From Eubacterium sp. (GTDB lineage: Bacteria > Bacillota > Clostridia > Oscillospirales > Acutalibacteraceae): a DNA stretch of 64,000 bases. The first letter of the stretch is position 1. The number at the start of each line of letters is the position of its first letter. Under the pieces are notes generated by a model. It did no database searches. It saw only the letters and a list, made by a program, of their open reading frames with translations, and was not told the DNA's origin. Shown here one piece after another: positions 1 to 64,000 of the stretch. A program made the position numbers and the translations under genes. Location: the NCBI GenBank assembly GCA_022511205.1, contig JAFLRY010000006.1, positions 1 through 64,000 on the forward strand. Reading direction: 5' to 3'.

Positions 1-1
1 C

Positions 2-1012
2 ACTATCGATATCGCAGACCCGTCCTACAGCACCGATACCGCTAAGGAAATCGCTAAGTACAACAACTTCAGCGAAGATGAGTGGGAGAACTTTGACGGC
101 CCTGTACTCACCACGAAGCTTATTGACTATCGTGGCTACGGTTACACCGGTGTTAACCCGAACCTTGTAAAGGTTGGCGCTGATCCTTATTCAGATGCTT
201 CCAAGAACGTTCGTAAGGCGATTGCTACCATTCTTGCAGCATATCGTGACGAGGCTATCGACTCTTACTACGGCAACACTGCAGAGGTTATCAACTATCC
301 GATTTCCAACACCTCTTGGGCTGCTCCCGTTACTACTGACGACGGCTATCAGATCGCTTATTCCAAGGATGTAAACGGCAATCCGATCTACACTGCAGAT
401 ATGACCGCAGACCAGAAGTATGAGGCCGCTAAGCAGGCTGCTCTCGGCTTCCTTGAGGCTGCAGGCTACACTGTAGCTGACGGCAAAGTAACTGCTGCTC
501 CCGAAGGCGCTAAGACCAGCTTCCAGGTTGAGATCGGCGGCGGCGGACAGGGCGATCACCCGCTCTTCCTGCTTATGCAGAACGCTTCCGACGCTCTTGC
601 ATCTATCGGCATTAAGTTCACCATCAATGACCATTCCAACGCAAACGATCTGTACGCTACCTATCAGGGTGGTACTGCACAGTTCTGGTGCGCTGCTTGG
701 CAGGCAGGTACTGATCCCGATATGTATCAGCTTTATCACAGCAAGGGTTCAACCAACTACTATCACATCGCCGATGCTCAGCTCGATGAGTTGATCATGA
801 ACGGCCGTGCTTCTGCTGACACCAACGTTAGAAAGGCTATCTACAAGTCAGCTATGGAGATAATCCTTGACTACGGCGTTGAGATCCCGATGTATCAGCG
901 TAGTGATTGCGTCCTTCTTTCCAGCGAGCGTGTAAACGTTGACTCACTTCCTAAGGATATGACTCCTTACTGGGGCTGGGCGGCTGAAATCGAGACCCTT
1001 GAAATGAACTAA
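2..1012 (+). CDS. Oligopeptide/dipeptide ABC transporter substrate-binding protein (SBP family 5), C-terminal part; 5' end outside window
   Basis: Frame is open from the first bases (TIDIADPSYSTDTAKEI...) through the listed 401..1012 ORF; SBP_bac_5-like C-terminus; followed by OppB/C/D/F-type genes. Confidence 0.9.
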   Translation, partial: TIDIADPSYSTDTAKEIAKYNNFSEDEWENFDGPVLTTKLIDYRGYGYTGVNPNLVKVGADPYSDASKNVRKAIATILAAYRDEAIDSYYGNTAEVINYPISNTSWAAPVTTDDGYQIAYSKDVNGNPIYTADMTADQKYEAAKQAALGFLEAAGYTVADGKVTAAPEGAKTSFQVEIGGGGQGDHPLFLLMQNASDALASIGIKFTINDHSNANDLYATYQGGTAQFWCAAWQAGTDPDMYQLYHSKGSTNYYHIADAQLDELIMNGRASADTNVRKAIYKSAMEIILDYGVEIPMYQRSDCVLLSSERVNVDSLPKDMTPYWGWAAEIETLEMN

Positions 1013-1054
1013 TTCTGATTCAAGCTTTCGGTTTAAGTAAAACATTATAAGATT

Positions 1055-1078
1055 TCCTGCCCTCGCAAGGGGGCAGGA
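1055..1078 (+). terminator. Intercistronic GC-rich hairpin between SBP and permease genes
   Basis: TCCTGCCC-TCGCAAGG-GGGCAGGA perfect 8-bp stem; no long T-run directly after. Confidence 0.6.
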
Positions 1079-1193
1079 TATTCTGTAATCTTTGTCGAAC
1101 AGCAAAAAGCCGCTTCAAGCAAGAGGCGTTTTCTTGGTGTTCGGCATTATTAATATACGGACATTTCCGATATAAAAAACGGAGGGGAACATT

Positions 1194-2180
1194 TTGCGAA
1201 ATTACATAATCAAACGTATACTTATTTCCATCGTCATTCTGTTTTTCGTAATGTTTATTATTTACGTGCTGATGCGTAGCTTGCCCAGCTCTTACGTTGA
1301 AACAATGGCGATGCGTCTTTCCACCGCTCCCGGCTCAAAGCCCTATGAGGAGTGGCTCGCTCAGTTAAACGCATCCTACGGACTGGATCAACCCTTTTTA
1401 ATCGGTTTCTTTGGCTGGCTTGGAGATTTCCTTCGCGGCAATTTCGGCGATAGCTGGAGATTCACCGTTCCCGTTATCGAGGAATTTAAGAGCGTTATCG
1501 GCATTTCATTTATAATGGGTGCGATCTCATTAGTTCTTGAGCTCGTTATAGCGATCCCGCTTGGCGTTTTAGCCGCCACGAAGCAGTATTCCAAGACGGA
1601 TTATATCGTTTCCGCCACCGCGCTTGCGGGTATTTCACTGCCCACCTTCTTCTTTGCTTCGCTGCTGCAGCTCGTATTCGCCGTTAGGCTCGGCTGGTTT
1701 GATACCCACGGACTTGTAGGACGAGATTACTATCAGCTAAGCTCCTTCGGGCAGATCATGGATATGGCAAAGCATTTGGTGCTTCCCATCGTTACCCTTA
1801 CGGTTATTTCGATAGGCGGACTTATGCGTTATACCAGAACGAATATGCTTGAGGTTCTCAATGCGGATTATATCCGTACCGCGAGAGCAAAGGGCCTTGA
1901 TGAGAAAAAGGTTATCTATCACCACGCGTTTCGTAACACGCTTATTCCGCTTGTAACTATCGTTGGCGGTTCACTTCCCGGCTTGTTCTCAGGCGCGCTG
2001 ATTACGGAAACCCTGTTCTCCATTCCCGGTATCGGTTACATATCCTATCAGGCGATGGTTGCCGGCGATATTCCGTTTACGATGTTCTACCTTTCATTTA
2101 TGGCAGTACTCACGCTTTTGGGCAACCTGATATCCGATATACTTTACGCAGTGGTAGATCCGCGCGTTCGTATCGCTTAA
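1194..2180 (+). CDS. oppB: Oligopeptide ABC transporter permease, OppB/DppB type
   Basis: MRNYIIKRIL N-terminus, multiple TM helices, EAA-like loop (ADYIRTARAKGLDEKKVIYHHAFRNTLIP). Confidence 0.92.
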   Translation: MRNYIIKRILISIVILFFVMFIIYVLMRSLPSSYVETMAMRLSTAPGSKPYEEWLAQLNASYGLDQPFLIGFFGWLGDFLRGNFGDSWRFTVPVIEEFKSVIGISFIMGAISLVLELVIAIPLGVLAATKQYSKTDYIVSATALAGISLPTFFFASLLQLVFAVRLGWFDTHGLVGRDYYQLSSFGQIMDMAKHLVLPIVTLTVISIGGLMRYTRTNMLEVLNADYIRTARAKGLDEKKVIYHHAFRNTLIPLVTIVGGSLPGLFSGALITETLFSIPGIGYISYQAMVAGDIPFTMFYLSFMAVLTLLGNLISDILYAVVDPRVRIA

Positions 2181-2196
2181 GAGAGGGGGAAAAATT

Positions 2197-3747
2197 GTGT
2201 TAAAGAATAAAAAGAACGTTCCCGCAAAGAACGAAAACGAGCAATACTCTCTAAACGATGACCGCCGCGTAAAGGTGCTTTCACCGGGCGCGCTTGTTGC
2301 TAAGCGCTTTTTCCGTAACCGTTTGGCGGTAGTAGGTCTTATCATGCTCCTCTCAATGGCTGTTTTCTCCTTCATCGGCGGTATGGTCATTCCTTACGGA
2401 CAGGCGGAGCAGTTCTACACCTACACTCCCCTTAAAAAAGAGTATGTGGGTGTTACGAGAAATGATGATATTCGTTACGCCGCCGCAGAGGGAAAAGAGT
2501 TCAGCACTATACTGCAGGCTCAATTCCTGCTGGCGCAGGTAAAAGGTACAGATACCTTTGAATACGGCGGAAACAGCTATTCCTACAAGCAGGAGGCTAA
2601 AGATTTTTATTCCATTTATTCCGCTGACGGTTCATTACTTGCTATCGCGTATAAGGATATCGTTAACGCGGCAGACGGAATGGACGCCCCTGCCTTTATC
2701 GTTAAATACGAAGCACTTAAAGCATACACCGGCGGCGCAAAATCCTTCACGGCAGACGGCGTTGCATATACGCTTGACGAGGATGCCAACATCATTCAAA
2801 ACGGCACCATTATTGGATATATCAGCCGCTTCGTAGTTTCGCCGAAGCAAAACGGCGTTACGATCACCCGTGACTTCAAGGAACGCCTTGAGGAAGCGCT
2901 TGAGGATAATATTTCTGAATTTGTTTATACTTCTCCTGAGGGAGAAGAGCAAAAATACGCTGTTACCTACGATGCCAGTGCTATGGTTTGGTCGGTTCAG
3001 CAGGTAGAGGAAACTAAGGTTTACGCTTCTTACGGACTTCCGAGCTGGGATCACCCGCTTGGTCTTGACGGCAACGGTATGGATATGCTTACCCGTCTTA
3101 TGTACGGCGGTCGTGTATCGCTTTATATCGGCTTCATTGTAGTGTTCATTGAAACGCTTCTCGGCGTTATCATGGGCGGTATCGCCGGATATTTCGGCGG
3201 TTGGGTAGATAACCTTATCATGCGTCTCGTTGATATCTTCTACTGCATCCCGTCAATGCCCATAATCATAATTCTCGGTGCAACGATGGATAATATGCAG
3301 GTGGATCCGCAGGTGCGAATGATCTATTTGATGTTGCTATTAGGCTTCCTCGGCTGGGCGGGAATCGCTCGTCTTGTCCGCGGTCAGATCCTTTCACTCC
3401 GCGAGCAGGAGTTTATGATGGCAACGGAGGCGGGAGGTATCCGCGTATCGCGCCGTATCTTCAAGCATCTGATTCCCAACGTTATCCCGCAGCTTATCGT
3501 TACCTGCACCATGAGCCTTGGCTCAACGATCATCACGGAGGCAACGCTTTCCTTCTTAGGCCTCGGCGTTAAGTTCCCGTTTGCTTCCTGGGGTAACATT
3601 ATATCCGACGTTAATAATTCCTTCGTTATGACTAACTATTGGTTTATCTGGATCCCCGCAGGTATCTGCCTGCTTATCACGGTTCTGGGCTTCAACTTCG
3701 TTGGCGACGGTCTTCGTGACGCGTTCGATCCGAAGATGAAGAGATAA
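2197..3747 (+). CDS. oppC: Oligopeptide ABC transporter permease, OppC/DppC type, with large extracytoplasmic insertion after TM1
   Basis: KRFFRNRLAVVGL OppC N-terminus; GLPSWDHPLGLDGNGMDMLTRLMYGGRVSL and EAA loop in C-terminal half; 516 aa total. Confidence 0.92.
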   Translation: MLKNKKNVPAKNENEQYSLNDDRRVKVLSPGALVAKRFFRNRLAVVGLIMLLSMAVFSFIGGMVIPYGQAEQFYTYTPLKKEYVGVTRNDDIRYAAAEGKEFSTILQAQFLLAQVKGTDTFEYGGNSYSYKQEAKDFYSIYSADGSLLAIAYKDIVNAADGMDAPAFIVKYEALKAYTGGAKSFTADGVAYTLDEDANIIQNGTIIGYISRFVVSPKQNGVTITRDFKERLEEALEDNISEFVYTSPEGEEQKYAVTYDASAMVWSVQQVEETKVYASYGLPSWDHPLGLDGNGMDMLTRLMYGGRVSLYIGFIVVFIETLLGVIMGGIAGYFGGWVDNLIMRLVDIFYCIPSMPIIIILGATMDNMQVDPQVRMIYLMLLLGFLGWAGIARLVRGQILSLREQEFMMATEAGGIRVSRRIFKHLIPNVIPQLIVTCTMSLGSTIITEATLSFLGLGVKFPFASWGNIISDVNNSFVMTNYWFIWIPAGICLLITVLGFNFVGDGLRDAFDPKMKR

Positions 3748-3763
3748 GAAAGGAGGAGCTCAC

Positions 3764-4921
3764 ATGGCTAAAAGTAAACCGGAGGGCTACCTCTCCGCTA
3801 AAGAATCCCGCAGGATTTCTAAGGAAAACAGAAAAATAACAAGCGCTCTTGAGAAAAAGCGTAAGCGCAAGAACGTTCCCGAGAGCGAGTATATCACAGA
3901 GATGAAGGACCCGAGCAACGCGGTTGAGTTCGATAATCTTCACACGTATTTCTTCACGGATGCCGGTACGGTTAAGAGTGTTGACGGCGTTACGTTTGAG
4001 GTGCCGCTCGGCAAGACCGTTGGCGTAGTTGGCGAATCCGGCTGCGGTAAATCAGTTACCAGCCTTTCGCTTATGCAGCTGCTCCAGAGACCCCAGGGTC
4101 AGATCGTTGAGGGCGAAATTCGTCTGAATCTCGGCGACAAGGCGTATGACGTTGCAAAAATGCCGAATGAAAAGCTGCTTGAGCTTCGCGGCAACTTCGT
4201 TTCAATGATCTTCCAGGAGCCTATGACGGCGCTCAATCCCGTTTTCCGTATCGGCGCTCAGCTTGATGAAGTAATTGCTCTTCATGACGGTGAGGGCAAG
4301 AGCGAAGCTGATGTTAAGGCACGTTCCATTGAGCTTTTGGAGATGGTTGGTATCGCCAACAGCGATGGCGTTTACCAGATGTTCCCCCACGAGCTTTCAG
4401 GCGGTATGCGCCAGCGTGTTATGATCGCTATGGCGCTTGCCTGCAATCCCAAGATCATTATTGCCGATGAACCCACTACCGCGCTTGACGTTACGATCCA
4501 GGCGCAGGTGCTCGATCTGCTTCGCAATCTTAAGGATAAGATCAATTCCTCAATTATGTTCATTACCCACGACCTCGGCGTTATCGCGGAAATGGCTGAT
4601 TACGTAGTTGTTATGTACGCGGGCCGCGTTGTGGAAAAGGGCACGGCGGACGATATTTTCTATCATCCCGCCCACCCATATACTATCGGTCTTATGGCTT
4701 CAAAGCCCGTAGTAGGCAAGCAGGTGGATAAGCTTTATTCCATTCCCGGAAAAGTTCCGAATCCCATCAATATGCCGAATTATTGCTACTTTAAGGATCG
4801 CTGTGAGATGTGCGTAGGCGGTTGTGACGGCGAATATCCGCCGGAGATCAGCATTTCCGATACGCATAAGGTATCCTGCTACCGCTACTGTGAAAACAAT
4901 AAAGAGGGAGGGGAAGCGTAA
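3764..4921 (+). CDS. oppD: Oligopeptide ABC transporter ATP-binding protein, OppD type
   Basis: Walker A GESGCGKS, LSGGMRQR signature, Walker B IIADEPTTALD. Confidence 0.93.
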   Translation: MAKSKPEGYLSAKESRRISKENRKITSALEKKRKRKNVPESEYITEMKDPSNAVEFDNLHTYFFTDAGTVKSVDGVTFEVPLGKTVGVVGESGCGKSVTSLSLMQLLQRPQGQIVEGEIRLNLGDKAYDVAKMPNEKLLELRGNFVSMIFQEPMTALNPVFRIGAQLDEVIALHDGEGKSEADVKARSIELLEMVGIANSDGVYQMFPHELSGGMRQRVMIAMALACNPKIIIADEPTTALDVTIQAQVLDLLRNLKDKINSSIMFITHDLGVIAEMADYVVVMYAGRVVEKGTADDIFYHPAHPYTIGLMASKPVVGKQVDKLYSIPGKVPNPINMPNYCYFKDRCEMCVGGCDGEYPPEISISDTHKVSCYRYCENNKEGGEA

Positions 4922-5961
4922 TGGCAATGAAAAAGAACGTTGCAGATAATCTTAAAATCGATAACAATTTCACTCCCGTTGAGTATGACGATCAGTATAT
5001 CCTGATGGTCAACGAGCTGAAAAAATACTTCCCTATCAAGGGCGGTATGATGTCCAGACCCGTTGGTTACGTTAAGGCTGTCGACGGCGTTACGTTTAAC
5101 CTTAAGCGCGGCACTACTATGGGTCTCGTTGGCGAATCCGGTTGCGGGAAAACCACCACCGGCCGTACTATTCTTCGCCTTGCAGGCGAAAAGACAGGCG
5201 GTCAGGTGCTCTTTAACGGCAAAGAAATCTATGATCTTTCCAATAAGGAAATGCGCGAAATGCGCACCAAAATGCAGATCATATTCCAGGATCCCTTCTC
5301 CAGCCTTTCTCCCCGCCTTCCCGTCGGCGAGATCATCGGCGAGGCGGTGCGCGAGCATAATCTTGTAAGCAAAGCTGAATTCAACGATTATATCGATAAG
5401 GTTATGGATAACTGCGGACTTCAGCCCTTCCATAAGGAGCGTTATCCCCATGAGTTCTCAGGCGGTCAGCGTCAGCGTATCTGTATCGCTCGCGCGCTTG
5501 CGCTCAATCCCGAATTCGTTGTGTGCGACGAGCCTGTTTCCGCGCTGGACGTTTCTATCCAGGCGCAGATCATCAACCTGCTTAAGGATCTTCAGGAGCA
5601 GTATAAGCTGACCTACCTGTTCATTTCTCACGATCTCAGCGTTGTTGAGCATATTTCCGATACGGTTGGCGTTATGTATCTCGGAAGCTTAGTGGAATAC
5701 GGCACTACCGGCGATATTTTCCGAAATCCGCTTCATCCTTATACTAAGGCACTGTTCTCGGCTATTCCGATCCCCGATCCCAATGCCCGTATGCAGCGTA
5801 TCGTGCTTGAAGGCTCTATTCCGTCTCCGGCAAATCCGCCGTTAGGCTGTAAGTTCCATACCCGCTGCCCGTACGCTACGGATCGCTGCAAGCAAGAAGT
5901 TCCCGCACAGAGGGAGGTAGAACCGGGGCATTACGTAGTATGCCATCTGTTCGATGAGTAA
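4921..5961 (+). CDS. oppF: Oligopeptide ABC transporter ATP-binding protein, OppF type
   Basis: [40 protein letters not shown] overlap with preceding gene. Confidence 0.93.
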
Positions 5962-6266
5962 TGGCACGCAAAAAAGAGTGGGATGATGACGACGGTAGAA
6001 CGATCGCTTCTATGAGCGACGTTGGTCGTCAAAATCTGTTTATCCCAAGAGCAAAACCAAATCGTGAGGAGCGCAAGCCAAGCATTCCCGAAACAGAATT
6101 TGAGCAATCAAAAAAAGATCGCCCGTGGGAGCAAAGCGAGCAGTTCACTAAGCAGGAGAGAAGATGGTACGCTTTCGGCGCGCTGAAAGCAGCACTGCTT
6201 ATCGCTATGGCTTTCATTGTGGGTCTTGGTTTGGCAATTTTGATTATGTTATTGCTTTGGAGTTAA
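5961..6266 (+). CDS. Small protein with single C-terminal TM segment, translationally coupled to oppF
   Basis: TAATG stop/start overlap with oppF; C-terminal hydrophobic helix AALLIAMAFIVGLGLAILIMLLLW. Confidence 0.7.
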   Translation: MARKKEWDDDDGRTIASMSDVGRQNLFIPRAKPNREERKPSIPETEFEQSKKDRPWEQSEQFTKQERRWYAFGALKAALLIAMAFIVGLGLAILIMLLLWS

Positions 6267-6277
6267 CCGAATATATC

Positions 6278-6312
6278 AGAGGCTTTTCACTGATGAAAAG
6301 CCTCTTTTTTTT
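6278..6312 (+). terminator. Rho-independent terminator of opp operon
   Basis: AGAGGCTTTTC-actgat-GAAAAGCCTCT followed by T-run. Confidence 0.9.
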
Positions 6313-6371
6313 ACAATAAATTGGTTTATAAATTGTTTATTTAATTTCCAGAAATTTCATTCAAAAAACCA

Positions 6372-6400
6372 TTGAATTGCCTGTTTTTCGGTGCTATTAT
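6372..6400 (+). promoter_or_regulatory. SigmaA-type promoter for polysaccharide deacetylase gene
   Basis: TTGAAT-N17-TATTAT. Confidence 0.6.
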
Positions 6401-6467
6401 AAATATATAAAAAGTCGAAATCCACCGAATTTTTCGGTTTGTATAGACGGTAAGTGAGAAAAGGGAA

Positions 6468-7991
6468 GTGCTGAAAATGGGAAAGAGAAAGGCTTTACCC
6501 GAAACGGCAAAATTATCAGAAATGAAGGCGGAAATCAAAAAGAAAAAGGCGGCAAAAAAGGGCTTTAAAATAATCGCCGTTGCGTTATTTGCTCTTTTAA
6601 TTGCTGTTGCCGTGCTTCTTGTTTGGGATGCGAACAGTGGTCATATTGAGTTCAGTATTAAGGATTTTTCAGACGTTACACTTGAATACGGCGAAGAATA
6701 TTCGTATCCTGAGGTTCAGGGCCTCTACAAAACCATATTTCTCAACCTGAAGGGAACACCTGTTGAGGTTCAGCAGGAGGGCGAGGTGGACGCTTCGCAT
6801 TTGGGAACTTATGAGATGGTTTATACCGCAACCTTCAAGGGCGTAACGAGAACCGAAAAGCAAAAAATAGTAGTAGTGGATACTGTTGCTCCTGTAATAA
6901 CCCTTGTTTCCGATCCGGAGTATTTTACAAGCCCGGTTGCGGCATACAAGGAAGAGGGCTTCTCCGCCGTTGATAATTACGACGGTGATATAACCGATAA
7001 GGTCGTTTCCAAGGAGGAAAACGGCATTGTTACTTACACAGTTTCCGATAGCTCCGGCAACGAAGCGGTGGTTACGAGAACGATCGTTTATAAAGACGTA
7101 GTGCCTCCGGTTATAAAGCTTTCAGGCAAAAGCATACTGAGTATTGAGCTTGGCGGTACATATAAAGAACCTGGCTACAAGGCAACGGACGATTGTGACG
7201 GAGATATTACCTCCAAGGTTTCGGTAAAGGGCTCTGTGGATACGAAAAAGAAGGGCGAATACGCCATCGAATACTCCGTAGAGGATTCTTACGGTAATAA
7301 GACCACGGTCAAAAGAACGGTTTTGGTTTATGAAAAGCAGGCGAAAAAGCCCACCGTTAATCCCGGAAACAAGGTTGTTTACCTTACGTTTGATGACGGC
7401 CCGGGCGCTTATACCTCACAGCTTCTTGACGTGCTTGATAAATACGGCGTCAAAGTAACGTTTTTCGTGACGAATCAGTTCCCGCGGTATCAGAATTTGA
7501 TATCAAAAGAAGCTGAAAGAGGGCATACCGTTGCGATCCATACTTATAGCCATAGCTATAGCGAGGTTTACGCGAATATAAATGCCTACTTTAAAGACCT
7601 TGAAAAAATGTCTAAGATTTGTGAGTCGCAGACGGGAGAGAAGCCAACTATTATACGCTTCCCCGGCGGAACGTCAAACGCTATCAGTAAAAAATATTGC
7701 CACGGGATTATGACTCAGCTTACCCAAGAGGTTGATGTCAGAGGCTACTATTATTGCGATTGGAACGTTGAGAGCGGAGACGCGGGCGGCGCGAAAACCG
7801 CTTCAGCAGTTGCCGCGAACGTTATAGCGGGAATCAAGCAGCATAACGTTTCTGTAGTGCTTCAGCATGATACGCATAAATACAGCGTTGAGGCGATGGA
7901 CGAGATCATTTCATGGGGTCTTGCAAACGGATATACCTTCCTTCCGCTTGACGAAACTTCACCTATGGTGCATCACAAACCCAATAATTAG
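6468..7991 (+). CDS. Membrane-anchored polysaccharide deacetylase (NodB domain) with tandem Ig-like (DUF5011-type) domains
   Basis: TFDDGPG, HTYSHSY and RFPGGTSN NodB motifs; N-terminal TM; repeated VDNYDGDIT / TDDCDGDIT Ig-like repeats. Confidence 0.9.
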   Translation: MLKMGKRKALPETAKLSEMKAEIKKKKAAKKGFKIIAVALFALLIAVAVLLVWDANSGHIEFSIKDFSDVTLEYGEEYSYPEVQGLYKTIFLNLKGTPVEVQQEGEVDASHLGTYEMVYTATFKGVTRTEKQKIVVVDTVAPVITLVSDPEYFTSPVAAYKEEGFSAVDNYDGDITDKVVSKEENGIVTYTVSDSSGNEAVVTRTIVYKDVVPPVIKLSGKSILSIELGGTYKEPGYKATDDCDGDITSKVSVKGSVDTKKKGEYAIEYSVEDSYGNKTTVKRTVLVYEKQAKKPTVNPGNKVVYLTFDDGPGAYTSQLLDVLDKYGVKVTFFVTNQFPRYQNLISKEAERGHTVAIHTYSHSYSEVYANINAYFKDLEKMSKICESQTGEKPTIIRFPGGTSNAISKKYCHGIMTQLTQEVDVRGYYYCDWNVESGDAGGAKTASAVAANVIAGIKQHNVSVVLQHDTHKYSVEAMDEIISWGLANGYTFLPLDETSPMVHHKPNN

Positions 7992-8116
7992 AGATCATAA
8001 AAAAACAAAGGCTTATATTTGTTCATAAATCATTCACAAACATATGGAAAAATATTGATTTTTTCCGTATATGTTGTATAATTTAATTATAAATTATTAT
8101 TAAAGGAGTAGATATT

Positions 8117-8800
8117 ATGAGGTATGAAATCAAGGGCGCTCCCTTCCCGGCAGTTGTGTGCTATATGGAGAACGGCGAGCAGATCATCACAGAAGGCGGC
8201 GGAATGTCTTGGATGAGCCCCAATATGGAGATGAAAACCACCACCAACGGAGGCATTGGTAAGGCTCTTGGCAGAATGCTTTCAAGAGATAAGATGTTCC
8301 AGAACATTTACACCAGCGTTGGCGGAAACGGTATGATCGGCATCGCTTCCAGCTTCCCCGGCGAGATCAAGGCGATCGAGGTTAAGCCCGGCGAGGATAT
8401 CATTTGCCAGAAAAGCTCCTTCCTTGCTTCAACTCCGGGCGTTGATATGTCCGTACATTTCAGAAAGAAGTTTTCATCAGGTTTGTTCGGCGGCGAAGGC
8501 TTCATTATGCAGAAGTTCTCAGGCAACGGTCTTCTCTTCATCGAGGTGGACGGTACTCCCATTGAGTACGATCTTGCAGAGGGTCAGCAGATCCTTATCG
8601 ATACCGGCCATATCGTTATGATGAGCGCAAGCTGTAAGATGGACGTTAAGTCTGTTTCAGGCTTCAAAAACGTTGTATTCGGCGGCGAAGGACTTTTCAA
8701 CACCGTTGTTGAGGGCCCCGGCAAGATCATTCTTCAGACTATGCCCGTATCTAAGCTGGCAGGCACGCTTTCATCTTATCTTCCTATGTCTAATTCATAA
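8117..8800 (+). CDS. AIM24/TIGR00266 family protein
   Basis: MRYEIKGAPFPAVVCYMENGEQIITEGGGMSWMSPNMEM... Gly-rich beta family pattern. Confidence 0.85.
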   Translation: MRYEIKGAPFPAVVCYMENGEQIITEGGGMSWMSPNMEMKTTTNGGIGKALGRMLSRDKMFQNIYTSVGGNGMIGIASSFPGEIKAIEVKPGEDIICQKSSFLASTPGVDMSVHFRKKFSSGLFGGEGFIMQKFSGNGLLFIEVDGTPIEYDLAEGQQILIDTGHIVMMSASCKMDVKSVSGFKNVVFGGEGLFNTVVEGPGKIILQTMPVSKLAGTLSSYLPMSNS

Positions 8801-8820
8801 TCGGTTATTAAAACAAAAAG

Positions 8821-8850
8821 ACGGCAGGACATCGTCCTGCCGTTATTTTT
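8821..8850. terminator. Hairpin terminator between convergent genes
   Basis: ACGGCAGGAC-atc-GTCCTGCCGT then T-rich stretch. Confidence 0.85.
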
Positions 8851-8856
8851 TATGTT

Positions 8857-10002
8857 TTAATTGCCGAAAAGAGCTTTTGCTGCTTTCATATTTTCAATTA
8901 TAGAAACGCCGAAGGGGCAACGGCTCTCGCATGCTCCGCAGGCAATGCAGTCGCCCGCGTGGGAGCTGAGTGCCGCGTAATGCTCTCTCACCGTTTCGGG
9001 AATCTCTCCCTGCGCCTTACATAAATTAAAAAACTTTGTAACGGTTGCAACCTCTATTCCCATAGGGCAGGGAGCGCAGTGGCCGCAATACATACAGTGA
9101 CCTTTCCAGCTGATTTTCGGGAACGTGGAAAATACGGAAGCGTAATCCTTTTCCTCGTCAGTCGCGTATTCATAATCAATGGAAGCCTGTAGCTGCGCCG
9201 TTGAGTGAACGCCTGAAAGCACCGTCGCAACGGCAGGTCTCGTCAGCGCGTAGTGTATGCACTGGGAAACGGTCAGCGCCCTTCCGGCAGGGGAATCATC
9301 TGTGAGTAAATCTCCGCCGCCGAATGCCTTCATAACCGTGATCCCAACTCCCATTCGAGAGCAGGTTTCATAAAGCTCTTCGCGCATCGGCTCAAAATTA
9401 AAGAGAGGCTTTTCATAGCTTTCTTCTGCCCAAAGCTTTTCGATATCCTCATCCGCGGGCTGGAGATCATAGCAGGGATTCACGCTGAACATAAGCACCT
9501 CGATAAGCCCGGTTTTGATCGCTTCAAGGGAAATCTCAGGGTTGTGACTGCTCATTCCGATATGGTGAATTTTGCCCTGCGCCTTCAGCTCCTGCGCGTA
9601 TTCAAGAATGCCGTTGTTTATAACCGCGTCCCAGGTTTTTTTGCTGTCCACATAATGGATCATACCGATGTCCACGTAATCAGTGCCGAGATTTTCAAGC
9701 TGAGCTTCGAATGCCGCTTTTACCTCGCTGAGCTTTCTGGTGGCTTCGTATTGGTCGTTTTTCCATTGCGTGCAAAGATGCGCCTGCAAAATGAATTCGC
9801 CTCGTCTTTCGCGTATGACGTTTCCCACGCGGCGCTGCATATCGGGGTTTGGACTGTATAAATCCATACAGTTAACGCCGTGTTCAAATGCAAGGGCGAA
9901 AACCTCGTTTGTGAATTCATCGCTTTTGTTGATAAAGCCCTCGCAACCAAGCCCGATTTCGCTGACCTTTAAGCCGGTTTTGCCTAATTCTCTGTAGATC
10001 AT
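8857..10002 (-). CDS. Aldo/keto reductase with C-terminal 4Fe-4S ferredoxin-like domain
   Basis: MIYRELGKTGLKVSEIGLGCEG N-terminus; CMYCGHCAPCPMGI and CIACGACESRCPFGV. Confidence 0.9.
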   Translation of the reverse strand: MIYRELGKTGLKVSEIGLGCEGFINKSDEFTNEVFALAFEHGVNCMDLYSPNPDMQRRVGNVIRERRGEFILQAHLCTQWKNDQYEATRKLSEVKAAFEAQLENLGTDYVDIGMIHYVDSKKTWDAVINNGILEYAQELKAQGKIHHIGMSSHNPEISLEAIKTGLIEVLMFSVNPCYDLQPADEDIEKLWAEESYEKPLFNFEPMREELYETCSRMGVGITVMKAFGGGDLLTDDSPAGRALTVSQCIHYALTRPAVATVLSGVHSTAQLQASIDYEYATDEEKDYASVFSTFPKISWKGHCMYCGHCAPCPMGIEVATVTKFFNLCKAQGEIPETVREHYAALSSHAGDCIACGACESRCPFGVSIIENMKAAKALFGN

Positions 10003-10095
10003 AACCGATCCTCCGTTTTTATTAGTAATTTAATTATAGAAAAAAAGCGATTAATTGGCAATAGCGTATACTTGAATGATTTTTGAAAAAAGTTG

Positions 10096-10139
10096 TTGAC
10101 AAGGAAACATTGTTGTGTTATATTGTTTCCTTGGAAACA
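10096..10139 (+). promoter_or_regulatory. SigmaA promoter with overlapping putative MarR operator
   Basis: TTGACA (10096) - N17 - TATATT (10119); palindrome TGTTTCC-TT-GGAAACA at 10124..10139 and an extra AAGGAAACA half-site in the spacer. Confidence 0.75.
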
Positions 10140-10152
10140 AATTATGCGGGTG

Positions 10153-10608
10153 ATGAATATGAAAAAAGATTTGATTTCGTTATTTAAAGAGTACGGCGAT
10201 AAGCAGGAATTACTGTCTAAAATATCTGAAAGCGAAGAGTTGAGAGCTTATAATAATTCCGAATTGCATATTATCGCCGCTATCGGAGATTTGGAAAACC
10301 CAAACGTTACGGCGATCGCTCAGCATATGGGAATGACGAAGGGCGGAATAAGCAAAAACGTGAAAAAGCTTATCAGCGCTCGGCTCGTTGAAGCCTATCA
10401 AGAGGATAACAATAACCGCAAAATCTTTTACCGTCTTACTAATGACGGCAAGCGAATTTATGATAAACACGCCGTTGCGCATAAGAATTGGATCGAAAGA
10501 GATAACGGCTTTATTTCTCGGTTCCCGGAGGAAAAGATCAATACGGTCGCGGAATTTCTTGAGAAATATATAGAGCATCTTGACGCGGAAATAGAAAAGA
10601 GGATATAA
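10153..10608 (+). CDS. MarR family transcriptional regulator (ORF-track start 10093 is inside the promoter; start at 10153 or 10159 more likely)
   Basis: Winged-helix: NPNVTAIAQHMGMTKGGISKNVKKLISARLVEAYQEDNNNRKIFYRLTNDG. Confidence 0.88.
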   Translation: MNMKKDLISLFKEYGDKQELLSKISESEELRAYNNSELHIIAAIGDLENPNVTAIAQHMGMTKGGISKNVKKLISARLVEAYQEDNNNRKIFYRLTNDGKRIYDKHAVAHKNWIERDNGFISRFPEEKINTVAEFLEKYIEHLDAEIEKRI

Positions 10609-10611
10609 ACA

Positions 10612-11976
10612 ATGAGGCAAAAAGCAGACAGCAGAGAGATTTTTGAAACACTGCCGATACCAAAGGCATTAAAGGCAATGGCGGTACCCACCGTTATAAG
10701 CCAGATCATCATTTTAATTTACAATCTTGCGGATACATTTTTCGTCGGGAAAACCGATAATCCCTATATGGTGGCGGCAACTTCGCTGATACTGCCGGTG
10801 TTCAACATCACACTTTCACTTGCGGCTCTCACGGGCGTGGGCGGCGGCTCGCTGATATCAAGATTGCTCGGCGAAAACAGGCGTGATGAAGCGAAAAAAG
10901 TCAGCAGTTTCAGCATTTATTTATCAATTGCCGTTACTGCCGTGTTTTCGCTGATAATGGCGGTTTTTATGACTCCGATACTCAACCTGCTCGGCGCAAG
11001 CAGTGAAACGTTTCTGTTCGCGAAGCAGTATTCCTTTTGCGTTATAGTACTCGGCGGTATTCCAACGGTTCTCTCAAACGTGCTTTCAAATCTACTGAGA
11101 AGCTCCGGAGCATCTAAGCAAGCCGGCTTCGGTATAACAATGGGCGGGCTTATAAATATCGCGCTTGACCCGTTGTTTATGTACGTGCTTCTGCCGAGGG
11201 GTTATGAGATATTGGGCGTTGGTATCGCCACCTGCCTTTCAAACTGCATTGCGTGCGCTTATTTCCTTTGCGTGATTTGCAAAATGAGACAAAGCTCGGT
11301 GATCAGTCTCAGCGCCAAGCTTGGTTTGCCTGAGAAAAAGAGCGTTTTATCAATATTAAACGTTGGTTTTCCCTCGGCTCTTGCGACCTTGCTTTTTGAT
11401 CTCGATTATATCGTTATCGATAAGCTGATGGTGGCATACGGCGATATTGCTCTGGCATCAATTGGCATCGTTTTAAAGGCTGAGAGACTTCCGCTGAACG
11501 TGGGAATAGGTATTTGCCAGGGTATGATGCCGATCGTGGCGTACAACTTTTCATCGAAGAATTATAAGCGTATGAACGATACGGTCAAATTTTCAAGACG
11601 TGTGGGTCTTATCACCGCCGCCTTCAGCATCGTTTTGTACGAGCTGACGGCAAGCTATATTATGAGAATGTTCATTGCAGACGCGGGAACGGTTGCGCTT
11701 GGAACGGACTTTTTAAGGATAAGGATCCTCGCAACGCCACTGATGTTCCTAAGCTTCTTTACGGTGTATCTTTTCCAGGGCTTTGGCAAAGGCAACAAAG
11801 CGCTGTTCCTCGGCGTTATGCGATGGGTAGTGTTCAACATTCCGATGTTGTTTATCCTAAACGGCATTATCGGAATGTACGGCATAGTATGGTCGCAGGT
11901 GACGGCGGATATATTCACCGTGGCGCTCTCAATTTACGTTTACAACAGATATAAAAAGAAAAGCGGGACTTATTAA
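10612..11976 (+). CDS. MATE family efflux transporter
   Basis: IPKALKAMAVPTVISQIIILIYNLADTFFVGKTDNPYMVAATS; ~12 TM. Confidence 0.92.
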   Translation: MRQKADSREIFETLPIPKALKAMAVPTVISQIIILIYNLADTFFVGKTDNPYMVAATSLILPVFNITLSLAALTGVGGGSLISRLLGENRRDEAKKVSSFSIYLSIAVTAVFSLIMAVFMTPILNLLGASSETFLFAKQYSFCVIVLGGIPTVLSNVLSNLLRSSGASKQAGFGITMGGLINIALDPLFMYVLLPRGYEILGVGIATCLSNCIACAYFLCVICKMRQSSVISLSAKLGLPEKKSVLSILNVGFPSALATLLFDLDYIVIDKLMVAYGDIALASIGIVLKAERLPLNVGIGICQGMMPIVAYNFSSKNYKRMNDTVKFSRRVGLITAAFSIVLYELTASYIMRMFIADAGTVALGTDFLRIRILATPLMFLSFFTVYLFQGFGKGNKALFLGVMRWVVFNIPMLFILNGIIGMYGIVWSQVTADIFTVALSIYVYNRYKKKSGTY

Positions 11977-11990
11977 AAGTCCCGCTTATT
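11961..11990. terminator. Hairpin between convergent genes
   Basis: AAGCGGGACT-tattaaa-AGTCCCGCTT. Confidence 0.8.
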
Positions 11991-12009
11991 AATATTTTGT
12001 TTTGCTGAT

Positions 12010-12819
12010 TTATTTGTTGTCATCATCGTCAGCGCTGGGGAGGGATTCGGTAGTGCCGTAAAGCTTGATATCCGTTCTTGCTTTGCCCTCCTGAGGCTCG
12101 TCAAAAACGATATTGAATATGCGCTTGAAATTCTCTTTGTTGAAATTCGGATGCTTCTTTTGGATCTTCTTTATCAGAGAATTCTCGCTGTTTGCCGATG
12201 CAGTGGCTTTCTTAACGAGCTTGCTTTCCTTAATGCCCTTCTTCGTGTTATCAAGACCCTTTTGAAGATGCGTGAAGATGAAATTCTGCGTTCCTTTGAT
12301 CCCCTTGATAACCTTCGTAAGATCGGCAATGGTAAGGGCTATATCCACCAGCGCAATGGAATAAAGCACGAAGCAGATTATGTAGAGCGCGGTGGGGGAG
12401 AGGGAGTCAGTCAGCTTAACTACCAGCGGGTGAATAACCTTAAGAATAATAACACCGCCTGCGCCGAAGCCGAGAAGCCCCATAAGATAAACTCTGCCCT
12501 TAAGGTTGAATTTTCTGCCGGAATAATCCCACCACATTGCGTGGAAAAGCTTTTCCATAAGGAAATGGGTCACATATTCGATCGCTCCGCAAATAAAGAA
12601 GCAGGCAATGAAAAGCAGGAATATGTTTTCGATCTTGCCATAGAAAAGCAATGAAAGCACAACGGCGGCCGTTCCGTAGATCGGGCAAACAGGTCCAAAC
12701 AGGAAACCGCGCTTAACAAAGTCTCCGTCTCTTACTGCGAATGTGACTGTTTCAAGTACCCATCCGCCAATGCTGTAAATCATAAAAATAAAAAAGTATC
12801 GGCAAAATTCGTAAATCAT
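12010..12819 (-). CDS. Putative ABC-transporter type IV family membrane protein (PF06541-like)
   Basis: FFIFMIYSIGGWVLETVTFAVRDGDFVKRGFLFGPVCPIYGTAAV motif. Confidence 0.8.
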   Translation of the reverse strand: MIYEFCRYFFIFMIYSIGGWVLETVTFAVRDGDFVKRGFLFGPVCPIYGTAAVVLSLLFYGKIENIFLLFIACFFICGAIEYVTHFLMEKLFHAMWWDYSGRKFNLKGRVYLMGLLGFGAGGVIILKVIHPLVVKLTDSLSPTALYIICFVLYSIALVDIALTIADLTKVIKGIKGTQNFIFTHLQKGLDNTKKGIKESKLVKKATASANSENSLIKKIQKKHPNFNKENFKRIFNIVFDEPQEGKARTDIKLYGTTESLPSADDDDNK

Positions 12820-13322
12820 CTTTCGCCCCTCCTGGTTATTTCCTCATAAATCGGTAAAAATTTCTTTGAAAGCCCGATAAGATCCATATCGGCGCAATGC
12901 TTATCGCAAAAGGTAAGGATGAAGCCGCCCTTTGATCTCGGCGTTTTGGCAAGAGGCCACATATGATAAAGGATCATTTCCCTTTGCATTTTCGTCATTT
13001 CACCGAAATATTTCTCGGCGTTTCTCAGCGCCTCCTTGGGGTGAAACCACGCGTGAAGCTCCTCGTGATCCTTATCCTTGTGCCAGTCGTAAAGGTAGAA
13101 ATCGTGGAGCAGTGCGGCTCTCGTTATGTCCCTTAGCTCCGGCAGGTTGCGTTTCTTGGCAATTTTGAAAACGCTGTAGGAGACGTAAACCGTGTGAAAA
13201 TGAGTGTCTATTTTCCCGTGATGGGGATACAGCTTCATCTCCTGAACCTTTGGATGGCTGAGCAGATCGCCAACGATCTCGCAATATTCAATTATATTCT
13301 GTTCTTCTTTCAATTTATCCAT
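12816..13322 (-). CDS. HD domain protein
   Basis: ALLHDFYLYDW HD motif; 4-nt overlap with downstream gene. Confidence 0.75.
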   Translation of the reverse strand: MDKLKEEQNIIEYCEIVGDLLSHPKVQEMKLYPHHGKIDTHFHTVYVSYSVFKIAKKRNLPELRDITRAALLHDFYLYDWHKDKDHEELHAWFHPKEALRNAEKYFGEMTKMQREMILYHMWPLAKTPRSKGGFILTFCDKHCADMDLIGLSKKFLPIYEEITRRGER

Positions 13323-13396
13323 GCTAATAAAATATCATTATTCTTTCTCGTTTTCAACAATAAAATTATAGATTTATATATTTTTAATAATTTCAG

Positions 13397-13444
13397 TTGA
13401 TTTTTTAGGAACATAATGGTATCATACAATTGTTCTATATAGAA
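13397..13444 (+). promoter_or_regulatory. Promoter and palindromic site upstream of second MarR-type gene
   Basis: TTGATT-N17-TATCAT and perfect palindrome TTCTATATAGAA (13433..13444). Confidence 0.6.
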
Positions 13445-13472
13445 ATGTTCTGGTGCGATACAAGGTGACGCG

Positions 13473-13910
13473 ATGGAAACTAAGGGCGGATTTTACATTA
13501 CGCAAATAAAACAGCTTCAAGGCAGGATATTTGAAAGGCTGTTGGCTGAAAACGGTATAGAAATAAGCGGTGGCCAGGGAAGGATACTGTTCGTTCTTTG
13601 GAAAAACGATTCGCTCACCGTCAGCGAGATCAGTGATAAGACCTCTCTTGCTAAAAATACGCTTACCGTAGTGCTTAACGGCATGGTAAATAAGGGGATA
13701 GTGACAAAGCGCATCAATCCGGAAAACCGCCGCCAAACGATAATATCGCTTACAGACTACGCAAAATCCCTTAAAGAGCGTTATGAGGATGTATCTCAGC
13801 AGATGAACGAGTTGTTCTATCAAGGTTTTTCTGATGACGAGCGGGAGCAGTTTGAAGGCTATCTTGAAAGAATTGTTAAAACGCTTATCGATGCTGAAAA
13901 AAGCAAATAA
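13473..13910 (+). CDS. MarR family transcriptional regulator
   Basis: WKNDSLTVSEISDKTSLAKNTLTVVLNGMVNKGIVTKRINPENRRQTIISLTDYAK. Confidence 0.9.
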   Translation: METKGGFYITQIKQLQGRIFERLLAENGIEISGGQGRILFVLWKNDSLTVSEISDKTSLAKNTLTVVLNGMVNKGIVTKRINPENRRQTIISLTDYAKSLKERYEDVSQQMNELFYQGFSDDEREQFEGYLERIVKTLIDAEKSK

Positions 13911-13930
13911 TTCATTAAGGAGAATACATA

Positions 13931-14362
13931 ATGAAATCTAAAAAACAGCTATTGGAATTCATTTCTAAGCGGAAAACATCGTTTATTGCTTCTGTGGACG
14001 ATGACGGCTTTCCAAATATGAAAGCGATGTTCCCGCCGAGAAAGATAGATGAAAATTGTTGCTTATATTTCACCACAAACACCTCATCTATGCGTGCTCA
14101 GCAGTATATGAAAAATCCGAAAGCAAGCGTTTATTTCTACGAAAAGGGCAGATTTAGATATGAAGGTATTATGCTTATTGGCACAATGGAAGTTTTACAG
14201 GACGAGGCAACGAAAAAGGAAATATGGTGCGAAGGCGACACAATCTATTATCACAAGGGCGTTAGCGATCCCGATTATTGTGTGCTGAAATTCACCGCGG
14301 AAAAGGGTAGACGTTACTGCGGTTTTAAAGTTGAAAGCTTCGATATAGAAGCTTTGGCGTAA
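13931..14362 (+). CDS. Pyridoxamine 5'-phosphate oxidase-like flavin-binding protein
   Basis: FIASVDDDGFPNMKAMFPPRK...LYFTTNTSSMRAQQYMKNPKASVYF split-barrel pattern. Confidence 0.85.
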   Translation: MKSKKQLLEFISKRKTSFIASVDDDGFPNMKAMFPPRKIDENCCLYFTTNTSSMRAQQYMKNPKASVYFYEKGRFRYEGIMLIGTMEVLQDEATKKEIWCEGDTIYYHKGVSDPDYCVLKFTAEKGRRYCGFKVESFDIEALA

Positions 14363-14386
14363 TATAAAACAGAAAGGAAAATTATC

Positions 14387-14590
14387 ATGGAAGAACTTAA
14401 AAGCATTATGGAGAAATTTGTTGAATCAGGCTGGGAGCTCATTTCCGTTCCCGCGCAGGAATGGTTGAACGGAACGGCTGATAAGGATAGCCTTATCGCC
14501 GCGATCGAACAGGCAGACGTTGAATGCGGAAGCTGTGGCTGTGATATGGATCCGCTTTACAAGCGCGCTTTAGAATTGCTCAAGGCGTAA
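14387..14590 (+). CDS. Small protein with CGSCGC motif, unknown function
   Basis: AGAAAGGA-type SD upstream; ...ADVECGSCGCDMDPLYKRALELL. Confidence 0.7.
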   Translation: MEELKSIMEKFVESGWELISVPAQEWLNGTADKDSLIAAIEQADVECGSCGCDMDPLYKRALELLKA

Positions 14591-14599
14591 TCGTATTAA

Positions 14600-15058
14600 A
14601 TGATTATGAAATATGTATATACAGACGGTCGTGATGGGGATTTTATTGAACTTTGTCACGAGCTTGATAGCTTTCTAAACGAAATTGTCGGCGGCAAGAA
14701 AAACAGAGCCGCATATATTCCTTATAATAAGCTCGATAGTATTCATGATGCTATTGTCGTTTATAACGGAGATATCCCAATTGGGTGCGCGTCGTTTAAA
14801 AAATATGATGATACACACGCGGAGGTAAAGCGTGTTTTTATCAAAGAAGAATACCGTGGCAGGGGAATATCACGTTGCTTGATGGAAAAGCTTGAAAAAG
14901 CCGCGAAAAGCAAAGGATACAGATATTTCATTTTAGAAAGCGGAGAGCCTCTTGTATCAGCAATGGCGTTATATAGAAAAATCGGCTATACTGTAATTCC
15001 CAATTACGGCCAATATAAGGATATGCCTGATTCGGTTTGTATGATGAAAGAATTGTGA
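14600..15058 (+). CDS. GNAT family N-acetyltransferase
   Basis: EVKRVFIKEEYRGRGISRCLMEKLEKAAKSKGY acetyl-CoA binding motif. Confidence 0.88.
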   Translation: MIMKYVYTDGRDGDFIELCHELDSFLNEIVGGKKNRAAYIPYNKLDSIHDAIVVYNGDIPIGCASFKKYDDTHAEVKRVFIKEEYRGRGISRCLMEKLEKAAKSKGYRYFILESGEPLVSAMALYRKIGYTVIPNYGQYKDMPDSVCMMKEL

Positions 15059-15156
15059 TTTGTGATGTTAAAGGCAGAAAACTTTCAAACATCTGGCTTC
15101 GTTTATTTTTGATGTTGTTGTGTTTGAGTGCTTTGCCTTAAGTTTGGAGAATTGCC

Positions 15157-16050
15157 GTGAAAAATGAGAAGCTATTATCTGTAATAATGATTTTGACTGC
15201 CGCGGCAGGCTGGGGCGTTATCGGCGTGTTTACAAGGCCGCTTACCGCCGCCGGTCTCAGCGCGATACAGACAACTGTGGTGCGAAGCCTTACCGTATTG
15301 ATCGGAATGGGGATATTCCTCTTACTAAAGGATAAATCACTGTTTCGGGTAAAGCTAAAGGATTTTTGGATATTCCTCGGCACGGGGCTTGTGAGTATAG
15401 TTTTCTTCAATGTGTGCTATTTCCTGACCATAGGGAAAACCACGTTGGCGACTGCCTCGGTGCTTCTGTATACCGCGCCGTGCTTCGTTATGCTGATGTC
15501 GGCAGTATTCTTTAAGGAAAAAATCACGGCGCAGAAGATTGCGGCGTTGGTGATCGCGTTTCTCGGTTGTGCGCTGGCAAGCGGATTTGCGGGCGGAGAT
15601 ATAAGCCTTGCAGTGTTGCTGACAGGTATCGGCTCAGGGCTGGGCTACGCCTCGTATAGCATTTTCGGCAAGGTGGCGCTGAAAAAGTATCACACCTTCA
15701 CGCTGATATTTTACACTTTTTTCGTTGCTACTATCGGGCTTCTGCCGTTTTCCAATATAGTCGGCGCGGCTTCTGCTTTGGCAGTGGATATGACCGCCGT
15801 GCTGTGCGCGCTCGGGCTTGGTCTTATCTCCACCTTTATGCCGTACATATTCTACACCACGGGATTAAAACATATTGATGCGGGCAAGGCTTCCGTTATG
15901 GCGTTTGCCGAGCCGATGGTGGCGACTGTTGCGGGGATATTGATTTTCAAAGAAACCTTGAAGCTGAGCAATGCAATTGGAATTCTGCTGATTTTCGCGG
16001 CAATCGTTTTGCTGAATATTCCTATTAAAAAGAAGGTTAAACAAAATTAA
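15157..16050 (+). CDS. EamA/DMT family transporter
   Basis: 10-TM pattern, AGWGVIGVFTRPLTAAGLSAIQTTVVRS and MAFAEPMVATVAGILIFKETL. Confidence 0.88.
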   Translation: MKNEKLLSVIMILTAAAGWGVIGVFTRPLTAAGLSAIQTTVVRSLTVLIGMGIFLLLKDKSLFRVKLKDFWIFLGTGLVSIVFFNVCYFLTIGKTTLATASVLLYTAPCFVMLMSAVFFKEKITAQKIAALVIAFLGCALASGFAGGDISLAVLLTGIGSGLGYASYSIFGKVALKKYHTFTLIFYTFFVATIGLLPFSNIVGAASALAVDMTAVLCALGLGLISTFMPYIFYTTGLKHIDAGKASVMAFAEPMVATVAGILIFKETLKLSNAIGILLIFAAIVLLNIPIKKKVKQN

Positions 16051-16053
16051 AAA

Positions 16054-16086
16054 ATGGGAGCGGTTCATTTGAACCGCTCCTTTTAT
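16054..16086. terminator. Hairpin between convergent genes
   Basis: GGAGCGGTTCA-tt-TGAACCGCTCC then TTTTAT. Confidence 0.88.
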
Positions 16087-16093
16087 ATGCCAT

Positions 16094-18598
16094 TTATTTC
16101 TTAGCCATTTTTTTCTTTGCCTTGCGCTGTGCAAGCTCTTCCTCTTCCTCCGCCTTTTTGAGGGCAGCTGCGGCTTCCTTTTCTCTGTCGCTCTGCTCAG
16201 CCCTGGCCTTCGCTTCGTCATAAAGCGCGGCGATCTCATCAAAGTGGCTGTAATTCTCCTCCTGAATAAGGAGCTTCTTGGAATCATTATACGGCTTGGC
16301 AGCCCTATTGAATTTGGCGAATTCATCCATGAACGCTTTGGAATTCTTCTGAACTTCCTTTTTATCAAGCTGAAGCTGTTTGATCTGCGCTTTGATCTCG
16401 CGTACCTTCTCCTTATCCTTTCCTTTGGCGGAAATGGTCTGAAGCTCGGTGAGCTCGAAGATCTGAGCGTCGATCTCATCCTCTTTATCAAAGAGCGCGG
16501 TGAGAGCTGACATATCAGGCTCTGCAAATACGTTAATTGTGCCAAAGTATTTATCATAAGCCTTCTTTGCGGCAAGCTTTTTCTTGGCAAATTCTTTCTT
16601 AAAGGCGCGAAGCTGCTTTCCCTCCTCAGTGTTCTTCGGCATGGCCTTTGCCTGAGCAAGCTCTGCTTTTACTTCGGAAATATCTATCTGCTTAATGCCA
16701 TCAAGTCCCTGAGCGTAGGTCTCTCTCGCAACGCTGACCTGATACTTAAACAAATCGGAATTGAATTTGTCAAGCTCGGCGCAAACGAATTTTGAAATGT
16801 CGATCTCCTCATTGAATTCAAGATCGGCTCTGTATTGCTTTTTAGCAGCTTTTTTATCTGCTTTATATTGTTTGTCGGCGGCCTTTTTATCAGCCTTATA
16901 TTGCTTCTTAGCGGCCCTTTTATCGTCACTGTCAACGAGGGTCACAACAGCGCGGCTGACGGCATTCTTGTAGGAATCCTTGGAAATCTGCTTCGGCTCA
17001 GCCTCTGCCATCTCACGGGCATTGTTGACCATATCGATAGCCTCAACGATCTGATGATCGTTAAGCGCGCCGTTGCCGTAATCCTCAAACAGCGAACGAA
17101 CCTGTAAAACGCGGATAACGGATTTTTGCTTCTTTTCCGTGAAATCGTAGAAGAAATACGGCACCATATTCAGGAACGCGCCGACGCCTGCCATTATGAT
17201 GAGCGCGCCCATCATCGTGTAAAGCAGACCGGGTTCGCCGGTGTCAACGTCAAGGATATCAAAGGGCTGCTTATAGCCGTTACCCTCGTATACGCCGTAG
17301 TATTTCTCAACGGCCGGCAATACGGAGGAGGTAATAAGAGTTACCATATTACCTATGGTGGCTACCGTGGCAAACATACCGTCGATACGCTCGCCGCTCT
17401 TATACTGCTGATAATCGCGGATATCTGCCTGAACAGCGGGCGTGGTGATCTGCTCAAAGGCGCCAACCATCCAGTTGAAGTAAACGCAAACGAAAAGCCA
17501 CCAAATGCTCTGCATATTGATAAGCATTGCGAGGATGCAAACGATGTTTAAGGTGTTAACACCGATAAGCACCTTTTTCTTGCCGAAGCGGCGAATGAAG
17601 AACGGAGCGAGAAGCATACCCCAAAGGGAAGCATTGCCCGTTAAGGTGTTGATGATCATCATTTGGGTGCCTGTGGCGGTGTGGCCGTAGTTATAAGACC
17701 AGGTGAGAATATTGCTGTAAGCAGTCTCAAGGAAGCCGAGCCAGCCCGCTAAAGCGATGATCCAGAAATACTTATTCTTGGCAACCTCTCTGAAAGAGTC
17801 GATAAAGCTGATCTGAATCGTGTGGGTTTTCGCCTGAACGATCTTTTCTTTCGTATTGGCGTAGACGATGATCGTAAGCGTAATGCCTATAACCGCAAAA
17901 ACGGGATAGGAATATCTGTAAACTCTGATGTCGTACAGATTGTTATCCGTAAAGAACTGCGCAACGAGAGGCAGCACCATGTTGATGATGGACGGCGCTA
18001 AGGAATAAACTACCGATTTGATAGCTAAAACGTCCGTTCTCTCCTGAGTGTTGGGGGACAGAACGTGGATAAGGTTCGTATAAGCATCTTGAAAGAAGAA
18101 AAAGAAGAAATGAAGCAGCAGGTTGAAAACCAAAACGATCGCGCAGGTGGCAACGTAACCGCCGGATCTGCCGAATATCTGCTGAGTGAAAATCGAACCT
18201 AATCTTTCATATGGGAACCAGACGTAGGCAAGGGCAATTAGGGCGGTCGGTATACCCATTGAAAGGATATACGGCCTGTATTTACCTGCTTTTCCTCGCG
18301 TGTTATCAACCATATTCGCGCGCACAGCGGTGAGCGGAATATTCAGGAAGGTCGATATCAGATAGAGTATGTACATATCCGTTGGCGCAACGCCGATCGC
18401 GCCGCCGATGATCATATTCGTAGTTCCTACGATAAGCGTGCTGCCCAGCTGAATAATGAAATACGCGCCGATACCGCCGAAGGAATAGGCGGCGATTTCT
18501 TTAAAGGACATATATTTGCCCGTGGGCGGCTCTTTCCAATAATACTTTACGTTGTTGAACAGGGCGGTTGCCTGCTCTATTATGCCGGTTTTCGCCAT
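16094..18598 (-). CDS. GPH-type MFS transporter fused to ~330-aa charged, coiled-coil-like C-terminal tail
   Basis: N-terminal ~500 aa GPH/MFS-like TM region; Lys/Glu/Ala-rich C-terminus with 11-aa repeats (KKQYKADKKAA/DKQYKADKKAA). Confidence 0.85.
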   Translation of the reverse strand: MAKTGIIEQATALFNNVKYYWKEPPTGKYMSFKEIAAYSFGGIGAYFIIQLGSTLIVGTTNMIIGGAIGVAPTDMYILYLISTFLNIPLTAVRANMVDNTRGKAGKYRPYILSMGIPTALIALAYVWFPYERLGSIFTQQIFGRSGGYVATCAIVLVFNLLLHFFFFFFQDAYTNLIHVLSPNTQERTDVLAIKSVVYSLAPSIINMVLPLVAQFFTDNNLYDIRVYRYSYPVFAVIGITLTIIVYANTKEKIVQAKTHTIQISFIDSFREVAKNKYFWIIALAGWLGFLETAYSNILTWSYNYGHTATGTQMMIINTLTGNASLWGMLLAPFFIRRFGKKKVLIGVNTLNIVCILAMLINMQSIWWLFVCVYFNWMVGAFEQITTPAVQADIRDYQQYKSGERIDGMFATVATIGNMVTLITSSVLPAVEKYYGVYEGNGYKQPFDILDVDTGEPGLLYTMMGALIIMAGVGAFLNMVPYFFYDFTEKKQKSVIRVLQVRSLFEDYGNGALNDHQIVEAIDMVNNAREMAEAEPKQISKDSYKNAVSRAVVTLVDSDDKRAAKKQYKADKKAADKQYKADKKAAKKQYRADLEFNEEIDISKFVCAELDKFNSDLFKYQVSVARETYAQGLDGIKQIDISEVKAELAQAKAMPKNTEEGKQLRAFKKEFAKKKLAAKKAYDKYFGTINVFAEPDMSALTALFDKEDEIDAQIFELTELQTISAKGKDKEKVREIKAQIKQLQLDKKEVQKNSKAFMDEFAKFNRAAKPYNDSKKLLIQEENYSHFDEIAALYDEAKARAEQSDREKEAAAALKKAEEEEELAQRKAKKKMAKK
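16829..16921 (-). repeat. Tandem ~33-nt coding repeat (11-aa units) inside the MFS C-terminal tail
   Basis: Encodes AAKKQYKADKK-AADKQYKADKK-AAKKQYRADLE. Confidence 0.8.
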
Positions 18599-18679
18599 AA
18601 TTTCTCCCCTTTATATTTTGTATATTCATAATAACATATAATTGTAGCGAATAAAAGCCCTAAATTTTGCAAAATAAAA

Positions 18680-18701
18680 GCCCGCTTGCAGAGAAGCGGG
18701 C
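18680..18701. terminator. Hairpin downstream of GH26 gene
   Basis: GCCCGCTT-gcagag-AAGCGGGC. Confidence 0.7.
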
Positions 18702-18706
18702 GTATG

Positions 18707-19702
18707 TTAAAAATCGGGAAGCTCATCAAGCGTAATGGCATAATCGCTGTTGTAAAGAGCGTTGATTTCTTCTTTGCCGTTATTATCGGTTAAATATTCT
18801 GTGTGCCAGGTCATAAACCATATCCATTTCGTTTTGCGAAGTTCCGCTTCGGTGGGATTTGCTCCGCATTCGTGAAAGCATAAGGGCTTGCGGGCTTTGT
18901 TTACCGCGTTTACCTTTTGGTAAAGCTTCGGCTGAGCGCCGCCGTCATAGCTGTCTGCTCCCACGATATCGCAGTATTCGTCTCCCGGATACCATTTGCG
19001 GTAATCTTCGCCGTTGTGGGAATAGCCAAGCACCCATATGAGATTGTTCAGATGCCAGTATTCAGTGTAGCGTTCGTACATAAGCCGCCAAAGCTTAACA
19101 AAATTCTCAGAGCCGCCCTTGCCCCACCAAAACCAGCCGCCGTCAAACTCGTGAAACGGACGCCATATGACTGTTACTCCCTGTGCCTGAAGCTCCAAAA
19201 GGGCCTTTGCCGCCTTGTCCATACCCTCTATGAATTTCTCATTTTCAGGTGTTCCGTTAGTTAATATTGCTTCCCAATCGATGATTTCATCGTTGGAGGC
19301 GTCCTTCCACTCGCCGCTGAAATCAGCGCCCGTGTGCCAGCAGATCGTCACAAGTCCGCCCCTGTTCCACCATTCAGCGGCACGCTTGTTTACGCCTTCA
19401 AAATCATCGTTCATATAATCAAGCCCGCGCATTGCGGGATATTTTCCTGAAGCGGAGTAAATATAGTCCATTTCGTATTCGGATGATCCCATCCAAGTTG
19501 ATTCCTGCTGCGCTGTCAGCACGCCCTCTCCGCTGAGAGAGCAAAGATAGGAGTATACGCGCTTTGTCATTTCATTCGAATTTGGATTGGATAATGCAGG
19601 CTCATCTTTTCTGCAACAGCCTGATAAAGCAAACGCGCTTAGCATGATCGCCGAAATGAGAAGCACAGATACTATTGCGGTAATCGATTTTTTATTGCTC
19701 AT
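18707..19702 (-). CDS. Lipoprotein glycoside hydrolase family 26 (beta-mannanase-like)
   Basis: Lipobox ALSGC; WRPFHEFDGGWFWWGKGG...LIWVLGYS, ADSYDGG, CFHECG. Confidence 0.87.
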   Translation of the reverse strand: MSNKKSITAIVSVLLISAIMLSAFALSGCCRKDEPALSNPNSNEMTKRVYSYLCSLSGEGVLTAQQESTWMGSSEYEMDYIYSASGKYPAMRGLDYMNDDFEGVNKRAAEWWNRGGLVTICWHTGADFSGEWKDASNDEIIDWEAILTNGTPENEKFIEGMDKAAKALLELQAQGVTVIWRPFHEFDGGWFWWGKGGSENFVKLWRLMYERYTEYWHLNNLIWVLGYSHNGEDYRKWYPGDEYCDIVGADSYDGGAQPKLYQKVNAVNKARKPLCFHECGANPTEAELRKTKWIWFMTWHTEYLTDNNGKEEINALYNSDYAITLDELPDF

Positions 19703-19810
19703 ATATCACTTGCTCCTTTCATTTGAATTATAGGGAATATCGCAATTTCTGTCAACTTTTAAGATTGATATACGAAAAGAAGTATGATAAGATTTTATTT
19801 AGGTGATGAT

Positions 19811-21757
19811 ATGAAAAATACCGTTATAAATGAGAATGAAATACTCTTTTCAAGGCATTGCGAGCTTGTTCGCATAACGCCCTGCCATAAAAACGCCATA
19901 CGCTTTCAGGCGTTTCCCGATTGCAGAATAATTGACGAGAATTTTACCTTGATGCCGCGGGAGGCGCAGGCGGTAATAAGCGAAGAGGAAAACGCTGTAA
20001 TGATGACCGTAGGCGATCTCACCGCCCGGCTTCAGCAAAACGGAAAAATCACTTTTTTGCGAAACGGCAGGAGGGTGCTTGAGGAAAAACCCGAGCTCAC
20101 ATTTGACGACGGCTTTCGCCATTATGAAAATAATGCAAGCGGCCTTTGGTCGGCGCGCGTTACCTTTAAAGGAATTGACGGTGAGCAAATGTACGGTCTC
20201 GGTCACGAGGCGAGCGGTTGCTTTGATTTGAAGGGCTGTTCCTTCGATCTCCGCCACGTCAACGCCAAATGCACGATCCCCTTCGTCTATTCCTCTCTCG
20301 GCTATGGCTTTTTGTGGAACAATCCTGCCATTGGCAACGTTGAGCTTTCCAACAACAGAACACGCTGGAGCGTTGGCGCAACGAAAAAAATCGACTATGT
20401 AGTTATCGGAGGCACTCCCAAAGAGGTTGCGGAAACCCTCGCCGATCTCACGGGTCATGCCCCCGTTATGCCCCATTGGGCAACGGGCTTCTGGCAGAGC
20501 CGTCTGAGATACGAAACGCAGGAGGAGCTGCTCTCGGTGGCGCGCAGATACAAGGAGGAGAATATCCCGCTTTCCGCAATTGTTGCCGACTATTTCCATT
20601 GGACGGAGCAGGGGGATTATAAATTTGATCCCAAATATTGGCCCAACGTTAAGGCTATGGCTAACGAGCTACACGAAATGAACACAAAGCTCGTGGTTTC
20701 AATGTGGCCTACGATCAACGAAAACAGCGAAAACTACGCCCATATGCGTGATAACAATATGCTTATGCTCACATCAAGAGGCTCCAACAGGGTGTTTCAT
20801 TTCTACGGCTGGCAGTCGGAGATAGACGTTACGAACCCTGTTACCCGTGATTTCGTTTGGAGCAAGCTGAAGGAGAATTATATTGATAACGGCGTGGACG
20901 CCCTTTGGTTTGACGAGGCAGAGCCGGAGATTCACCCGGAGCAGTTTGATAATCTTATTTGGCACAGGGGCAGGGGAGACGAGGTGGCTCTGCTTTATCC
21001 CTATTATTACTCGCAAATGGCGTATGACGGCTTCAGGTCAATAGGCGTGGAAGCGCCGGTTACGCTTACAAGATGCGCCTATCTCGGAAGCCAGAAATTC
21101 GGCGCGCTGGTGTGGAGCGGCGATATACCCTCCACCTTCGAGAGCCTTTCTGCGCAGGTGAAGGCAGGGCTGAATATGGCAATGTGCGGTATTCCGTGGT
21201 GGAACACGGATATCGGCGGCTTCTACGGCGGAGATACGCAGAGCGAGGAATTCAGAGAGCTGATAGTCCGCTGGTTTCAGTACGGCGTTTTCTCTCCCGT
21301 TATGCGTTTGCACGGCAACAGAAATCGCCACGGCGAGAGAAGTGGTCTGAAAGAGCCTTCGGGCGATCCAAATGAGCTTTGGAGCTTCGGCGAAAGGAAT
21401 TTTAAAATTCTCAAGGAGCTTGTACTCTTAAGAGAAAGGCTGAGACCGTATATCGAGCATCATATGGAGATCGCTTCGCAAAAGGGTTATCCGGTGATGA
21501 GGCCAATGTTTTTCGATTTTCCCGATGATGAGCAGTGCTATAACTTGGGAGAGCAATATATGTTCGGCGATGATATCCTATTCGCGCCTATAGTGAACCG
21601 TGGACAGACGAATAAACAGGTTTATCTGCCAAAGGGAGAGTGGATTTTGACTAAGGATAAGACGGAATACGGCGAGGGCTTGCATGAAATTTCGGCTGAT
21701 ATAGATGAATTCATAGCGTTTGTTAAAAAGGACGCAGAGGTATTGAATTGTTTTTAA
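19811..21757 (+). CDS. Glycoside hydrolase family 31 (alpha-xylosidase/alpha-glucosidase-like)
   Basis: GLWFDEAEPE-type catalytic region (DALWFDEAEPEIHPE), RLHGNRNRHGER; ORF-track start 19784 likely upstream of true ATG. Confidence 0.9.
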   Translation: MKNTVINENEILFSRHCELVRITPCHKNAIRFQAFPDCRIIDENFTLMPREAQAVISEEENAVMMTVGDLTARLQQNGKITFLRNGRRVLEEKPELTFDDGFRHYENNASGLWSARVTFKGIDGEQMYGLGHEASGCFDLKGCSFDLRHVNAKCTIPFVYSSLGYGFLWNNPAIGNVELSNNRTRWSVGATKKIDYVVIGGTPKEVAETLADLTGHAPVMPHWATGFWQSRLRYETQEELLSVARRYKEENIPLSAIVADYFHWTEQGDYKFDPKYWPNVKAMANELHEMNTKLVVSMWPTINENSENYAHMRDNNMLMLTSRGSNRVFHFYGWQSEIDVTNPVTRDFVWSKLKENYIDNGVDALWFDEAEPEIHPEQFDNLIWHRGRGDEVALLYPYYYSQMAYDGFRSIGVEAPVTLTRCAYLGSQKFGALVWSGDIPSTFESLSAQVKAGLNMAMCGIPWWNTDIGGFYGGDTQSEEFRELIVRWFQYGVFSPVMRLHGNRNRHGERSGLKEPSGDPNELWSFGERNFKILKELVLLRERLRPYIEHHMEIASQKGYPVMRPMFFDFPDDEQCYNLGEQYMFGDDILFAPIVNRGQTNKQVYLPKGEWILTKDKTEYGEGLHEISADIDEFIAFVKKDAEVLNCF

Positions 21758-21765
21758 AAGAATGA

Positions 21766-21795
21766 AGAGGCAGGTTTTTCTGCCTCTCTTTTTAT
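21766..21795. terminator. Hairpin between convergent genes
   Basis: AGAGGCAG-gttttt-CTGCCTCT then CTTTTT. Confidence 0.88.
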
Positions 21796-21799
21796 GTTC

Positions 21800-23044
21800 T
21801 TATGCTTCGGCCAATTCATAAATTTTTCTTACTGACGAGCGGTTTCTCCAGATCAGCATCCAACAAACGAACAGCGTGAACGCGCCGCATAGTGTAACGC
21901 ACAAGCGGTAGTCAAGCAGCTCACCCAGCGCGCCGATCAAGAGACTGAAAATGTTGCTCGCGGCCATTGCGCACATATTTTCAAAGGCGTTTATCCTTGC
22001 TCTCAGGTTTTCGGGAATATAGCGCTGTACCGCCGCCGCTCGCATCGTTGCGCTGTTTATTCCAAAGAAGCCTGCGCAGGCACGGTTGAACAGCATCAGC
22101 GGATACGGCAGCCACAAAAGTATCATATCCATAAACTCGTAGAGCAGATAAACGCCGAAGGTGAAGCCGAATTTCTTCTTTGCGGGCAGTTCCATTCGGT
22201 ATTGTACCATGCCGCCAACGCTTCTTCCTGCAAATTCCGCAACGGAAAAGAGGGAGTACATCGCCGCGGTCATACCGGGCGCAGTGCGGAAAAACGCAAT
22301 CAGCAGAGGCGAATATCCGTTTCCTACGCCGTTGGTAATAGCCATATAAAAGTAGATTGACCTTAGACCGCGCTCCTGTTTGAGATATTGCGCAGCTTCA
22401 AGAATATCGCTCCACCACGCACGCAGTGAGAATCGCTGACCGTCGACTCGTTTACTCTCTTGAATTTTGATGCGGCTTTCAACGAATGCCGCAAGAATGG
22501 ATAAAGCTGCCTGTAACAGTAACAGCCGCGCCACGCCGATCCCTTCAAGCAACAATGCCGCTGTTGGTGTCATTATTACCCGCAAAACGGGATATAGCAT
22601 CCCTGAAACGGTATAGCCCTTCTGCTCCATACCCTCGGGAATCAGCTTCGGGTAGAAGCTGCTATATGCAAGCTCATCAAACGCGCCCAAGGTCGCCAAC
22701 AGCAATGAAAAGCCGAGATATCCCACGTATGAGAATTCAAACGTCATCAGATACAGACCAGCTATACCGTAAAGCAGTCCGTTGAGTAGGTCGCCGCCCA
22801 CAAGAAAGGGTTTGCGCGGCATACGATCCATCCATGGCGCAACGAACAGCGGCAGCACGAAATACGGTATCGACTGGATCGCGAGTATCAGCGCCGAGGC
22901 AAGAGTGCTCCCCGTTTCGTCAAATACGAAAAACGAAAGGGCGAAGCCGCTTGCGATACCGCCCGCGGCTCCCAGTGCGCTGGCAATGGTCACCAGTGTA
23001 AAATTTCTCGTCCAAAGCGTTGGTTTATCTTTTTTCATATGCAT
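21800..23044 (-). CDS. MFS transporter
   Basis: 12-TM pattern; MDRMPRKPFLVGGDLLNGLLYG loop motif. Confidence 0.87.
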   Translation of the reverse strand: MHMKKDKPTLWTRNFTLVTIASALGAAGGIASGFALSFFVFDETGSTLASALILAIQSIPYFVLPLFVAPWMDRMPRKPFLVGGDLLNGLLYGIAGLYLMTFEFSYVGYLGFSLLLATLGAFDELAYSSFYPKLIPEGMEQKGYTVSGMLYPVLRVIMTPTAALLLEGIGVARLLLLQAALSILAAFVESRIKIQESKRVDGQRFSLRAWWSDILEAAQYLKQERGLRSIYFYMAITNGVGNGYSPLLIAFFRTAPGMTAAMYSLFSVAEFAGRSVGGMVQYRMELPAKKKFGFTFGVYLLYEFMDMILLWLPYPLMLFNRACAGFFGINSATMRAAAVQRYIPENLRARINAFENMCAMAASNIFSLLIGALGELLDYRLCVTLCGAFTLFVCWMLIWRNRSSVRKIYELAEA

Positions 23045-23084
23045 ACCTCCTTTGTTAATTGTAACACCGTGGTAAGCATAAAAA

Positions 23085-23126
23085 AATCCGGTAGTTTTGA
23101 GAAAACTTTCTTAAAACTACCGGATT
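23085..23126. terminator. Long inverted repeat between XRE/TPR regulator and MFS gene
   Basis: AATCCGGTAGTTTT-gagaaaactttctt-AAAACTACCGGATT. Confidence 0.85.
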
Positions 23127-23129
23127 GAA

Positions 23130-24287
23130 TCATCTTGTTTGCGGTTTTATTGGAAAATCTCTGCTGAGCTCATATGCTAAGCGGTACTGACGTGTTGCCG
23201 TGTACCATTCAAGCACCCACGGTAAATGAAAGGAAGCATAGCCTATGGGCAGCGTTTTTCTGCACTCAGAGAAAACGGATAGCAACGCATCGCCGTATTC
23301 GGGTGAACGGAGATAGTCTGAATGCTCCAGGCGGAAGCGAACGATGCCGCACATTCTCCGTCCTAACTCTGTGGGGGGATAGTCTGACTCCATATCAGAC
23401 GCCTGCGCCAGCGCGTTTAATGCTTCCTCCCGTCTCCCAAGCTTTTCACAACATACGGCAAGCTTGTGAAGATCCATCATATTTGGTTCCTGTAATGCGG
23501 CAAAATAAGTGTATGCTTCGGAATACTGTCCGCTCTCGATCTGCGCAGAGGCAGTATTATAACGGATTTTCGATAGAGTGCTCATATCTCCAAATGCCTG
23601 CGCCAACCGTTCGGCAATACGATAGTGTGCGCGCATATTTTCAAGATCAACCTGATTACAATAGCAATTGCCCATAAAGAGCTGAGAATACATCATAACG
23701 TATGCGCGCCCCTCCTCCGATGCCCTTTGATAGCTTTCACGGAGATACTCCAGCGCCACGGCATAGTTTTCGCCCCGCTCATATGAGCGAATGCCCGCTA
23801 TCAGTAACACGAAAGCACAGGGATACAGGCGTATGGCTTCCTCATTTCTATCCTGTAAAATTCGCTGAAGCGCAAGCTGTCGCCTATCGAAATAGGGTTC
23901 TGCTGACTTGTCGACAGGAGATACCGGCTCCGTCAAAAAGCTTCGCATCAGCATTGCGTCAAGCGCATAGGGTCCGTTTCTCAGAAAGTCCTCCAGAGCC
24001 GAAAACTCCTTTTTGATTTCGTCTAACTGAGAATCGTAGGATAATAGTGCTTCGTAAAACCGTTCCACTATCTCCGCGCCCGCTTTCTGTTCATCAGGGC
24101 TATCGTGCCACGGCAGGTCAAGTCTTGCAAAAAGCAGTCGTAGTATTTCAGGAGAGGCTTCCGTTTTGCCCTGTTCGATTTTCGACAGATAGGATACGGA
24201 GCAGATTCCCTTGCAAAGCCCCTCCTGGCTCCAATTTCGGCGTATGCGCTCCCTACGGAGTAGTACGCCCGGAAACAGTTGGCTCAT
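23130..24287 (-). CDS. XRE-type helix-turn-helix regulator with C-terminal TPR-like repeats (possible RRNPP-like architecture)
   Basis: LLRRERIRRNWSQEGLCKGICSVSYLSKIEQGKTEASPEIL HTH; alpha-helical repeats after; ORF-track start 24341 probably too long. Confidence 0.82.
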   Translation of the reverse strand: MSQLFPGVLLRRERIRRNWSQEGLCKGICSVSYLSKIEQGKTEASPEILRLLFARLDLPWHDSPDEQKAGAEIVERFYEALLSYDSQLDEIKKEFSALEDFLRNGPYALDAMLMRSFLTEPVSPVDKSAEPYFDRRQLALQRILQDRNEEAIRLYPCAFVLLIAGIRSYERGENYAVALEYLRESYQRASEEGRAYVMMYSQLFMGNCYCNQVDLENMRAHYRIAERLAQAFGDMSTLSKIRYNTASAQIESGQYSEAYTYFAALQEPNMMDLHKLAVCCEKLGRREEALNALAQASDMESDYPPTELGRRMCGIVRFRLEHSDYLRSPEYGDALLSVFSECRKTLPIGYASFHLPWVLEWYTATRQYRLAYELSRDFPIKPQTR

Positions 24288-24595
24288 ATAAACACCCGCC
24301 TTTCTAAATCCTATCATACCAAAACGAAAACCGATCATCAAGGCAAAGTTAAAAGAAACGGCATAGCCATAAGCTACGTCGCCTCTTTTGCCGCAATGAA
24401 TTATATTATGACTGCTTGTGATTTATAAATTGCAGAGCAGTCTGTATGAGGGCTTTTCGTTTCCGTACAGGTCAGTTGAGCCGTGTACACGCTGACGCAT
24501 TTTATCCTCGCTGAAATTCAGAAATTTCAAGTTTTGATTTATTAACTTGTTCTTTCATTGGCTATATGCTAAAATAGCTTTAAAGGGGTGTTACT

Positions 24596-25504
24596 ATGAA
24601 AAAGGCTATAAAATGGATATGTATCTCATTAGTTACGCTGATATTGGTGGCAGGTATCGCCGTGGGTGCAGAGGTGTTTTGGTATTATCCTCACTCGGTG
24701 CAGAACAAGCGGGAGCTTGTCGCCGCCGAGCAGAACGATGATGAGATAATAGTTATGAGCTGTAATCTTCGCTGCATAACTCCGCTTGATCCCGGCAAAA
24801 AAAGCTGGTTTTACAGGGCTGATCTGATCGTTAACAACATCGAAAAGGAAAACCCGGGCATCATAGGATTTCAAGAGGCAACGAAGATACAGTACAAGTA
24901 TATGTGCGATACGCTGGTTGGCTACGATTCGGTAATAGAATTTCGTGATAAATCGATCATTTCTGAGGGCTGCCCGATATTCTACCGCACCGATCTTTAT
25001 GAATTGATCGACAAGGGTTCTTTTTGGCTTTCGGAAACTCCGGACGTGATGAGCAAGGACTGGGACTCTGCCTGTTACAGGGTTTGCAGTTATGTTATTC
25101 TGAAGGAAAACGCCTCCGGCAAGGAATTCGTGGTGTTCAATACGCATCTTGACCATGTGAGCGATGAGGCGCGCATTAACGGTATCGGCGTTGTGCTGGA
25201 TAAAATTGAGCAGTTTGGCTCTCTTCCCTCAATGATAATGGGCGATTTCAACGCCGCGGAGGGTTCACAGACCTATATAAGCGCAACTGAGAATTTCCTT
25301 GACGCGAAATATCAAACAGAAAACACGATGGAAAGCTGCACTTATGAGGGCTACGGCGAATCCCTCGGCGGAAAGGCGATAGATCATCTTATGATCTCCA
25401 AAACCGGCTTTGAGGTGAATTCCTATAAGGTTGTAACGGATACTTACGACGGCGTTTATCCCAGCGATCATTTCCAGCTTTCGGTAAATCTTACACTTTC
25501 ATAA
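24596..25504 (+). CDS. Endonuclease/exonuclease/phosphatase family protein with N-terminal TM anchor
   Basis: MSCNLRC, GFQEAT, FNTHLDH, MGDFNA, IDHLM, SDHFQL motifs. Confidence 0.9.
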   Translation: MKKAIKWICISLVTLILVAGIAVGAEVFWYYPHSVQNKRELVAAEQNDDEIIVMSCNLRCITPLDPGKKSWFYRADLIVNNIEKENPGIIGFQEATKIQYKYMCDTLVGYDSVIEFRDKSIISEGCPIFYRTDLYELIDKGSFWLSETPDVMSKDWDSACYRVCSYVILKENASGKEFVVFNTHLDHVSDEARINGIGVVLDKIEQFGSLPSMIMGDFNAAEGSQTYISATENFLDAKYQTENTMESCTYEGYGESLGGKAIDHLMISKTGFEVNSYKVVTDTYDGVYPSDHFQLSVNLTLS

Positions 25505-25510
25505 AAAAAG

Positions 25511-25555
25511 CACATAAAAGAAGCGGAAGGGTTGCCCTTCCGCTTCTTTTATGTG
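25511..25555. terminator. Perfect long inverted repeat between convergent genes
   Basis: CACATAAAAGAAGCGGAAGGG-ttg-CCCTTCCGCTTCTTTTATGTG (21-bp arms). Confidence 0.9.
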
Positions 25556-25575
25556 TAAAGCAAAACACCTTTACA
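25554..25575. repeat. GTAAAG-N8-CTTTAC family inverted repeat, copy 1
   Basis: TGTAAAG-caaaacac-CTTTACA. Confidence 0.65.
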
Positions 25576-25579
25576 AAAC

Positions 25580-25945
25580 TTAATCTTGCCACAACCAAAG
25601 GCGGTAATAAGCGTTTCCGTGTACGTGGACAAGCTCCTTAACGTCGTCTTTTTCAACGGTATGCATACTTCCCATCCGTTCCTCCTCCAGCTCCTTATAG
25701 CCGTTTGCTTCAAGATATTTGTAAAACGCGTCGGGATCATTCGGATCGGCGATAATAACCTTTTTGTAATTTCCGCGGATAACAACGTAATCCTCACTGC
25801 CGCTTGACACCGCCGCAACGGCGTAAACGATTTTCGGCAGGTTGATACTGTTGAATTTAACGTATGAAACAAATAACGCCGCAGTGATCAGGCAAACGCA
25901 TAACAATGCCGCAAGTACGCCTGTAAGCTTTTTTCTGCTTTTCAT
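25580..25945 (-). CDS. Small membrane-anchored/secreted hypothetical protein
   Basis: MKSRKKLTGVLAALLCVCLITAALFVSYV N-terminal TM/signal. Confidence 0.65.
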   Translation of the reverse strand: MKSRKKLTGVLAALLCVCLITAALFVSYVKFNSINLPKIVYAVAAVSSGSEDYVVIRGNYKKVIIADPNDPDAFYKYLEANGYKELEEERMGSMHTVEKDDVKELVHVHGNAYYRLWLWQD

Positions 25946-26037
25946 AATTTCACCCCCCACAGAAATTTTAATATGGGAAGCGCAAAATCAGCAAGGAACG
26001 GGCGGTGGAATGTATCTACCGATAGTGGAAATCCGGA

Positions 26038-26066
26038 TTGACCTTATGGCAAAAGTAAATTATAAT
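26038..26066 (+). promoter_or_regulatory. SigmaA promoter of DUF4838 gene
   Basis: TTGACC-N17-TATAAT; followed by palindrome AACGATCGTT at 26075..26084. Confidence 0.75.
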
Positions 26067-26098
26067 GGAATCAGAACGATCGTTTAAGGAGTTATATT

Positions 26099-28102
26099 AT
26101 GAGGTTTTTAAAATACGGTGTTTCGCTAATGCTCGCACTTGCAGTATTGATACCCGGCAGTATGCTTGCCTTAGCGTCAGACGCAAAAACTGAAACGATA
26201 GCGTTTTACAACGTTTCACCTGAGGAACTGCAGATGAACGAGTTGACAGAGAAAGGGGAAAATAAGATCCCATTAGCGGTGGACGGCGAAAGCGGCTTTG
26301 TAATAGTGCTTCCTGAAAACTGCTCAAAATCTCTTACGCGGGCGGCTGAAACGCTTCGTGACGTACTCAAGAAAATGACGGGCGCGGATATACCCGTTTC
26401 CCATAATAGCGAGATAAGCGCCGAATATCTTTTCCGCTTAGATACGGCTATGGATACGGAGCGACCGACGAATAGCGACATTGCCGATGGTTATCGCACC
26501 GTTGTTGATGACGGCGGTATATCTATTTGCGGGGAAACTGAGGACGGCACTGTCAACGGAATTTACGGATTCATCGAGGATGTTCTCGGCTGTATATTCC
26601 TTACTCCCGACGATACATATATCCCAAAGCATAGCACGGTTTGGATAAGTAAGATCGATGAGATTTCAGTGCCTGCCACGCTTTGGCGCGACGTTTACGC
26701 TTTTGAAACCGTACAGAATAAATGGGCGGAAAAGCTGAGGCTCAACGGTATTGATACGAAGACGGACGACAGTAGCCTGACGATAGAGCAGTTGCAGTAT
26801 GAGGGCTGGGGAACGTGGTGCCATAACTGCTATCAGTATCTTTCACCTGAAGATTATTTCGATACGCATCCCGAATACTTTTCTGAGAAAAACGGGGAGC
26901 GCGTTACTACATACGGCGGTCGGGACGCATACCTTTGTCTTAGCAATCCCGAGGTGTTTGAAATTGTCAAAAACGCTCTTGCTGAGGAAATTGCCGCTAA
27001 CCCCGATAAGCTCTACTGGGATTTCAGCGGAAATGACAACAGTTCTCTTGCGGGATGCGAATGTGCCGAATGCAGAGAAGCAGATAAGGCGGCAGGCGGA
27101 ACGGGAATGGGAACGCTTCTTCCGTTTTTAAACAAGCTGGCACAGGCGTTTCCCGATAAGTATATTTCATCCTTAGCGTATTTCCATACGCTGAAAGCGC
27201 CGAAAAATATCAAGGCAGAGCCGAATGTGGTGATAAAGCTTTGCTCCATGCCGGGAGATCAATCTTCATCATATCTTTACGGAGAAAACAGAAATTCCCG
27301 TGTGTTTAAGGAACAGGTTGAGGAATGGTCAAAGATAACGGATAAGCTTGTGATTTGGGATTACGTTGTTAATTTTTCCCATCTCGTTATGCCGTTTCCG
27401 AATTTCTCCGTGCAGGCGGACAATCAGAAATTCTATGAGGAAAACGGAATTATCGGTGTTTTTCATCAGGCATCGAGAGAAAAGGGCGGAGAATTCGCCT
27501 GCTTGCGTGCTTATGTTCTTTCGCGTTTAATGTGGGAGGGCAGCGATATGGACGTTGAAAAATGCGTTTCAAAATACATTTGCGCATATTTCGGGGATGC
27601 AGCTCCCATGATTATAAAGTATATGAATCTCTGCAGCGCTGAGCATTCCGCCTCAAATAAAGCTTTGGGGCTTTATGACGGATTGATGGCGCACTATAAC
27701 GGCTATCTTTCAAAAAGCAACGTTGAGCGATATAAAGAGCTCATCGATGAAGCGAAGGCCGCGGTAAAGGGCGATACTTTGTATGAAAACAGGGTGGAGG
27801 AGGTTGAGCTTTCCATCGCGTACGCAACCGTACTTCAGCCTGAAATCAGCAACGATGAAAGACAAGCGGCGCTGAATCTGCTGAACGAGCTTTGCGATAA
27901 GCACGGAATTACAATGGTCTGCGAGTGGGACAGTCTTGAAAACTTCAATCAAAACAGTCTTTCCGGCATAATAGCGGGAGAGAAAAAGCAGCTGATGTTG
28001 CCGTATCTGATTGGCGGCGGTATTTGTGCGGGAATCGTTATTATTACTGCTGCAGCCATCATCGTTTTCAAAGGAATTAAAAAGAAGCGATCCGTTAAAT
28101 GA
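26099..28102 (+). CDS. DUF4838 domain-containing surface protein (glycan-related), signal peptide and C-terminal TM
   Basis: DUF4838-like architecture with LRDVLKKMTGADIPVSH N-terminal alpha-glucuronidase-like segment, CECAECRE; C-terminal TM followed by KKKR. Confidence 0.8.
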   Translation: MRFLKYGVSLMLALAVLIPGSMLALASDAKTETIAFYNVSPEELQMNELTEKGENKIPLAVDGESGFVIVLPENCSKSLTRAAETLRDVLKKMTGADIPVSHNSEISAEYLFRLDTAMDTERPTNSDIADGYRTVVDDGGISICGETEDGTVNGIYGFIEDVLGCIFLTPDDTYIPKHSTVWISKIDEISVPATLWRDVYAFETVQNKWAEKLRLNGIDTKTDDSSLTIEQLQYEGWGTWCHNCYQYLSPEDYFDTHPEYFSEKNGERVTTYGGRDAYLCLSNPEVFEIVKNALAEEIAANPDKLYWDFSGNDNSSLAGCECAECREADKAAGGTGMGTLLPFLNKLAQAFPDKYISSLAYFHTLKAPKNIKAEPNVVIKLCSMPGDQSSSYLYGENRNSRVFKEQVEEWSKITDKLVIWDYVVNFSHLVMPFPNFSVQADNQKFYEENGIIGVFHQASREKGGEFACLRAYVLSRLMWEGSDMDVEKCVSKYICAYFGDAAPMIIKYMNLCSAEHSASNKALGLYDGLMAHYNGYLSKSNVERYKELIDEAKAAVKGDTLYENRVEEVELSIAYATVLQPEISNDERQAALNLLNELCDKHGITMVCEWDSLENFNQNSLSGIIAGEKKQLMLPYLIGGGICAGIVIITAAAIIVFKGIKKKRSVK

Positions 28103-28124
28103 TTTACAAAATATAAATATGCAG

Positions 28125-28162
28125 AAAGCCTATGTAAAGTTAAAATGCTTTACATAGGCTTT
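28125..28162. repeat. GTAAAG-N8-CTTTAC family inverted repeat, copy 2 (terminator-like)
   Basis: AAAGCCTATGTAAAG-ttaaaatg-CTTTACATAGGCTTT then TTT. Confidence 0.85.
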
Positions 28163-28222
28163 TTGATTAATTTCTTTTATTTAAGCCAAAAAATCACAGA
28201 ATTCAATATGATTTCAACGCAG

Positions 28223-28242
28223 GTAAAGTGAAAATACTTTAC
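28223..28242. repeat. GTAAAG-N8-CTTTAC family inverted repeat, copy 3
   Basis: GTAAAG-tgaaaata-CTTTAC at nanA 3' end. Confidence 0.6.
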
Positions 28243-28247
28243 AAGAA

Positions 28248-29138
28248 TCATTGCTTATTCATCAGTTTTTCAGCGATTTTTTTCATGGATTCGCGGCATT
28301 CATCACTGATTGGAAGAAACGGTCTTCTGCATTCGCCCATATCAATTCCCATTTCCGTAAGGATCGCCTTTTCAGATTGGAATACGCCGTACTTTATCAT
28401 TTCGCTGATGATCTCGTCAGCCTCGTTTTGACCTTTGATCGCTTTATCAATATTGCCTGCTTTGAAATCACGCATGATCTGCTTGAACTTTTTGCCCATA
28501 AAATTATAGGTGCTTCCGATCGCGCCGTCCGCGCCCATGGCAAGGCCCGAAAGCAGAGTTTCATCAAAGCCGTTGTAAACGACTATTTCCCGATCAAGCT
28601 GTTTGAACTGCTGAAGCGCGAACATATCGTTTGATGTATGTTTGATCCCGATAAACTTTTCGTTTTTGAAAAGCTCGTTGGCGATATCCTTAGTGAGGGA
28701 GAAACCGCCCGAATTTGGGAAATTGTAAATGATCATCGGAAGCGAAGTGCTGTTGGCGATATCCTGATAATATCCCGTAACGGCGGCAAGAGGGAAGCCG
28801 TAGTAATAGGGAGCAACTGCGGAGACCGCGTCATAGCCCAAGCTTTCGGCGCATTTTGCCATATCTATCGCCGCGTCCGTGTGGAGCGTGCCAACGTGGG
28901 CGATGAGGGTCGCTCTGCCGTTGGTTGCTTCGGCAACGCATTTGAAAACGGCTTTTCTTTCCTCGTTGGTGAGCAAAAGCCCCTCGCCTGTGCTTCCGCC
29001 AACGTAAAAGCCGTCTATCTCATTTTCAAGGTTGAATTCAACAAGCTTCTTTAATGCTTCAAAATTCACCGAATTATCTTTGTTGAAAGGCGTCAATAAT
29101 GCTGAAAACAGCCCCCTGAATTTATTTAAATCTCTCAT
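28248..29138 (-). CDS. nanA: N-acetylneuraminate lyase / DHDPS family aldolase
   Basis: GLFSALLTPFNKDNSVNF, YVGGSTGEG, IYNFPNSGG, FIGIKHTS; adjacent nanE. Confidence 0.9.
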   Translation of the reverse strand: MRDLNKFRGLFSALLTPFNKDNSVNFEALKKLVEFNLENEIDGFYVGGSTGEGLLLTNEERKAVFKCVAEATNGRATLIAHVGTLHTDAAIDMAKCAESLGYDAVSAVAPYYYGFPLAAVTGYYQDIANSTSLPMIIYNFPNSGGFSLTKDIANELFKNEKFIGIKHTSNDMFALQQFKQLDREIVVYNGFDETLLSGLAMGADGAIGSTYNFMGKKFKQIMRDFKAGNIDKAIKGQNEADEIISEMIKYGVFQSEKAILTEMGIDMGECRRPFLPISDECRESMKKIAEKLMNKQ

Positions 29139-29806
29139 TTTTCAAACTCCTTTGCGAATCTTTTCGTTATATCCATCGGGCGCGTTATAGCACTTCCGAT
29201 AACTACGGCGTAGGGATCGCATTCGAGCACCTTTTGAAGCTGGGAAACCTCCCAAATTCCGCCCTCAGCAATGATTTTTGCCTTCAGCTCTTTTCTCATT
29301 TTCGTAAGCAGATCGTAATCGGGGATCGCGATACCCTTTGTGTATTCCGTGTAGCCGCGCATGGTGCTTCCCACGTAGTCAAAGCCCATATCGTCCGCCG
29401 CTTTTGCCTCCTCAAAGGTGGAGCAGTCCGCCATAATTTCAACCTTCGGGGCGTTTTCGCGTATATACGCCACTAAATCCTCAAGCTTTTCGCCGTTTGG
29501 GCGGGGTCTTGCGGTGGCGTCAAGGGCAATCACCTCGCAACCCGTAGTGAGAAGCTCTTTAACTTCTTTAAGGGTGGGGGTGATATACACCTCACTGTCC
29601 TCATACACGGCCTTGATTATGCCGATTACGGGAACGGAGACCTCTTTTTTGATCGCGTTGATGTCTGAAACGTAGTTTGCCCTGATGCCCTTTGCGCCGC
29701 CCAGCACCGCCGCGCGCGCGAAATGATGCATCATATCAAGCCCGTAAAGAGGTTCGCCCTTTACTGCCTGGCAGGAAACGATAAGTCCTCTGTTTAAATT
29801 TGCCAT
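29135..29806 (-). CDS. nanE: N-acetylmannosamine-6-phosphate 2-epimerase
   Basis: GAKGIRANYVSDINAIKKEVSVPVIGIIK, VIALDATARPRPNG, overlaps nanA start. Confidence 0.92.
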   Translation of the reverse strand: MANLNRGLIVSCQAVKGEPLYGLDMMHHFARAAVLGGAKGIRANYVSDINAIKKEVSVPVIGIIKAVYEDSEVYITPTLKEVKELLTTGCEVIALDATARPRPNGEKLEDLVAYIRENAPKVEIMADCSTFEEAKAADDMGFDYVGSTMRGYTEYTKGIAIPDYDLLTKMRKELKAKIIAEGGIWEVSQLQKVLECDPYAVVIGSAITRPMDITKRFAKEFEK

Positions 29807-29869
29807 GATTTTTTCCTTTCGTTTTTATGCAATGCTATATTAGCACATATACTCCGTAATTACAAACAA

Positions 29870-29903
29870 AAAAGCCGATCGTTTTCAAATGATCGGCTTT
29901 TTT
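29870..29903. terminator. Hairpin terminator downstream of GH2 gene
   Basis: AAAAAGCCGATC-gttttcaaat-GATCGGCTTTTTT. Confidence 0.88.
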
Positions 29904-29906
29904 ATA

Positions 29907-32141
29907 TCAATTTTTACTGATTTCATTAAGCTGCTGATTTACCCACACCTTGACTTTTGCGGGAACGCGGCTTCCTGCCATATCGAAAACCTTTTCAACG
30001 GTGAAGCCCTTAGCCATATTCATCATACCCTTGCTGACGTTCATATTCATTTCAGTTGAAATCTTTTCAACCATTCCGTTGATAAAATCAGCGCCGGCAG
30101 GGGTTTTCATGATTTCGCCGATCTTGTCCTTGATCGAGAAATATCCCTCGGGGAAGAGAAGCTCGTCACCCTCTGCCTCAACGGTTTCAAACCAGTTTGA
30201 GCCGCTGTTTCCCGATTCGCTTTGCTTAAGAACGTAGCTTTCGTCGGGTTCTGCCACTCTGTTGAGGATCATTTCATCGGAAAGCTTGCCGGAAACTGCC
30301 TTTATAACGTTTTCTCCTTCATTGAGAGGAACGCCGCTGAATACCGCGATTTTATCACATTCCAGAGTAGCGAATTCCTCGCCGTTGACGAAAAGCGTGA
30401 TCTCATCGCAGTTGGAATACACCTTGATATCGGTTTTATCAGTCGCTCTGTTTACGTATCTTCTGCCGCAGAGATGAACGAATTTCTCGTCACTCCAATA
30501 GGCTTTGTAAATAAAATAGGAATCCTTTTTGATCTTTCGGTCAAAGGTAACAAGCCCTTTGTTGTTCCTGCCCTTGACTCCGCCCTCGTCGCGCATATCG
30601 GAGGCGAAATCAAACATATTCCAAACGTGGGTAGACCATAAAAACGGTCTTTCCGCAAAGGTTTCAAGCATTTTTTCGTGGTAATACGCCTGATATTCCT
30701 CAGAATAATCCTGCATTTTTGGATCATCGTTGTGATACTTCAAAATGCCCTCACAGCCGTATTCGGAAATGCCGAGACAGATTTCGGGATTCAGCTTGTG
30801 GAATTCGTCTATCCACGGACCGTTGTCCTCAACGCTTCCCATATACCAGCCGAAATAGTGATTATAGGATAAGATATCGGTGATCTTATTCAGCTTGCTG
30901 TCCATCTCAACCATAGTGAGCTGAGCCATAGTAGTGGGGCGCGTTTTATCAAGGTTGTGGCAGAGATCGTTAAGAGCGTTGAGATTTTCAATAAGCTCGG
31001 GGTCTTCGCCGCCGATGGTGATCTCGTTGGCGATACCCCAGCAGATTATCGAGGGGTGATTGTAGTTTTGAACGACCAGCTCTTTCATCTGTGAAAGGGT
31101 ATTCTCCCGCGCCTCGGGATTCTTCATAAAGGCGGAGATAAAGGGGATTTCCGCCCAGACGATCATACCGTATTCATCGCAAAGCTCGTAGAAATACTGA
31201 TCGTGCTGATAGTGAGCAAGGCGGATCGTATTCGCGCCGATATCGGCGATCAGCTCCATATCCTCTTTATGCTCTTTTTCGGTGATCGCCCAGCCCATAT
31301 TCTCCCTGTCCTGATGGCGGGAAACGCCGTGGAGGGGATAGGACTCGCCGTTGAGGAAAAAGCCCTTTTCGGGATCGATAGAAAAGCTTCTGATACCGAA
31401 TTTAACGGAAACGTTATCAACGATCGTGTTGCCTGTTAAGAGATTTGCCTCGAGGGTATAGAGATATGGATCTTTTCTTCCGTTCCAGAGGTGTGGCTTA
31501 TCAATATGGATAACGGCGTTTTTGCCTGCGGCGGTCAGCTCTCCGATTTTATATTCAACGGCGCAATTGCCTTCGTTGGTGATGAAAGATTCAATATGAA
31601 TATCCGCGCTTCCGTCATCGTTTATTTTAGGAGTGACCGCAACGCCGCAGCCGCCCGCAAAATCAAGATCGAAATGTGAACGGCTGACTGTAATCAAATT
31701 AACGCCCCTGTAAAGCCCGCCGAAAAAGGTGAAATCGGCAGTCTGGGGATAAACGTCGGTCGCTTCACTGTTATCAACGCAAATCGCCAGCTTCGCCTTG
31801 CCGTGCTTTACATAAGGGGTTAAGTCAACGCGGAAGGTTGAAAAGCCGCCCTTGTGGGTGCAGGCAAGCCTGCCGTTTACGTAGACCTCGGCCTTGAGGG
31901 ACGCGGCGGGTATTTCAAGATAAGTGCTCATCCCTTTTACGGAAGCGATCTCCAACTCCTTGAAATACCAGCAGGGTGAGCGGAAATAATCAAAGCCGCC
32001 GTCCTGCCCGTCCTCGGCATTCCATGTGTGGGGAAGCTCAATATATTCCCACTTTTTGCCGGGCTTTTTAGGTACTCTGTGCCTTTTTGTATCTCCCTTT
32101 AAGAAATACCAACCGGAATTGATCCTTTGAATTTTGCGCAT
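29907..32141 (-). CDS. Glycoside hydrolase family 2 (beta-galactosidase/beta-glucuronidase-like)
   Basis: GVSRHQDRENMGWAITEKEHKEDMELIADIGANTIRLAHYQHD, WGIANEI, GISEYGCEG. Confidence 0.92.
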   Translation of the reverse strand: MRKIQRINSGWYFLKGDTKRHRVPKKPGKKWEYIELPHTWNAEDGQDGGFDYFRSPCWYFKELEIASVKGMSTYLEIPAASLKAEVYVNGRLACTHKGGFSTFRVDLTPYVKHGKAKLAICVDNSEATDVYPQTADFTFFGGLYRGVNLITVSRSHFDLDFAGGCGVAVTPKINDDGSADIHIESFITNEGNCAVEYKIGELTAAGKNAVIHIDKPHLWNGRKDPYLYTLEANLLTGNTIVDNVSVKFGIRSFSIDPEKGFFLNGESYPLHGVSRHQDRENMGWAITEKEHKEDMELIADIGANTIRLAHYQHDQYFYELCDEYGMIVWAEIPFISAFMKNPEARENTLSQMKELVVQNYNHPSIICWGIANEITIGGEDPELIENLNALNDLCHNLDKTRPTTMAQLTMVEMDSKLNKITDILSYNHYFGWYMGSVEDNGPWIDEFHKLNPEICLGISEYGCEGILKYHNDDPKMQDYSEEYQAYYHEKMLETFAERPFLWSTHVWNMFDFASDMRDEGGVKGRNNKGLVTFDRKIKKDSYFIYKAYWSDEKFVHLCGRRYVNRATDKTDIKVYSNCDEITLFVNGEEFATLECDKIAVFSGVPLNEGENVIKAVSGKLSDEMILNRVAEPDESYVLKQSESGNSGSNWFETVEAEGDELLFPEGYFSIKDKIGEIMKTPAGADFINGMVEKISTEMNMNVSKGMMNMAKGFTVEKVFDMAGSRVPAKVKVWVNQQLNEISKN

Positions 32142-32157
32142 TTACGATTCCCTCTCG

Positions 32158-32526
32158 TTAAAGAATATTTGAAAGGTTGATTTTCGAGCTTTCATAGATG
32201 TGTTCAAGCTCGCTTTTCGTTTCTATAAGGATATCGTCAAGCCCGTCTCGGTCGCTTTTCGCGAGCGCTTTCAGAGAAGCGATTGAAATATCGGCATCCT
32301 CTAAAATCGAGTGATCCGTTATCAAGGAGATTTTTTTATAGTAAAACTCCCATTTTTCCGCTATCTCACGGCAGTATTCAACCTTTTCATCGGCGCTTTC
32401 TGTTTCAGTAGCTATATCTATCACGGAAACGATATCTTCATATGCAGATTTTACCACATATTGCTCGTAAGCACAAGTCAAAACGCATACGGCTATAAAA
32501 ACAGCGGCAAACCAAAGCCTTTTCAT
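32158..32526 (-). CDS. DUF4363 family protein
   Basis: N-terminal TM and position overlapping DUF421 gene; MKRLWFAAVFIAVCVLTCAYEQYVVKSAYEDI. Confidence 0.75.
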   Translation of the reverse strand: MKRLWFAAVFIAVCVLTCAYEQYVVKSAYEDIVSVIDIATETESADEKVEYCREIAEKWEFYYKKISLITDHSILEDADISIASLKALAKSDRDGLDDILIETKSELEHIYESSKINLSNIL

Positions 32527-33203
32527 TTTTTCTCACTCCTTTTGGGAATTACAAAGGTGTTTCCCTTATCGTCAACAGTTAAGAGCATAATATCCTGAAT
32601 GTCTTTCCCCGTGCTTTTGACCACAAGCTCTATTCTGTGGGTATCTATTTTTTCCTCTCCGAAGTATTCTGTTACGGGCTTGCCGTCTATAACGATCGTT
32701 ACGGGAAGGCTTTCTTCTTTAACAGACAGCTTCATCTGCTTTGGCGTAACGGGCGCTTCCTCTGCCTTTTGCAAAACGGAGATACTTCCGTTGGTTTCCA
32801 CCACGGCGTCCTGAACCGTGGAGATATCAAAGATATCCTTTTGGCGAACGGCGTCTATAAGATCGTCCATAGTAAGGCGCATACGCTTTAGCTGCTTTTC
32901 ATCAAGCTTTCCCTTTCTTATAACAAAAATGGGCTTGCCCTGAAGGATGTTTCTGAAGGAAAGGCTCTTCATTGATATCGCCGAAACGATGATTTCAAAT
33001 GAGACGAACAGCATTATGGGCACCAGCATATTTGCAAGGGGCATATTGTTGTCTTCAAGGGGCATACTTGCCGTTTCCGATACGAGGATCGTTATTACAA
33101 GCTCGTGGGGTTTAAGCTCGCCGATCTGCCGTTTTCCCATTATCCGCACCGCAAGTATGGCAACTATATAGACTATAAACGTTCTTATAAAAATAATGCT
33201 CAT
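32523..33203 (-). CDS. DUF421 (YetF-like) membrane protein
   Basis: TFIVYIVAILAVRIMGKRQIGELKPHELVITILVSETASMPLEDNNMPL motif. Confidence 0.9.
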   Translation of the reverse strand: MSIIFIRTFIVYIVAILAVRIMGKRQIGELKPHELVITILVSETASMPLEDNNMPLANMLVPIMLFVSFEIIVSAISMKSLSFRNILQGKPIFVIRKGKLDEKQLKRMRLTMDDLIDAVRQKDIFDISTVQDAVVETNGSISVLQKAEEAPVTPKQMKLSVKEESLPVTIVIDGKPVTEYFGEEKIDTHRIELVVKSTGKDIQDIMLLTVDDKGNTFVIPKRSEKK

Positions 33204-33313
33204 TATTATGCTTCAACCTTTCGATAAATTTGCTTTGCCTCAGTATTCTTTGCATAAAATTTGGAATTATTGAGAAAATATAAAATAGCGAAATTTTGGA
33301 AAACGGTGGAATT

Positions 33314-34771
33314 ATGAGCAATATTTATTCATCGATAATTGATAATAAAAACAAATTGGAAACGGATTTTCAGGACTGCTCCGATTTCTTACTTAGAGAA
33401 TGCCTTGTTAACAAAACGGAGTGCGTTGTCTGCGTGCTTGACGGAATGGTCGATTCCCTCCAGCTTTCCCATATGATAATGGAACCTCTGTTAAGCTTTA
33501 AGGGCAGTTATAAAACAAGCGCGGAGCTTTTCGAAACGCTGAAAACCTGTGTTGTAAATTCTCTGGAACTCAACGATGTCAATACATTTGAAGACGCGTA
33601 TTTTTATCTTGCTTCGGGCTTTGCCGTTGTGTTTATAGACGGCGTTTCAAAATGCCTTGCTATGGGAATACAGGGCTTTTCCAAAAGAAATACGGACGAG
33701 CCCCCGATAGAATCCGACATTAAGGGCGCAAAGGAATGCCTTGTTGAAACGCTTAACGACAACAAGGCGATATTAAGGCGGAGACTGAAAACGCCCGATC
33801 TCAAGCTGAAGCAGCTGCTGATTGGGAATTCCATTAAAAAATCCGTAGTTATAGCGTATCTCAAGAGCGCGGCGGATGAGGAACTCGTCAGCGAGGTTGA
33901 GAATAAAATCAACTCAGCGCCGATTGAAACGCTTCAGGATTTCGGTGAGATTTCGGCTTTCCTTGATTCAGACATCAGCTCGTTTTTCTCCGCCGTGGGA
34001 AACACCGAAAGACCCGATACCCTCTGCTCAAAGCTATTGGAGGGCAGGGTGGCGGTGCTGGTGGACGGTTCGCCCTTTGCCGTTTACGTTCCGCATCTTT
34101 TCTCCGATTCCTTCAATACGGTGGACGATTACGATGATCTGCCCTTTTACGCAACCTTCAACAGGCTTTTGAAATACTTTGCGTTCTTTATTTCAATAGT
34201 GCTTCCGGGCTTTTACGTTGCAACCGGAACCTTTCATCAGGAGCTTATACCGACCTCCCTGCTTTACACGATAGCAATGGCTGAAGCAACAACGCCCTTT
34301 TCGCTTATGCAGGAGGCGATAATGGAGTTCGTCCTCTATGAAATTATGAGAGAAGCGGGTATAAGACTGCCTAAAATGATAGGTCACGCGGTGGCGATCA
34401 TTGGCGCTCTCGTTATAGGCGATGCGGTCGTTAACGCGGGACTTGTCGGCTCGCCGATGCTGGTAATAGTAGCGATAACGGCAATAGCCTCCTACGTGAT
34501 TTATCCGCTTTATGAAAGCGTTTCGGTGCTGAGACTGATATTTATTATCGTCGGCGGTCTGACCGGTATTTACGGAATAGTTCTCGGCATATCGGTTATA
34601 TGCGTTAATATCGCGGCGCTCAATCCCTACGGTGTGCCCTATTCCGCTCCGATCTCTCCGCTGAACGTTAAGAGCCTCGGAGATCTTTTCTACCGGGACA
34701 GTTGGAAAAAGCTTGCAAGGCGCAAGGTGAGAATTCAGAATTTAAGAGGTGTCAATATAGATGAAGTATAA
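33314..34771 (+). CDS. Spore germination protein, GerA family A subunit
   Basis: ECVVCVLDGMVD, VAVLVDGSPFAVYVPHLFSD, LPGFYVATGTFHQELIPTSLL. Confidence 0.93.
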   Translation: MSNIYSSIIDNKNKLETDFQDCSDFLLRECLVNKTECVVCVLDGMVDSLQLSHMIMEPLLSFKGSYKTSAELFETLKTCVVNSLELNDVNTFEDAYFYLASGFAVVFIDGVSKCLAMGIQGFSKRNTDEPPIESDIKGAKECLVETLNDNKAILRRRLKTPDLKLKQLLIGNSIKKSVVIAYLKSAADEELVSEVENKINSAPIETLQDFGEISAFLDSDISSFFSAVGNTERPDTLCSKLLEGRVAVLVDGSPFAVYVPHLFSDSFNTVDDYDDLPFYATFNRLLKYFAFFISIVLPGFYVATGTFHQELIPTSLLYTIAMAEATTPFSLMQEAIMEFVLYEIMREAGIRLPKMIGHAVAIIGALVIGDAVVNAGLVGSPMLVIVAITAIASYVIYPLYESVSVLRLIFIIVGGLTGIYGIVLGISVICVNIAALNPYGVPYSAPISPLNVKSLGDLFYRDSWKKLARRKVRIQNLRGVNIDEV

Positions 34772-35801
34772 GCGCGGAATGATATCGCCCTTCACGCTTT
34801 TCGCAATGCTTTTCGTAAGCCGTGTGCTGGTGATTTTCGGCGTTTGCAGCACGAATTTTGCGGGGGTTTATGCCCCGGATATGCTGATAAGCCTTGGGAT
34901 AGGCCTGGCGATCGCTCTTGCATTGTGCGTTCCCATAGTCTTTGCGGCAAACAAGAAAAAAGAACTGATTAAGCCCAAATGGCTTTCCGTTATTTACGGA
35001 GTATATTTTCTATATCTCGGGGCGATAACAGTCGGCAGATTTTCTTTTTTCGCCTCAATGGAAATGAACGTAAAATCTCAGGCGCTCTTTCACGCTCTGT
35101 TGATAATTCTTGCGGGAGCATATGCCGCGTGGCTCGGAATAGAGCCTATCTCGCGCTTCGGATCATTTATTTTTGCCGTTACGATTATCGGAATAGTCTG
35201 CATAGTGGCGTTTGGTATTAAGGATTTTTCCATACTGAATCTCTTTCCGTTTTCGAAAAACAACACGGTCGAAATAATGGAAAACGCCCTTGATTTTGCC
35301 GGTGAAACAGGGGAGATCATTCTCCTTGCCGTGCTTGCGCCAAAGGTCAACGGTAAGATCAATAAGGCGTTTTTCTCTGCAATAATTCTATCCTTCGCCG
35401 TATGCGGAATACTGTTTATCTATTCCTCGGGTGTGCTTGGAGACGTAGCGGACATAGCGGCGTTTCCGTTTTACGATCTTTCTCAGCTGTCAAGACTTGG
35501 CAACGCCAGGCTTGATTCTGTTTATACCGCCTTTTGGATTTTCGCCGTCTTTCTTAAATGTGCGCTGTTCCTTTACTGCGCCTCGGAATGCTTCGGCTTC
35601 AAAAAGAAAGGCACCTCCTGCGCAGTTTCCGCAATAGGGCTGTTCACAATAGTATTTGTGCTTTCGAAGCTGGAATTCTATCTGCATAGTCAGATACTCG
35701 CGATAGTGATCCCGTTTATAGTTTTCGGCTTTATTATTCCAAGCATAAGCCTTTTATTCACTAAGAAAAGCAAGGGGGAAATACTGATTGAAAAGCTTTA
35801 A
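34761..35801 (+). CDS. Spore germination permease, GerB type
   Basis: 10-TM permease overlapping gerA-type gene; APC-like GerB pattern. Confidence 0.88.
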   Translation: MKYKRGMISPFTLFAMLFVSRVLVIFGVCSTNFAGVYAPDMLISLGIGLAIALALCVPIVFAANKKKELIKPKWLSVIYGVYFLYLGAITVGRFSFFASMEMNVKSQALFHALLIILAGAYAAWLGIEPISRFGSFIFAVTIIGIVCIVAFGIKDFSILNLFPFSKNNTVEIMENALDFAGETGEIILLAVLAPKVNGKINKAFFSAIILSFAVCGILFIYSSGVLGDVADIAAFPFYDLSQLSRLGNARLDSVYTAFWIFAVFLKCALFLYCASECFGFKKKGTSCAVSAIGLFTIVFVLSKLEFYLHSQILAIVIPFIVFGFIIPSISLLFTKKSKGEILIEKL

Positions 35802-36912
35802 AATAATCATATCTGTACTGCTCATTCTTCTGCTTTTTTCAGGCTGCAGCGACGCGAGCAACAACCTAAAAGACCTCAGCATCGTTGAGGGAATGGGTAT
35901 TGATCTCAGAGACGACGAGATCGTTATAACGGTGCAATCTCTCAATCTCTCTAAAGAGGGCTTCGGTGCGGAGGCGCTCTCGGGGAATATCACGATGAAC
36001 TCCGAGGGCAACGGCAGGAATATTTCCGAAGCCATAGCAAACGCTAAGGAGAGCCTTTCAAAGGAGCTCTTTTTCGGGCAAAACCAGCTTATCGTTTTCG
36101 GAATGGAGCTGGCGAAAAGCTATATCAATGAAAATCTTGATTATCTTTTAAGAAGCGCAGATTCAAGAATGGACGTTTCGGTTTGCGTTGCCGAAAATGA
36201 AGCCGCCGAAATAATGGAGAGCAAGGAGAACGACGCGCTCGTTCCTTCGGAATCCATAATCTCTCTGCTTGAATTGGGGGAGAAAAGCGGCTTCGCCGTG
36301 GACGTTACCACCAACGAGCTTTTAAACGTCTATCTTGATAAAACTTCGGATATGTATCTTCCCGTTATCACCGCCGGAGAAAAAAGCGCATCGGTCGCGG
36401 GCGTTGCGATATATAACGATAACGAGCTTGCCAAGGTGCTGGATAAAAACTCCACCTACGGCTTCCTGTTTCTGAGCAATAAGATATCCTACGGCGTTCT
36501 CAACGTTGAAAATGAGGAATTTGGAAAAATCGGTCTCAATATAATATCGTCACTGACAAAAACACGGGCAAGCGTTGAGGACGGCAGGGTTGTCCTGCAC
36601 GCGGATATTAAAACGCAGCTGATGATAGACGCGATGGAAAGGGGACTGATTAATGCTATAACCAGAGATAATTTATACGAGATAAAAGAACTTGCGCAGG
36701 AACTGATATGGTCATACTGCCAAAGCGCGTTTCTTGACTGCACGCAGAATAAAAGCGATTGCCTGAGGATCGGCGAAAGCCTTGCAATGTTCAGCCCCAA
36801 CGATTACGCAAAGCTCAGCGACGATTGGGAAAATGTGCTTCCCTCAGCGGTGCTTGATCTCAAAGTAAATTGTGAATTCAAAAAAATCAATGAAAATTCA
36901 AAGGGAAATTAA
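35788..36912 (+). CDS. Spore germination lipoprotein, Ger(x)C family
   Basis: Lipobox LLFSGC; LSIVEGMGIDL; overlaps gerB-type gene; TTG start. Confidence 0.9.
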   Translation: MKSFKIIISVLLILLLFSGCSDASNNLKDLSIVEGMGIDLRDDEIVITVQSLNLSKEGFGAEALSGNITMNSEGNGRNISEAIANAKESLSKELFFGQNQLIVFGMELAKSYINENLDYLLRSADSRMDVSVCVAENEAAEIMESKENDALVPSESIISLLELGEKSGFAVDVTTNELLNVYLDKTSDMYLPVITAGEKSASVAGVAIYNDNELAKVLDKNSTYGFLFLSNKISYGVLNVENEEFGKIGLNIISSLTKTRASVEDGRVVLHADIKTQLMIDAMERGLINAITRDNLYEIKELAQELIWSYCQSAFLDCTQNKSDCLRIGESLAMFSPNDYAKLSDDWENVLPSAVLDLKVNCEFKKINENSKGN

Positions 36913-36929
36913 GGCTCGATTTTTCGCCG

Positions 36930-37082
36930 TCAGGCGTTTTCGTCAGCGTTAGTAGTGCCTTCGGCAAACAGCGTAACAAGCTCGCCGGTTTTCTCCGCCG
37001 GCGGGTTGACGAAAGCCGCTATCGCCGGAATAGCGAGGGTCAGCGCGAAGAGCACGGCAAATATGATAAGTGCCTTTTTCAA
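36930..37082 (-). CDS. Unlisted 50-aa secreted microprotein candidate
   Basis: TTG start preceded by AAGGAGGTGG; MKKALIIFAVLFALTLAIPAIAAFVNPPAEKTGELVTLFAEGTTNADENA* with signal-peptide-like N-terminus. Confidence 0.65.
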   Translation of the reverse strand: MKKALIIFAVLFALTLAIPAIAAFVNPPAEKTGELVTLFAEGTTNADENA

Positions 37083-37094
37083 TTCTCCACCTCC

Positions 37095-37156
37095 TTGACT
37101 TTAATGGCATATATATAGTATAATAATACCTTAACGGATTATCGATTTTAAGGTAT
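37095..37156 (+). promoter_or_regulatory. Promoter plus inverted repeat upstream of citrate synthase
   Basis: TTGACT-N18-TATAAT (37119..37124) and ATACCTTAA-N13-TTAAGGTAT (37126..37156). Confidence 0.7.
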
Positions 37157-37189
37157 ACGTTTAACAGACTGTTTTAAGGAGAGATTGCT

Positions 37190-38560
37190 ATGTCGGCAAA
37201 TTATATTTCCCCTATTTCTATGGAAGCTATTTCAAGCTTATGCGGCGAGCTTGATAAAAATAACTCCATCAATAAAAGCGATTATGAGCGATATCACGTT
37301 AAAAGAGGTCTTCGTAATGAGGACGGCACCGGTGTTATGGCGGGACTTACGAGAATATGCTCGGTAGAGGGTTATTATATTCTTGACGGTGAGCGTGTTG
37401 CGAAGGACGGTAAGCTGTCCTACAGAGGATATGATATCAACCAGATCATCTCCAGCTGTATCAATGAAAACCGTTTCGGCTTTGAGGAGGTCATCTGGCT
37501 TCTGCTTTTCGGCGATCTGCCCAACGCGGATCAGCTGGCATCGCTTCAGGAGGTGCTTTCCGTTTGCAGAACGCTTCCCGATGATTTCATTGAGGATCAG
37601 ATATTAAAGCACCCGTCAAAGGATATTATGAATAAAATGGCGCGTAGCATCATGTGCCTTTATTCCTACGATGAAGACCCTGATGATATATCCGTTGCCA
37701 ACGTTCTTCGCCAGAGCCTTCAGCTTATTGCTCAGTTGCCCACGATCATGAACACAGCTTATCAGGTAAAGCGCAGAGCATTTTATAACAAATCCATGTA
37801 TTTGCACCCGATCAATAAGAATCAAACCACGGCGCAGTACATATTAAACCAGATACGTTCGGATAAAAAGTTTACCGATGAAGAGGCTAAGCTCCTTGAT
37901 ATTATGCTTATGCTTCACGCGGAGCACGGCGGCGGTAACAATTCAACATTCTCAACCCGAGTGCTCACCTCCAGCGGAACGGATACGTATTCCGCTATTG
38001 CGGCAGGTATAGGCTCTCTTAAAGGGCCGCGGCACGGCGGCGCGAATATCAGCGTTTCAAGAATGATGAACGATATAATTGCAAACGTTTCCGATCCTAC
38101 GGACGAAGGCCAGATCAAGGATTATCTTTATAAGATCCTCAAAAAGGAAGCGGGAGACGGAATGGGTCTCATCTACGGTATGGGCCACGCCGTTTACACC
38201 GTTTCCGATCCCCGTGCCGTTATCCTTAAGAGAAGTGCCAGAGAGCTTGCGTACAAGGCGGGCTATGAAAAGGAATTCCGCACGCTTGAAACGGTGGAAA
38301 AGGTCACTCCCGATCTGCTCCGTGAATTCAAGGGCACAAACGATGAGATCTGCGCAAACGTTGATCTGTATTCCGGTCTCGTTTACAAGGTACTTAGGAT
38401 CCCCGAGGATCTCTATACTCCGCTTTTTGCCAGCGCAAGGATAGCCGGCTGGTGCGCTCACAGGCTTGAGGAGCTTACCACAAACGGTAAGATAATCCGC
38501 CCCGCGTATAAGAGCGTTTCCCGCAAGAGGGAATACGTTACGCTTGATAAAAGACAGTGA
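37190..38560 (+). CDS. Citrate synthase family protein
   Basis: GLTRICSVEGYYILDGERVAKDGKLSYRGYDI, HAEHGGGNNSTF, GPRHGGAN, GMGHAVY. Confidence 0.92.
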   Translation: MSANYISPISMEAISSLCGELDKNNSINKSDYERYHVKRGLRNEDGTGVMAGLTRICSVEGYYILDGERVAKDGKLSYRGYDINQIISSCINENRFGFEEVIWLLLFGDLPNADQLASLQEVLSVCRTLPDDFIEDQILKHPSKDIMNKMARSIMCLYSYDEDPDDISVANVLRQSLQLIAQLPTIMNTAYQVKRRAFYNKSMYLHPINKNQTTAQYILNQIRSDKKFTDEEAKLLDIMLMLHAEHGGGNNSTFSTRVLTSSGTDTYSAIAAGIGSLKGPRHGGANISVSRMMNDIIANVSDPTDEGQIKDYLYKILKKEAGDGMGLIYGMGHAVYTVSDPRAVILKRSARELAYKAGYEKEFRTLETVEKVTPDLLREFKGTNDEICANVDLYSGLVYKVLRIPEDLYTPLFASARIAGWCAHRLEELTTNGKIIRPAYKSVSRKREYVTLDKRQ

Positions 38561-38620
38561 TATTCAAAAAGCGCTTCAGTTGCCGAGGCTTTAAAAAAGT
38601 TTAAAGAGGTATAATTTTAT

Positions 38621-39553
38621 TTGTTTATTGATAATCTGAAAACGATAGCCCTGCAGGTAGGCATACTTTACTTGATTGCGTCTGTGGGCTTCGTTGCTGA
38701 TAAAGCGAAAATCTTCCGCAAGGAGGATTCCAAAAAGGTAATAGACCTGCTGTTTAATATAGTGCTTCCGATCGCCGTTATCAGAACCTTTATGACTATG
38801 GAATACACCGCGGAGCATATCAAGGGGCTTTTTATCGCCTTTTTGTGCGCCGCGGCAACGCATATTTTCGGTATAGCGGTTTCCTCGTTGGTATTCGGCA
38901 AGCGCTATGATCCTATGGAAAGGGGCATTTACCGCTACGCGACGGTATTCTCAAATGCCGCCTTTCTTGCATTGCCTCTTGCCAACAGTGTTATAGGCAG
39001 CGAAGGGATCTTTTACTGCGCCGTTTACGTGGGCATGTTCAACGTTATCGCCTTTACGTACGGGATTTTTGAGATAAGCGGTCACAAGGCAAAGATAAAT
39101 GCTAAAAAGCTCGTTTTAAATCCGGGTTCAATATCCGTTTTGATAGGTATACCGCTGTTCCTTTTACAACTGGATATCCCTTATTTCATAAGCTATCCGA
39201 TGGAGCTTGTGGGCGGTATAAATTCTCCGCTGGCGATGATAGTGTTCGGCACGTTTCTCGCAAATTCGGATTTCAAACAGATTATAATTAAGAAAGAGCT
39301 GTATCTCGTTTCATTTTTAAGGCTGATATTCATCCCCGTTTGTATGCTGGGAATATTCAGACTGTGCGGCGTAAGGGGCGATCTTTTAGCGGCGATGATA
39401 ATATCCTCCTCCGCGCCAACGGCAACGAATACCGCCATGTATGCCGCGAAGTATGACAATGATTCGGCGCTCGGTTCAAACATAGCTGCTCAGTCAAGCA
39501 TACTTTCAGTTATCACGATGCCCGTGATAGTGGCGCTGGCATACGTTGTCTAA
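38621..39553 (+). CDS. AEC (auxin efflux carrier) family transporter
   Basis: YLIASVGFVADKAKIF, LLFNIVLPIAVIRTF, SSAPTATNTAMYAAKYD. Confidence 0.87.
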   Translation: MFIDNLKTIALQVGILYLIASVGFVADKAKIFRKEDSKKVIDLLFNIVLPIAVIRTFMTMEYTAEHIKGLFIAFLCAAATHIFGIAVSSLVFGKRYDPMERGIYRYATVFSNAAFLALPLANSVIGSEGIFYCAVYVGMFNVIAFTYGIFEISGHKAKINAKKLVLNPGSISVLIGIPLFLLQLDIPYFISYPMELVGGINSPLAMIVFGTFLANSDFKQIIIKKELYLVSFLRLIFIPVCMLGIFRLCGVRGDLLAAMIISSSAPTATNTAMYAAKYDNDSALGSNIAAQSSILSVITMPVIVALAYVV

Positions 39554-39694
39554 CCGAAAAATTAAGTAACTGTAAATTTTATTTTAAGATTGTATTAAGC
39601 GAATTGTAAAACGAAGTATCGTCTAAGTATAATTAAGCTATAATTAAAGCGCCGCAAAAATTACCTGTATAATGCGCGCAAAAGGTGTGATAAA

Positions 39695-40018
39695 ATGAAA
39701 TTAATAATAACGATAATCTCCAATAAGGATATCGATAAGGTTTTGGAAGCATTGAGCAGAGCGGGCTTTTCCGCAACGAAAATATCAACCACAGGTCAAT
39801 TTCTTGAGGGCGGACATTCCTGTATATTTATAGGTGTGGATGCTGAAAAGATAGAGAACGTTTTTGATGTTTTACACAATAATGTAACGAAGCGCATAGT
39901 GCGTCAGCAGGGAGTTCAAAGCACCCTTGCGGGCACGCTTTTAAAGCAGCCCGTTGATGTGGAGGAATACGGCGGAGTTGCGTTTATCATAGACGTTGAG
40001 GATTTCAGAAAGTTTTGA
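39695..40018 (+). CDS. darA: Cyclic-di-AMP receptor, PII-like (DUF970; DarA/PstA)
   Basis: MKLIITIISNKDIDKVLEALSRAGFSATKISTTGQFLEGGHSCIFIGV. Confidence 0.92.
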   Translation: MKLIITIISNKDIDKVLEALSRAGFSATKISTTGQFLEGGHSCIFIGVDAEKIENVFDVLHNNVTKRIVRQQGVQSTLAGTLLKQPVDVEEYGGVAFIIDVEDFRKF

Positions 40019-40020
40019 TT

Positions 40021-41007
40021 ATGAATTTCAGTCGCTTTATAGGTAATGAAAAGGTAAAAGAGCAGCTTTCCTTTCTGATATCATCAAAAAGGCTCCCCCA
40101 CGCCATTGTTTTGGAGGGGGAAGAGGGTATCGGAAAACGCACCCTCGCAAGGGAGATAGCCTGCGCGTTGGTGTGCAGAGGAAGCGCGGAGCGCCCCTGC
40201 GGAGAGTGCGCCCAGTGCAAGAAGGCTCAGAAGGGGATACATCCCGATATTTTTGAATACAGCGCTGCAGGCGGCGCCCGCTCCTTTCACGTGGACGTGG
40301 TGAGAGAGGTCATAAATAGTGTTTATATGTCTCCCAATGAGGCGGAAAACAGGATCTATATTCTCGGGAATGCCCACTGTATGAATGAGAGCGCCCAGAA
40401 CGCCATACTAAAGGTGCTTGAAGAACCGCCCGCTTACGCGGTGTTTATCCTCACCGTTTCCAGCAGAACGATGCTTCTTGAAACCGTGCTTTCACGCTCG
40501 GTAGTCATAAGTCTTGACGGCGTTGACGCCGCCTTGGGCGCGGAATATATCTGCGCTCACAATGAAAATACGGATTACAGCGAGGCGCTGGAAGCGATGA
40601 TAGCTTTTAAGGGTAACATCGGCAAGGCGTCGGAAAGCCTTATCGGCGGCAAAATGCAGAAAACCGTTGAAATGGTGAACAAGCTTTGCGCCGCTATCGC
40701 CGCGGATAGGGAATACGAGCTTATTAAGTGCGGCAGTGCTTTTTCAAAGGACAGGCAGGAGCTCGTAACTGTGCTGGAGCTTCTGAAAACAGTTTTCAGA
40801 GACGCGCTTATCGGCTCAAAAACGGGAGAGCTTCTCTCCGGGCAGGCGGAAGCGGTCAAGATGCTTTCACAGAAATTTGCTCAGAAAAGGCTTTTGAAGC
40901 TTTATAATACTGCCGAAGAGCTGATAGAAATGGCAAATAAAAACGCGAATAACGCTTTACTTATAACGAAAGTCTGCTACAGCCTGCGTGAAGCGGCGGG
41001 CAGATAG
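40021..41007 (+). CDS. holB: DNA polymerase III subunit delta'
   Basis: FIGNEKVKEQL, GEEGIGKRTLA, CGECAQCKK, NAILKVLEEPP. Confidence 0.93.
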   Translation: MNFSRFIGNEKVKEQLSFLISSKRLPHAIVLEGEEGIGKRTLAREIACALVCRGSAERPCGECAQCKKAQKGIHPDIFEYSAAGGARSFHVDVVREVINSVYMSPNEAENRIYILGNAHCMNESAQNAILKVLEEPPAYAVFILTVSSRTMLLETVLSRSVVISLDGVDAALGAEYICAHNENTDYSEALEAMIAFKGNIGKASESLIGGKMQKTVEMVNKLCAAIAADREYELIKCGSAFSKDRQELVTVLELLKTVFRDALIGSKTGELLSGQAEAVKMLSQKFAQKRLLKLYNTAEELIEMANKNANNALLITKVCYSLREAAGR

Positions 41008-41019
41008 GAGGAGAATGAA

Positions 41020-41892
41020 ATGACACAGGTTATCGGAGTTCGCTTTAAAGATACCGGAAAGATATATTATTTTGATCCCAAGGGGATGAATATCAAGGCG
41101 GGATGCCACGTTATCGTTGAAACCGCCCGCGGTATTGAATGCGGAACAGTTGCCGAAGGGAATAAAGATATAGAGGACGATGAAGTAGTAGCCCCCCTCA
41201 AGGCGGTTAAAAGAATCGCAACGCAGGAGGATATGAAAATTCTTGAAAGCAACAAGAAAAAGGAAAAAGAGGCCTACGACATCTGCGTTAAAAAAATCGA
41301 GAATCACGGCCTTGATATGAATTTAACAGAGGTTGAATACACCTTTGATTGCTCGAAAATCATCTTTTATTTCACCGCGGACGGAAGAGTTGATTTCAGA
41401 GAGCTTGTTAAGGATCTTGCAGGTACTTTCCATTCGAGGATAGAGCTCAGGCAAATCGGTGTTAGGGACGAATCGAAAATGATCGGCGGCTTGGGAATTT
41501 GCGGCAGACCCTTCTGCTGCTCCACCTTCCTCGGCGATTTTCATTCCGTTTCCATCAAAATGGCAAAGGAGCAGGGCTTAAGCCTTTCGCCCGGCAAGAT
41601 AAGCGGAACTTGCGGAAGACTTATGTGCTGCCTGAAATATGAACAGAATTCCTACGAATATCTTCAAAAGATAACTCCCCGCAAGGGCGCTATAGTTGAT
41701 TGCCGCGAGGGCAGGGGAACGGTGGTTGACGTTTCCCTTTTAACAGGAAAGCTTAAAATTAAGCTCGACAGCAGCCCGGACGGAGCGCCTATTGTTGTCA
41801 ATAGAAGCGAGGTTGCGGTAGTTAAAGATGGCCGATATCAGGGCGTTTCAAGGCAGGAAGAGGAGCTTTTGAAGCATCTTGAAAAAAATTAG
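41020..41892 (+). CDS. ricT: PSP1 domain protein, RicT/YaaT
   Basis: VGVRFKDTGKIYYFDP, RQIGVRDESKMIGGLGICGRPFCCSTFL, SGTCGRLMCCLKYE. Confidence 0.93.
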   Translation: MTQVIGVRFKDTGKIYYFDPKGMNIKAGCHVIVETARGIECGTVAEGNKDIEDDEVVAPLKAVKRIATQEDMKILESNKKKEKEAYDICVKKIENHGLDMNLTEVEYTFDCSKIIFYFTADGRVDFRELVKDLAGTFHSRIELRQIGVRDESKMIGGLGICGRPFCCSTFLGDFHSVSIKMAKEQGLSLSPGKISGTCGRLMCCLKYEQNSYEYLQKITPRKGAIVDCREGRGTVVDVSLLTGKLKIKLDSSPDGAPIVVNRSEVAVVKDGRYQGVSRQEEELLKHLEKN

Positions 41893-41975
41893 TAACAACT
41901 AACCTGCATTTTTTCTTGCAAAAATAATTTATTATGTTATATTAGAAATAGATTAGTGACAGGAGGTGTTACAAG

Positions 41976-42146
41976 ATGGCATATAAGATTTCCGATGATT
42001 GCATTTCTTGCGCGGCTTGCGCAGGCGAGTGCCCCGTTGGCGCGATCGCTGAGGGTGACGGCAAGTTTGAAATTGATGCTGATACTTGCATCGAGTGTGG
42101 TGCTTGCGCATCAGTTTGCCCTGTAGGTGCTCCTTCAGAGGACTAA
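41976..42146 (+). CDS. 2[4Fe-4S] ferredoxin (56 aa, missing from ORF track)
   Basis: MAYKISDDCISCAACAGECPVGAIAEGDGKFEIDADTCIECGACASVCPVGAPSED; AGGAGGTG SD. Confidence 0.95.
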   Translation: MAYKISDDCISCAACAGECPVGAIAEGDGKFEIDADTCIECGACASVCPVGAPSED

Positions 42147-42162
42147 TGTACTTACAAAAATT

Positions 42163-42194
42163 ACGGCTGACCATTATGGTCAGCCGTTTTTTTG
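42163..42194 (+). terminator. Rho-independent terminator of ferredoxin gene
   Basis: ACGGCTGACC-attat-GGTCAGCCGT then TTTTTT. Confidence 0.92.
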
Positions 42195-42245
42195 TGAAGA
42201 GGTAAATGTGAAGAGTGAGGAGAATCGGGTCAGCGTAGCGGACGA

Positions 42246-42920
42246 TTATACTATTTTAATGATATCAATAACTGTGATTCTATTTTCATCAGCTTTAAAT
42301 TTGATCTCAAAATCGGAAAAGGGAAAGCCGTACACTCTTTCATCATCGTGCTGATAGGCGGGGCGTGGATCGTCCCGAAGCACCTCGATAAGCGCTTTTT
42401 GCTTGTCATGGGGAAGCTTTTCAAGCAGTTCATCAGGGATTTCCACTTCCGCTTTATCGCGTTTGTGATCCTCGGCATAGCCGCCTGTGGCATCCGTTAT
42501 GCAGTCCGTATATGGAATATAGGGCTTGATATCATATATAGGGGTTGAGTTCATAAGATCGGCGGAGCTGACTATGAGCACAGAGCCCTCATTTTCGGTT
42601 TTCTCAATCCTCTCAAGCTTAACGCAGGAAATACCGATGGGGTTCGGGCGAAACGGCGAACGAGAGGCGAACACGCCGATCCGCTTGTTTCCGCCAAGCC
42701 TCGGCGGGCGAACCGTTGGCTTCCAAGCTTCTTTGACGTTTTCGGAGAACTCCCAAATCAGCCAAAGATGGGAAAACTGCTCGATGCCGCGAAGCGCCTC
42801 GTCGTTTCTGAATTCCTTTTCAAAAACGATCCTGCCCGTGATCTCCTTTGCTCTGCCGCTTTGGCGGGGTATGCCGAATTTTGTTGGGAAATCGTTGTAA
42901 ATTCTTGCAATTATTTTCAT
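42246..42920 (-). CDS. trmO: tRNA (N6-threonylcarbamoyladenosine(37)-N6)-methyltransferase TrmO
   Basis: KFGIPRQSGRAKEITGRIVF, GIEQFSHLWLIWEF, GVFASRSPFRPNPIG, YDIKPYIPYTD. Confidence 0.9.
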   Translation of the reverse strand: MKIIARIYNDFPTKFGIPRQSGRAKEITGRIVFEKEFRNDEALRGIEQFSHLWLIWEFSENVKEAWKPTVRPPRLGGNKRIGVFASRSPFRPNPIGISCVKLERIEKTENEGSVLIVSSADLMNSTPIYDIKPYIPYTDCITDATGGYAEDHKRDKAEVEIPDELLEKLPHDKQKALIEVLRDDPRPAYQHDDERVYGFPFSDFEIKFKADENRITVIDIIKIV

Positions 42921-42922
42921 TT

Positions 42923-43342
42923 TTATAACTCTTTTACCATGTAAATGTGGGGGCAATACTCGTCAAGATATACGTCGCCCTGCTCTTCAAAGCCCTGCTT
43001 TTTGTAAAATTCTTTTACTCTGCACTGGGCTGAGAGCTCACACCTTGAGGCGCCAAGCTCCTTTGCCTTTTTGCACATTTCCTCAACGATAAGAGCGCCG
43101 AGATGAAGCTTTCTGTATTGGGGCAAAACGGCTATCCGCCCGAGATGATAGGATCTGCCGCCATCCTCCGTAAACATTCGCGCCGCGCCCGCCGGAGTGC
43201 CGTCAACGTAAAGCACCAGGTGCAGCGCGATATTATCGATTTCGTCAAGCTCGTTTTGAAAGCCCTGTTCATCAACGAAAACTTTGAATCTTATTGCCTT
43301 GCCTTCATCGGAAAGATTGTTTAAAAATTCGATTTTATGCAT
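42923..43342 (-). CDS. GNAT family N-acetyltransferase
   Basis: LGRIAVLPQYRKLHLGALIVEEMCKKAKELGASRCELSAQ. Confidence 0.9.
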   Translation of the reverse strand: MHKIEFLNNLSDEGKAIRFKVFVDEQGFQNELDEIDNIALHLVLYVDGTPAGAARMFTEDGGRSYHLGRIAVLPQYRKLHLGALIVEEMCKKAKELGASRCELSAQCRVKEFYKKQGFEEQGDVYLDEYCPHIYMVKEL

Positions 43343-43476
43343 AAAATCACCATATATTTTAAGCTTTTTGTATGTATTTTAGCATGTTATGAATTGATAT
43401 TCAATAATCTCTTGCATTTTTTGAAAGACTGTTTAAAGAATGTTTTATAATCAGCAAAAATAAATCAGAAAATGTT

Positions 43477-43516
43477 AAAAGCGCATGTAAAGCTGAATTA
43501 CTTTACATACGCTTTT
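43477..43516 (-). repeat. GTAAAG-N8-CTTTAC family inverted repeat, copy 4 (terminator of CarD gene)
   Basis: AAAAGCGCATGTAAAG-ctgaatta-CTTTACATACGCTTTT; the single mismatch is G:U in the minus-strand RNA. Confidence 0.8.
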
Positions 43517-43524
43517 TTACTTTT

Positions 43525-44028
43525 TTATGCTACGCTAAGCGTTTTTTCAATATAGGAAGGTATTTCTTCGCGGGGAATCTGGAGTACAAGAGAAATCTCG
43601 CTGTGGATAATATTCTGCGCGTGCCTGAAAAATCTCTCATCGTAGACCGAAAGATTTTTACCGGCCTGCTGAAGCTCAACGCGCCTTTCGTATAAAGTTT
43701 TAATAAGTGCAAGAAGCTCTTCTCTGTTTGCTTTTTTGATGATTCTTTTGTATTCCTCGCGCCTTTGATTAACGTTTTCTATCCAAACGCTTTTCTTTTG
43801 GGGAATCGTTTTAATCAAAGTGATAAGCTCCTCAGGAGTGAGGATCCTTTTCATTTTTGCAACGAGCGCTTCGTTATCAATGGGAATATAGATCGTTTCT
43901 TTTATATCAAAAACGGGAGACAGAATATAATATGTCGTTTCATTTTTGCCGAAATTCTCTTTTTTGATGTCCGTGATCCTGCAAGCACCGCTGCTGCCGT
44001 ATACGAAAAGATCGCCGATTTTGTACAT
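43525..44028 (-). CDS. CarD family transcriptional regulator
   Basis: MYKIGDLFVYGSSGACRITDIKKENF...YYILSPVFDIKETIYIPIDNE. Confidence 0.9.
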   Translation of the reverse strand: MYKIGDLFVYGSSGACRITDIKKENFGKNETTYYILSPVFDIKETIYIPIDNEALVAKMKRILTPEELITLIKTIPQKKSVWIENVNQRREEYKRIIKKANREELLALIKTLYERRVELQQAGKNLSVYDERFFRHAQNIIHSEISLVLQIPREEIPSYIEKTLSVA

Positions 44029-44209
44029 TTATATTGCCTCCCATTAAATTATTTGCATTATTATGGAAATTTATTCAACGAATTGTATTTTTTACTTGCC
44101 ATTCATCTTCTTTTTCTACTGTTTTGTATAGAGTATAACATAGAATTTACAAAAATGTAAGAGGTAATTTTACTTTTTGTACATTTTTTATTTTTATGAT
44201 TTTGTCGAT

Positions 44210-44650
44210 CTAAAAATTCCGTATTTTAAAGGCTTCTTTGCAGTGTGGGCAGGTCACAGTGTGGATGCCCTTTATCCTTTTCAACCTTAAAACCGCTTTG
44301 CATTTGGGGCATTTTTTGAAGACGTGGGTCTTTCTGAATTTCCACCTGTCGCGCAATATCCGAAAACGCTTTTTAATTTTGTTTTCAAAAGCGAGCCAGC
44401 GCTCGTTTTCCTTTTTACGCTTTTCAATATTCTTTGAGAACACGCGAAAGAAAGCGAAAATCAAAACCGCCAGCCCCGCAAGCATAACAGCGTAATATAT
44501 TTTAATATCAACGCTTCTCGAAAGAAAAATCGAAACGATCAGTATGGCAAAATATACCCACGTAAGCACGCGGTGAAGACGGTCTACGCCGTATCTGCCC
44601 TGCATAAAACGCTGAAAACTAACCGCAAGATTGTTGAAGAATCTTTTCAT
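44210..44650 (-). CDS. Membrane protein with C-terminal zinc-ribbon-like motif
   Basis: Two TM segments; CPKCKAVLRLKRIKGIHTVTCPHCKEAF. Confidence 0.7.
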   Translation of the reverse strand: MKRFFNNLAVSFQRFMQGRYGVDRLHRVLTWVYFAILIVSIFLSRSVDIKIYYAVMLAGLAVLIFAFFRVFSKNIEKRKKENERWLAFENKIKKRFRILRDRWKFRKTHVFKKCPKCKAVLRLKRIKGIHTVTCPHCKEAFKIRNF

Positions 44651-44664
44651 AAATACGAACTCCT

Positions 44665-45492
44665 TTAATTGTTGAAAATTTCGCCGTTGCCTGAGCCGAA
44701 ATACTGCTCAGCGCTGCCGTAGTCATACTGCTGCGTGTAGCCGCTCGAATTCGTTGTGCTGCCGTAATTATATCGCTGTCCGTATCCGCCGCTTATCATA
44801 GTCATAATAAGATATAATACAAATTTAAAGATGAAATAAACCAAAATCAGCCGCAGTATTCTGCCTAAGCAACCGGTGCGAGGGGCGGTATAAACGTAAC
44901 GTCTGCCGCGCCTTTCGTCGTCATAGTCATAGCCATAATCATCGTCACCGTCATAGTCGACAAAGTCACCAAAGGGCGCATATCCGCCGGGGCGTATGCC
45001 GTTTCGAATCTGACTGTAGACGGATTGATACGTGAAATTATCGGGATCCATTGCGCACGCCTGCTGAATGTAGGAGAGCGCCATCCGTTGATTTCCAAGG
45101 CCCATATTCGCCACCGCGGCAAGGTAATACCATTGAGCCGTTCTGTCTTCAATATTATTTAAAACGTTCATCGCCTGAGAATATTGGCGGTTGTTGATAA
45201 ACTGCGCGGCGGCAGTGTAATAATCCGGCGATGAGCCGGAAGCGTTTCTCCTTTGACCGTAATAGTTATATGATGAGCCGTAGCCGCTTCTGCCGTAGGA
45301 GCTGCTATTAACGTTTCCGCTCTTGATTTGATCGTAGGCAGCGTTTATCTCCGCCATTTTTGCCGCGGCATTTGGATCGTTCGGATTAAGATCGGGGTGA
45401 TATTTTTTCGCGAGCTTTTTGTAAGCGGCGGCGCACTCCTCCTCAGATGCGCCGTTCGGCACTCCGAGAACCTTATAAGGATTATTTATCAT
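44665..45492 (-). CDS. J-domain (DnaJ-like) protein with C-terminal TM
   Basis: [36 protein letters not shown]. Confidence 0.9.
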
Positions 45493-45650
45493 TGATCTCC
45501 CTTCAAATCAAAATCAAATTTCTACAATATAAGAATACCACAAAATTATTATATAATTGTGAATAAAAGAAAAAGAATAATTTAATATATCGCTTGAAAA
45601 ACGCTCTTTTCTTTGGTAATATATAGTAGAAATAATTAAGGAGGTAGGTT

Positions 45651-46556
45651 ATGGAAATTATTCTTATGACTTTAGGGCAGTCCATAGATAAGGTGTTTTA
45701 CAACTTCGATTACGCTATTTTCAGCTTTTTCGGCTCAATTCAAAACAGCTTTCTGACTGTCGTAGCAAAATTCTTTACCAGCTTTGGCGATGAGGCGTTT
45801 GTTATCCCGATGGCGATCCTCGGCGTGGTGCTGGCGCTCTTTAAAAAGACGAGAAAATACGGACTCACACTTCTGTTTGCGATCGTAATAGGTACTTTGG
45901 TAACGAATATCGTTGTTAAGCCGATGGCGCTGAGAGTGAGACCTTACAACACGCTTCAAAGCGATGCGGCATATTGGGGCTGGTACGTAGGCGCAGGCAG
46001 ACTCAGCGAATCCGATTACTCCTTCCCCAGCGGACATACCACCGCGGCGTTTGAGATTGCAACCGCGCTGTTCCTTGTTTTCCGCAGTGAAGGCAAAAAG
46101 AAGATCTGCTGGATATTCCCGGTTATTGCGGTGCTCACGATGTGCAGCCGAGTTTACTTAATGGTGCATTACGCTACGGACGTTCTTTGCGGACTTATCG
46201 TTGGCGTTATCGCAGGTGTTGCGGGCTACTTCATTATGAAGCTGTGCATGATGCTGATTGACAAGGTAAAACCCTTTACACTCATTGACAAGATCGATCT
46301 TGGCGAAATCAAGTTCCTCAAGTGGACTTCAGGCAAGGCAGGCGCTCTCGTGATTTGCGCTGTCGTTTGTGTTATCTTCGTTGGTTCGTTTGTTCCTGCT
46401 CTTACCGAGGGCGGAGACGACGTTCAGCGTTGTGCTTACGTTGAGGAATACGATTGCCAGAACGAAGCAAGAGTTGGCGAGAAAAAATATCCCGCTATCG
46501 ACGGCAAGGAATACTGCAAGATCCACTGGAAACAGCTTATGGGTCAAGAAGGCTAA
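45651..46556 (+). CDS. PAP2 superfamily phosphatase with C-terminal extension
   Basis: KPMALRVRP, DYSFPSGHTTAAF, SRVYLMVHYATDVLCG. Confidence 0.9.
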   Translation: MEIILMTLGQSIDKVFYNFDYAIFSFFGSIQNSFLTVVAKFFTSFGDEAFVIPMAILGVVLALFKKTRKYGLTLLFAIVIGTLVTNIVVKPMALRVRPYNTLQSDAAYWGWYVGAGRLSESDYSFPSGHTTAAFEIATALFLVFRSEGKKKICWIFPVIAVLTMCSRVYLMVHYATDVLCGLIVGVIAGVAGYFIMKLCMMLIDKVKPFTLIDKIDLGEIKFLKWTSGKAGALVICAVVCVIFVGSFVPALTEGGDDVQRCAYVEEYDCQNEARVGEKKYPAIDGKEYCKIHWKQLMGQEG

Positions 46557-46574
46557 GTCCGAATATTTAAAACT

Positions 46575-46602
46575 AAAATGCACTGCCACGGCAGTGCATT
46601 TT
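46575..46602. terminator. Hairpin between convergent genes
   Basis: AAAATGCACTGCC-a-CGGCAGTGCATTTTT. Confidence 0.88.
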
Positions 46603-47664
46603 TCATTTATTCAAATATTCTTTTGTCTTTTTAAGGAAAATATCCATTTCTTCGTCTGTGCCAACGGTGATTCGAACGTGGTTATCTATTCTCGGCAAAT
46701 TGAAATAGCGGATAAATACCTTTTGCGTTTTAAGCCATTCAAAATAATCACGCATATTCATCGAATCGTGGGTGGCGAAAATGAAGTTGGTCTGTGAATC
46801 GAGGGCGGTGAAGCCGAGCGCGCGAAGTTCTTTAATAACGCTTTCTCTCGTGGTGATGACCTTTGAAACTGTTTCTTCGAAATATTTCTTATCCTTTATA
46901 GAAGCAGTGCCTGCAGCCATTGAAACGCTGTCTACAGTATAGCTATTGTAGGAATTTTTCACGGCTTCAAGCACCGCGATCAGCTCTTTATTGCCTATAG
47001 CATAGCCGATCCTCAAGCCCGCAAGGCTTCTGCTCTTTGAAAAAGTTCCCGTAATGATGAGATTTTCGTATTTTTTCGTTAACTCCACGCCGGAATAACA
47101 GCCGAAATCAACGTAGGCCTCGTCAATAATAACGATGCAGTCCTGATTGTATTTCATCAGCTTCTCAATGAAATCTTTTCCCTCGCCGAGAGAGGTGGGG
47201 GCGTTGGGATTGGGGATAACCACGCCGCCGTTTTCCTCGGCGTAATCATCAACGTTAATGCGAAAATCATCATTCAGCGGATAATTCTTAAAGGGGATAT
47301 TGAAAAGCCTGCACCAAACGGGATAGAAGCTGTAGGTGATATCGGGGAAAACGATAGACTTATCACTGTTGAAAAACGCCTGAAAGCAAAGGGCAAGCAC
47401 ATCGTCCGAGCCGTTACCGAGAAAGACGTTTTGCGGCTGAACGTTATAATATTCAGCCATAGCCTGCTTGAATGCGGAGGCGTTCGCGTCGGGATAAAGC
47501 CGTAAGCCGTCACAGTTAAAGCTGTTTATAGCCTCAATAGCCTTAGGAGACGGGGGATAGGGGTTTTCGTTGGCGTTGAGCTTAACGATATTTTTATCCT
47601 TGCTTTGCTCACCGGGAACGTAGGGATCGATATCTCTTAAATTCATTTTCCATAATTTGTCCAT
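46603..47664 (-). CDS. hisC: Histidinol-phosphate aminotransferase family PLP enzyme
   Basis: KLNANENPYPPSP, FLGNGSDDVL, VIPNPNAPT, VIIDEAYVDF, TFSKSRSLAGLRIGYAIG. Confidence 0.9.
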   Translation of the reverse strand: MDKLWKMNLRDIDPYVPGEQSKDKNIVKLNANENPYPPSPKAIEAINSFNCDGLRLYPDANASAFKQAMAEYYNVQPQNVFLGNGSDDVLALCFQAFFNSDKSIVFPDITYSFYPVWCRLFNIPFKNYPLNDDFRINVDDYAEENGGVVIPNPNAPTSLGEGKDFIEKLMKYNQDCIVIIDEAYVDFGCYSGVELTKKYENLIITGTFSKSRSLAGLRIGYAIGNKELIAVLEAVKNSYNSYTVDSVSMAAGTASIKDKKYFEETVSKVITTRESVIKELRALGFTALDSQTNFIFATHDSMNMRDYFEWLKTQKVFIRYFNLPRIDNHVRITVGTDEEMDIFLKKTKEYLNK

Positions 47665-47760
47665 AGTCATTACCTCGGCGTATATTTTATCACGGCTTAC
47701 ACTTATAATCAACATAATAATAAGAAAAGACACGGATATTCGTGCCTTTTATAGTAATTA

Positions 47761-48018
47761 TTAAGTTTCAGACAAATCTTCGTTATTAAATAAGTCGATA
47801 ATTGATATCTTTAAAACCTTTGCAATTGCAAACAATTCAATATCCGTTACGGTTCTTGATTGATCTTCGATTCTTGAAATAGAACCTCTGCAAACGTAAA
47901 CACCGAGGAGTTCAAGTTTGTTTGATAATTTTTGCTGGCTCATTTTATTCAGTATTCTATATTTCTTAATGTTTTGACCGACGAGATTCATTTTTTCTCC
48001 GTCAATTATTCGGGCCAT
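47761..48018 (-). CDS. Small XRE-family HTH regulator
   Basis: LVGQNIKKYRILNKMSQQKLSNKLELLGVYVCRGSISRIEDQSRTVTDIELFAIAKVL. Confidence 0.9.
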   Translation of the reverse strand: MARIIDGEKMNLVGQNIKKYRILNKMSQQKLSNKLELLGVYVCRGSISRIEDQSRTVTDIELFAIAKVLKISIIDLFNNEDLSET

Positions 48019-48039
48019 AGTACCATTTCTCCATGCTTA

Positions 48040-48107
48040 TTGTCTTGACATAAGACAATTACTATGCTATCATAAACACGCAAAAATATTGTCTTATCAT
48101 AAGACAA
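48040..48107 (+). promoter_or_regulatory. Promoter (TTGACA-N17-TATCAT) with two 19-bp palindromic operator candidates
   Basis: TTGTCTTGACATAAGACAA (48040..48058) overlaps -35 (48045..48050); -10 at 48068..48073; TTGTCTTATCATAAGACAA at 48089..48107. Confidence 0.85.
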
Positions 48108-48127
48108 AAAGTGAAATGGAGAAGATT

Positions 48128-49120
48128 ATGATAAAAAAAGAAATTCAAGTTATTATAATAGCTTTTGCTATGCTTTTTGGTATTTCGTTATTTGTTGGAA
48201 TAATTGTAGAAAATAATAGTTATACTGAAGAATCAAATAATGAACCAACTGTTGATGATGTATATGATACTGCTACAACAGAAGTTACCACAGTTAAAAC
48301 AACAACTGAACCACTAACACAACAAGTCAATTTGAGTGAATCATGTGATAAAATTTTAGCAAGTGGTTTATATGACGGGGATTATTATGAGTTGGTGGCA
48401 ACACAAGAAGAAACCTATAACGAGGTTGTTATTAAAATAGGTGTTATAAAAAACAATGAATGGCTTATTCCTTTAACAACGGATAGTCCATTTATTAATG
48501 AAGATGGAAGACTTTTTACTTATAATTATTATGATCATAATATGCATAGTAATAGTACAAAAAATTTAGAGTTTGTTTCAGATGACTATAATTTTATAGG
48601 TAATGGCTGTTTTTATATCTATACAAGTAGTGTAGGCAATATTATTTACAATGCCGAAATAGACAAGGAATTGGTTCTTCCAAAATCAGCAGGAGCAGGC
48701 GTTAATTTTTACAGATTGCATTTTGAAGAGTCATTGGATGAGTATGTTTGTTCGGATAAGTTTATTATTGAATATTATAAAGATTCTTCATATCAAGATG
48801 TTAGATTGTTAGATACTAATACAATGGAAATGAAGATTATAATTGAAAATCCGGATTATAATGTTGTTGGTCCGTTAGTAGATGGATTATTTGCAATGGG
48901 ATATTCTTATTCTGATTCAGTAAATGCATTTTATGATATTAATGGCAAAAAAATATTAGATGTTAGTGAATATAAAATTCATTATACTAGAGATACCTAT
49001 GGTAAATATCCTTATTTTGAAAATGGACAATTTAAATTTGTAACAACAAATGAAGCTGGAACAAAATATGATATGATTATTGAAAAAACAGGAAAAGTTA
49101 TTGAAAGTGTTGAAAGATAA
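48128..49120 (+). CDS. Orphan membrane-anchored extracytoplasmic protein, Thr-rich linker; WG/propeller-like C-terminus possible
   Basis: ATG at 48128 with GGAG SD (ORF-track TTG start at 48089 lies in operator); IIIAFAMLFGISLFVGIIV TM; AT-rich codons. Confidence 0.8.
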   Translation: MIKKEIQVIIIAFAMLFGISLFVGIIVENNSYTEESNNEPTVDDVYDTATTEVTTVKTTTEPLTQQVNLSESCDKILASGLYDGDYYELVATQEETYNEVVIKIGVIKNNEWLIPLTTDSPFINEDGRLFTYNYYDHNMHSNSTKNLEFVSDDYNFIGNGCFYIYTSSVGNIIYNAEIDKELVLPKSAGAGVNFYRLHFEESLDEYVCSDKFIIEYYKDSSYQDVRLLDTNTMEMKIIIENPDYNVVGPLVDGLFAMGYSYSDSVNAFYDINGKKILDVSEYKIHYTRDTYGKYPYFENGQFKFVTTNEAGTKYDMIIEKTGKVIESVER

Positions 49121-49228
49121 TTTGTTTTTATAAATGTTTTATGAAAAACTGTACATTTTTCCGTACCCAAAAAAGATAATATTGTTTTACCTCTGTGATT
49201 ATGGTAATATTTATTCGGAGGGAATAAT

Positions 49229-50431
49229 ATGGATATTTTCATTATAGCTTTACTTGCGGCTCTGATCGTGCTGATGATCGTTGCGATCGTGCTGATAATC
49301 AAAAACAAGCCGAAAGAGGATAACGGTATTTCATTACTTGACCAAAAGGTAGACATCAATGCTCAGCGAACGGAAAACGGCTTGCGGCATGTTTCAGATC
49401 AAATGCGCGTACTGACGGAGAAAAACTACGAGCAGATGCTCCGAATCAACGAATCGCTCAACGAAAACGCTGAAAAGCAGTCCCGTAGGATCGGCGAATC
49501 CATAGCTGCTATGCAGGAGAGCAACGAGAAAAAGCTGGAGCAGATGCGCGTTACCGTTGACGAGAAGCTGACAGAAACGCTGAATCAGCGCTTGAACGCT
49601 TCCTTCAGGACGGTTTCGGAACAGCTTGAAAACGTTTATAAAAGCCTCGGCGAGATGAAAACTCTTTCAGAGGGGGTTACGGATAACGTTAAAGGTCTCA
49701 ACCGCGTGCTGACCAACGTTAAGGCGCGCGGCACTTGGGCGGAGGTTCAGCTTGGCAATATTCTTGATGAGACGATTCCCGGAATGTACGAAACCAACGT
49801 GCAGACCAATCCGAAATATAACGGCAGAGTTGAGTTCGCGGTAAGAATTCCCAATTCAGAGGACGATAGCATTACGTATCTCCCGATAGATTCGAAATTC
49901 CCGATGGAGGATTACGCGCGGCTTTCCGCCGCCGCGGACGCCGGAAATCTTGAGGAGCTTGAAAGGGCGAAAAAGGCGCTGGAAAGACGAGTTCAGGACG
50001 AGGCAAAGCTGATAAGGCAGTACGTAAGCACGCCGGAGACTACTCCATTCGCTATTCTTTATCTTGCCACCGAGGGGCTTTACGCCGAGATAACCTCAAG
50101 CAAGAGCGGCGTTGCCGAAAAGCTTCAGGCTGACGGAATCATGATAGCAGGACCAAGCACGATAACGGCGCTGCTTAATTCACTTGCGATGGGCTTCCGC
50201 ACTATGGCAATAAACAAAAAGGCAAACGAGGTTTGGAAAGTGTTGGGCGCGGCAAAAGAGCAGTACGGAAAATTCGGTATTCTGCTTCAAAAAGCTAAGA
50301 AAAAGATCGAGGAAGCGGGCAAGACTATTGATGAAGCGGATCACAGAAATGAGATCATACAAAAAAGCCTGCGTAAAGTAGAAACACTTGACAGCGGTGA
50401 AGCGAACGATATTCTCGGACTTGAGGAATAA
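49229..50431 (+). CDS. rmuC: DNA recombination protein RmuC
   Basis: GTWAEVQLGNILDETIPGMYETNVQTNPKYNGRVEFAVRIP, LPIDSKFPMEDYARL. Confidence 0.93.
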   Translation: MDIFIIALLAALIVLMIVAIVLIIKNKPKEDNGISLLDQKVDINAQRTENGLRHVSDQMRVLTEKNYEQMLRINESLNENAEKQSRRIGESIAAMQESNEKKLEQMRVTVDEKLTETLNQRLNASFRTVSEQLENVYKSLGEMKTLSEGVTDNVKGLNRVLTNVKARGTWAEVQLGNILDETIPGMYETNVQTNPKYNGRVEFAVRIPNSEDDSITYLPIDSKFPMEDYARLSAAADAGNLEELERAKKALERRVQDEAKLIRQYVSTPETTPFAILYLATEGLYAEITSSKSGVAEKLQADGIMIAGPSTITALLNSLAMGFRTMAINKKANEVWKVLGAAKEQYGKFGILLQKAKKKIEEAGKTIDEADHRNEIIQKSLRKVETLDSGEANDILGLEE

Positions 50432-50470
50432 AACATAAAAATTAAGGGCAAAGGTGAATTACCCCCAGTT

Positions 50471-50525
50471 GCGGTACCCAAAATTTTTAGCGCACCAAAT
50501 AATGGTGCGCTAAAATTTTGACCGC
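50471..50525. repeat. Long imperfect stem-loop element
   Basis: GCGGT-acc-CAAAATTTT(T)AGCGCACCA-aataa-TGGTGCGCTAAAATTTTG-ACCGC. Confidence 0.8.
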
Positions 50526-50602
50526 TGCCAGTTCTTTTTGCTTCCTTTATCTCGCACTGCGAGCGGTCGCAAACGAACCCCTTTTTTTATACTGTTTTTA
50601 GA

Positions 50603-52126
50603 TTATTCAGCCGTTTCGCTCATCTTTGCCGTGCGAGCCGCTTCAAGCTCTGCCTGAGCCTTTTCCTTGGTCTTTCCTGTGTAATCGTTGAAGAACATCG
50701 GAATGATCGTAAGCAGGAAGCCGACGGCAGGAACGATAGTTACAAGAGCCAAAAGCATGATCTGCGTATGCTCGGACTGCTGATAGAAGATCTGTCTGCC
50801 GTCAACGTCAACAAGATCCTTGTTAACTGCCATAAAGTCCGTAGTGCCGAGTATCTGACCGAATACGAAGGTTGCGATGGCCGCGTTGACCTTTGAAAGG
50901 AAGGTCTGGAAGGAGAAGCAAACGCCCTCGTGTCTTTCGCCGGTTTTCCATTCCATATAGTCAACCGCGTCCGCGATAAGCGCATAGGTGATAACGTTGT
51001 AGATACCAAGCGGAATACCCATAAGGAAGAGGAATACCCAAAGAAGGAAGATATTGATATTGGTAATGTTCATTGAGAAGATCACGTAGCAAAGCGCGTG
51101 AACGATAAGACCGAAAACGGCTGAGCCGATGTAGATCTGTTTAAGTGAAAACTTCTTTCTGAGCATCGGGAAGATCGCCATTGCGGGCACCATACCAACG
51201 CCGATCGCAACCGTAAGGGTGGTAACGATCGTTCCGCGGGGGATCTGGAAGGCGTAGGGGAAGGTGTAAGCCTCTGCAGCGTTAACGTTCGGGATAAGGG
51301 TGGTCTGCGCCGCGTCTGCGAAGATCTTGCTGAAGTCGGTGTAGTTCTGAATGATAAGGTAGTTACCAATATAGTCCGCGCACTGGTTTGCGGTTACCAT
51401 CGTTGAGCCGAGGATAGCGGCGAAAATTACGATAATGAGAAGCTTATCCTTGCCGAGAACGGAGAAGGTCTCCTTGAAAGAAGGAGTGTGATCCATCTTC
51501 GGAACTCTTTCCTTAGATACAAAAAAGATAAGGATCGAAAGACCGCATCCAAGCAGAGCGAAGATCAAAGCGCCAACGAAGAAGCCCTTGGTGTAGCCCA
51601 TATTGCTTTGATAGAGGATCGGGATAAGGAGCGCGGGAAGGATTCCGCCGAAGGTGGAGCCGAGTCTTGCGGTTGAGATGAAGGAGGTTCTTTCGCTCTC
51701 AAGGGGAGTGATAACGGAGGAAAGACCCCAGAAGGGAACATCCTGAATCGTGAAGGCAACGCCCCAAAGAATGTATGTAACGAGAGCCCAGATGAAAGCG
51801 CCTGTTGAGCCGTCCTCAAAGGGAGCGGTGAAAAGAAGGATCGTGCAGATCGCGATCGGAACGGGGGAATAGAGAAGGTAAGGTCTCATTTTGCCCCATT
51901 TTGATTTGGTGCGGTCAACGATCATACCCATAACCGGGTCGTTGATAGCATCAAAAATTCTGCCTATAAGAATGATCGTTGTGCCTTGGGTAAGTGTAAG
52001 CCCGGCGCCGTTTTGAAAGAATACGAGGGTAAACATAGACATCAGAGTGTAGATACCCGAACGTCCGAACGCGCCTACCGTAAAGGCTATTCGCTCTTTC
52101 AAGGTCAAATATTTTTTGTTTTCCAT
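50603..52126 (-). CDS. GPH-type MFS sugar transporter
   Basis: LKERIAFTVGAFGRSGIYTLMSMF, IGRIFDAINDPVMGMIVDRTKSKWGKMRPYLLY. Confidence 0.9.
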   Translation of the reverse strand: MENKKYLTLKERIAFTVGAFGRSGIYTLMSMFTLVFFQNGAGLTLTQGTTIILIGRIFDAINDPVMGMIVDRTKSKWGKMRPYLLYSPVPIAICTILLFTAPFEDGSTGAFIWALVTYILWGVAFTIQDVPFWGLSSVITPLESERTSFISTARLGSTFGGILPALLIPILYQSNMGYTKGFFVGALIFALLGCGLSILIFFVSKERVPKMDHTPSFKETFSVLGKDKLLIIVIFAAILGSTMVTANQCADYIGNYLIIQNYTDFSKIFADAAQTTLIPNVNAAEAYTFPYAFQIPRGTIVTTLTVAIGVGMVPAMAIFPMLRKKFSLKQIYIGSAVFGLIVHALCYVIFSMNITNINIFLLWVFLFLMGIPLGIYNVITYALIADAVDYMEWKTGERHEGVCFSFQTFLSKVNAAIATFVFGQILGTTDFMAVNKDLVDVDGRQIFYQQSEHTQIMLLALVTIVPAVGFLLTIIPMFFNDYTGKTKEKAQAELEAARTAKMSETAE

Positions 52127-52224
52127 TTTTCTTCCTCTCTAACTAAGAAAATATTTAGCATTTCGTTAAAAACACTTATAATTATTATAAATGATAATTG
52201 ATTTTTAGTCAATCCGCTAAATAA

Positions 52225-53319
52225 TTATTTTAACAAGTAATTTATTAACAGGATCGCCGCAACGATTCCGATGATCGCGGCAATTATTTTTAGCCCTCTG
52301 TTTACCGCATCGTAAAAGTTGGTGGGCATAAGCTGTAGAATTGCGTAGCGAAGCCTTTCTTTAACTTTCGTTCCCACTAAATCTCTGTACCGCAGATCGT
52401 AAGTATTAAGCTCACCGTCAGAATGTAAATTGATTATACGCACGCCGCGGTCCAGCCCCGGTCCGTAAACGTGAAAGCCCGCGCCCTGAGTATACCCCAC
52501 GTCAACGCCGTTTACCTTTCCGTTAAAGGAATTGTTGTGATCGTGACCGAAATAGATGCCCTTAACGTCTCCCTTTTCAGTCATCGCCGTAAATTCGCTG
52601 CCGTTTTCCATTGGATCGGCAGGAGATTCCTTCATAAAGCCCACTTCGTTGACCCTTTCTTTGTTGAGAACGTACCACTTTCCTGCGTGATTGCGAAAAC
52701 CCTGAACTGAGCCCTTGACGCTCTTTTTCACTTCAAGCAGAAGCTCCATAACCTCGGGAACGGGAATGTGCTGGATCACAACTGAGGGGATCACTGTGCC
52801 TTTTTTTGCCTCGTATTCATCACGGGTGCGTTTGTACCATTCAATTTGATTTTCGTGAACGTGATCGTAGCCGATGGTCAGACTTGTGTGGCTGTCTATA
52901 AGATAGAGCAGGTATTTGATCTCGTCGCCCTCCGCGATCTCAATAACGTGATTCGCGCAGCCGTCGATATCGGGCGTATCTTCGCCGATAAAGCCGTCGA
53001 TCTTTTTGTAAATCTCAAGCTGTTCTTTATTGGAGACGCCCACCTGCCTGTCGTGATTACCGAAGCAGATCGAAAATGGAATGCCGCGTGAGGACACGGG
53101 GGAAGTGATCTCCCGCAAAACTCGTTCAACGGTTTCTTTATTGCCTTTGAAGCTGCTTTTGCCCCATATCTGATCGCCTGAAAATACCACCAGATCGGGG
53201 CACTCCTTATCAATTGCCGCGTTAATGAGATTTAGCGTATCGGGGCTGACCTTTGAGCCCTCCTGCACGTCCGCTATCTGCATAATTTTAAATAAGCCGT
53301 TTTTGAATTGTAATGCCAT
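52225..53319 (-). CDS. Metallophosphoesterase with C-terminal TM
   Basis: MQIADVQEG, VFSGDQIWG, FGNHDRQVG, GHDHNN; ORF-track start at 53436 overlaps the upstream gene's terminator, so ATG at 53319 preferred. Confidence 0.87.
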   Translation of the reverse strand: MALQFKNGLFKIMQIADVQEGSKVSPDTLNLINAAIDKECPDLVVFSGDQIWGKSSFKGNKETVERVLREITSPVSSRGIPFSICFGNHDRQVGVSNKEQLEIYKKIDGFIGEDTPDIDGCANHVIEIAEGDEIKYLLYLIDSHTSLTIGYDHVHENQIEWYKRTRDEYEAKKGTVIPSVVIQHIPVPEVMELLLEVKKSVKGSVQGFRNHAGKWYVLNKERVNEVGFMKESPADPMENGSEFTAMTEKGDVKGIYFGHDHNNSFNGKVNGVDVGYTQGAGFHVYGPGLDRGVRIINLHSDGELNTYDLRYRDLVGTKVKERLRYAILQLMPTNFYDAVNRGLKIIAAIIGIVAAILLINYLLK

Positions 53320-53393
53320 ACTCCACCGCCTAAATTCAGTATATAATAATTGTACCATACCGAAAGGGATTATTACAAGTGATAAAAAAATAC

Positions 53394-53421
53394 CGCCAAG
53401 CAGGTGAAAACTTGCTTGGCG
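53394..53421 (-). terminator. Terminator of the 53436..54308 gene
   Basis: Minus strand CGCCAAGCAAG-ttttcac-CTGCTTGGCG followed by GTATTTTTTT. Confidence 0.85.
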
Positions 53422-53435
53422 ATACGAAATAATCA

Positions 53436-54308
53436 TTATTTTGAAAACTCAACTGATTTTGCCCAATCGATGATCGTTTGCTGTTGCTGCTCAAAATTCT
53501 TATCAAGAGTAGCGAACTGCACCATCCAGAATGCGTCGGGCGCTTTATAAAGCACCGTGAAGTAATGATAGTTCTCGTTTATTGTCGGAACAGTATAGCT
53601 ATACTGGAAGTAGGTCAATCCGTCGCTGTTTTCCAATTGAATATCGGAAGACAAATTGTTATTTTTTAAAACCAGTTCGCCATATTGCTCAATGGTGTAG
53701 TTTTCAAAACCGTCTAAAAGATCAAAGCCTTCTCTCAATGCAAACACGATTGCGTCTTTCGATTCATAACAGAAGGTGAAATTCTGAGCGTTGGTTTCGG
53801 AAAATTGATCCGTTAATGTGATTTGCAATCCGTTGGAAGAAAATGTCTTTTCTTCAACTTTTGTGGTAGAAAACCAACCTGCAGTAAGTGAATAACCTAT
53901 TAAAAATCCCACTATGACAGCAATGATTAAAACAAGAAGACCCTTTTTGCTGCCCTTTTTTCGATTTTGCAGAATCTCCGGATCTGTTACGCCGTCAAAG
54001 CGAAAAGCGTTTCCGCTTGCGGGATTGAAATGGTTTTTGCCGGTGAGGAATACGTCCTCTTCACCCGCAGGAATATTGTAATATTCATTGCAGTAATTCT
54101 TGCTGAGCTTATCCGCTATAACAAACACGCGTGAAGCGCGTTCATCAATTGCAAACGTTTTCTCCTCGCCGTTTTTAACGGTGCCGAGCTTTCGGCAGGG
54201 CGTGTCGTTTATTACGATTTCGGGAAATGAAGGATCTTCTATGTATACCTTCATCTTCATGGCGCTCGCAACGAAGCTTTTCGTTCTTTTTATCGTTAGA
54301 TTTCTCAT
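53436..54308 (-). CDS. Hypothetical protein, internal TM segment and extracytoplasmic C-terminal domain
   Basis: GSKKGLLVLIIAVIVGFLIGYSL TM; remainder soluble. Confidence 0.7.
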   Translation of the reverse strand: MRNLTIKRTKSFVASAMKMKVYIEDPSFPEIVINDTPCRKLGTVKNGEEKTFAIDERASRVFVIADKLSKNYCNEYYNIPAGEEDVFLTGKNHFNPASGNAFRFDGVTDPEILQNRKKGSKKGLLVLIIAVIVGFLIGYSLTAGWFSTTKVEEKTFSSNGLQITLTDQFSETNAQNFTFCYESKDAIVFALREGFDLLDGFENYTIEQYGELVLKNNNLSSDIQLENSDGLTYFQYSYTVPTINENYHYFTVLYKAPDAFWMVQFATLDKNFEQQQQTIIDWAKSVEFSK

Positions 54309-54412
54309 ATAATCACCTCAATGATATTGTAGCATATGACATTTATTTGTTCAAGCTTTTGGCTGAAAAAATGAAAGCGAGCATAAGTTTTATGCCCGCT
54401 TGATGAATTGTG

Positions 54413-56302
54413 TTATTTATGAGCTCCCGACTGCTGGGCTTCATACTGTATCGTGTAGAGCCGGTAGTAACGCCCGCGCTTTGCGAGAAGCTCCTGGTGG
54501 TTGCCCTGCTCCTGAATAACGCCCTGAGACAGCACGATGATATTGTCCGCATGCTGAATGGTGGAAAGGCGGTGCGCCACGATAAGCATAGTGCCTATAT
54601 TTTTCATCTTCTCAAGGGAATCCTGAATAAGAAGTTCCGTTTCCGTATCGATGTTGGCGGTGGCTTCGTCAAGGATCATCACCGCGGGCTTGTGGAGAAC
54701 CGTGCGGGCAAAGCTCAGAAGCTGGCGCTGACCCGCTGAAAAGTTGTTGCCGCGTTCACGGACTGCCTCATCAAGACCGCTCTCCAGCTTGTTGATAAAG
54801 TGATCGGCGTTGACGTATCTGCAGGCTTCCCAAATCTGTTCCTCGGTGAAACTTTCCTCTCTCAGGGCAATGTTGCTGCGGATAGTGCCGGAGAACAGGA
54901 AAACGTCCTGAAGCATCTGCCCGAAATGCTTTCGCAGGGAGGCTATTTTGATGTGCTTTATGTCGATCCCGTCTATCAAAATTTGGCCCTTTTGGATATC
55001 GTAGTTGCGGCAGATAAGGGATAAAATGGTGGTCTTTCCCGAGCCTGTTGAGCCCACAAAGGCAACCGTCTGCTTCGGATCAATATGGAAGGAAACGCCT
55101 TTAAGCACCCATTCGCCCGGATTGTAGGCAAACCATACGTCCTTAAATTCGATTTCGCCGCGTATCTCGGGAAGCTCGATAGCGTCCGGTTTGTCCGCAA
55201 GCTCGGGCTTCATATCAAGAACGGAGAAAATCTTTTCCGATGAAGCAAAGGCGGACTGAAGGAAGTTGAACTGCTCCGCAAGGGTTTGAATGGGGTTGAA
55301 GAATTTTGAGATGTACATATAGAAGGTGACCAAAGTGCCGCCTGTAATGACCTGACCCATAAATTCCGTATTCTGAATATAGCCGCGCCCGCCTAAATAG
55401 AACAGACACATAACGGACGAGATATACAGCATATAAACCATCGGGCGGAAGATACCGAACACGAAAATCTGATGCTGCTTTGATTTCTTCAGCTTGTTGC
55501 TACGGGCTAAAAAATCGCTGTATTTCTCCTGCTCGCGGTTGAACACTTGCGTGATTTTTATTCCCGATAGATTTTCCGAAAGATAGGTGTTGATATCGGT
55601 GGTGTTGTCCTTTACCACGCGGTAAACACGGCGGCTGAACTTGCGGAAGATCACCGTGAACAAAACGAGAAACGGAATGAAGCACAGGATCATCAGCGTG
55701 AGCATATAGTTTTTAATAAGCATCGCGCCGAGAACGCCGAATACGATAAACACGTTTTTTGCCATAGTTACCAATATGTTGGTGAACATCATGGAGATCG
55801 CGTTCGTGTCGTTGCAAACACGGGTGACAAGCTTGCCGACCGGTATCTGATTCAGCTGATTGTGAGATAGGCTCTCAATGTGGGTGAACACGTCCTGACG
55901 CAGGGCGGAAAGAATTTTCTGCCCCGTTTTTTGCAGGATAATGCCCTGAAAGTAGGTGCAGCCCATTGAAACCACAAGTATGCCGGCGTACATAGCTACA
56001 TAGATAAACAGGGCGGAAAGCTCAAAGCTGTCCTTTATCATCTCCTCAATGTTTCCCACAAGAATGGGGGAGATCAGATCGTAGGAGATGGAAAACAGCA
56101 TAAACATTAGCACAACGAGAAAGCTTTTCCAATGGGGCTTTGCGTATCTCAGCAGGCGGCGCATTATTTCGCTGTCTGCCATATGACGGTCAAAGCCGAT
56201 GGCTTCTTTTTTATTCTTTATTCCTGCGTATGCCACTATAAAAATGATTGCGAAAACGCCGATGACAGCGCCTACGATGAGGACAGGTAAATACTCACGC
56301 AT
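54413..56302 (-). CDS. ABC transporter permease/ATP-binding protein (exporter half)
   Basis: GSTGSGKTT, FSAGQRQLLSFARTV, MILDEATANID. Confidence 0.92.
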   Translation of the reverse strand: MREYLPVLIVGAVIGVFAIIFIVAYAGIKNKKEAIGFDRHMADSEIMRRLLRYAKPHWKSFLVVLMFMLFSISYDLISPILVGNIEEMIKDSFELSALFIYVAMYAGILVVSMGCTYFQGIILQKTGQKILSALRQDVFTHIESLSHNQLNQIPVGKLVTRVCNDTNAISMMFTNILVTMAKNVFIVFGVLGAMLIKNYMLTLMILCFIPFLVLFTVIFRKFSRRVYRVVKDNTTDINTYLSENLSGIKITQVFNREQEKYSDFLARSNKLKKSKQHQIFVFGIFRPMVYMLYISSVMCLFYLGGRGYIQNTEFMGQVITGGTLVTFYMYISKFFNPIQTLAEQFNFLQSAFASSEKIFSVLDMKPELADKPDAIELPEIRGEIEFKDVWFAYNPGEWVLKGVSFHIDPKQTVAFVGSTGSGKTTILSLICRNYDIQKGQILIDGIDIKHIKIASLRKHFGQMLQDVFLFSGTIRSNIALREESFTEEQIWEACRYVNADHFINKLESGLDEAVRERGNNFSAGQRQLLSFARTVLHKPAVMILDEATANIDTETELLIQDSLEKMKNIGTMLIVAHRLSTIQHADNIIVLSQGVIQEQGNHQELLAKRGRYYRLYTIQYEAQQSGAHK

Positions 56303-58076
56303 TGTGTTTTCCTCCTTCCTCTTCCAAGCGCTGGAGATCGACCATATGGCGGTAATCGGGGCAGGTCTCGTAAAGCGCCTCGTGTGTGCCGACAGCCGCC
56401 ACCGCGCCGTCGTCTATGAAAATGATCTTATCCATCTGCTCAATAGTGGAGATACGGTGAGCGATAAGAATGGTGGTGCGCTCGGCATTGGAGGCGTGCA
56501 GATTTTCCAGAATCGTTCTCTCCGTCTTTGTATCTACGGCGGAAACCGAATCGTCCAAAATAAGGATAGGAGCGCTTTTTAAAAGCGCGCGGGCTATGGA
56601 GATGCGCTGCTTCTGTCCGCCTGAAACGGTAACGCCGCGTTCGCCCAAAACAGTCTCGTATCCGTCGGTAAACTCACGAATGTTGTCGTCCACATCAGCG
56701 AGAACGGCGGCATTTTCCACCGCTTCGCTCCCCGGATCGTCAACGGCAAAGGAAATGTTGTTTGCAATAGTATCGCTGAAAAGGAAATTGTCCTGCGGAA
56801 CGTAGGCAACGGCGGCGCGAACGTCACGGATAGGAACGGTGTTAACGTCCCTGCCGTCAATGAAAATCGTTCCGTCGGGCACGTTGTAGGTGCGCAGGAT
56901 AAGATCAACGATAGTTGTTTTACCCGCACCCGTTTTGCCGACGAGACCAACGCTTTCGCCTGCGTTGATTTTAAAAGAAACGTTGCGGAGAACGTCATAC
57001 TCTCCGTTTGGATAGCGGAAGGTGAGACCGCGAAACTCTATGTTACCCTTGACGTTTTGCAGAGGTGTAACGTCCTGACGGTCGATCACGTCCTGCTTAG
57101 CGTCCAAAAGCTCGCTGATGCGGTTTAGCGACGCCTTGCCGCGGCTCGTCATATCTATAAGCTCGGAAACTGCCATGATCGGCCATACGATGGCGTTGAA
57201 ATAGCCTATGTATTCCACCAGCTGACCGGCGTTGAACACTCCGCGATAGACGAGATAACCGCCGTAGCCAAGGATAATGCAGATAACGGATTCAACGAAC
57301 AGCGTAACGAAGGTTCGAAGAAGCAGAGAGGCGCGGGTGAAATCCACGTTGGCGATCTCGTTTTCACGGTTCAGCTTTTTGAAGGACCATAGCTCCTTGC
57401 CCTCTTTAACGAAGGCCTTTACAACGGCAATTCCGGAAAAGCTTTCCTGCGAGAAGTCGGAAAGCTTTGAGAATGCCGCCTGGCGGATATCCCATTTCTT
57501 CATCATATATCTGCCGATAACCGTGCTTGAGGCCAGCAAAAGCATCATCGGGATAAGGGAAAGCCCGGTGAGCAGGGGATTCATCTGCCACATTCTGAAG
57601 ATGGATAAACCGCCCAGTAGCAGGGCGTCAAACAGCATTAAAAGACCTGAGCCGTAACAGTCCTGCACCGTTTCAAGATCGTTGGTGAACAGGCTCATAA
57701 GGTCGCCGACCTTGTTCACCTGATAAAACTGCTGGGAAAGATCCTTGGCGTGGTCAAACATCTGATTGCGCAGATCGGTTTCCACCTTTATGGCAGAGCC
57801 GAAAAAGCAGATTCTCCACAGGAAGCGCCCCGACACCATAGCAAGAATAACTACGATCATCGGCATACAGATGCGATCCAGCAGGAAATTCATATCAAAG
57901 GGTACCCAAGCCCCGTCAATAAGCACGCCGTTATCGTTGATGCCGTTTATAACAAGCTGAAACAGGTTCGGCACCACCAGCTGCATATAGTCCACTACGG
58001 TCAGTGATACTATACCAAGCAGAAGCCAACCGGCGTATTTCAAGTAAAAGCGGTTGATATATTTACCGAAAATCAT
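56295..58076 (-). CDS. ABC transporter permease/ATP-binding protein (exporter half), overlaps partner
   Basis: GKTGAGKTT, VSGGQKQRISIARAL, LILDDSVSAVD. Confidence 0.92.
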   Translation of the reverse strand: MIFGKYINRFYLKYAGWLLLGIVSLTVVDYMQLVVPNLFQLVINGINDNGVLIDGAWVPFDMNFLLDRICMPMIVVILAMVSGRFLWRICFFGSAIKVETDLRNQMFDHAKDLSQQFYQVNKVGDLMSLFTNDLETVQDCYGSGLLMLFDALLLGGLSIFRMWQMNPLLTGLSLIPMMLLLASSTVIGRYMMKKWDIRQAAFSKLSDFSQESFSGIAVVKAFVKEGKELWSFKKLNRENEIANVDFTRASLLLRTFVTLFVESVICIILGYGGYLVYRGVFNAGQLVEYIGYFNAIVWPIMAVSELIDMTSRGKASLNRISELLDAKQDVIDRQDVTPLQNVKGNIEFRGLTFRYPNGEYDVLRNVSFKINAGESVGLVGKTGAGKTTIVDLILRTYNVPDGTIFIDGRDVNTVPIRDVRAAVAYVPQDNFLFSDTIANNISFAVDDPGSEAVENAAVLADVDDNIREFTDGYETVLGERGVTVSGGQKQRISIARALLKSAPILILDDSVSAVDTKTERTILENLHASNAERTTILIAHRISTIEQMDKIIFIDDGAVAAVGTHEALYETCPDYRHMVDLQRLEEEGGKHNA

Positions 58077-58269
58077 TGTGAACTCCTTTTTTTGTAAAAC
58101 GAATTATGATCGTATAATTCTGAGAGGCGTAAGGCTAAGTATATCATATGGATCGTTTGTATGCAATGTAATTTATTTATTGATTTTAAAAAAAGTATGT
58201 ACAACGAATAAAAAATAGTATATACTATCCTAACGTTTGAATTTTCGAGAAAGAATCCTTGGAGAAATA

Positions 58270-59655
58270 ATGACAAATATACATTTACACACGCATACGC
58301 ATCATCACCATTCGTCAAATGTTAAGGATATGACGGTGGGAAACCCATACAAGTTAATGGTAGGCTTCGCGTTGCCGATATTTTTCAGCGATCTCTTTCA
58401 GCAGCTGTATAACACGGCGGACGCGCTGATCGTCGGCAGATATTTGGGAACGGAGGCTCTTGCGGCAGTTACCTCCTCGGGAACGCTGATTTTTCTTATG
58501 TTCAGCTTTTTCGCGGGCGCGGCAATGGGCGGCGGTGTAGTTATCGCGAGATATTTCGGCGCGAACGATAAGGAACAGGTTTCTAAGGCGATCCATACGC
58601 TTCTGGCGTTCGGTATCGTCAGCGGAATTATCCTCACCGTGGCAGGCGTTGCGCTGACTCCCACGCTTCTCAAATGGATGAAAACCGATCCCGAGGTTCT
58701 CCCGCAGGCGGTGGAATATTTCCGTTTCTTTTTCTTGGGCGGACTTTCTATGGTGTTGTATAATATCTGCCGCAGTATTATGAACGCGCTGGGCAACAGC
58801 CGCAGACCGCTGTATTATCTGATATTCTCGTCGCTCCTCAACGTCACTCTTGATATTCTTTTCCTTGCGGTATTTCACTGGGGCGTATGGGCGGCAGCGG
58901 TGGCAACCGTTATATCTCAGCTGGCAAGCGTAGTGCTTTGTATGATATATCTGCTCAAAAAAGGCAATATCTTCACGGTTGAGCTGAAAAAGATACGCTT
59001 TCACAAGGCGCTTTTGCTGGAGATAATCCGCTACGGTCTGCCATCGGGAATTCAAAATTCCGTTATAGCGTTGGCAAACGTTGTCGTTCAGTCCCAGATA
59101 AACTCTTTCGGAAAGCTTGCAATGGCGGCATACGGAACTCACGCAAAGATCGAGGGCTTTGGCTTCCTGCCCATCACAAGCTTTAATATGGCTTGCACCA
59201 CGTTTATAAGCCAGAATCTCGGCGCAAAGCAATATGAGCGCACGAAAAAGGGCGCGCGCTTCAGCATCCTTTCGGCTATGATGTTGGCGGAGATGATCGG
59301 CGTATGCTCATATCTTCTGGCACCCCACCTTATCGGGTTGTTTGATAAAACGCCCGGAGTAATTGAGCTCGGCGTTCAGCAGGCAAGGACCGTGGCGCTT
59401 TTCTACTGCCTTTTGGCGTTTTCCCATTCGGTTGCCGCCGTCTGCCGCGGTGCGGGCAAGGCGTTTGTACCGATGTTCGTAATGCTGTCCGTCTGGTGCG
59501 TAATACGAATAATATATATCGTGCTTGTAACAAAGCTGGTCGGCAGGATAGAGCTTATCTACTGGGCATATCCGATAACCTGGTCTATCAGCTCGGTAAT
59601 ATATCTTATCTACTATCTGAAATCCGATTGGGTACACGGCTTTGAGAAAAAGTAA
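58270..59655 (+). CDS. MATE family efflux transporter with His-rich N-terminus
   Basis: MTNIHLHTHTHHHHSSNVKDMTVGNPYKLMVGFALPIFFSDLFQQLYNTADALIVGRYLG. Confidence 0.92.
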   Translation: MTNIHLHTHTHHHHSSNVKDMTVGNPYKLMVGFALPIFFSDLFQQLYNTADALIVGRYLGTEALAAVTSSGTLIFLMFSFFAGAAMGGGVVIARYFGANDKEQVSKAIHTLLAFGIVSGIILTVAGVALTPTLLKWMKTDPEVLPQAVEYFRFFFLGGLSMVLYNICRSIMNALGNSRRPLYYLIFSSLLNVTLDILFLAVFHWGVWAAAVATVISQLASVVLCMIYLLKKGNIFTVELKKIRFHKALLLEIIRYGLPSGIQNSVIALANVVVQSQINSFGKLAMAAYGTHAKIEGFGFLPITSFNMACTTFISQNLGAKQYERTKKGARFSILSAMMLAEMIGVCSYLLAPHLIGLFDKTPGVIELGVQQARTVALFYCLLAFSHSVAAVCRGAGKAFVPMFVMLSVWCVIRIIYIVLVTKLVGRIELIYWAYPITWSISSVIYLIYYLKSDWVHGFEKK

Positions 59656-59663
59656 ACAATGCA

Positions 59664-59697
59664 AAAACGGCAAACTTCTATTGAGGCTTGCCGTTTC
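59664..59697 (+). terminator. Terminator of MATE gene
   Basis: AAACGGCAA-acttctattgaggc-TTGCCGTTT then CTTT. Confidence 0.8.
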
Positions 59698-59737
59698 TTT
59701 ATGTCTTTCGTCTGTTCCATTCGAAAGAGCAAAAGAA

Positions 59738-59765
59738 ATAACCACCCGTTTGATGGGTGGTTATG
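59738..59765 (-). terminator. Terminator of hypB gene
   Basis: ATAACCACCC-gtttgat-GGGTGGTTAT; T-rich on minus strand. Confidence 0.8.
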
Positions 59766-59790
59766 ACCTGTGCGTTTTTGACGTGCTTTA

Positions 59791-60462
59791 TTATTCACCG
59801 TTCCATTCAGCGGTTTGCTGACGCAGCCAATTTTCCCATGCTTCGAAGCCTTCGCCGGTTTTGGCGGATACGGGGAAAATAGCCAGCTCGGGATTGCGCA
59901 TATGGGCGTATTCCACTACCTTTTCCATATCGAAATCGAAATACGGCAAAACGTCTATCTTGTTAATGATAAGCGCGTGGCAAATCTCAAACATAAGCGG
60001 ATATTTCAGCGGCTTATCGTGTCCCTCGGGAACGGAAAGGATCGCCACGTTTTTCGAAGCGCCCGTATCAAATTCCGCAGGACAAACAAGATTTCCAACG
60101 TTTTCCAATACCACTAAATCAAAATTCTCAGCGCCGATCTCACGAAGCCCCTGCTCCGTCATACCCGCGTCAAGATGGCACATACCGCCGGTGTGAATCT
60201 GTATGGATTTCGCGCCTGCGGCGGCGATCGTTTCCGCGTCCACGGTGGAATCAATATCCGCTTCCATAATTCCGATGCGCAGATCGTTTTTCAGATCGCT
60301 GATGGTGCGAACGAGGGTGGTTGTCTTGCCCGCTCCGGGGGAGGACATAAGATTCAGCAGAAACGTTTTATCAGCCTTTAGCTGACGTCGTACACGGTCA
60401 GCCTCCGCGTTGTTATCGGCAAAAACGCTTTGCTTAACTTCAATAACTCTAACCTTATCCAT
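59791..60462 (-). CDS. hypB: Hydrogenase/nickel maturation GTPase HypB
   Basis: LNLMSSPGAGKTTTLVRTI, HTGGMCHLDAGM, ENVGNLVCPAEFDTG, NKIDVLPY. Confidence 0.93.
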   Translation of the reverse strand: MDKVRVIEVKQSVFADNNAEADRVRRQLKADKTFLLNLMSSPGAGKTTTLVRTISDLKNDLRIGIMEADIDSTVDAETIAAAGAKSIQIHTGGMCHLDAGMTEQGLREIGAENFDLVVLENVGNLVCPAEFDTGASKNVAILSVPEGHDKPLKYPLMFEICHALIINKIDVLPYFDFDMEKVVEYAHMRNPELAIFPVSAKTGEGFEAWENWLRQQTAEWNGE

Positions 60463-60820
60463 CTGTTTCCTCCTGTTCCGGAACTTCAATTTCCTTTATC
60501 ATAAACTCGTTGCCGCGCAATAAATACGTTTTGTCACTGCCGCAATGGGGGCAGGTGCGCCCGTGCTCTACGGTGGCATACTCCCTGCCGCAATCCTCGC
60601 AAAAGGTTACGGCCGGGATCGTTTCAATTGCAAGCTCAGCGCCGCTCAGAAGCTCGGTTTTCGCGGAAGCCCACTTCCAGCAGTCAATAAGATAATGGGG
60701 AATGACCGTGGAAACCTCGCCCAGCTGCAGCGTTACTTTATTTATCTTCTTTACGTTATTTTCAGCCGCCGTATTTTCCAGCGTTCTTATAACGTGAAAT
60801 ACAACTCCAAGCTCGTGCAT
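60455..60820 (-). CDS. hypA: Nickel maturation factor HypA
   Basis: MHELGVVFHVIRTLE, CEDCGREY...CPHCGSD zinc site. Confidence 0.92.
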   Translation of the reverse strand: MHELGVVFHVIRTLENTAAENNVKKINKVTLQLGEVSTVIPHYLIDCWKWASAKTELLSGAELAIETIPAVTFCEDCGREYATVEHGRTCPHCGSDKTYLLRGNEFMIKEIEVPEQEETDG

Positions 60821-60822
60821 AA

Positions 60823-63600
60823 TTACTTCTTTTTGCCGAACTTGATTTTGATCGCCTGCTTTGCGGCATAGGGGAGAATACCCTTAAGTTTATCCTCAGC
60901 GGGGATCATCTTTGAGCATTCGGGATGATCGCGGTGAAGCTTAATAGCGTCGAATGCGCACTTGGTGGTGCAAACGCCGCAACCGATACACTTATTCGGA
61001 TCAACGATGGAAGCGCCGCAGGAAAGGCATCTTGCGGTCTCCTTCTTAACCTGCTCCTCTGTAAACGCAATGCGCTCGTCCTTGAAGCTCTTGCGAAGCG
61101 CCTCGTTGTAGCCTATGCGCTGACGGGGCGTATTGTCGAAGGTTTCCTCGTCGATCTTTATATCTTTCTTATCAAGCTCAATGAACTGACGGCGGTTTCT
61201 ACCTATCGTCAGGCTGGAATGGGGCTGTACGAATCTGTGAAGTGAGATCGCGCCCTCTTTACCTGCCGCGATAGCGTCAATAACGAACTTCTGACCGCTG
61301 TAGGAATCTCCGCCAACGAAAATATCGGGCTCTGCAGTCTGATAAGTAAGCGGATCAGCCTTAACCGTTCCGTTGGGATTGAATTCAACCTTCGTATCCT
61401 TCAAAAGCTCTTTCCAATCAACCTTAAGACCTATGCAATAAAGAACGGTGGAACACTCGGCTTCTTCAGTTTGGCTGTCGTCAAAGGTGGGCGCGAAGCG
61501 ACCCTCGGCGTCTTTAACGGAAAGGCACTTGCGGAAACGGATCCCCGTGCATTTGCCGTTTTCGGAAAGGATCTCGGTCTGTCCCCAACCGGCGTGGATC
61601 TCAATACCCTCGCGCTCACATTCGGAGCGATCCTCTTCGCCCATCGGCATATCTTCATAGCTCTCGAGGCAGTAGATCGATACGCTGTCAGCGCCGCATC
61701 GAACCGCCGTGCGGGCAACGTCTGCGCCGATATTTCCGCCGCCGATAACTACTACCTTGCCGGAAAGCTTTCCTTCGCCGCCGATGTTAATGGCACGTAT
61801 GAAATCTATACCTGCTACTACGCCCTGCGCGTCGTCGCCGGGAACGCCGAGCTTGCCGCCGCTCTGTAAACCGATGGCAACGTAAAAGCCCTTGTAGCCC
61901 TGCTCGCGAAGCTCAGCGATGGTTACGTCCTTACCTACTTCTACGCCGCAACGGAATTCAACGCCCATTTCGCGCAGAATGTCTATCTCAGCCTCAACAA
62001 CGTCCTTTTCAAGACGGAAATCGGGAATGCCGTTCATAAGCATACCGCCGGCTCTTGATTCCTTTTCGAAAACGGTGGGGCGGTAGCCTTTTTCAGCAAG
62101 ATAGAATGCGCAGGAAAGTCCTGCGGGACCGCCGCCGATGATGGCTATTTTTTCTTCAAATTCGCCAACGCTCTTCGGAATTACCTTTTCAGGTATGAAG
62201 CGCTTTTCCGCGTCAAGATCCTGCTGAGCGATAAAACGTTTTACCTCGTCTATAGCAACTGCCTCGTCGATCGTGCCGCGGGTGCAGGCATCCTCACAAC
62301 GGCGGTTACAAATGCGTCCGCATACTGCGGGGAAGGGGTTTTCTCTCTTGATAAGCTGAAGCGCTTCGGTGTATTTGCCCTGAGCCGCCAGCTTCAGATA
62401 GCCCTGAACAGCAATGTGCGCGGGGCAGGCGGTTTTACAGGGAGCAGTACCGGTATCGTGGCAGTTGATGCGGTTCTTATCGCGGTAATCCACGGTCCAC
62501 ATATGCTGACCCCACTTTTGCTCGGAGGGCAGAGGTTGACGGGGATAGGTGAATTCAGAGCCGTCGGAGTGGCAAAGCTTTTGACCGAGCTTTACAGCGC
62601 CGGCGGGGCAATACTCAACGCAACGTCCGCAGGCAACGCACTCGTTTTTATCAATGTGCGCAACATAAGCTGAGCGGGACATATTGGGTGTATTGAATAA
62701 CTGAGAGGTGCGAAGTCCGTAGCAAACGTTTACATTACAGTTACAGATCGCGAAAATCTTATCCTCGCCGTCAATATTGGTGATCTGATGAACGAAGCCG
62801 TTGTCTTCGCCTTTTTTGAAGATTTCCAACGCTTCCTCACGGGTTATGTAGCGGCCGCCCTTGTTGGTTTCAACAACGTAGTCTGCCATATCGCCCATTG
62901 CAACGCACCAGTCGTTAAAGTCATCGGCGCAGCCCTCGTCAAAGGTTCTGCGGGACATACGGCAGGAACAGGGAGAAGCGGCATACTTTCCGTCATACTT
63001 ATCAAGCCAGTGGGAGATATGCTCGATGGAAATGGATTTTTCCTCCATTGAGATCGCCTTCTCAACGGGGATAACGTGCATACCGATTCCCGCGCCTCCG
63101 GGAGGTACCATTGGGGTAACCTTCGTAAGAGGCAGGAAAGCCATACGCTCAAAGAATCTGCCCATCTCAGGATGTTTCTCCAAAATATCTCTGTTCATAT
63201 TTGAGAATTCACCGCTGCCGGGTACGTACATAGGAACTAACCAGCGCTTTTCATTATTGGGATTCTTTCCGTCAAGGTTTTCGCGGTTATATTCAAGTAT
63301 ACCCGTCCAGGACATATGTTCAAGCATTTTTTCAAGCTTCTCGGTTTCAATACCCGAAAGCTCCTGGATCTGCTTGAAGGTCTTGGGCTTACGAACGCCC
63401 AGCTTTAAAGCAAGCTCCGCTTCCTCATCGCTAACAAGTGTGGCGAGCGCCCAGTATTCGGGATCGTCCTTCGTGATCTTTTCAAGACCGAGCTTCTGAG
63501 GAATACGGTCTGTGATCATCTTGCCCAGCTTTGCGATGGACTCACGGAAAGGTCCGTCAACAACAAGACCTTCAGGTTTCGTAAAGAATAAGTCTGACAT
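60823..63600 (-). CDS. FAD/NAD(P)-dependent oxidoreductase (GltD-like) with N-terminal helical domain and multiple Fe-S motifs
   Basis: CVACGRCVEYCPAGAV, CGRICNRRCEDACTRG, AIIGGGPAGLSCAFYLAEKGYRPTVFEK, CIGCGVCTTKCAFDAI. Confidence 0.9.
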   Translation of the reverse strand: MSDLFFTKPEGLVVDGPFRESIAKLGKMITDRIPQKLGLEKITKDDPEYWALATLVSDEEAELALKLGVRKPKTFKQIQELSGIETEKLEKMLEHMSWTGILEYNRENLDGKNPNNEKRWLVPMYVPGSGEFSNMNRDILEKHPEMGRFFERMAFLPLTKVTPMVPPGGAGIGMHVIPVEKAISMEEKSISIEHISHWLDKYDGKYAASPCSCRMSRRTFDEGCADDFNDWCVAMGDMADYVVETNKGGRYITREEALEIFKKGEDNGFVHQITNIDGEDKIFAICNCNVNVCYGLRTSQLFNTPNMSRSAYVAHIDKNECVACGRCVEYCPAGAVKLGQKLCHSDGSEFTYPRQPLPSEQKWGQHMWTVDYRDKNRINCHDTGTAPCKTACPAHIAVQGYLKLAAQGKYTEALQLIKRENPFPAVCGRICNRRCEDACTRGTIDEAVAIDEVKRFIAQQDLDAEKRFIPEKVIPKSVGEFEEKIAIIGGGPAGLSCAFYLAEKGYRPTVFEKESRAGGMLMNGIPDFRLEKDVVEAEIDILREMGVEFRCGVEVGKDVTIAELREQGYKGFYVAIGLQSGGKLGVPGDDAQGVVAGIDFIRAINIGGEGKLSGKVVVIGGGNIGADVARTAVRCGADSVSIYCLESYEDMPMGEEDRSECEREGIEIHAGWGQTEILSENGKCTGIRFRKCLSVKDAEGRFAPTFDDSQTEEAECSTVLYCIGLKVDWKELLKDTKVEFNPNGTVKADPLTYQTAEPDIFVGGDSYSGQKFVIDAIAAGKEGAISLHRFVQPHSSLTIGRNRRQFIELDKKDIKIDEETFDNTPRQRIGYNEALRKSFKDERIAFTEEQVKKETARCLSCGASIVDPNKCIGCGVCTTKCAFDAIKLHRDHPECSKMIPAEDKLKGILPYAAKQAIKIKFGKKK

Positions 63601-63622
63601 AAATTTACTCCTTTCTAAAAAA

Positions 63623-63650
63623 CGCCGTATGCTCTTATAAGCCTACGGCG
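63623..63650 (-). terminator. Hairpin downstream of 3'-truncated-window membrane gene
   Basis: CGCCGTA-tgctcttataagcc-TACGGCG. Confidence 0.6.
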
Positions 63651-63671
63651 TATAATAATGTTGATATTCGA

Positions 63672-64000
63672 TTAAACTGCCTGGTCCTCTACGCGCTCCA
63701 TTGCTTCCTCAAAGTCCTTCGTTCCAACGAAAACGTCGTGCTTATAGGGATTTATATGCAGTTTCTTTGAACGCTTGATGATATAAGCAAGCGCCGCCGC
63801 GTTAACAAGGATAGAAGCGATCGCAACTAAGCCGCCCGCGCGGGGATCCGCAAGGGTCGGGTGAATTGCGGGATCCATGAAGCCGTCCGCATACAGTGAC
63901 GGGATAACGGAGAAGATGCTTGAATCCTGGAACAGCGGGAATACCTGAGCAAACATACACCAGGTTGCAAGCGTGTTGGCGCGGTTCTGGATCCAGCCGC
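63672..64000 (-). CDS. C-terminal part of an integral membrane protein; continues beyond window edge
   Basis: Frame stays open upstream of the listed Met (GWIQNRANTLATWCMFAQVF...); TM segment GGLVAIASILVNAAALAYIIK. Confidence 0.6.
   Translation of the reverse strand, partial: GWIQNRANTLATWCMFAQVFPLFQDSSIFSVIPSLYADGFMDPAIHPTLADPRAGGLVAIASILVNAAALAYIIKRSKKLHINPYKHDVFVGTKDFEEAMERVEDQAV

Follow-up and report, generated by a model that had tools for sequence, protein, structure and literature searches.

A probably autoregulated repressor gene and the promoter region that it is likely to control appear to travel together through gut Clostridia as a portable cassette, XRE and its O2–promoter–O1 block being conserved and the cargo gene behind the promoter swapped between lineages; we put the probability of this reading at roughly 0.8. 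By sequence comparison, the conserved unit measures about 330 bp and consists of the gene for a small XRE regulator, two palindromic sites (O2 and O1) and the promoter between them; the cargo is not part of it. The copy from which we worked lies in a 64,000-nucleotide stretch of DNA, hereafter the window, and its features are listed in Table 1.

An earlier, sequence-only reading of the window had placed two matched 19-bp palindromes around a near-consensus promoter, and both palindromes lie where it put them. It described their arms as identical and their centres alone as differing; the two sites do differ at positions 8 and 9 only, but position 8 is the last base of an arm, so that TTGTCTTGACATAAGACAA pairs at 7/8 arm positions and TTGTCTTATCATAAGACAA at 8/8. 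Allowing up to three mismatches, the palindrome is matched four times in the window (two sites, each on both strands) against 0.59 expected, a count that 0/100 shuffles reached. A search of the whole 1.9-Mb genome, which that reading had recommended, gave no further copy with at most one mismatch and, at two mismatches, a single unrelated site on C16; the pair is unique to the XRE locus. The proposed TTGACA-N17-TATCAT promoter toward the orphan gene was likewise recovered (48,045–48,073), with a TG extension and 11/12 agreement with the consensus. Its -35 falls inside the first palindrome, and the second begins at about +9 from the inferred transcription start, as had been claimed: O2 spans approximately -40 to -22 of the cargo transcript, over the -35, and lies also within the 5' region of the XRE gene, and O1 spans approximately +9 to +27. 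The promoter of the XRE gene itself could not be placed with confidence, there being no good, well-spaced -35 on that strand; a TAnCAT overlapping the cargo -10 on the opposite strand may be its -10, and in some loci a palindromic -10, TATGnTAnCATA, provides a -10 on the other strand, again with no well-spaced -35.

Table 1. Features of the cassette, its insert and its cargo gene in the window.
Feature	Position	Strand	Basis
Low-GC (~0.28) segment between hisC and rmuC, ~1.4 kb	approx. 47720..49160		GC; relatives' locus
Intrinsic terminator of the XRE gene, 10-bp stem and T run	47725..47750	-	sequence
XRE/HTH_3 regulator, 85 aa, starts MARIIDGEKMNLVG	47761..48018	-	Pfam HTH_3; conserved N-terminus MARIIDG
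RBS of the XRE gene, GGAG	48029..48032	-	sequence; RBS at matching place in relatives
Operator O2 (XRE-proximal), TTGTCTTGACATAAGACAA	48040..48058		sequence; conserved in relatives
-35 of the cargo promoter, TTGACA	48045..48050	+	columns kept in ~49/53 aligned loci
Extended -10 of the cargo promoter, TGcTATCAT	48065..48073	+	ATGnTAnnnT nearly invariant, 53 loci
Operator O1 (cargo-proximal), TTGTCTTATCATAAGACAA	48089..48107		sequence; conserved in relatives
RBS of the cargo gene, GGAG	48118..48121	+	sequence
Cargo gene (orphan), 330 aa, N-terminally membrane-anchored	48128..49120	+	ORF; AlphaFold2 model

The regulator scores 26.0 bits against HTH_3 (PF01381; curated cut-off, 23) and has no other domain, ligand-binding and sensor domains included; in keeping with its XRE/HTH_3 class, a palindromic site stands beside its own gene. 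We corrected its start to the ATG at 48,018, because nearly all relatives begin with MARIIDG behind an RBS at this place. Weak matches to the DicA and RstR models were obtained, and no solved structure was found to match it by sequence.

Comparison among relatives ties the palindromes to this regulator. The operator pair is present upstream of the XRE gene in 56 of the 61 testable relatives, five close XREs lacking it, and O2 and O1 are offset by exactly 49 bp in the window and in 52 of these relatives, the other four having 48 bp. Searched for in 398 family genomes, the paired pattern gave seven hits, one per genome, against none for reversed-pattern controls, and all seven adjoin this XRE; the palindromes are thus not scattered independently of XRE homologues, whereas such scatter is what the sequence-only reading had named as refuting its proposal. 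Beside XREs of about 36–45% identity we found no operators. Close relatives of the regulator are rare in the genus (3/80 genomes, that of the window included, the other matches being 34–44% identical) and occur in scattered species, mostly as gut Clostridia MAGs (L028–L088). Across 53 aligned loci, conserved columns are restricted to the O2–promoter–O1 block of 68 bp, and conservation falls to background immediately beyond O1; TGTCTTG in O2 is nearly invariant and TTGACA mostly kept, followed at fixed distance by the -10, ATGnTAnnnT, and by O1, TTGTCYTAnnnTARGACAA. In L044, an XRE relative is fused to a C-terminal extension resembling SH3, and the operator pair has been lost.

Given this conservation, a pairing exclusive to the XRE subfamily and the lack of a pair at distant XREs, the palindromes are almost certainly the operators of this subfamily, of which we found no description in the literature, either as an operator sequence or as XRE cassettes. 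That they act instead in RNA, as attenuator hairpins, or bind some other regulator strikes us as scarcely credible: O1 is transcribed with the cargo, but O2 lies over the -35 and outside the cargo transcript, no T run follows O1, and the exclusive link to the XRE subfamily speaks against both versions.

Repression by the divergent XRE, which the sequence-only reading had proposed from the geometry, is strongly supported by the tie between pair and subfamily and by the position of the sites on the -35 and just after the transcription start. XRE likely represses the cargo gene and regulates itself: O2 and O1 would both hinder RNA polymerase at the cargo promoter, and autorepression is likely because O2 falls in the 5' region of the regulator's own gene as well. 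In the mechanism we propose, the 85-residue protein, presumably as dimers and perhaps as a tetramer, would bind two operators bracketing a single strong divergent promoter. Occupation of O2 would cover the cargo -35 together with the 5' region of the gene for XRE, and occupation of O1 would block the first bases transcribed from the cargo gene and the upstream part of the XRE promoter, with the net effect that the cargo gene would be kept off and the level of XRE self-tuned. The nearly invariant 49-bp offset suggests that occupancy of the two sites is coupled, either cooperatively or by some other dependence on geometry. Regulator and O2–promoter–O1 block would be inherited together, with the gene behind the promoter changing from lineage to lineage.

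The same architecture could also serve a dual switch of the kind known from C proteins of restriction–modification systems, which use paired palindromes, O_L and O_R, for activation and then repression (PMC8053105). XRE would then activate, at its own or the cargo promoter, when scarce and repress when abundant, and expression would be delayed or pulsed on entry of the cassette into a new cell. We consider this unlikely: although XRE is small and HTH-only, has two spaced palindromes, finds its best PADLOC match in a 'control protein' of restriction–modification systems (E 3e-6, a weak family match) and has O1 upstream of its likely promoter, the cargo promoter, close to consensus as it stands, requires no activator, and its -35 lies under O2. 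Nor is there a restriction endonuclease or methylase gene next to XRE, the neighbours being hisC and rmuC, and the cargo carries no such domain.

The sequence-only reading had taken regulator and orphan for a self-contained regulator/effector pair, of which one half stands: XRE and its operators stay together, but the partner gene is exchanged between loci. Synteny of the two genes is not kept, and the orphan of the window has homologues in the genus that occur without this XRE. The gene placed divergently differs in nearly every species, and about 40 unrelated clusters were obtained. They include secreted proteins with CHAP or dockerin domains, a lipoprotein of the M23 peptidase type, DUF6273, DUF6591, DUF4230 and zinc-ribbon proteins, a SLOG (YpsA) protein, ABC transporters and a small group resembling AbrB/MazE; not all of the assignments are certain, a few loci having no clear gene behind the promoter. 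Cargo differs in 18 of the 32 pairs of loci whose XREs are at least 80% identical, and is common to 1 of the 1,079 pairs below 70%. Neighbouring genes are not common to the loci either, close relatives excepted, and pairwise DNA similarity typically begins at the outer edge of O1 and stops where the XRE gene ends. L068 and L078, for example, have 2.46 kb of collinear sequence on the cargo side, and identity over XRE and operators is 82.5%; their cargoes are unrelated (a zinc-ribbon protein versus a lipoprotein), as is the other flank. L064 and L068 have a 48-bp match, which was rejected as a recombination site because it is the terminator region behind a neighbouring gene.

A hydrophobic N-terminus is found in 19/34 confidently called cargoes as against 56/266 background ORFs (p=7e-5), by a crude hydropathy test for which background ORFs from the same loci are an imperfect control; in most cases the predicted cargo is an accessory protein that is secreted or belongs to the envelope. 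Antitoxins and defence regulators of the XRE type are common, and one cargo, that of L034, matches the PADLOC candidate PDC-S02 (E 1.5e-18). That XRE is the antitoxin or regulator of a toxic cargo is nonetheless very improbable in our estimation, since the cargoes are for the most part secreted proteins, lipoproteins or membrane proteins from unrelated families, several of them large, and the window cargo gave no toxin or defence match in searches that included PADLOC. Membership of a type II toxin–antitoxin system was rejected on the same lack of a toxin match and on the difference in cargo between loci.

The three genomes of the genus (of 80) that carry the cassette hold it in three places with three cargoes, the two outside the window being L099, near an Obg-like GTPase gene, and L100, after a DAHP-synthase gene. 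Behind the L100 promoter (G057, ~4870–4960, minus strand) there is only a 30-codon ORF, for a single-membrane-span peptide, MKTNNKKEILILVSLFLLVFILAIVYVKFL, which is possibly a micro-protein cargo or a remnant.

The window copy is, by comparison with the empty site in relatives, inserted between hisC and rmuC, which in those relatives face away from each other and are as little as ~120 bp apart. We found no convincing direct or inverted repeats bounding the insert and saw no integrase beside it. In L103 the hisC–rmuC intergenic region holds an SGNH-hydrolase-like gene, which suggests that this spot tolerates insertions. The cargo of the window has no Pfam family above cut-off; its AlphaFold2 model (mean pLDDT 65.7) shows a membrane helix at the N-terminus, followed by a disordered linker and by beta-sheets, and the best Foldseek matches include beta-propellers at low TM-scores, making the modelled ectodomain possibly beta-propeller-like. 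An Rfam search of the region gave nothing credible. Homologues of the cargo were found in five other genomes of the genus, with no such operators or XRE seen upstream in the four that have flanking sequence.

Phage could be the origin of the XRE family. Evtepia phages carry XREs about 57% identical to that of the window, with a related GTCCTA-TAGGAC palindrome ~115 bp upstream, close to the place of O1, and in their light the cassette might be a decayed phage immunity region, with XRE as the repressor of a prophage and the cargo as a gene for lysogenic conversion (moron). We think this improbable: the phage copy has a single site with a different centre, the window copy adjoins no phage genes and is flanked by housekeeping genes, and no relative of XRE was found in plasmids or in an IMG/VR scan. 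In one such phage (PV036445; L138, 3971–4216) the related palindrome is GTCCTACCAGTAGGAC, and a MazF-like gene adjoins the phage-borne XRE.

The homologues of the window cargo point to other front-ends. They sit behind a conserved leader of ~190 nt, one long hairpin and then a terminator (L094–L097), whose signature was found in 32/80 genomes of the genus, in about 60 copies, and precedes 22 gene families among 30 examined. In L094–L097 and L141–L170 the candidate leader RNA has a ~130-nt hairpin, GCCAAA...TTTGGCGACAGTTGAGC, followed by a terminator hairpin and an RBS. Its stems are variable but complementary (z ~-8), and Rfam holds no match; we regard it as a candidate new structured RNA. Leader and cassette overlap in their cargoes, both preceding the window orphan's family and a SLOG protein. 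The hisC–rmuC site of L105, L107 and L121 is occupied by a second, unrelated XRE family with a divergent gene and paired ATGAC..GTCAT palindromes, clearest in L107; the cargo is a small membrane protein in L107 and another protein in L121, and L105 has an extra gene inserted. To us these observations speak for a general pattern in which regulatory front-ends can be exchanged. A more specific proposal, which we advance tentatively and at somewhat less than even odds, is that the XRE–operator–promoter block is a mobile or recombinogenic front-end that repeatedly captures accessory envelope genes and keeps them silent until needed on arrival, and is one of several (with the second XRE family and the hairpin leader RNA) that draw on a shared cargo pool in gut Clostridia.

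XRE genes that regulate themselves and have a divergent partner are common, and the partner is usually assumed to make up a fixed functional pair with the regulator; the type of regulation seen here is known, and its portable, cargo-swapping form is unusual. The cassette would work as an on/off front-end, reusable from one accessory surface gene to the next, and offers a testable model of how newly acquired surface genes might be brought under control at once. Two TTGTCYTA-N3-TARGACAA sites 49 bp apart provide a search signature for such genes in gut Clostridia, and the block could serve as a compact natural repressor/promoter part in these poorly tractable bacteria.

Among known systems, the phage Cro/CI-type and ImmR/DicA/RstR repressors share the XRE fold, but the cassette has a single accessory cargo gene; no recombinase, ImmA-type protease or phage genes were seen beside XRE, and the housekeeping flanks in the window and the relatives examined are unlike those of a phage or ICE module, a recombinase-bearing element. 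The type II restriction–modification C proteins are similar in being small, HTH-only and autoregulated (here a prediction) from two palindromic sites, and differ in that the cassette is divergent, with its sites 49 bp apart around the promoter and a cargo that varies. RcoLS20 of the Bacillus subtilis plasmid pLS20 is an autoregulated HTH regulator with two operators and overlapping divergent promoters, the strong one having a near-consensus -35, a 17-bp spacer and an extended -10, and the spacing of its operators matters (PMC4207663). The cassette resembles it in these promoter features and in an HTH regulator between divergent promoters, of which the cargo promoter is clear and that of XRE on the other strand presumed. 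The operators of RcoLS20 contain several motifs and act by DNA looping over a longer spacer, whereas the cassette has two palindromes 49 bp apart; and the target of RcoLS20 is a fixed conjugation operon, whereas the cargo of the XRE cassette is interchangeable.
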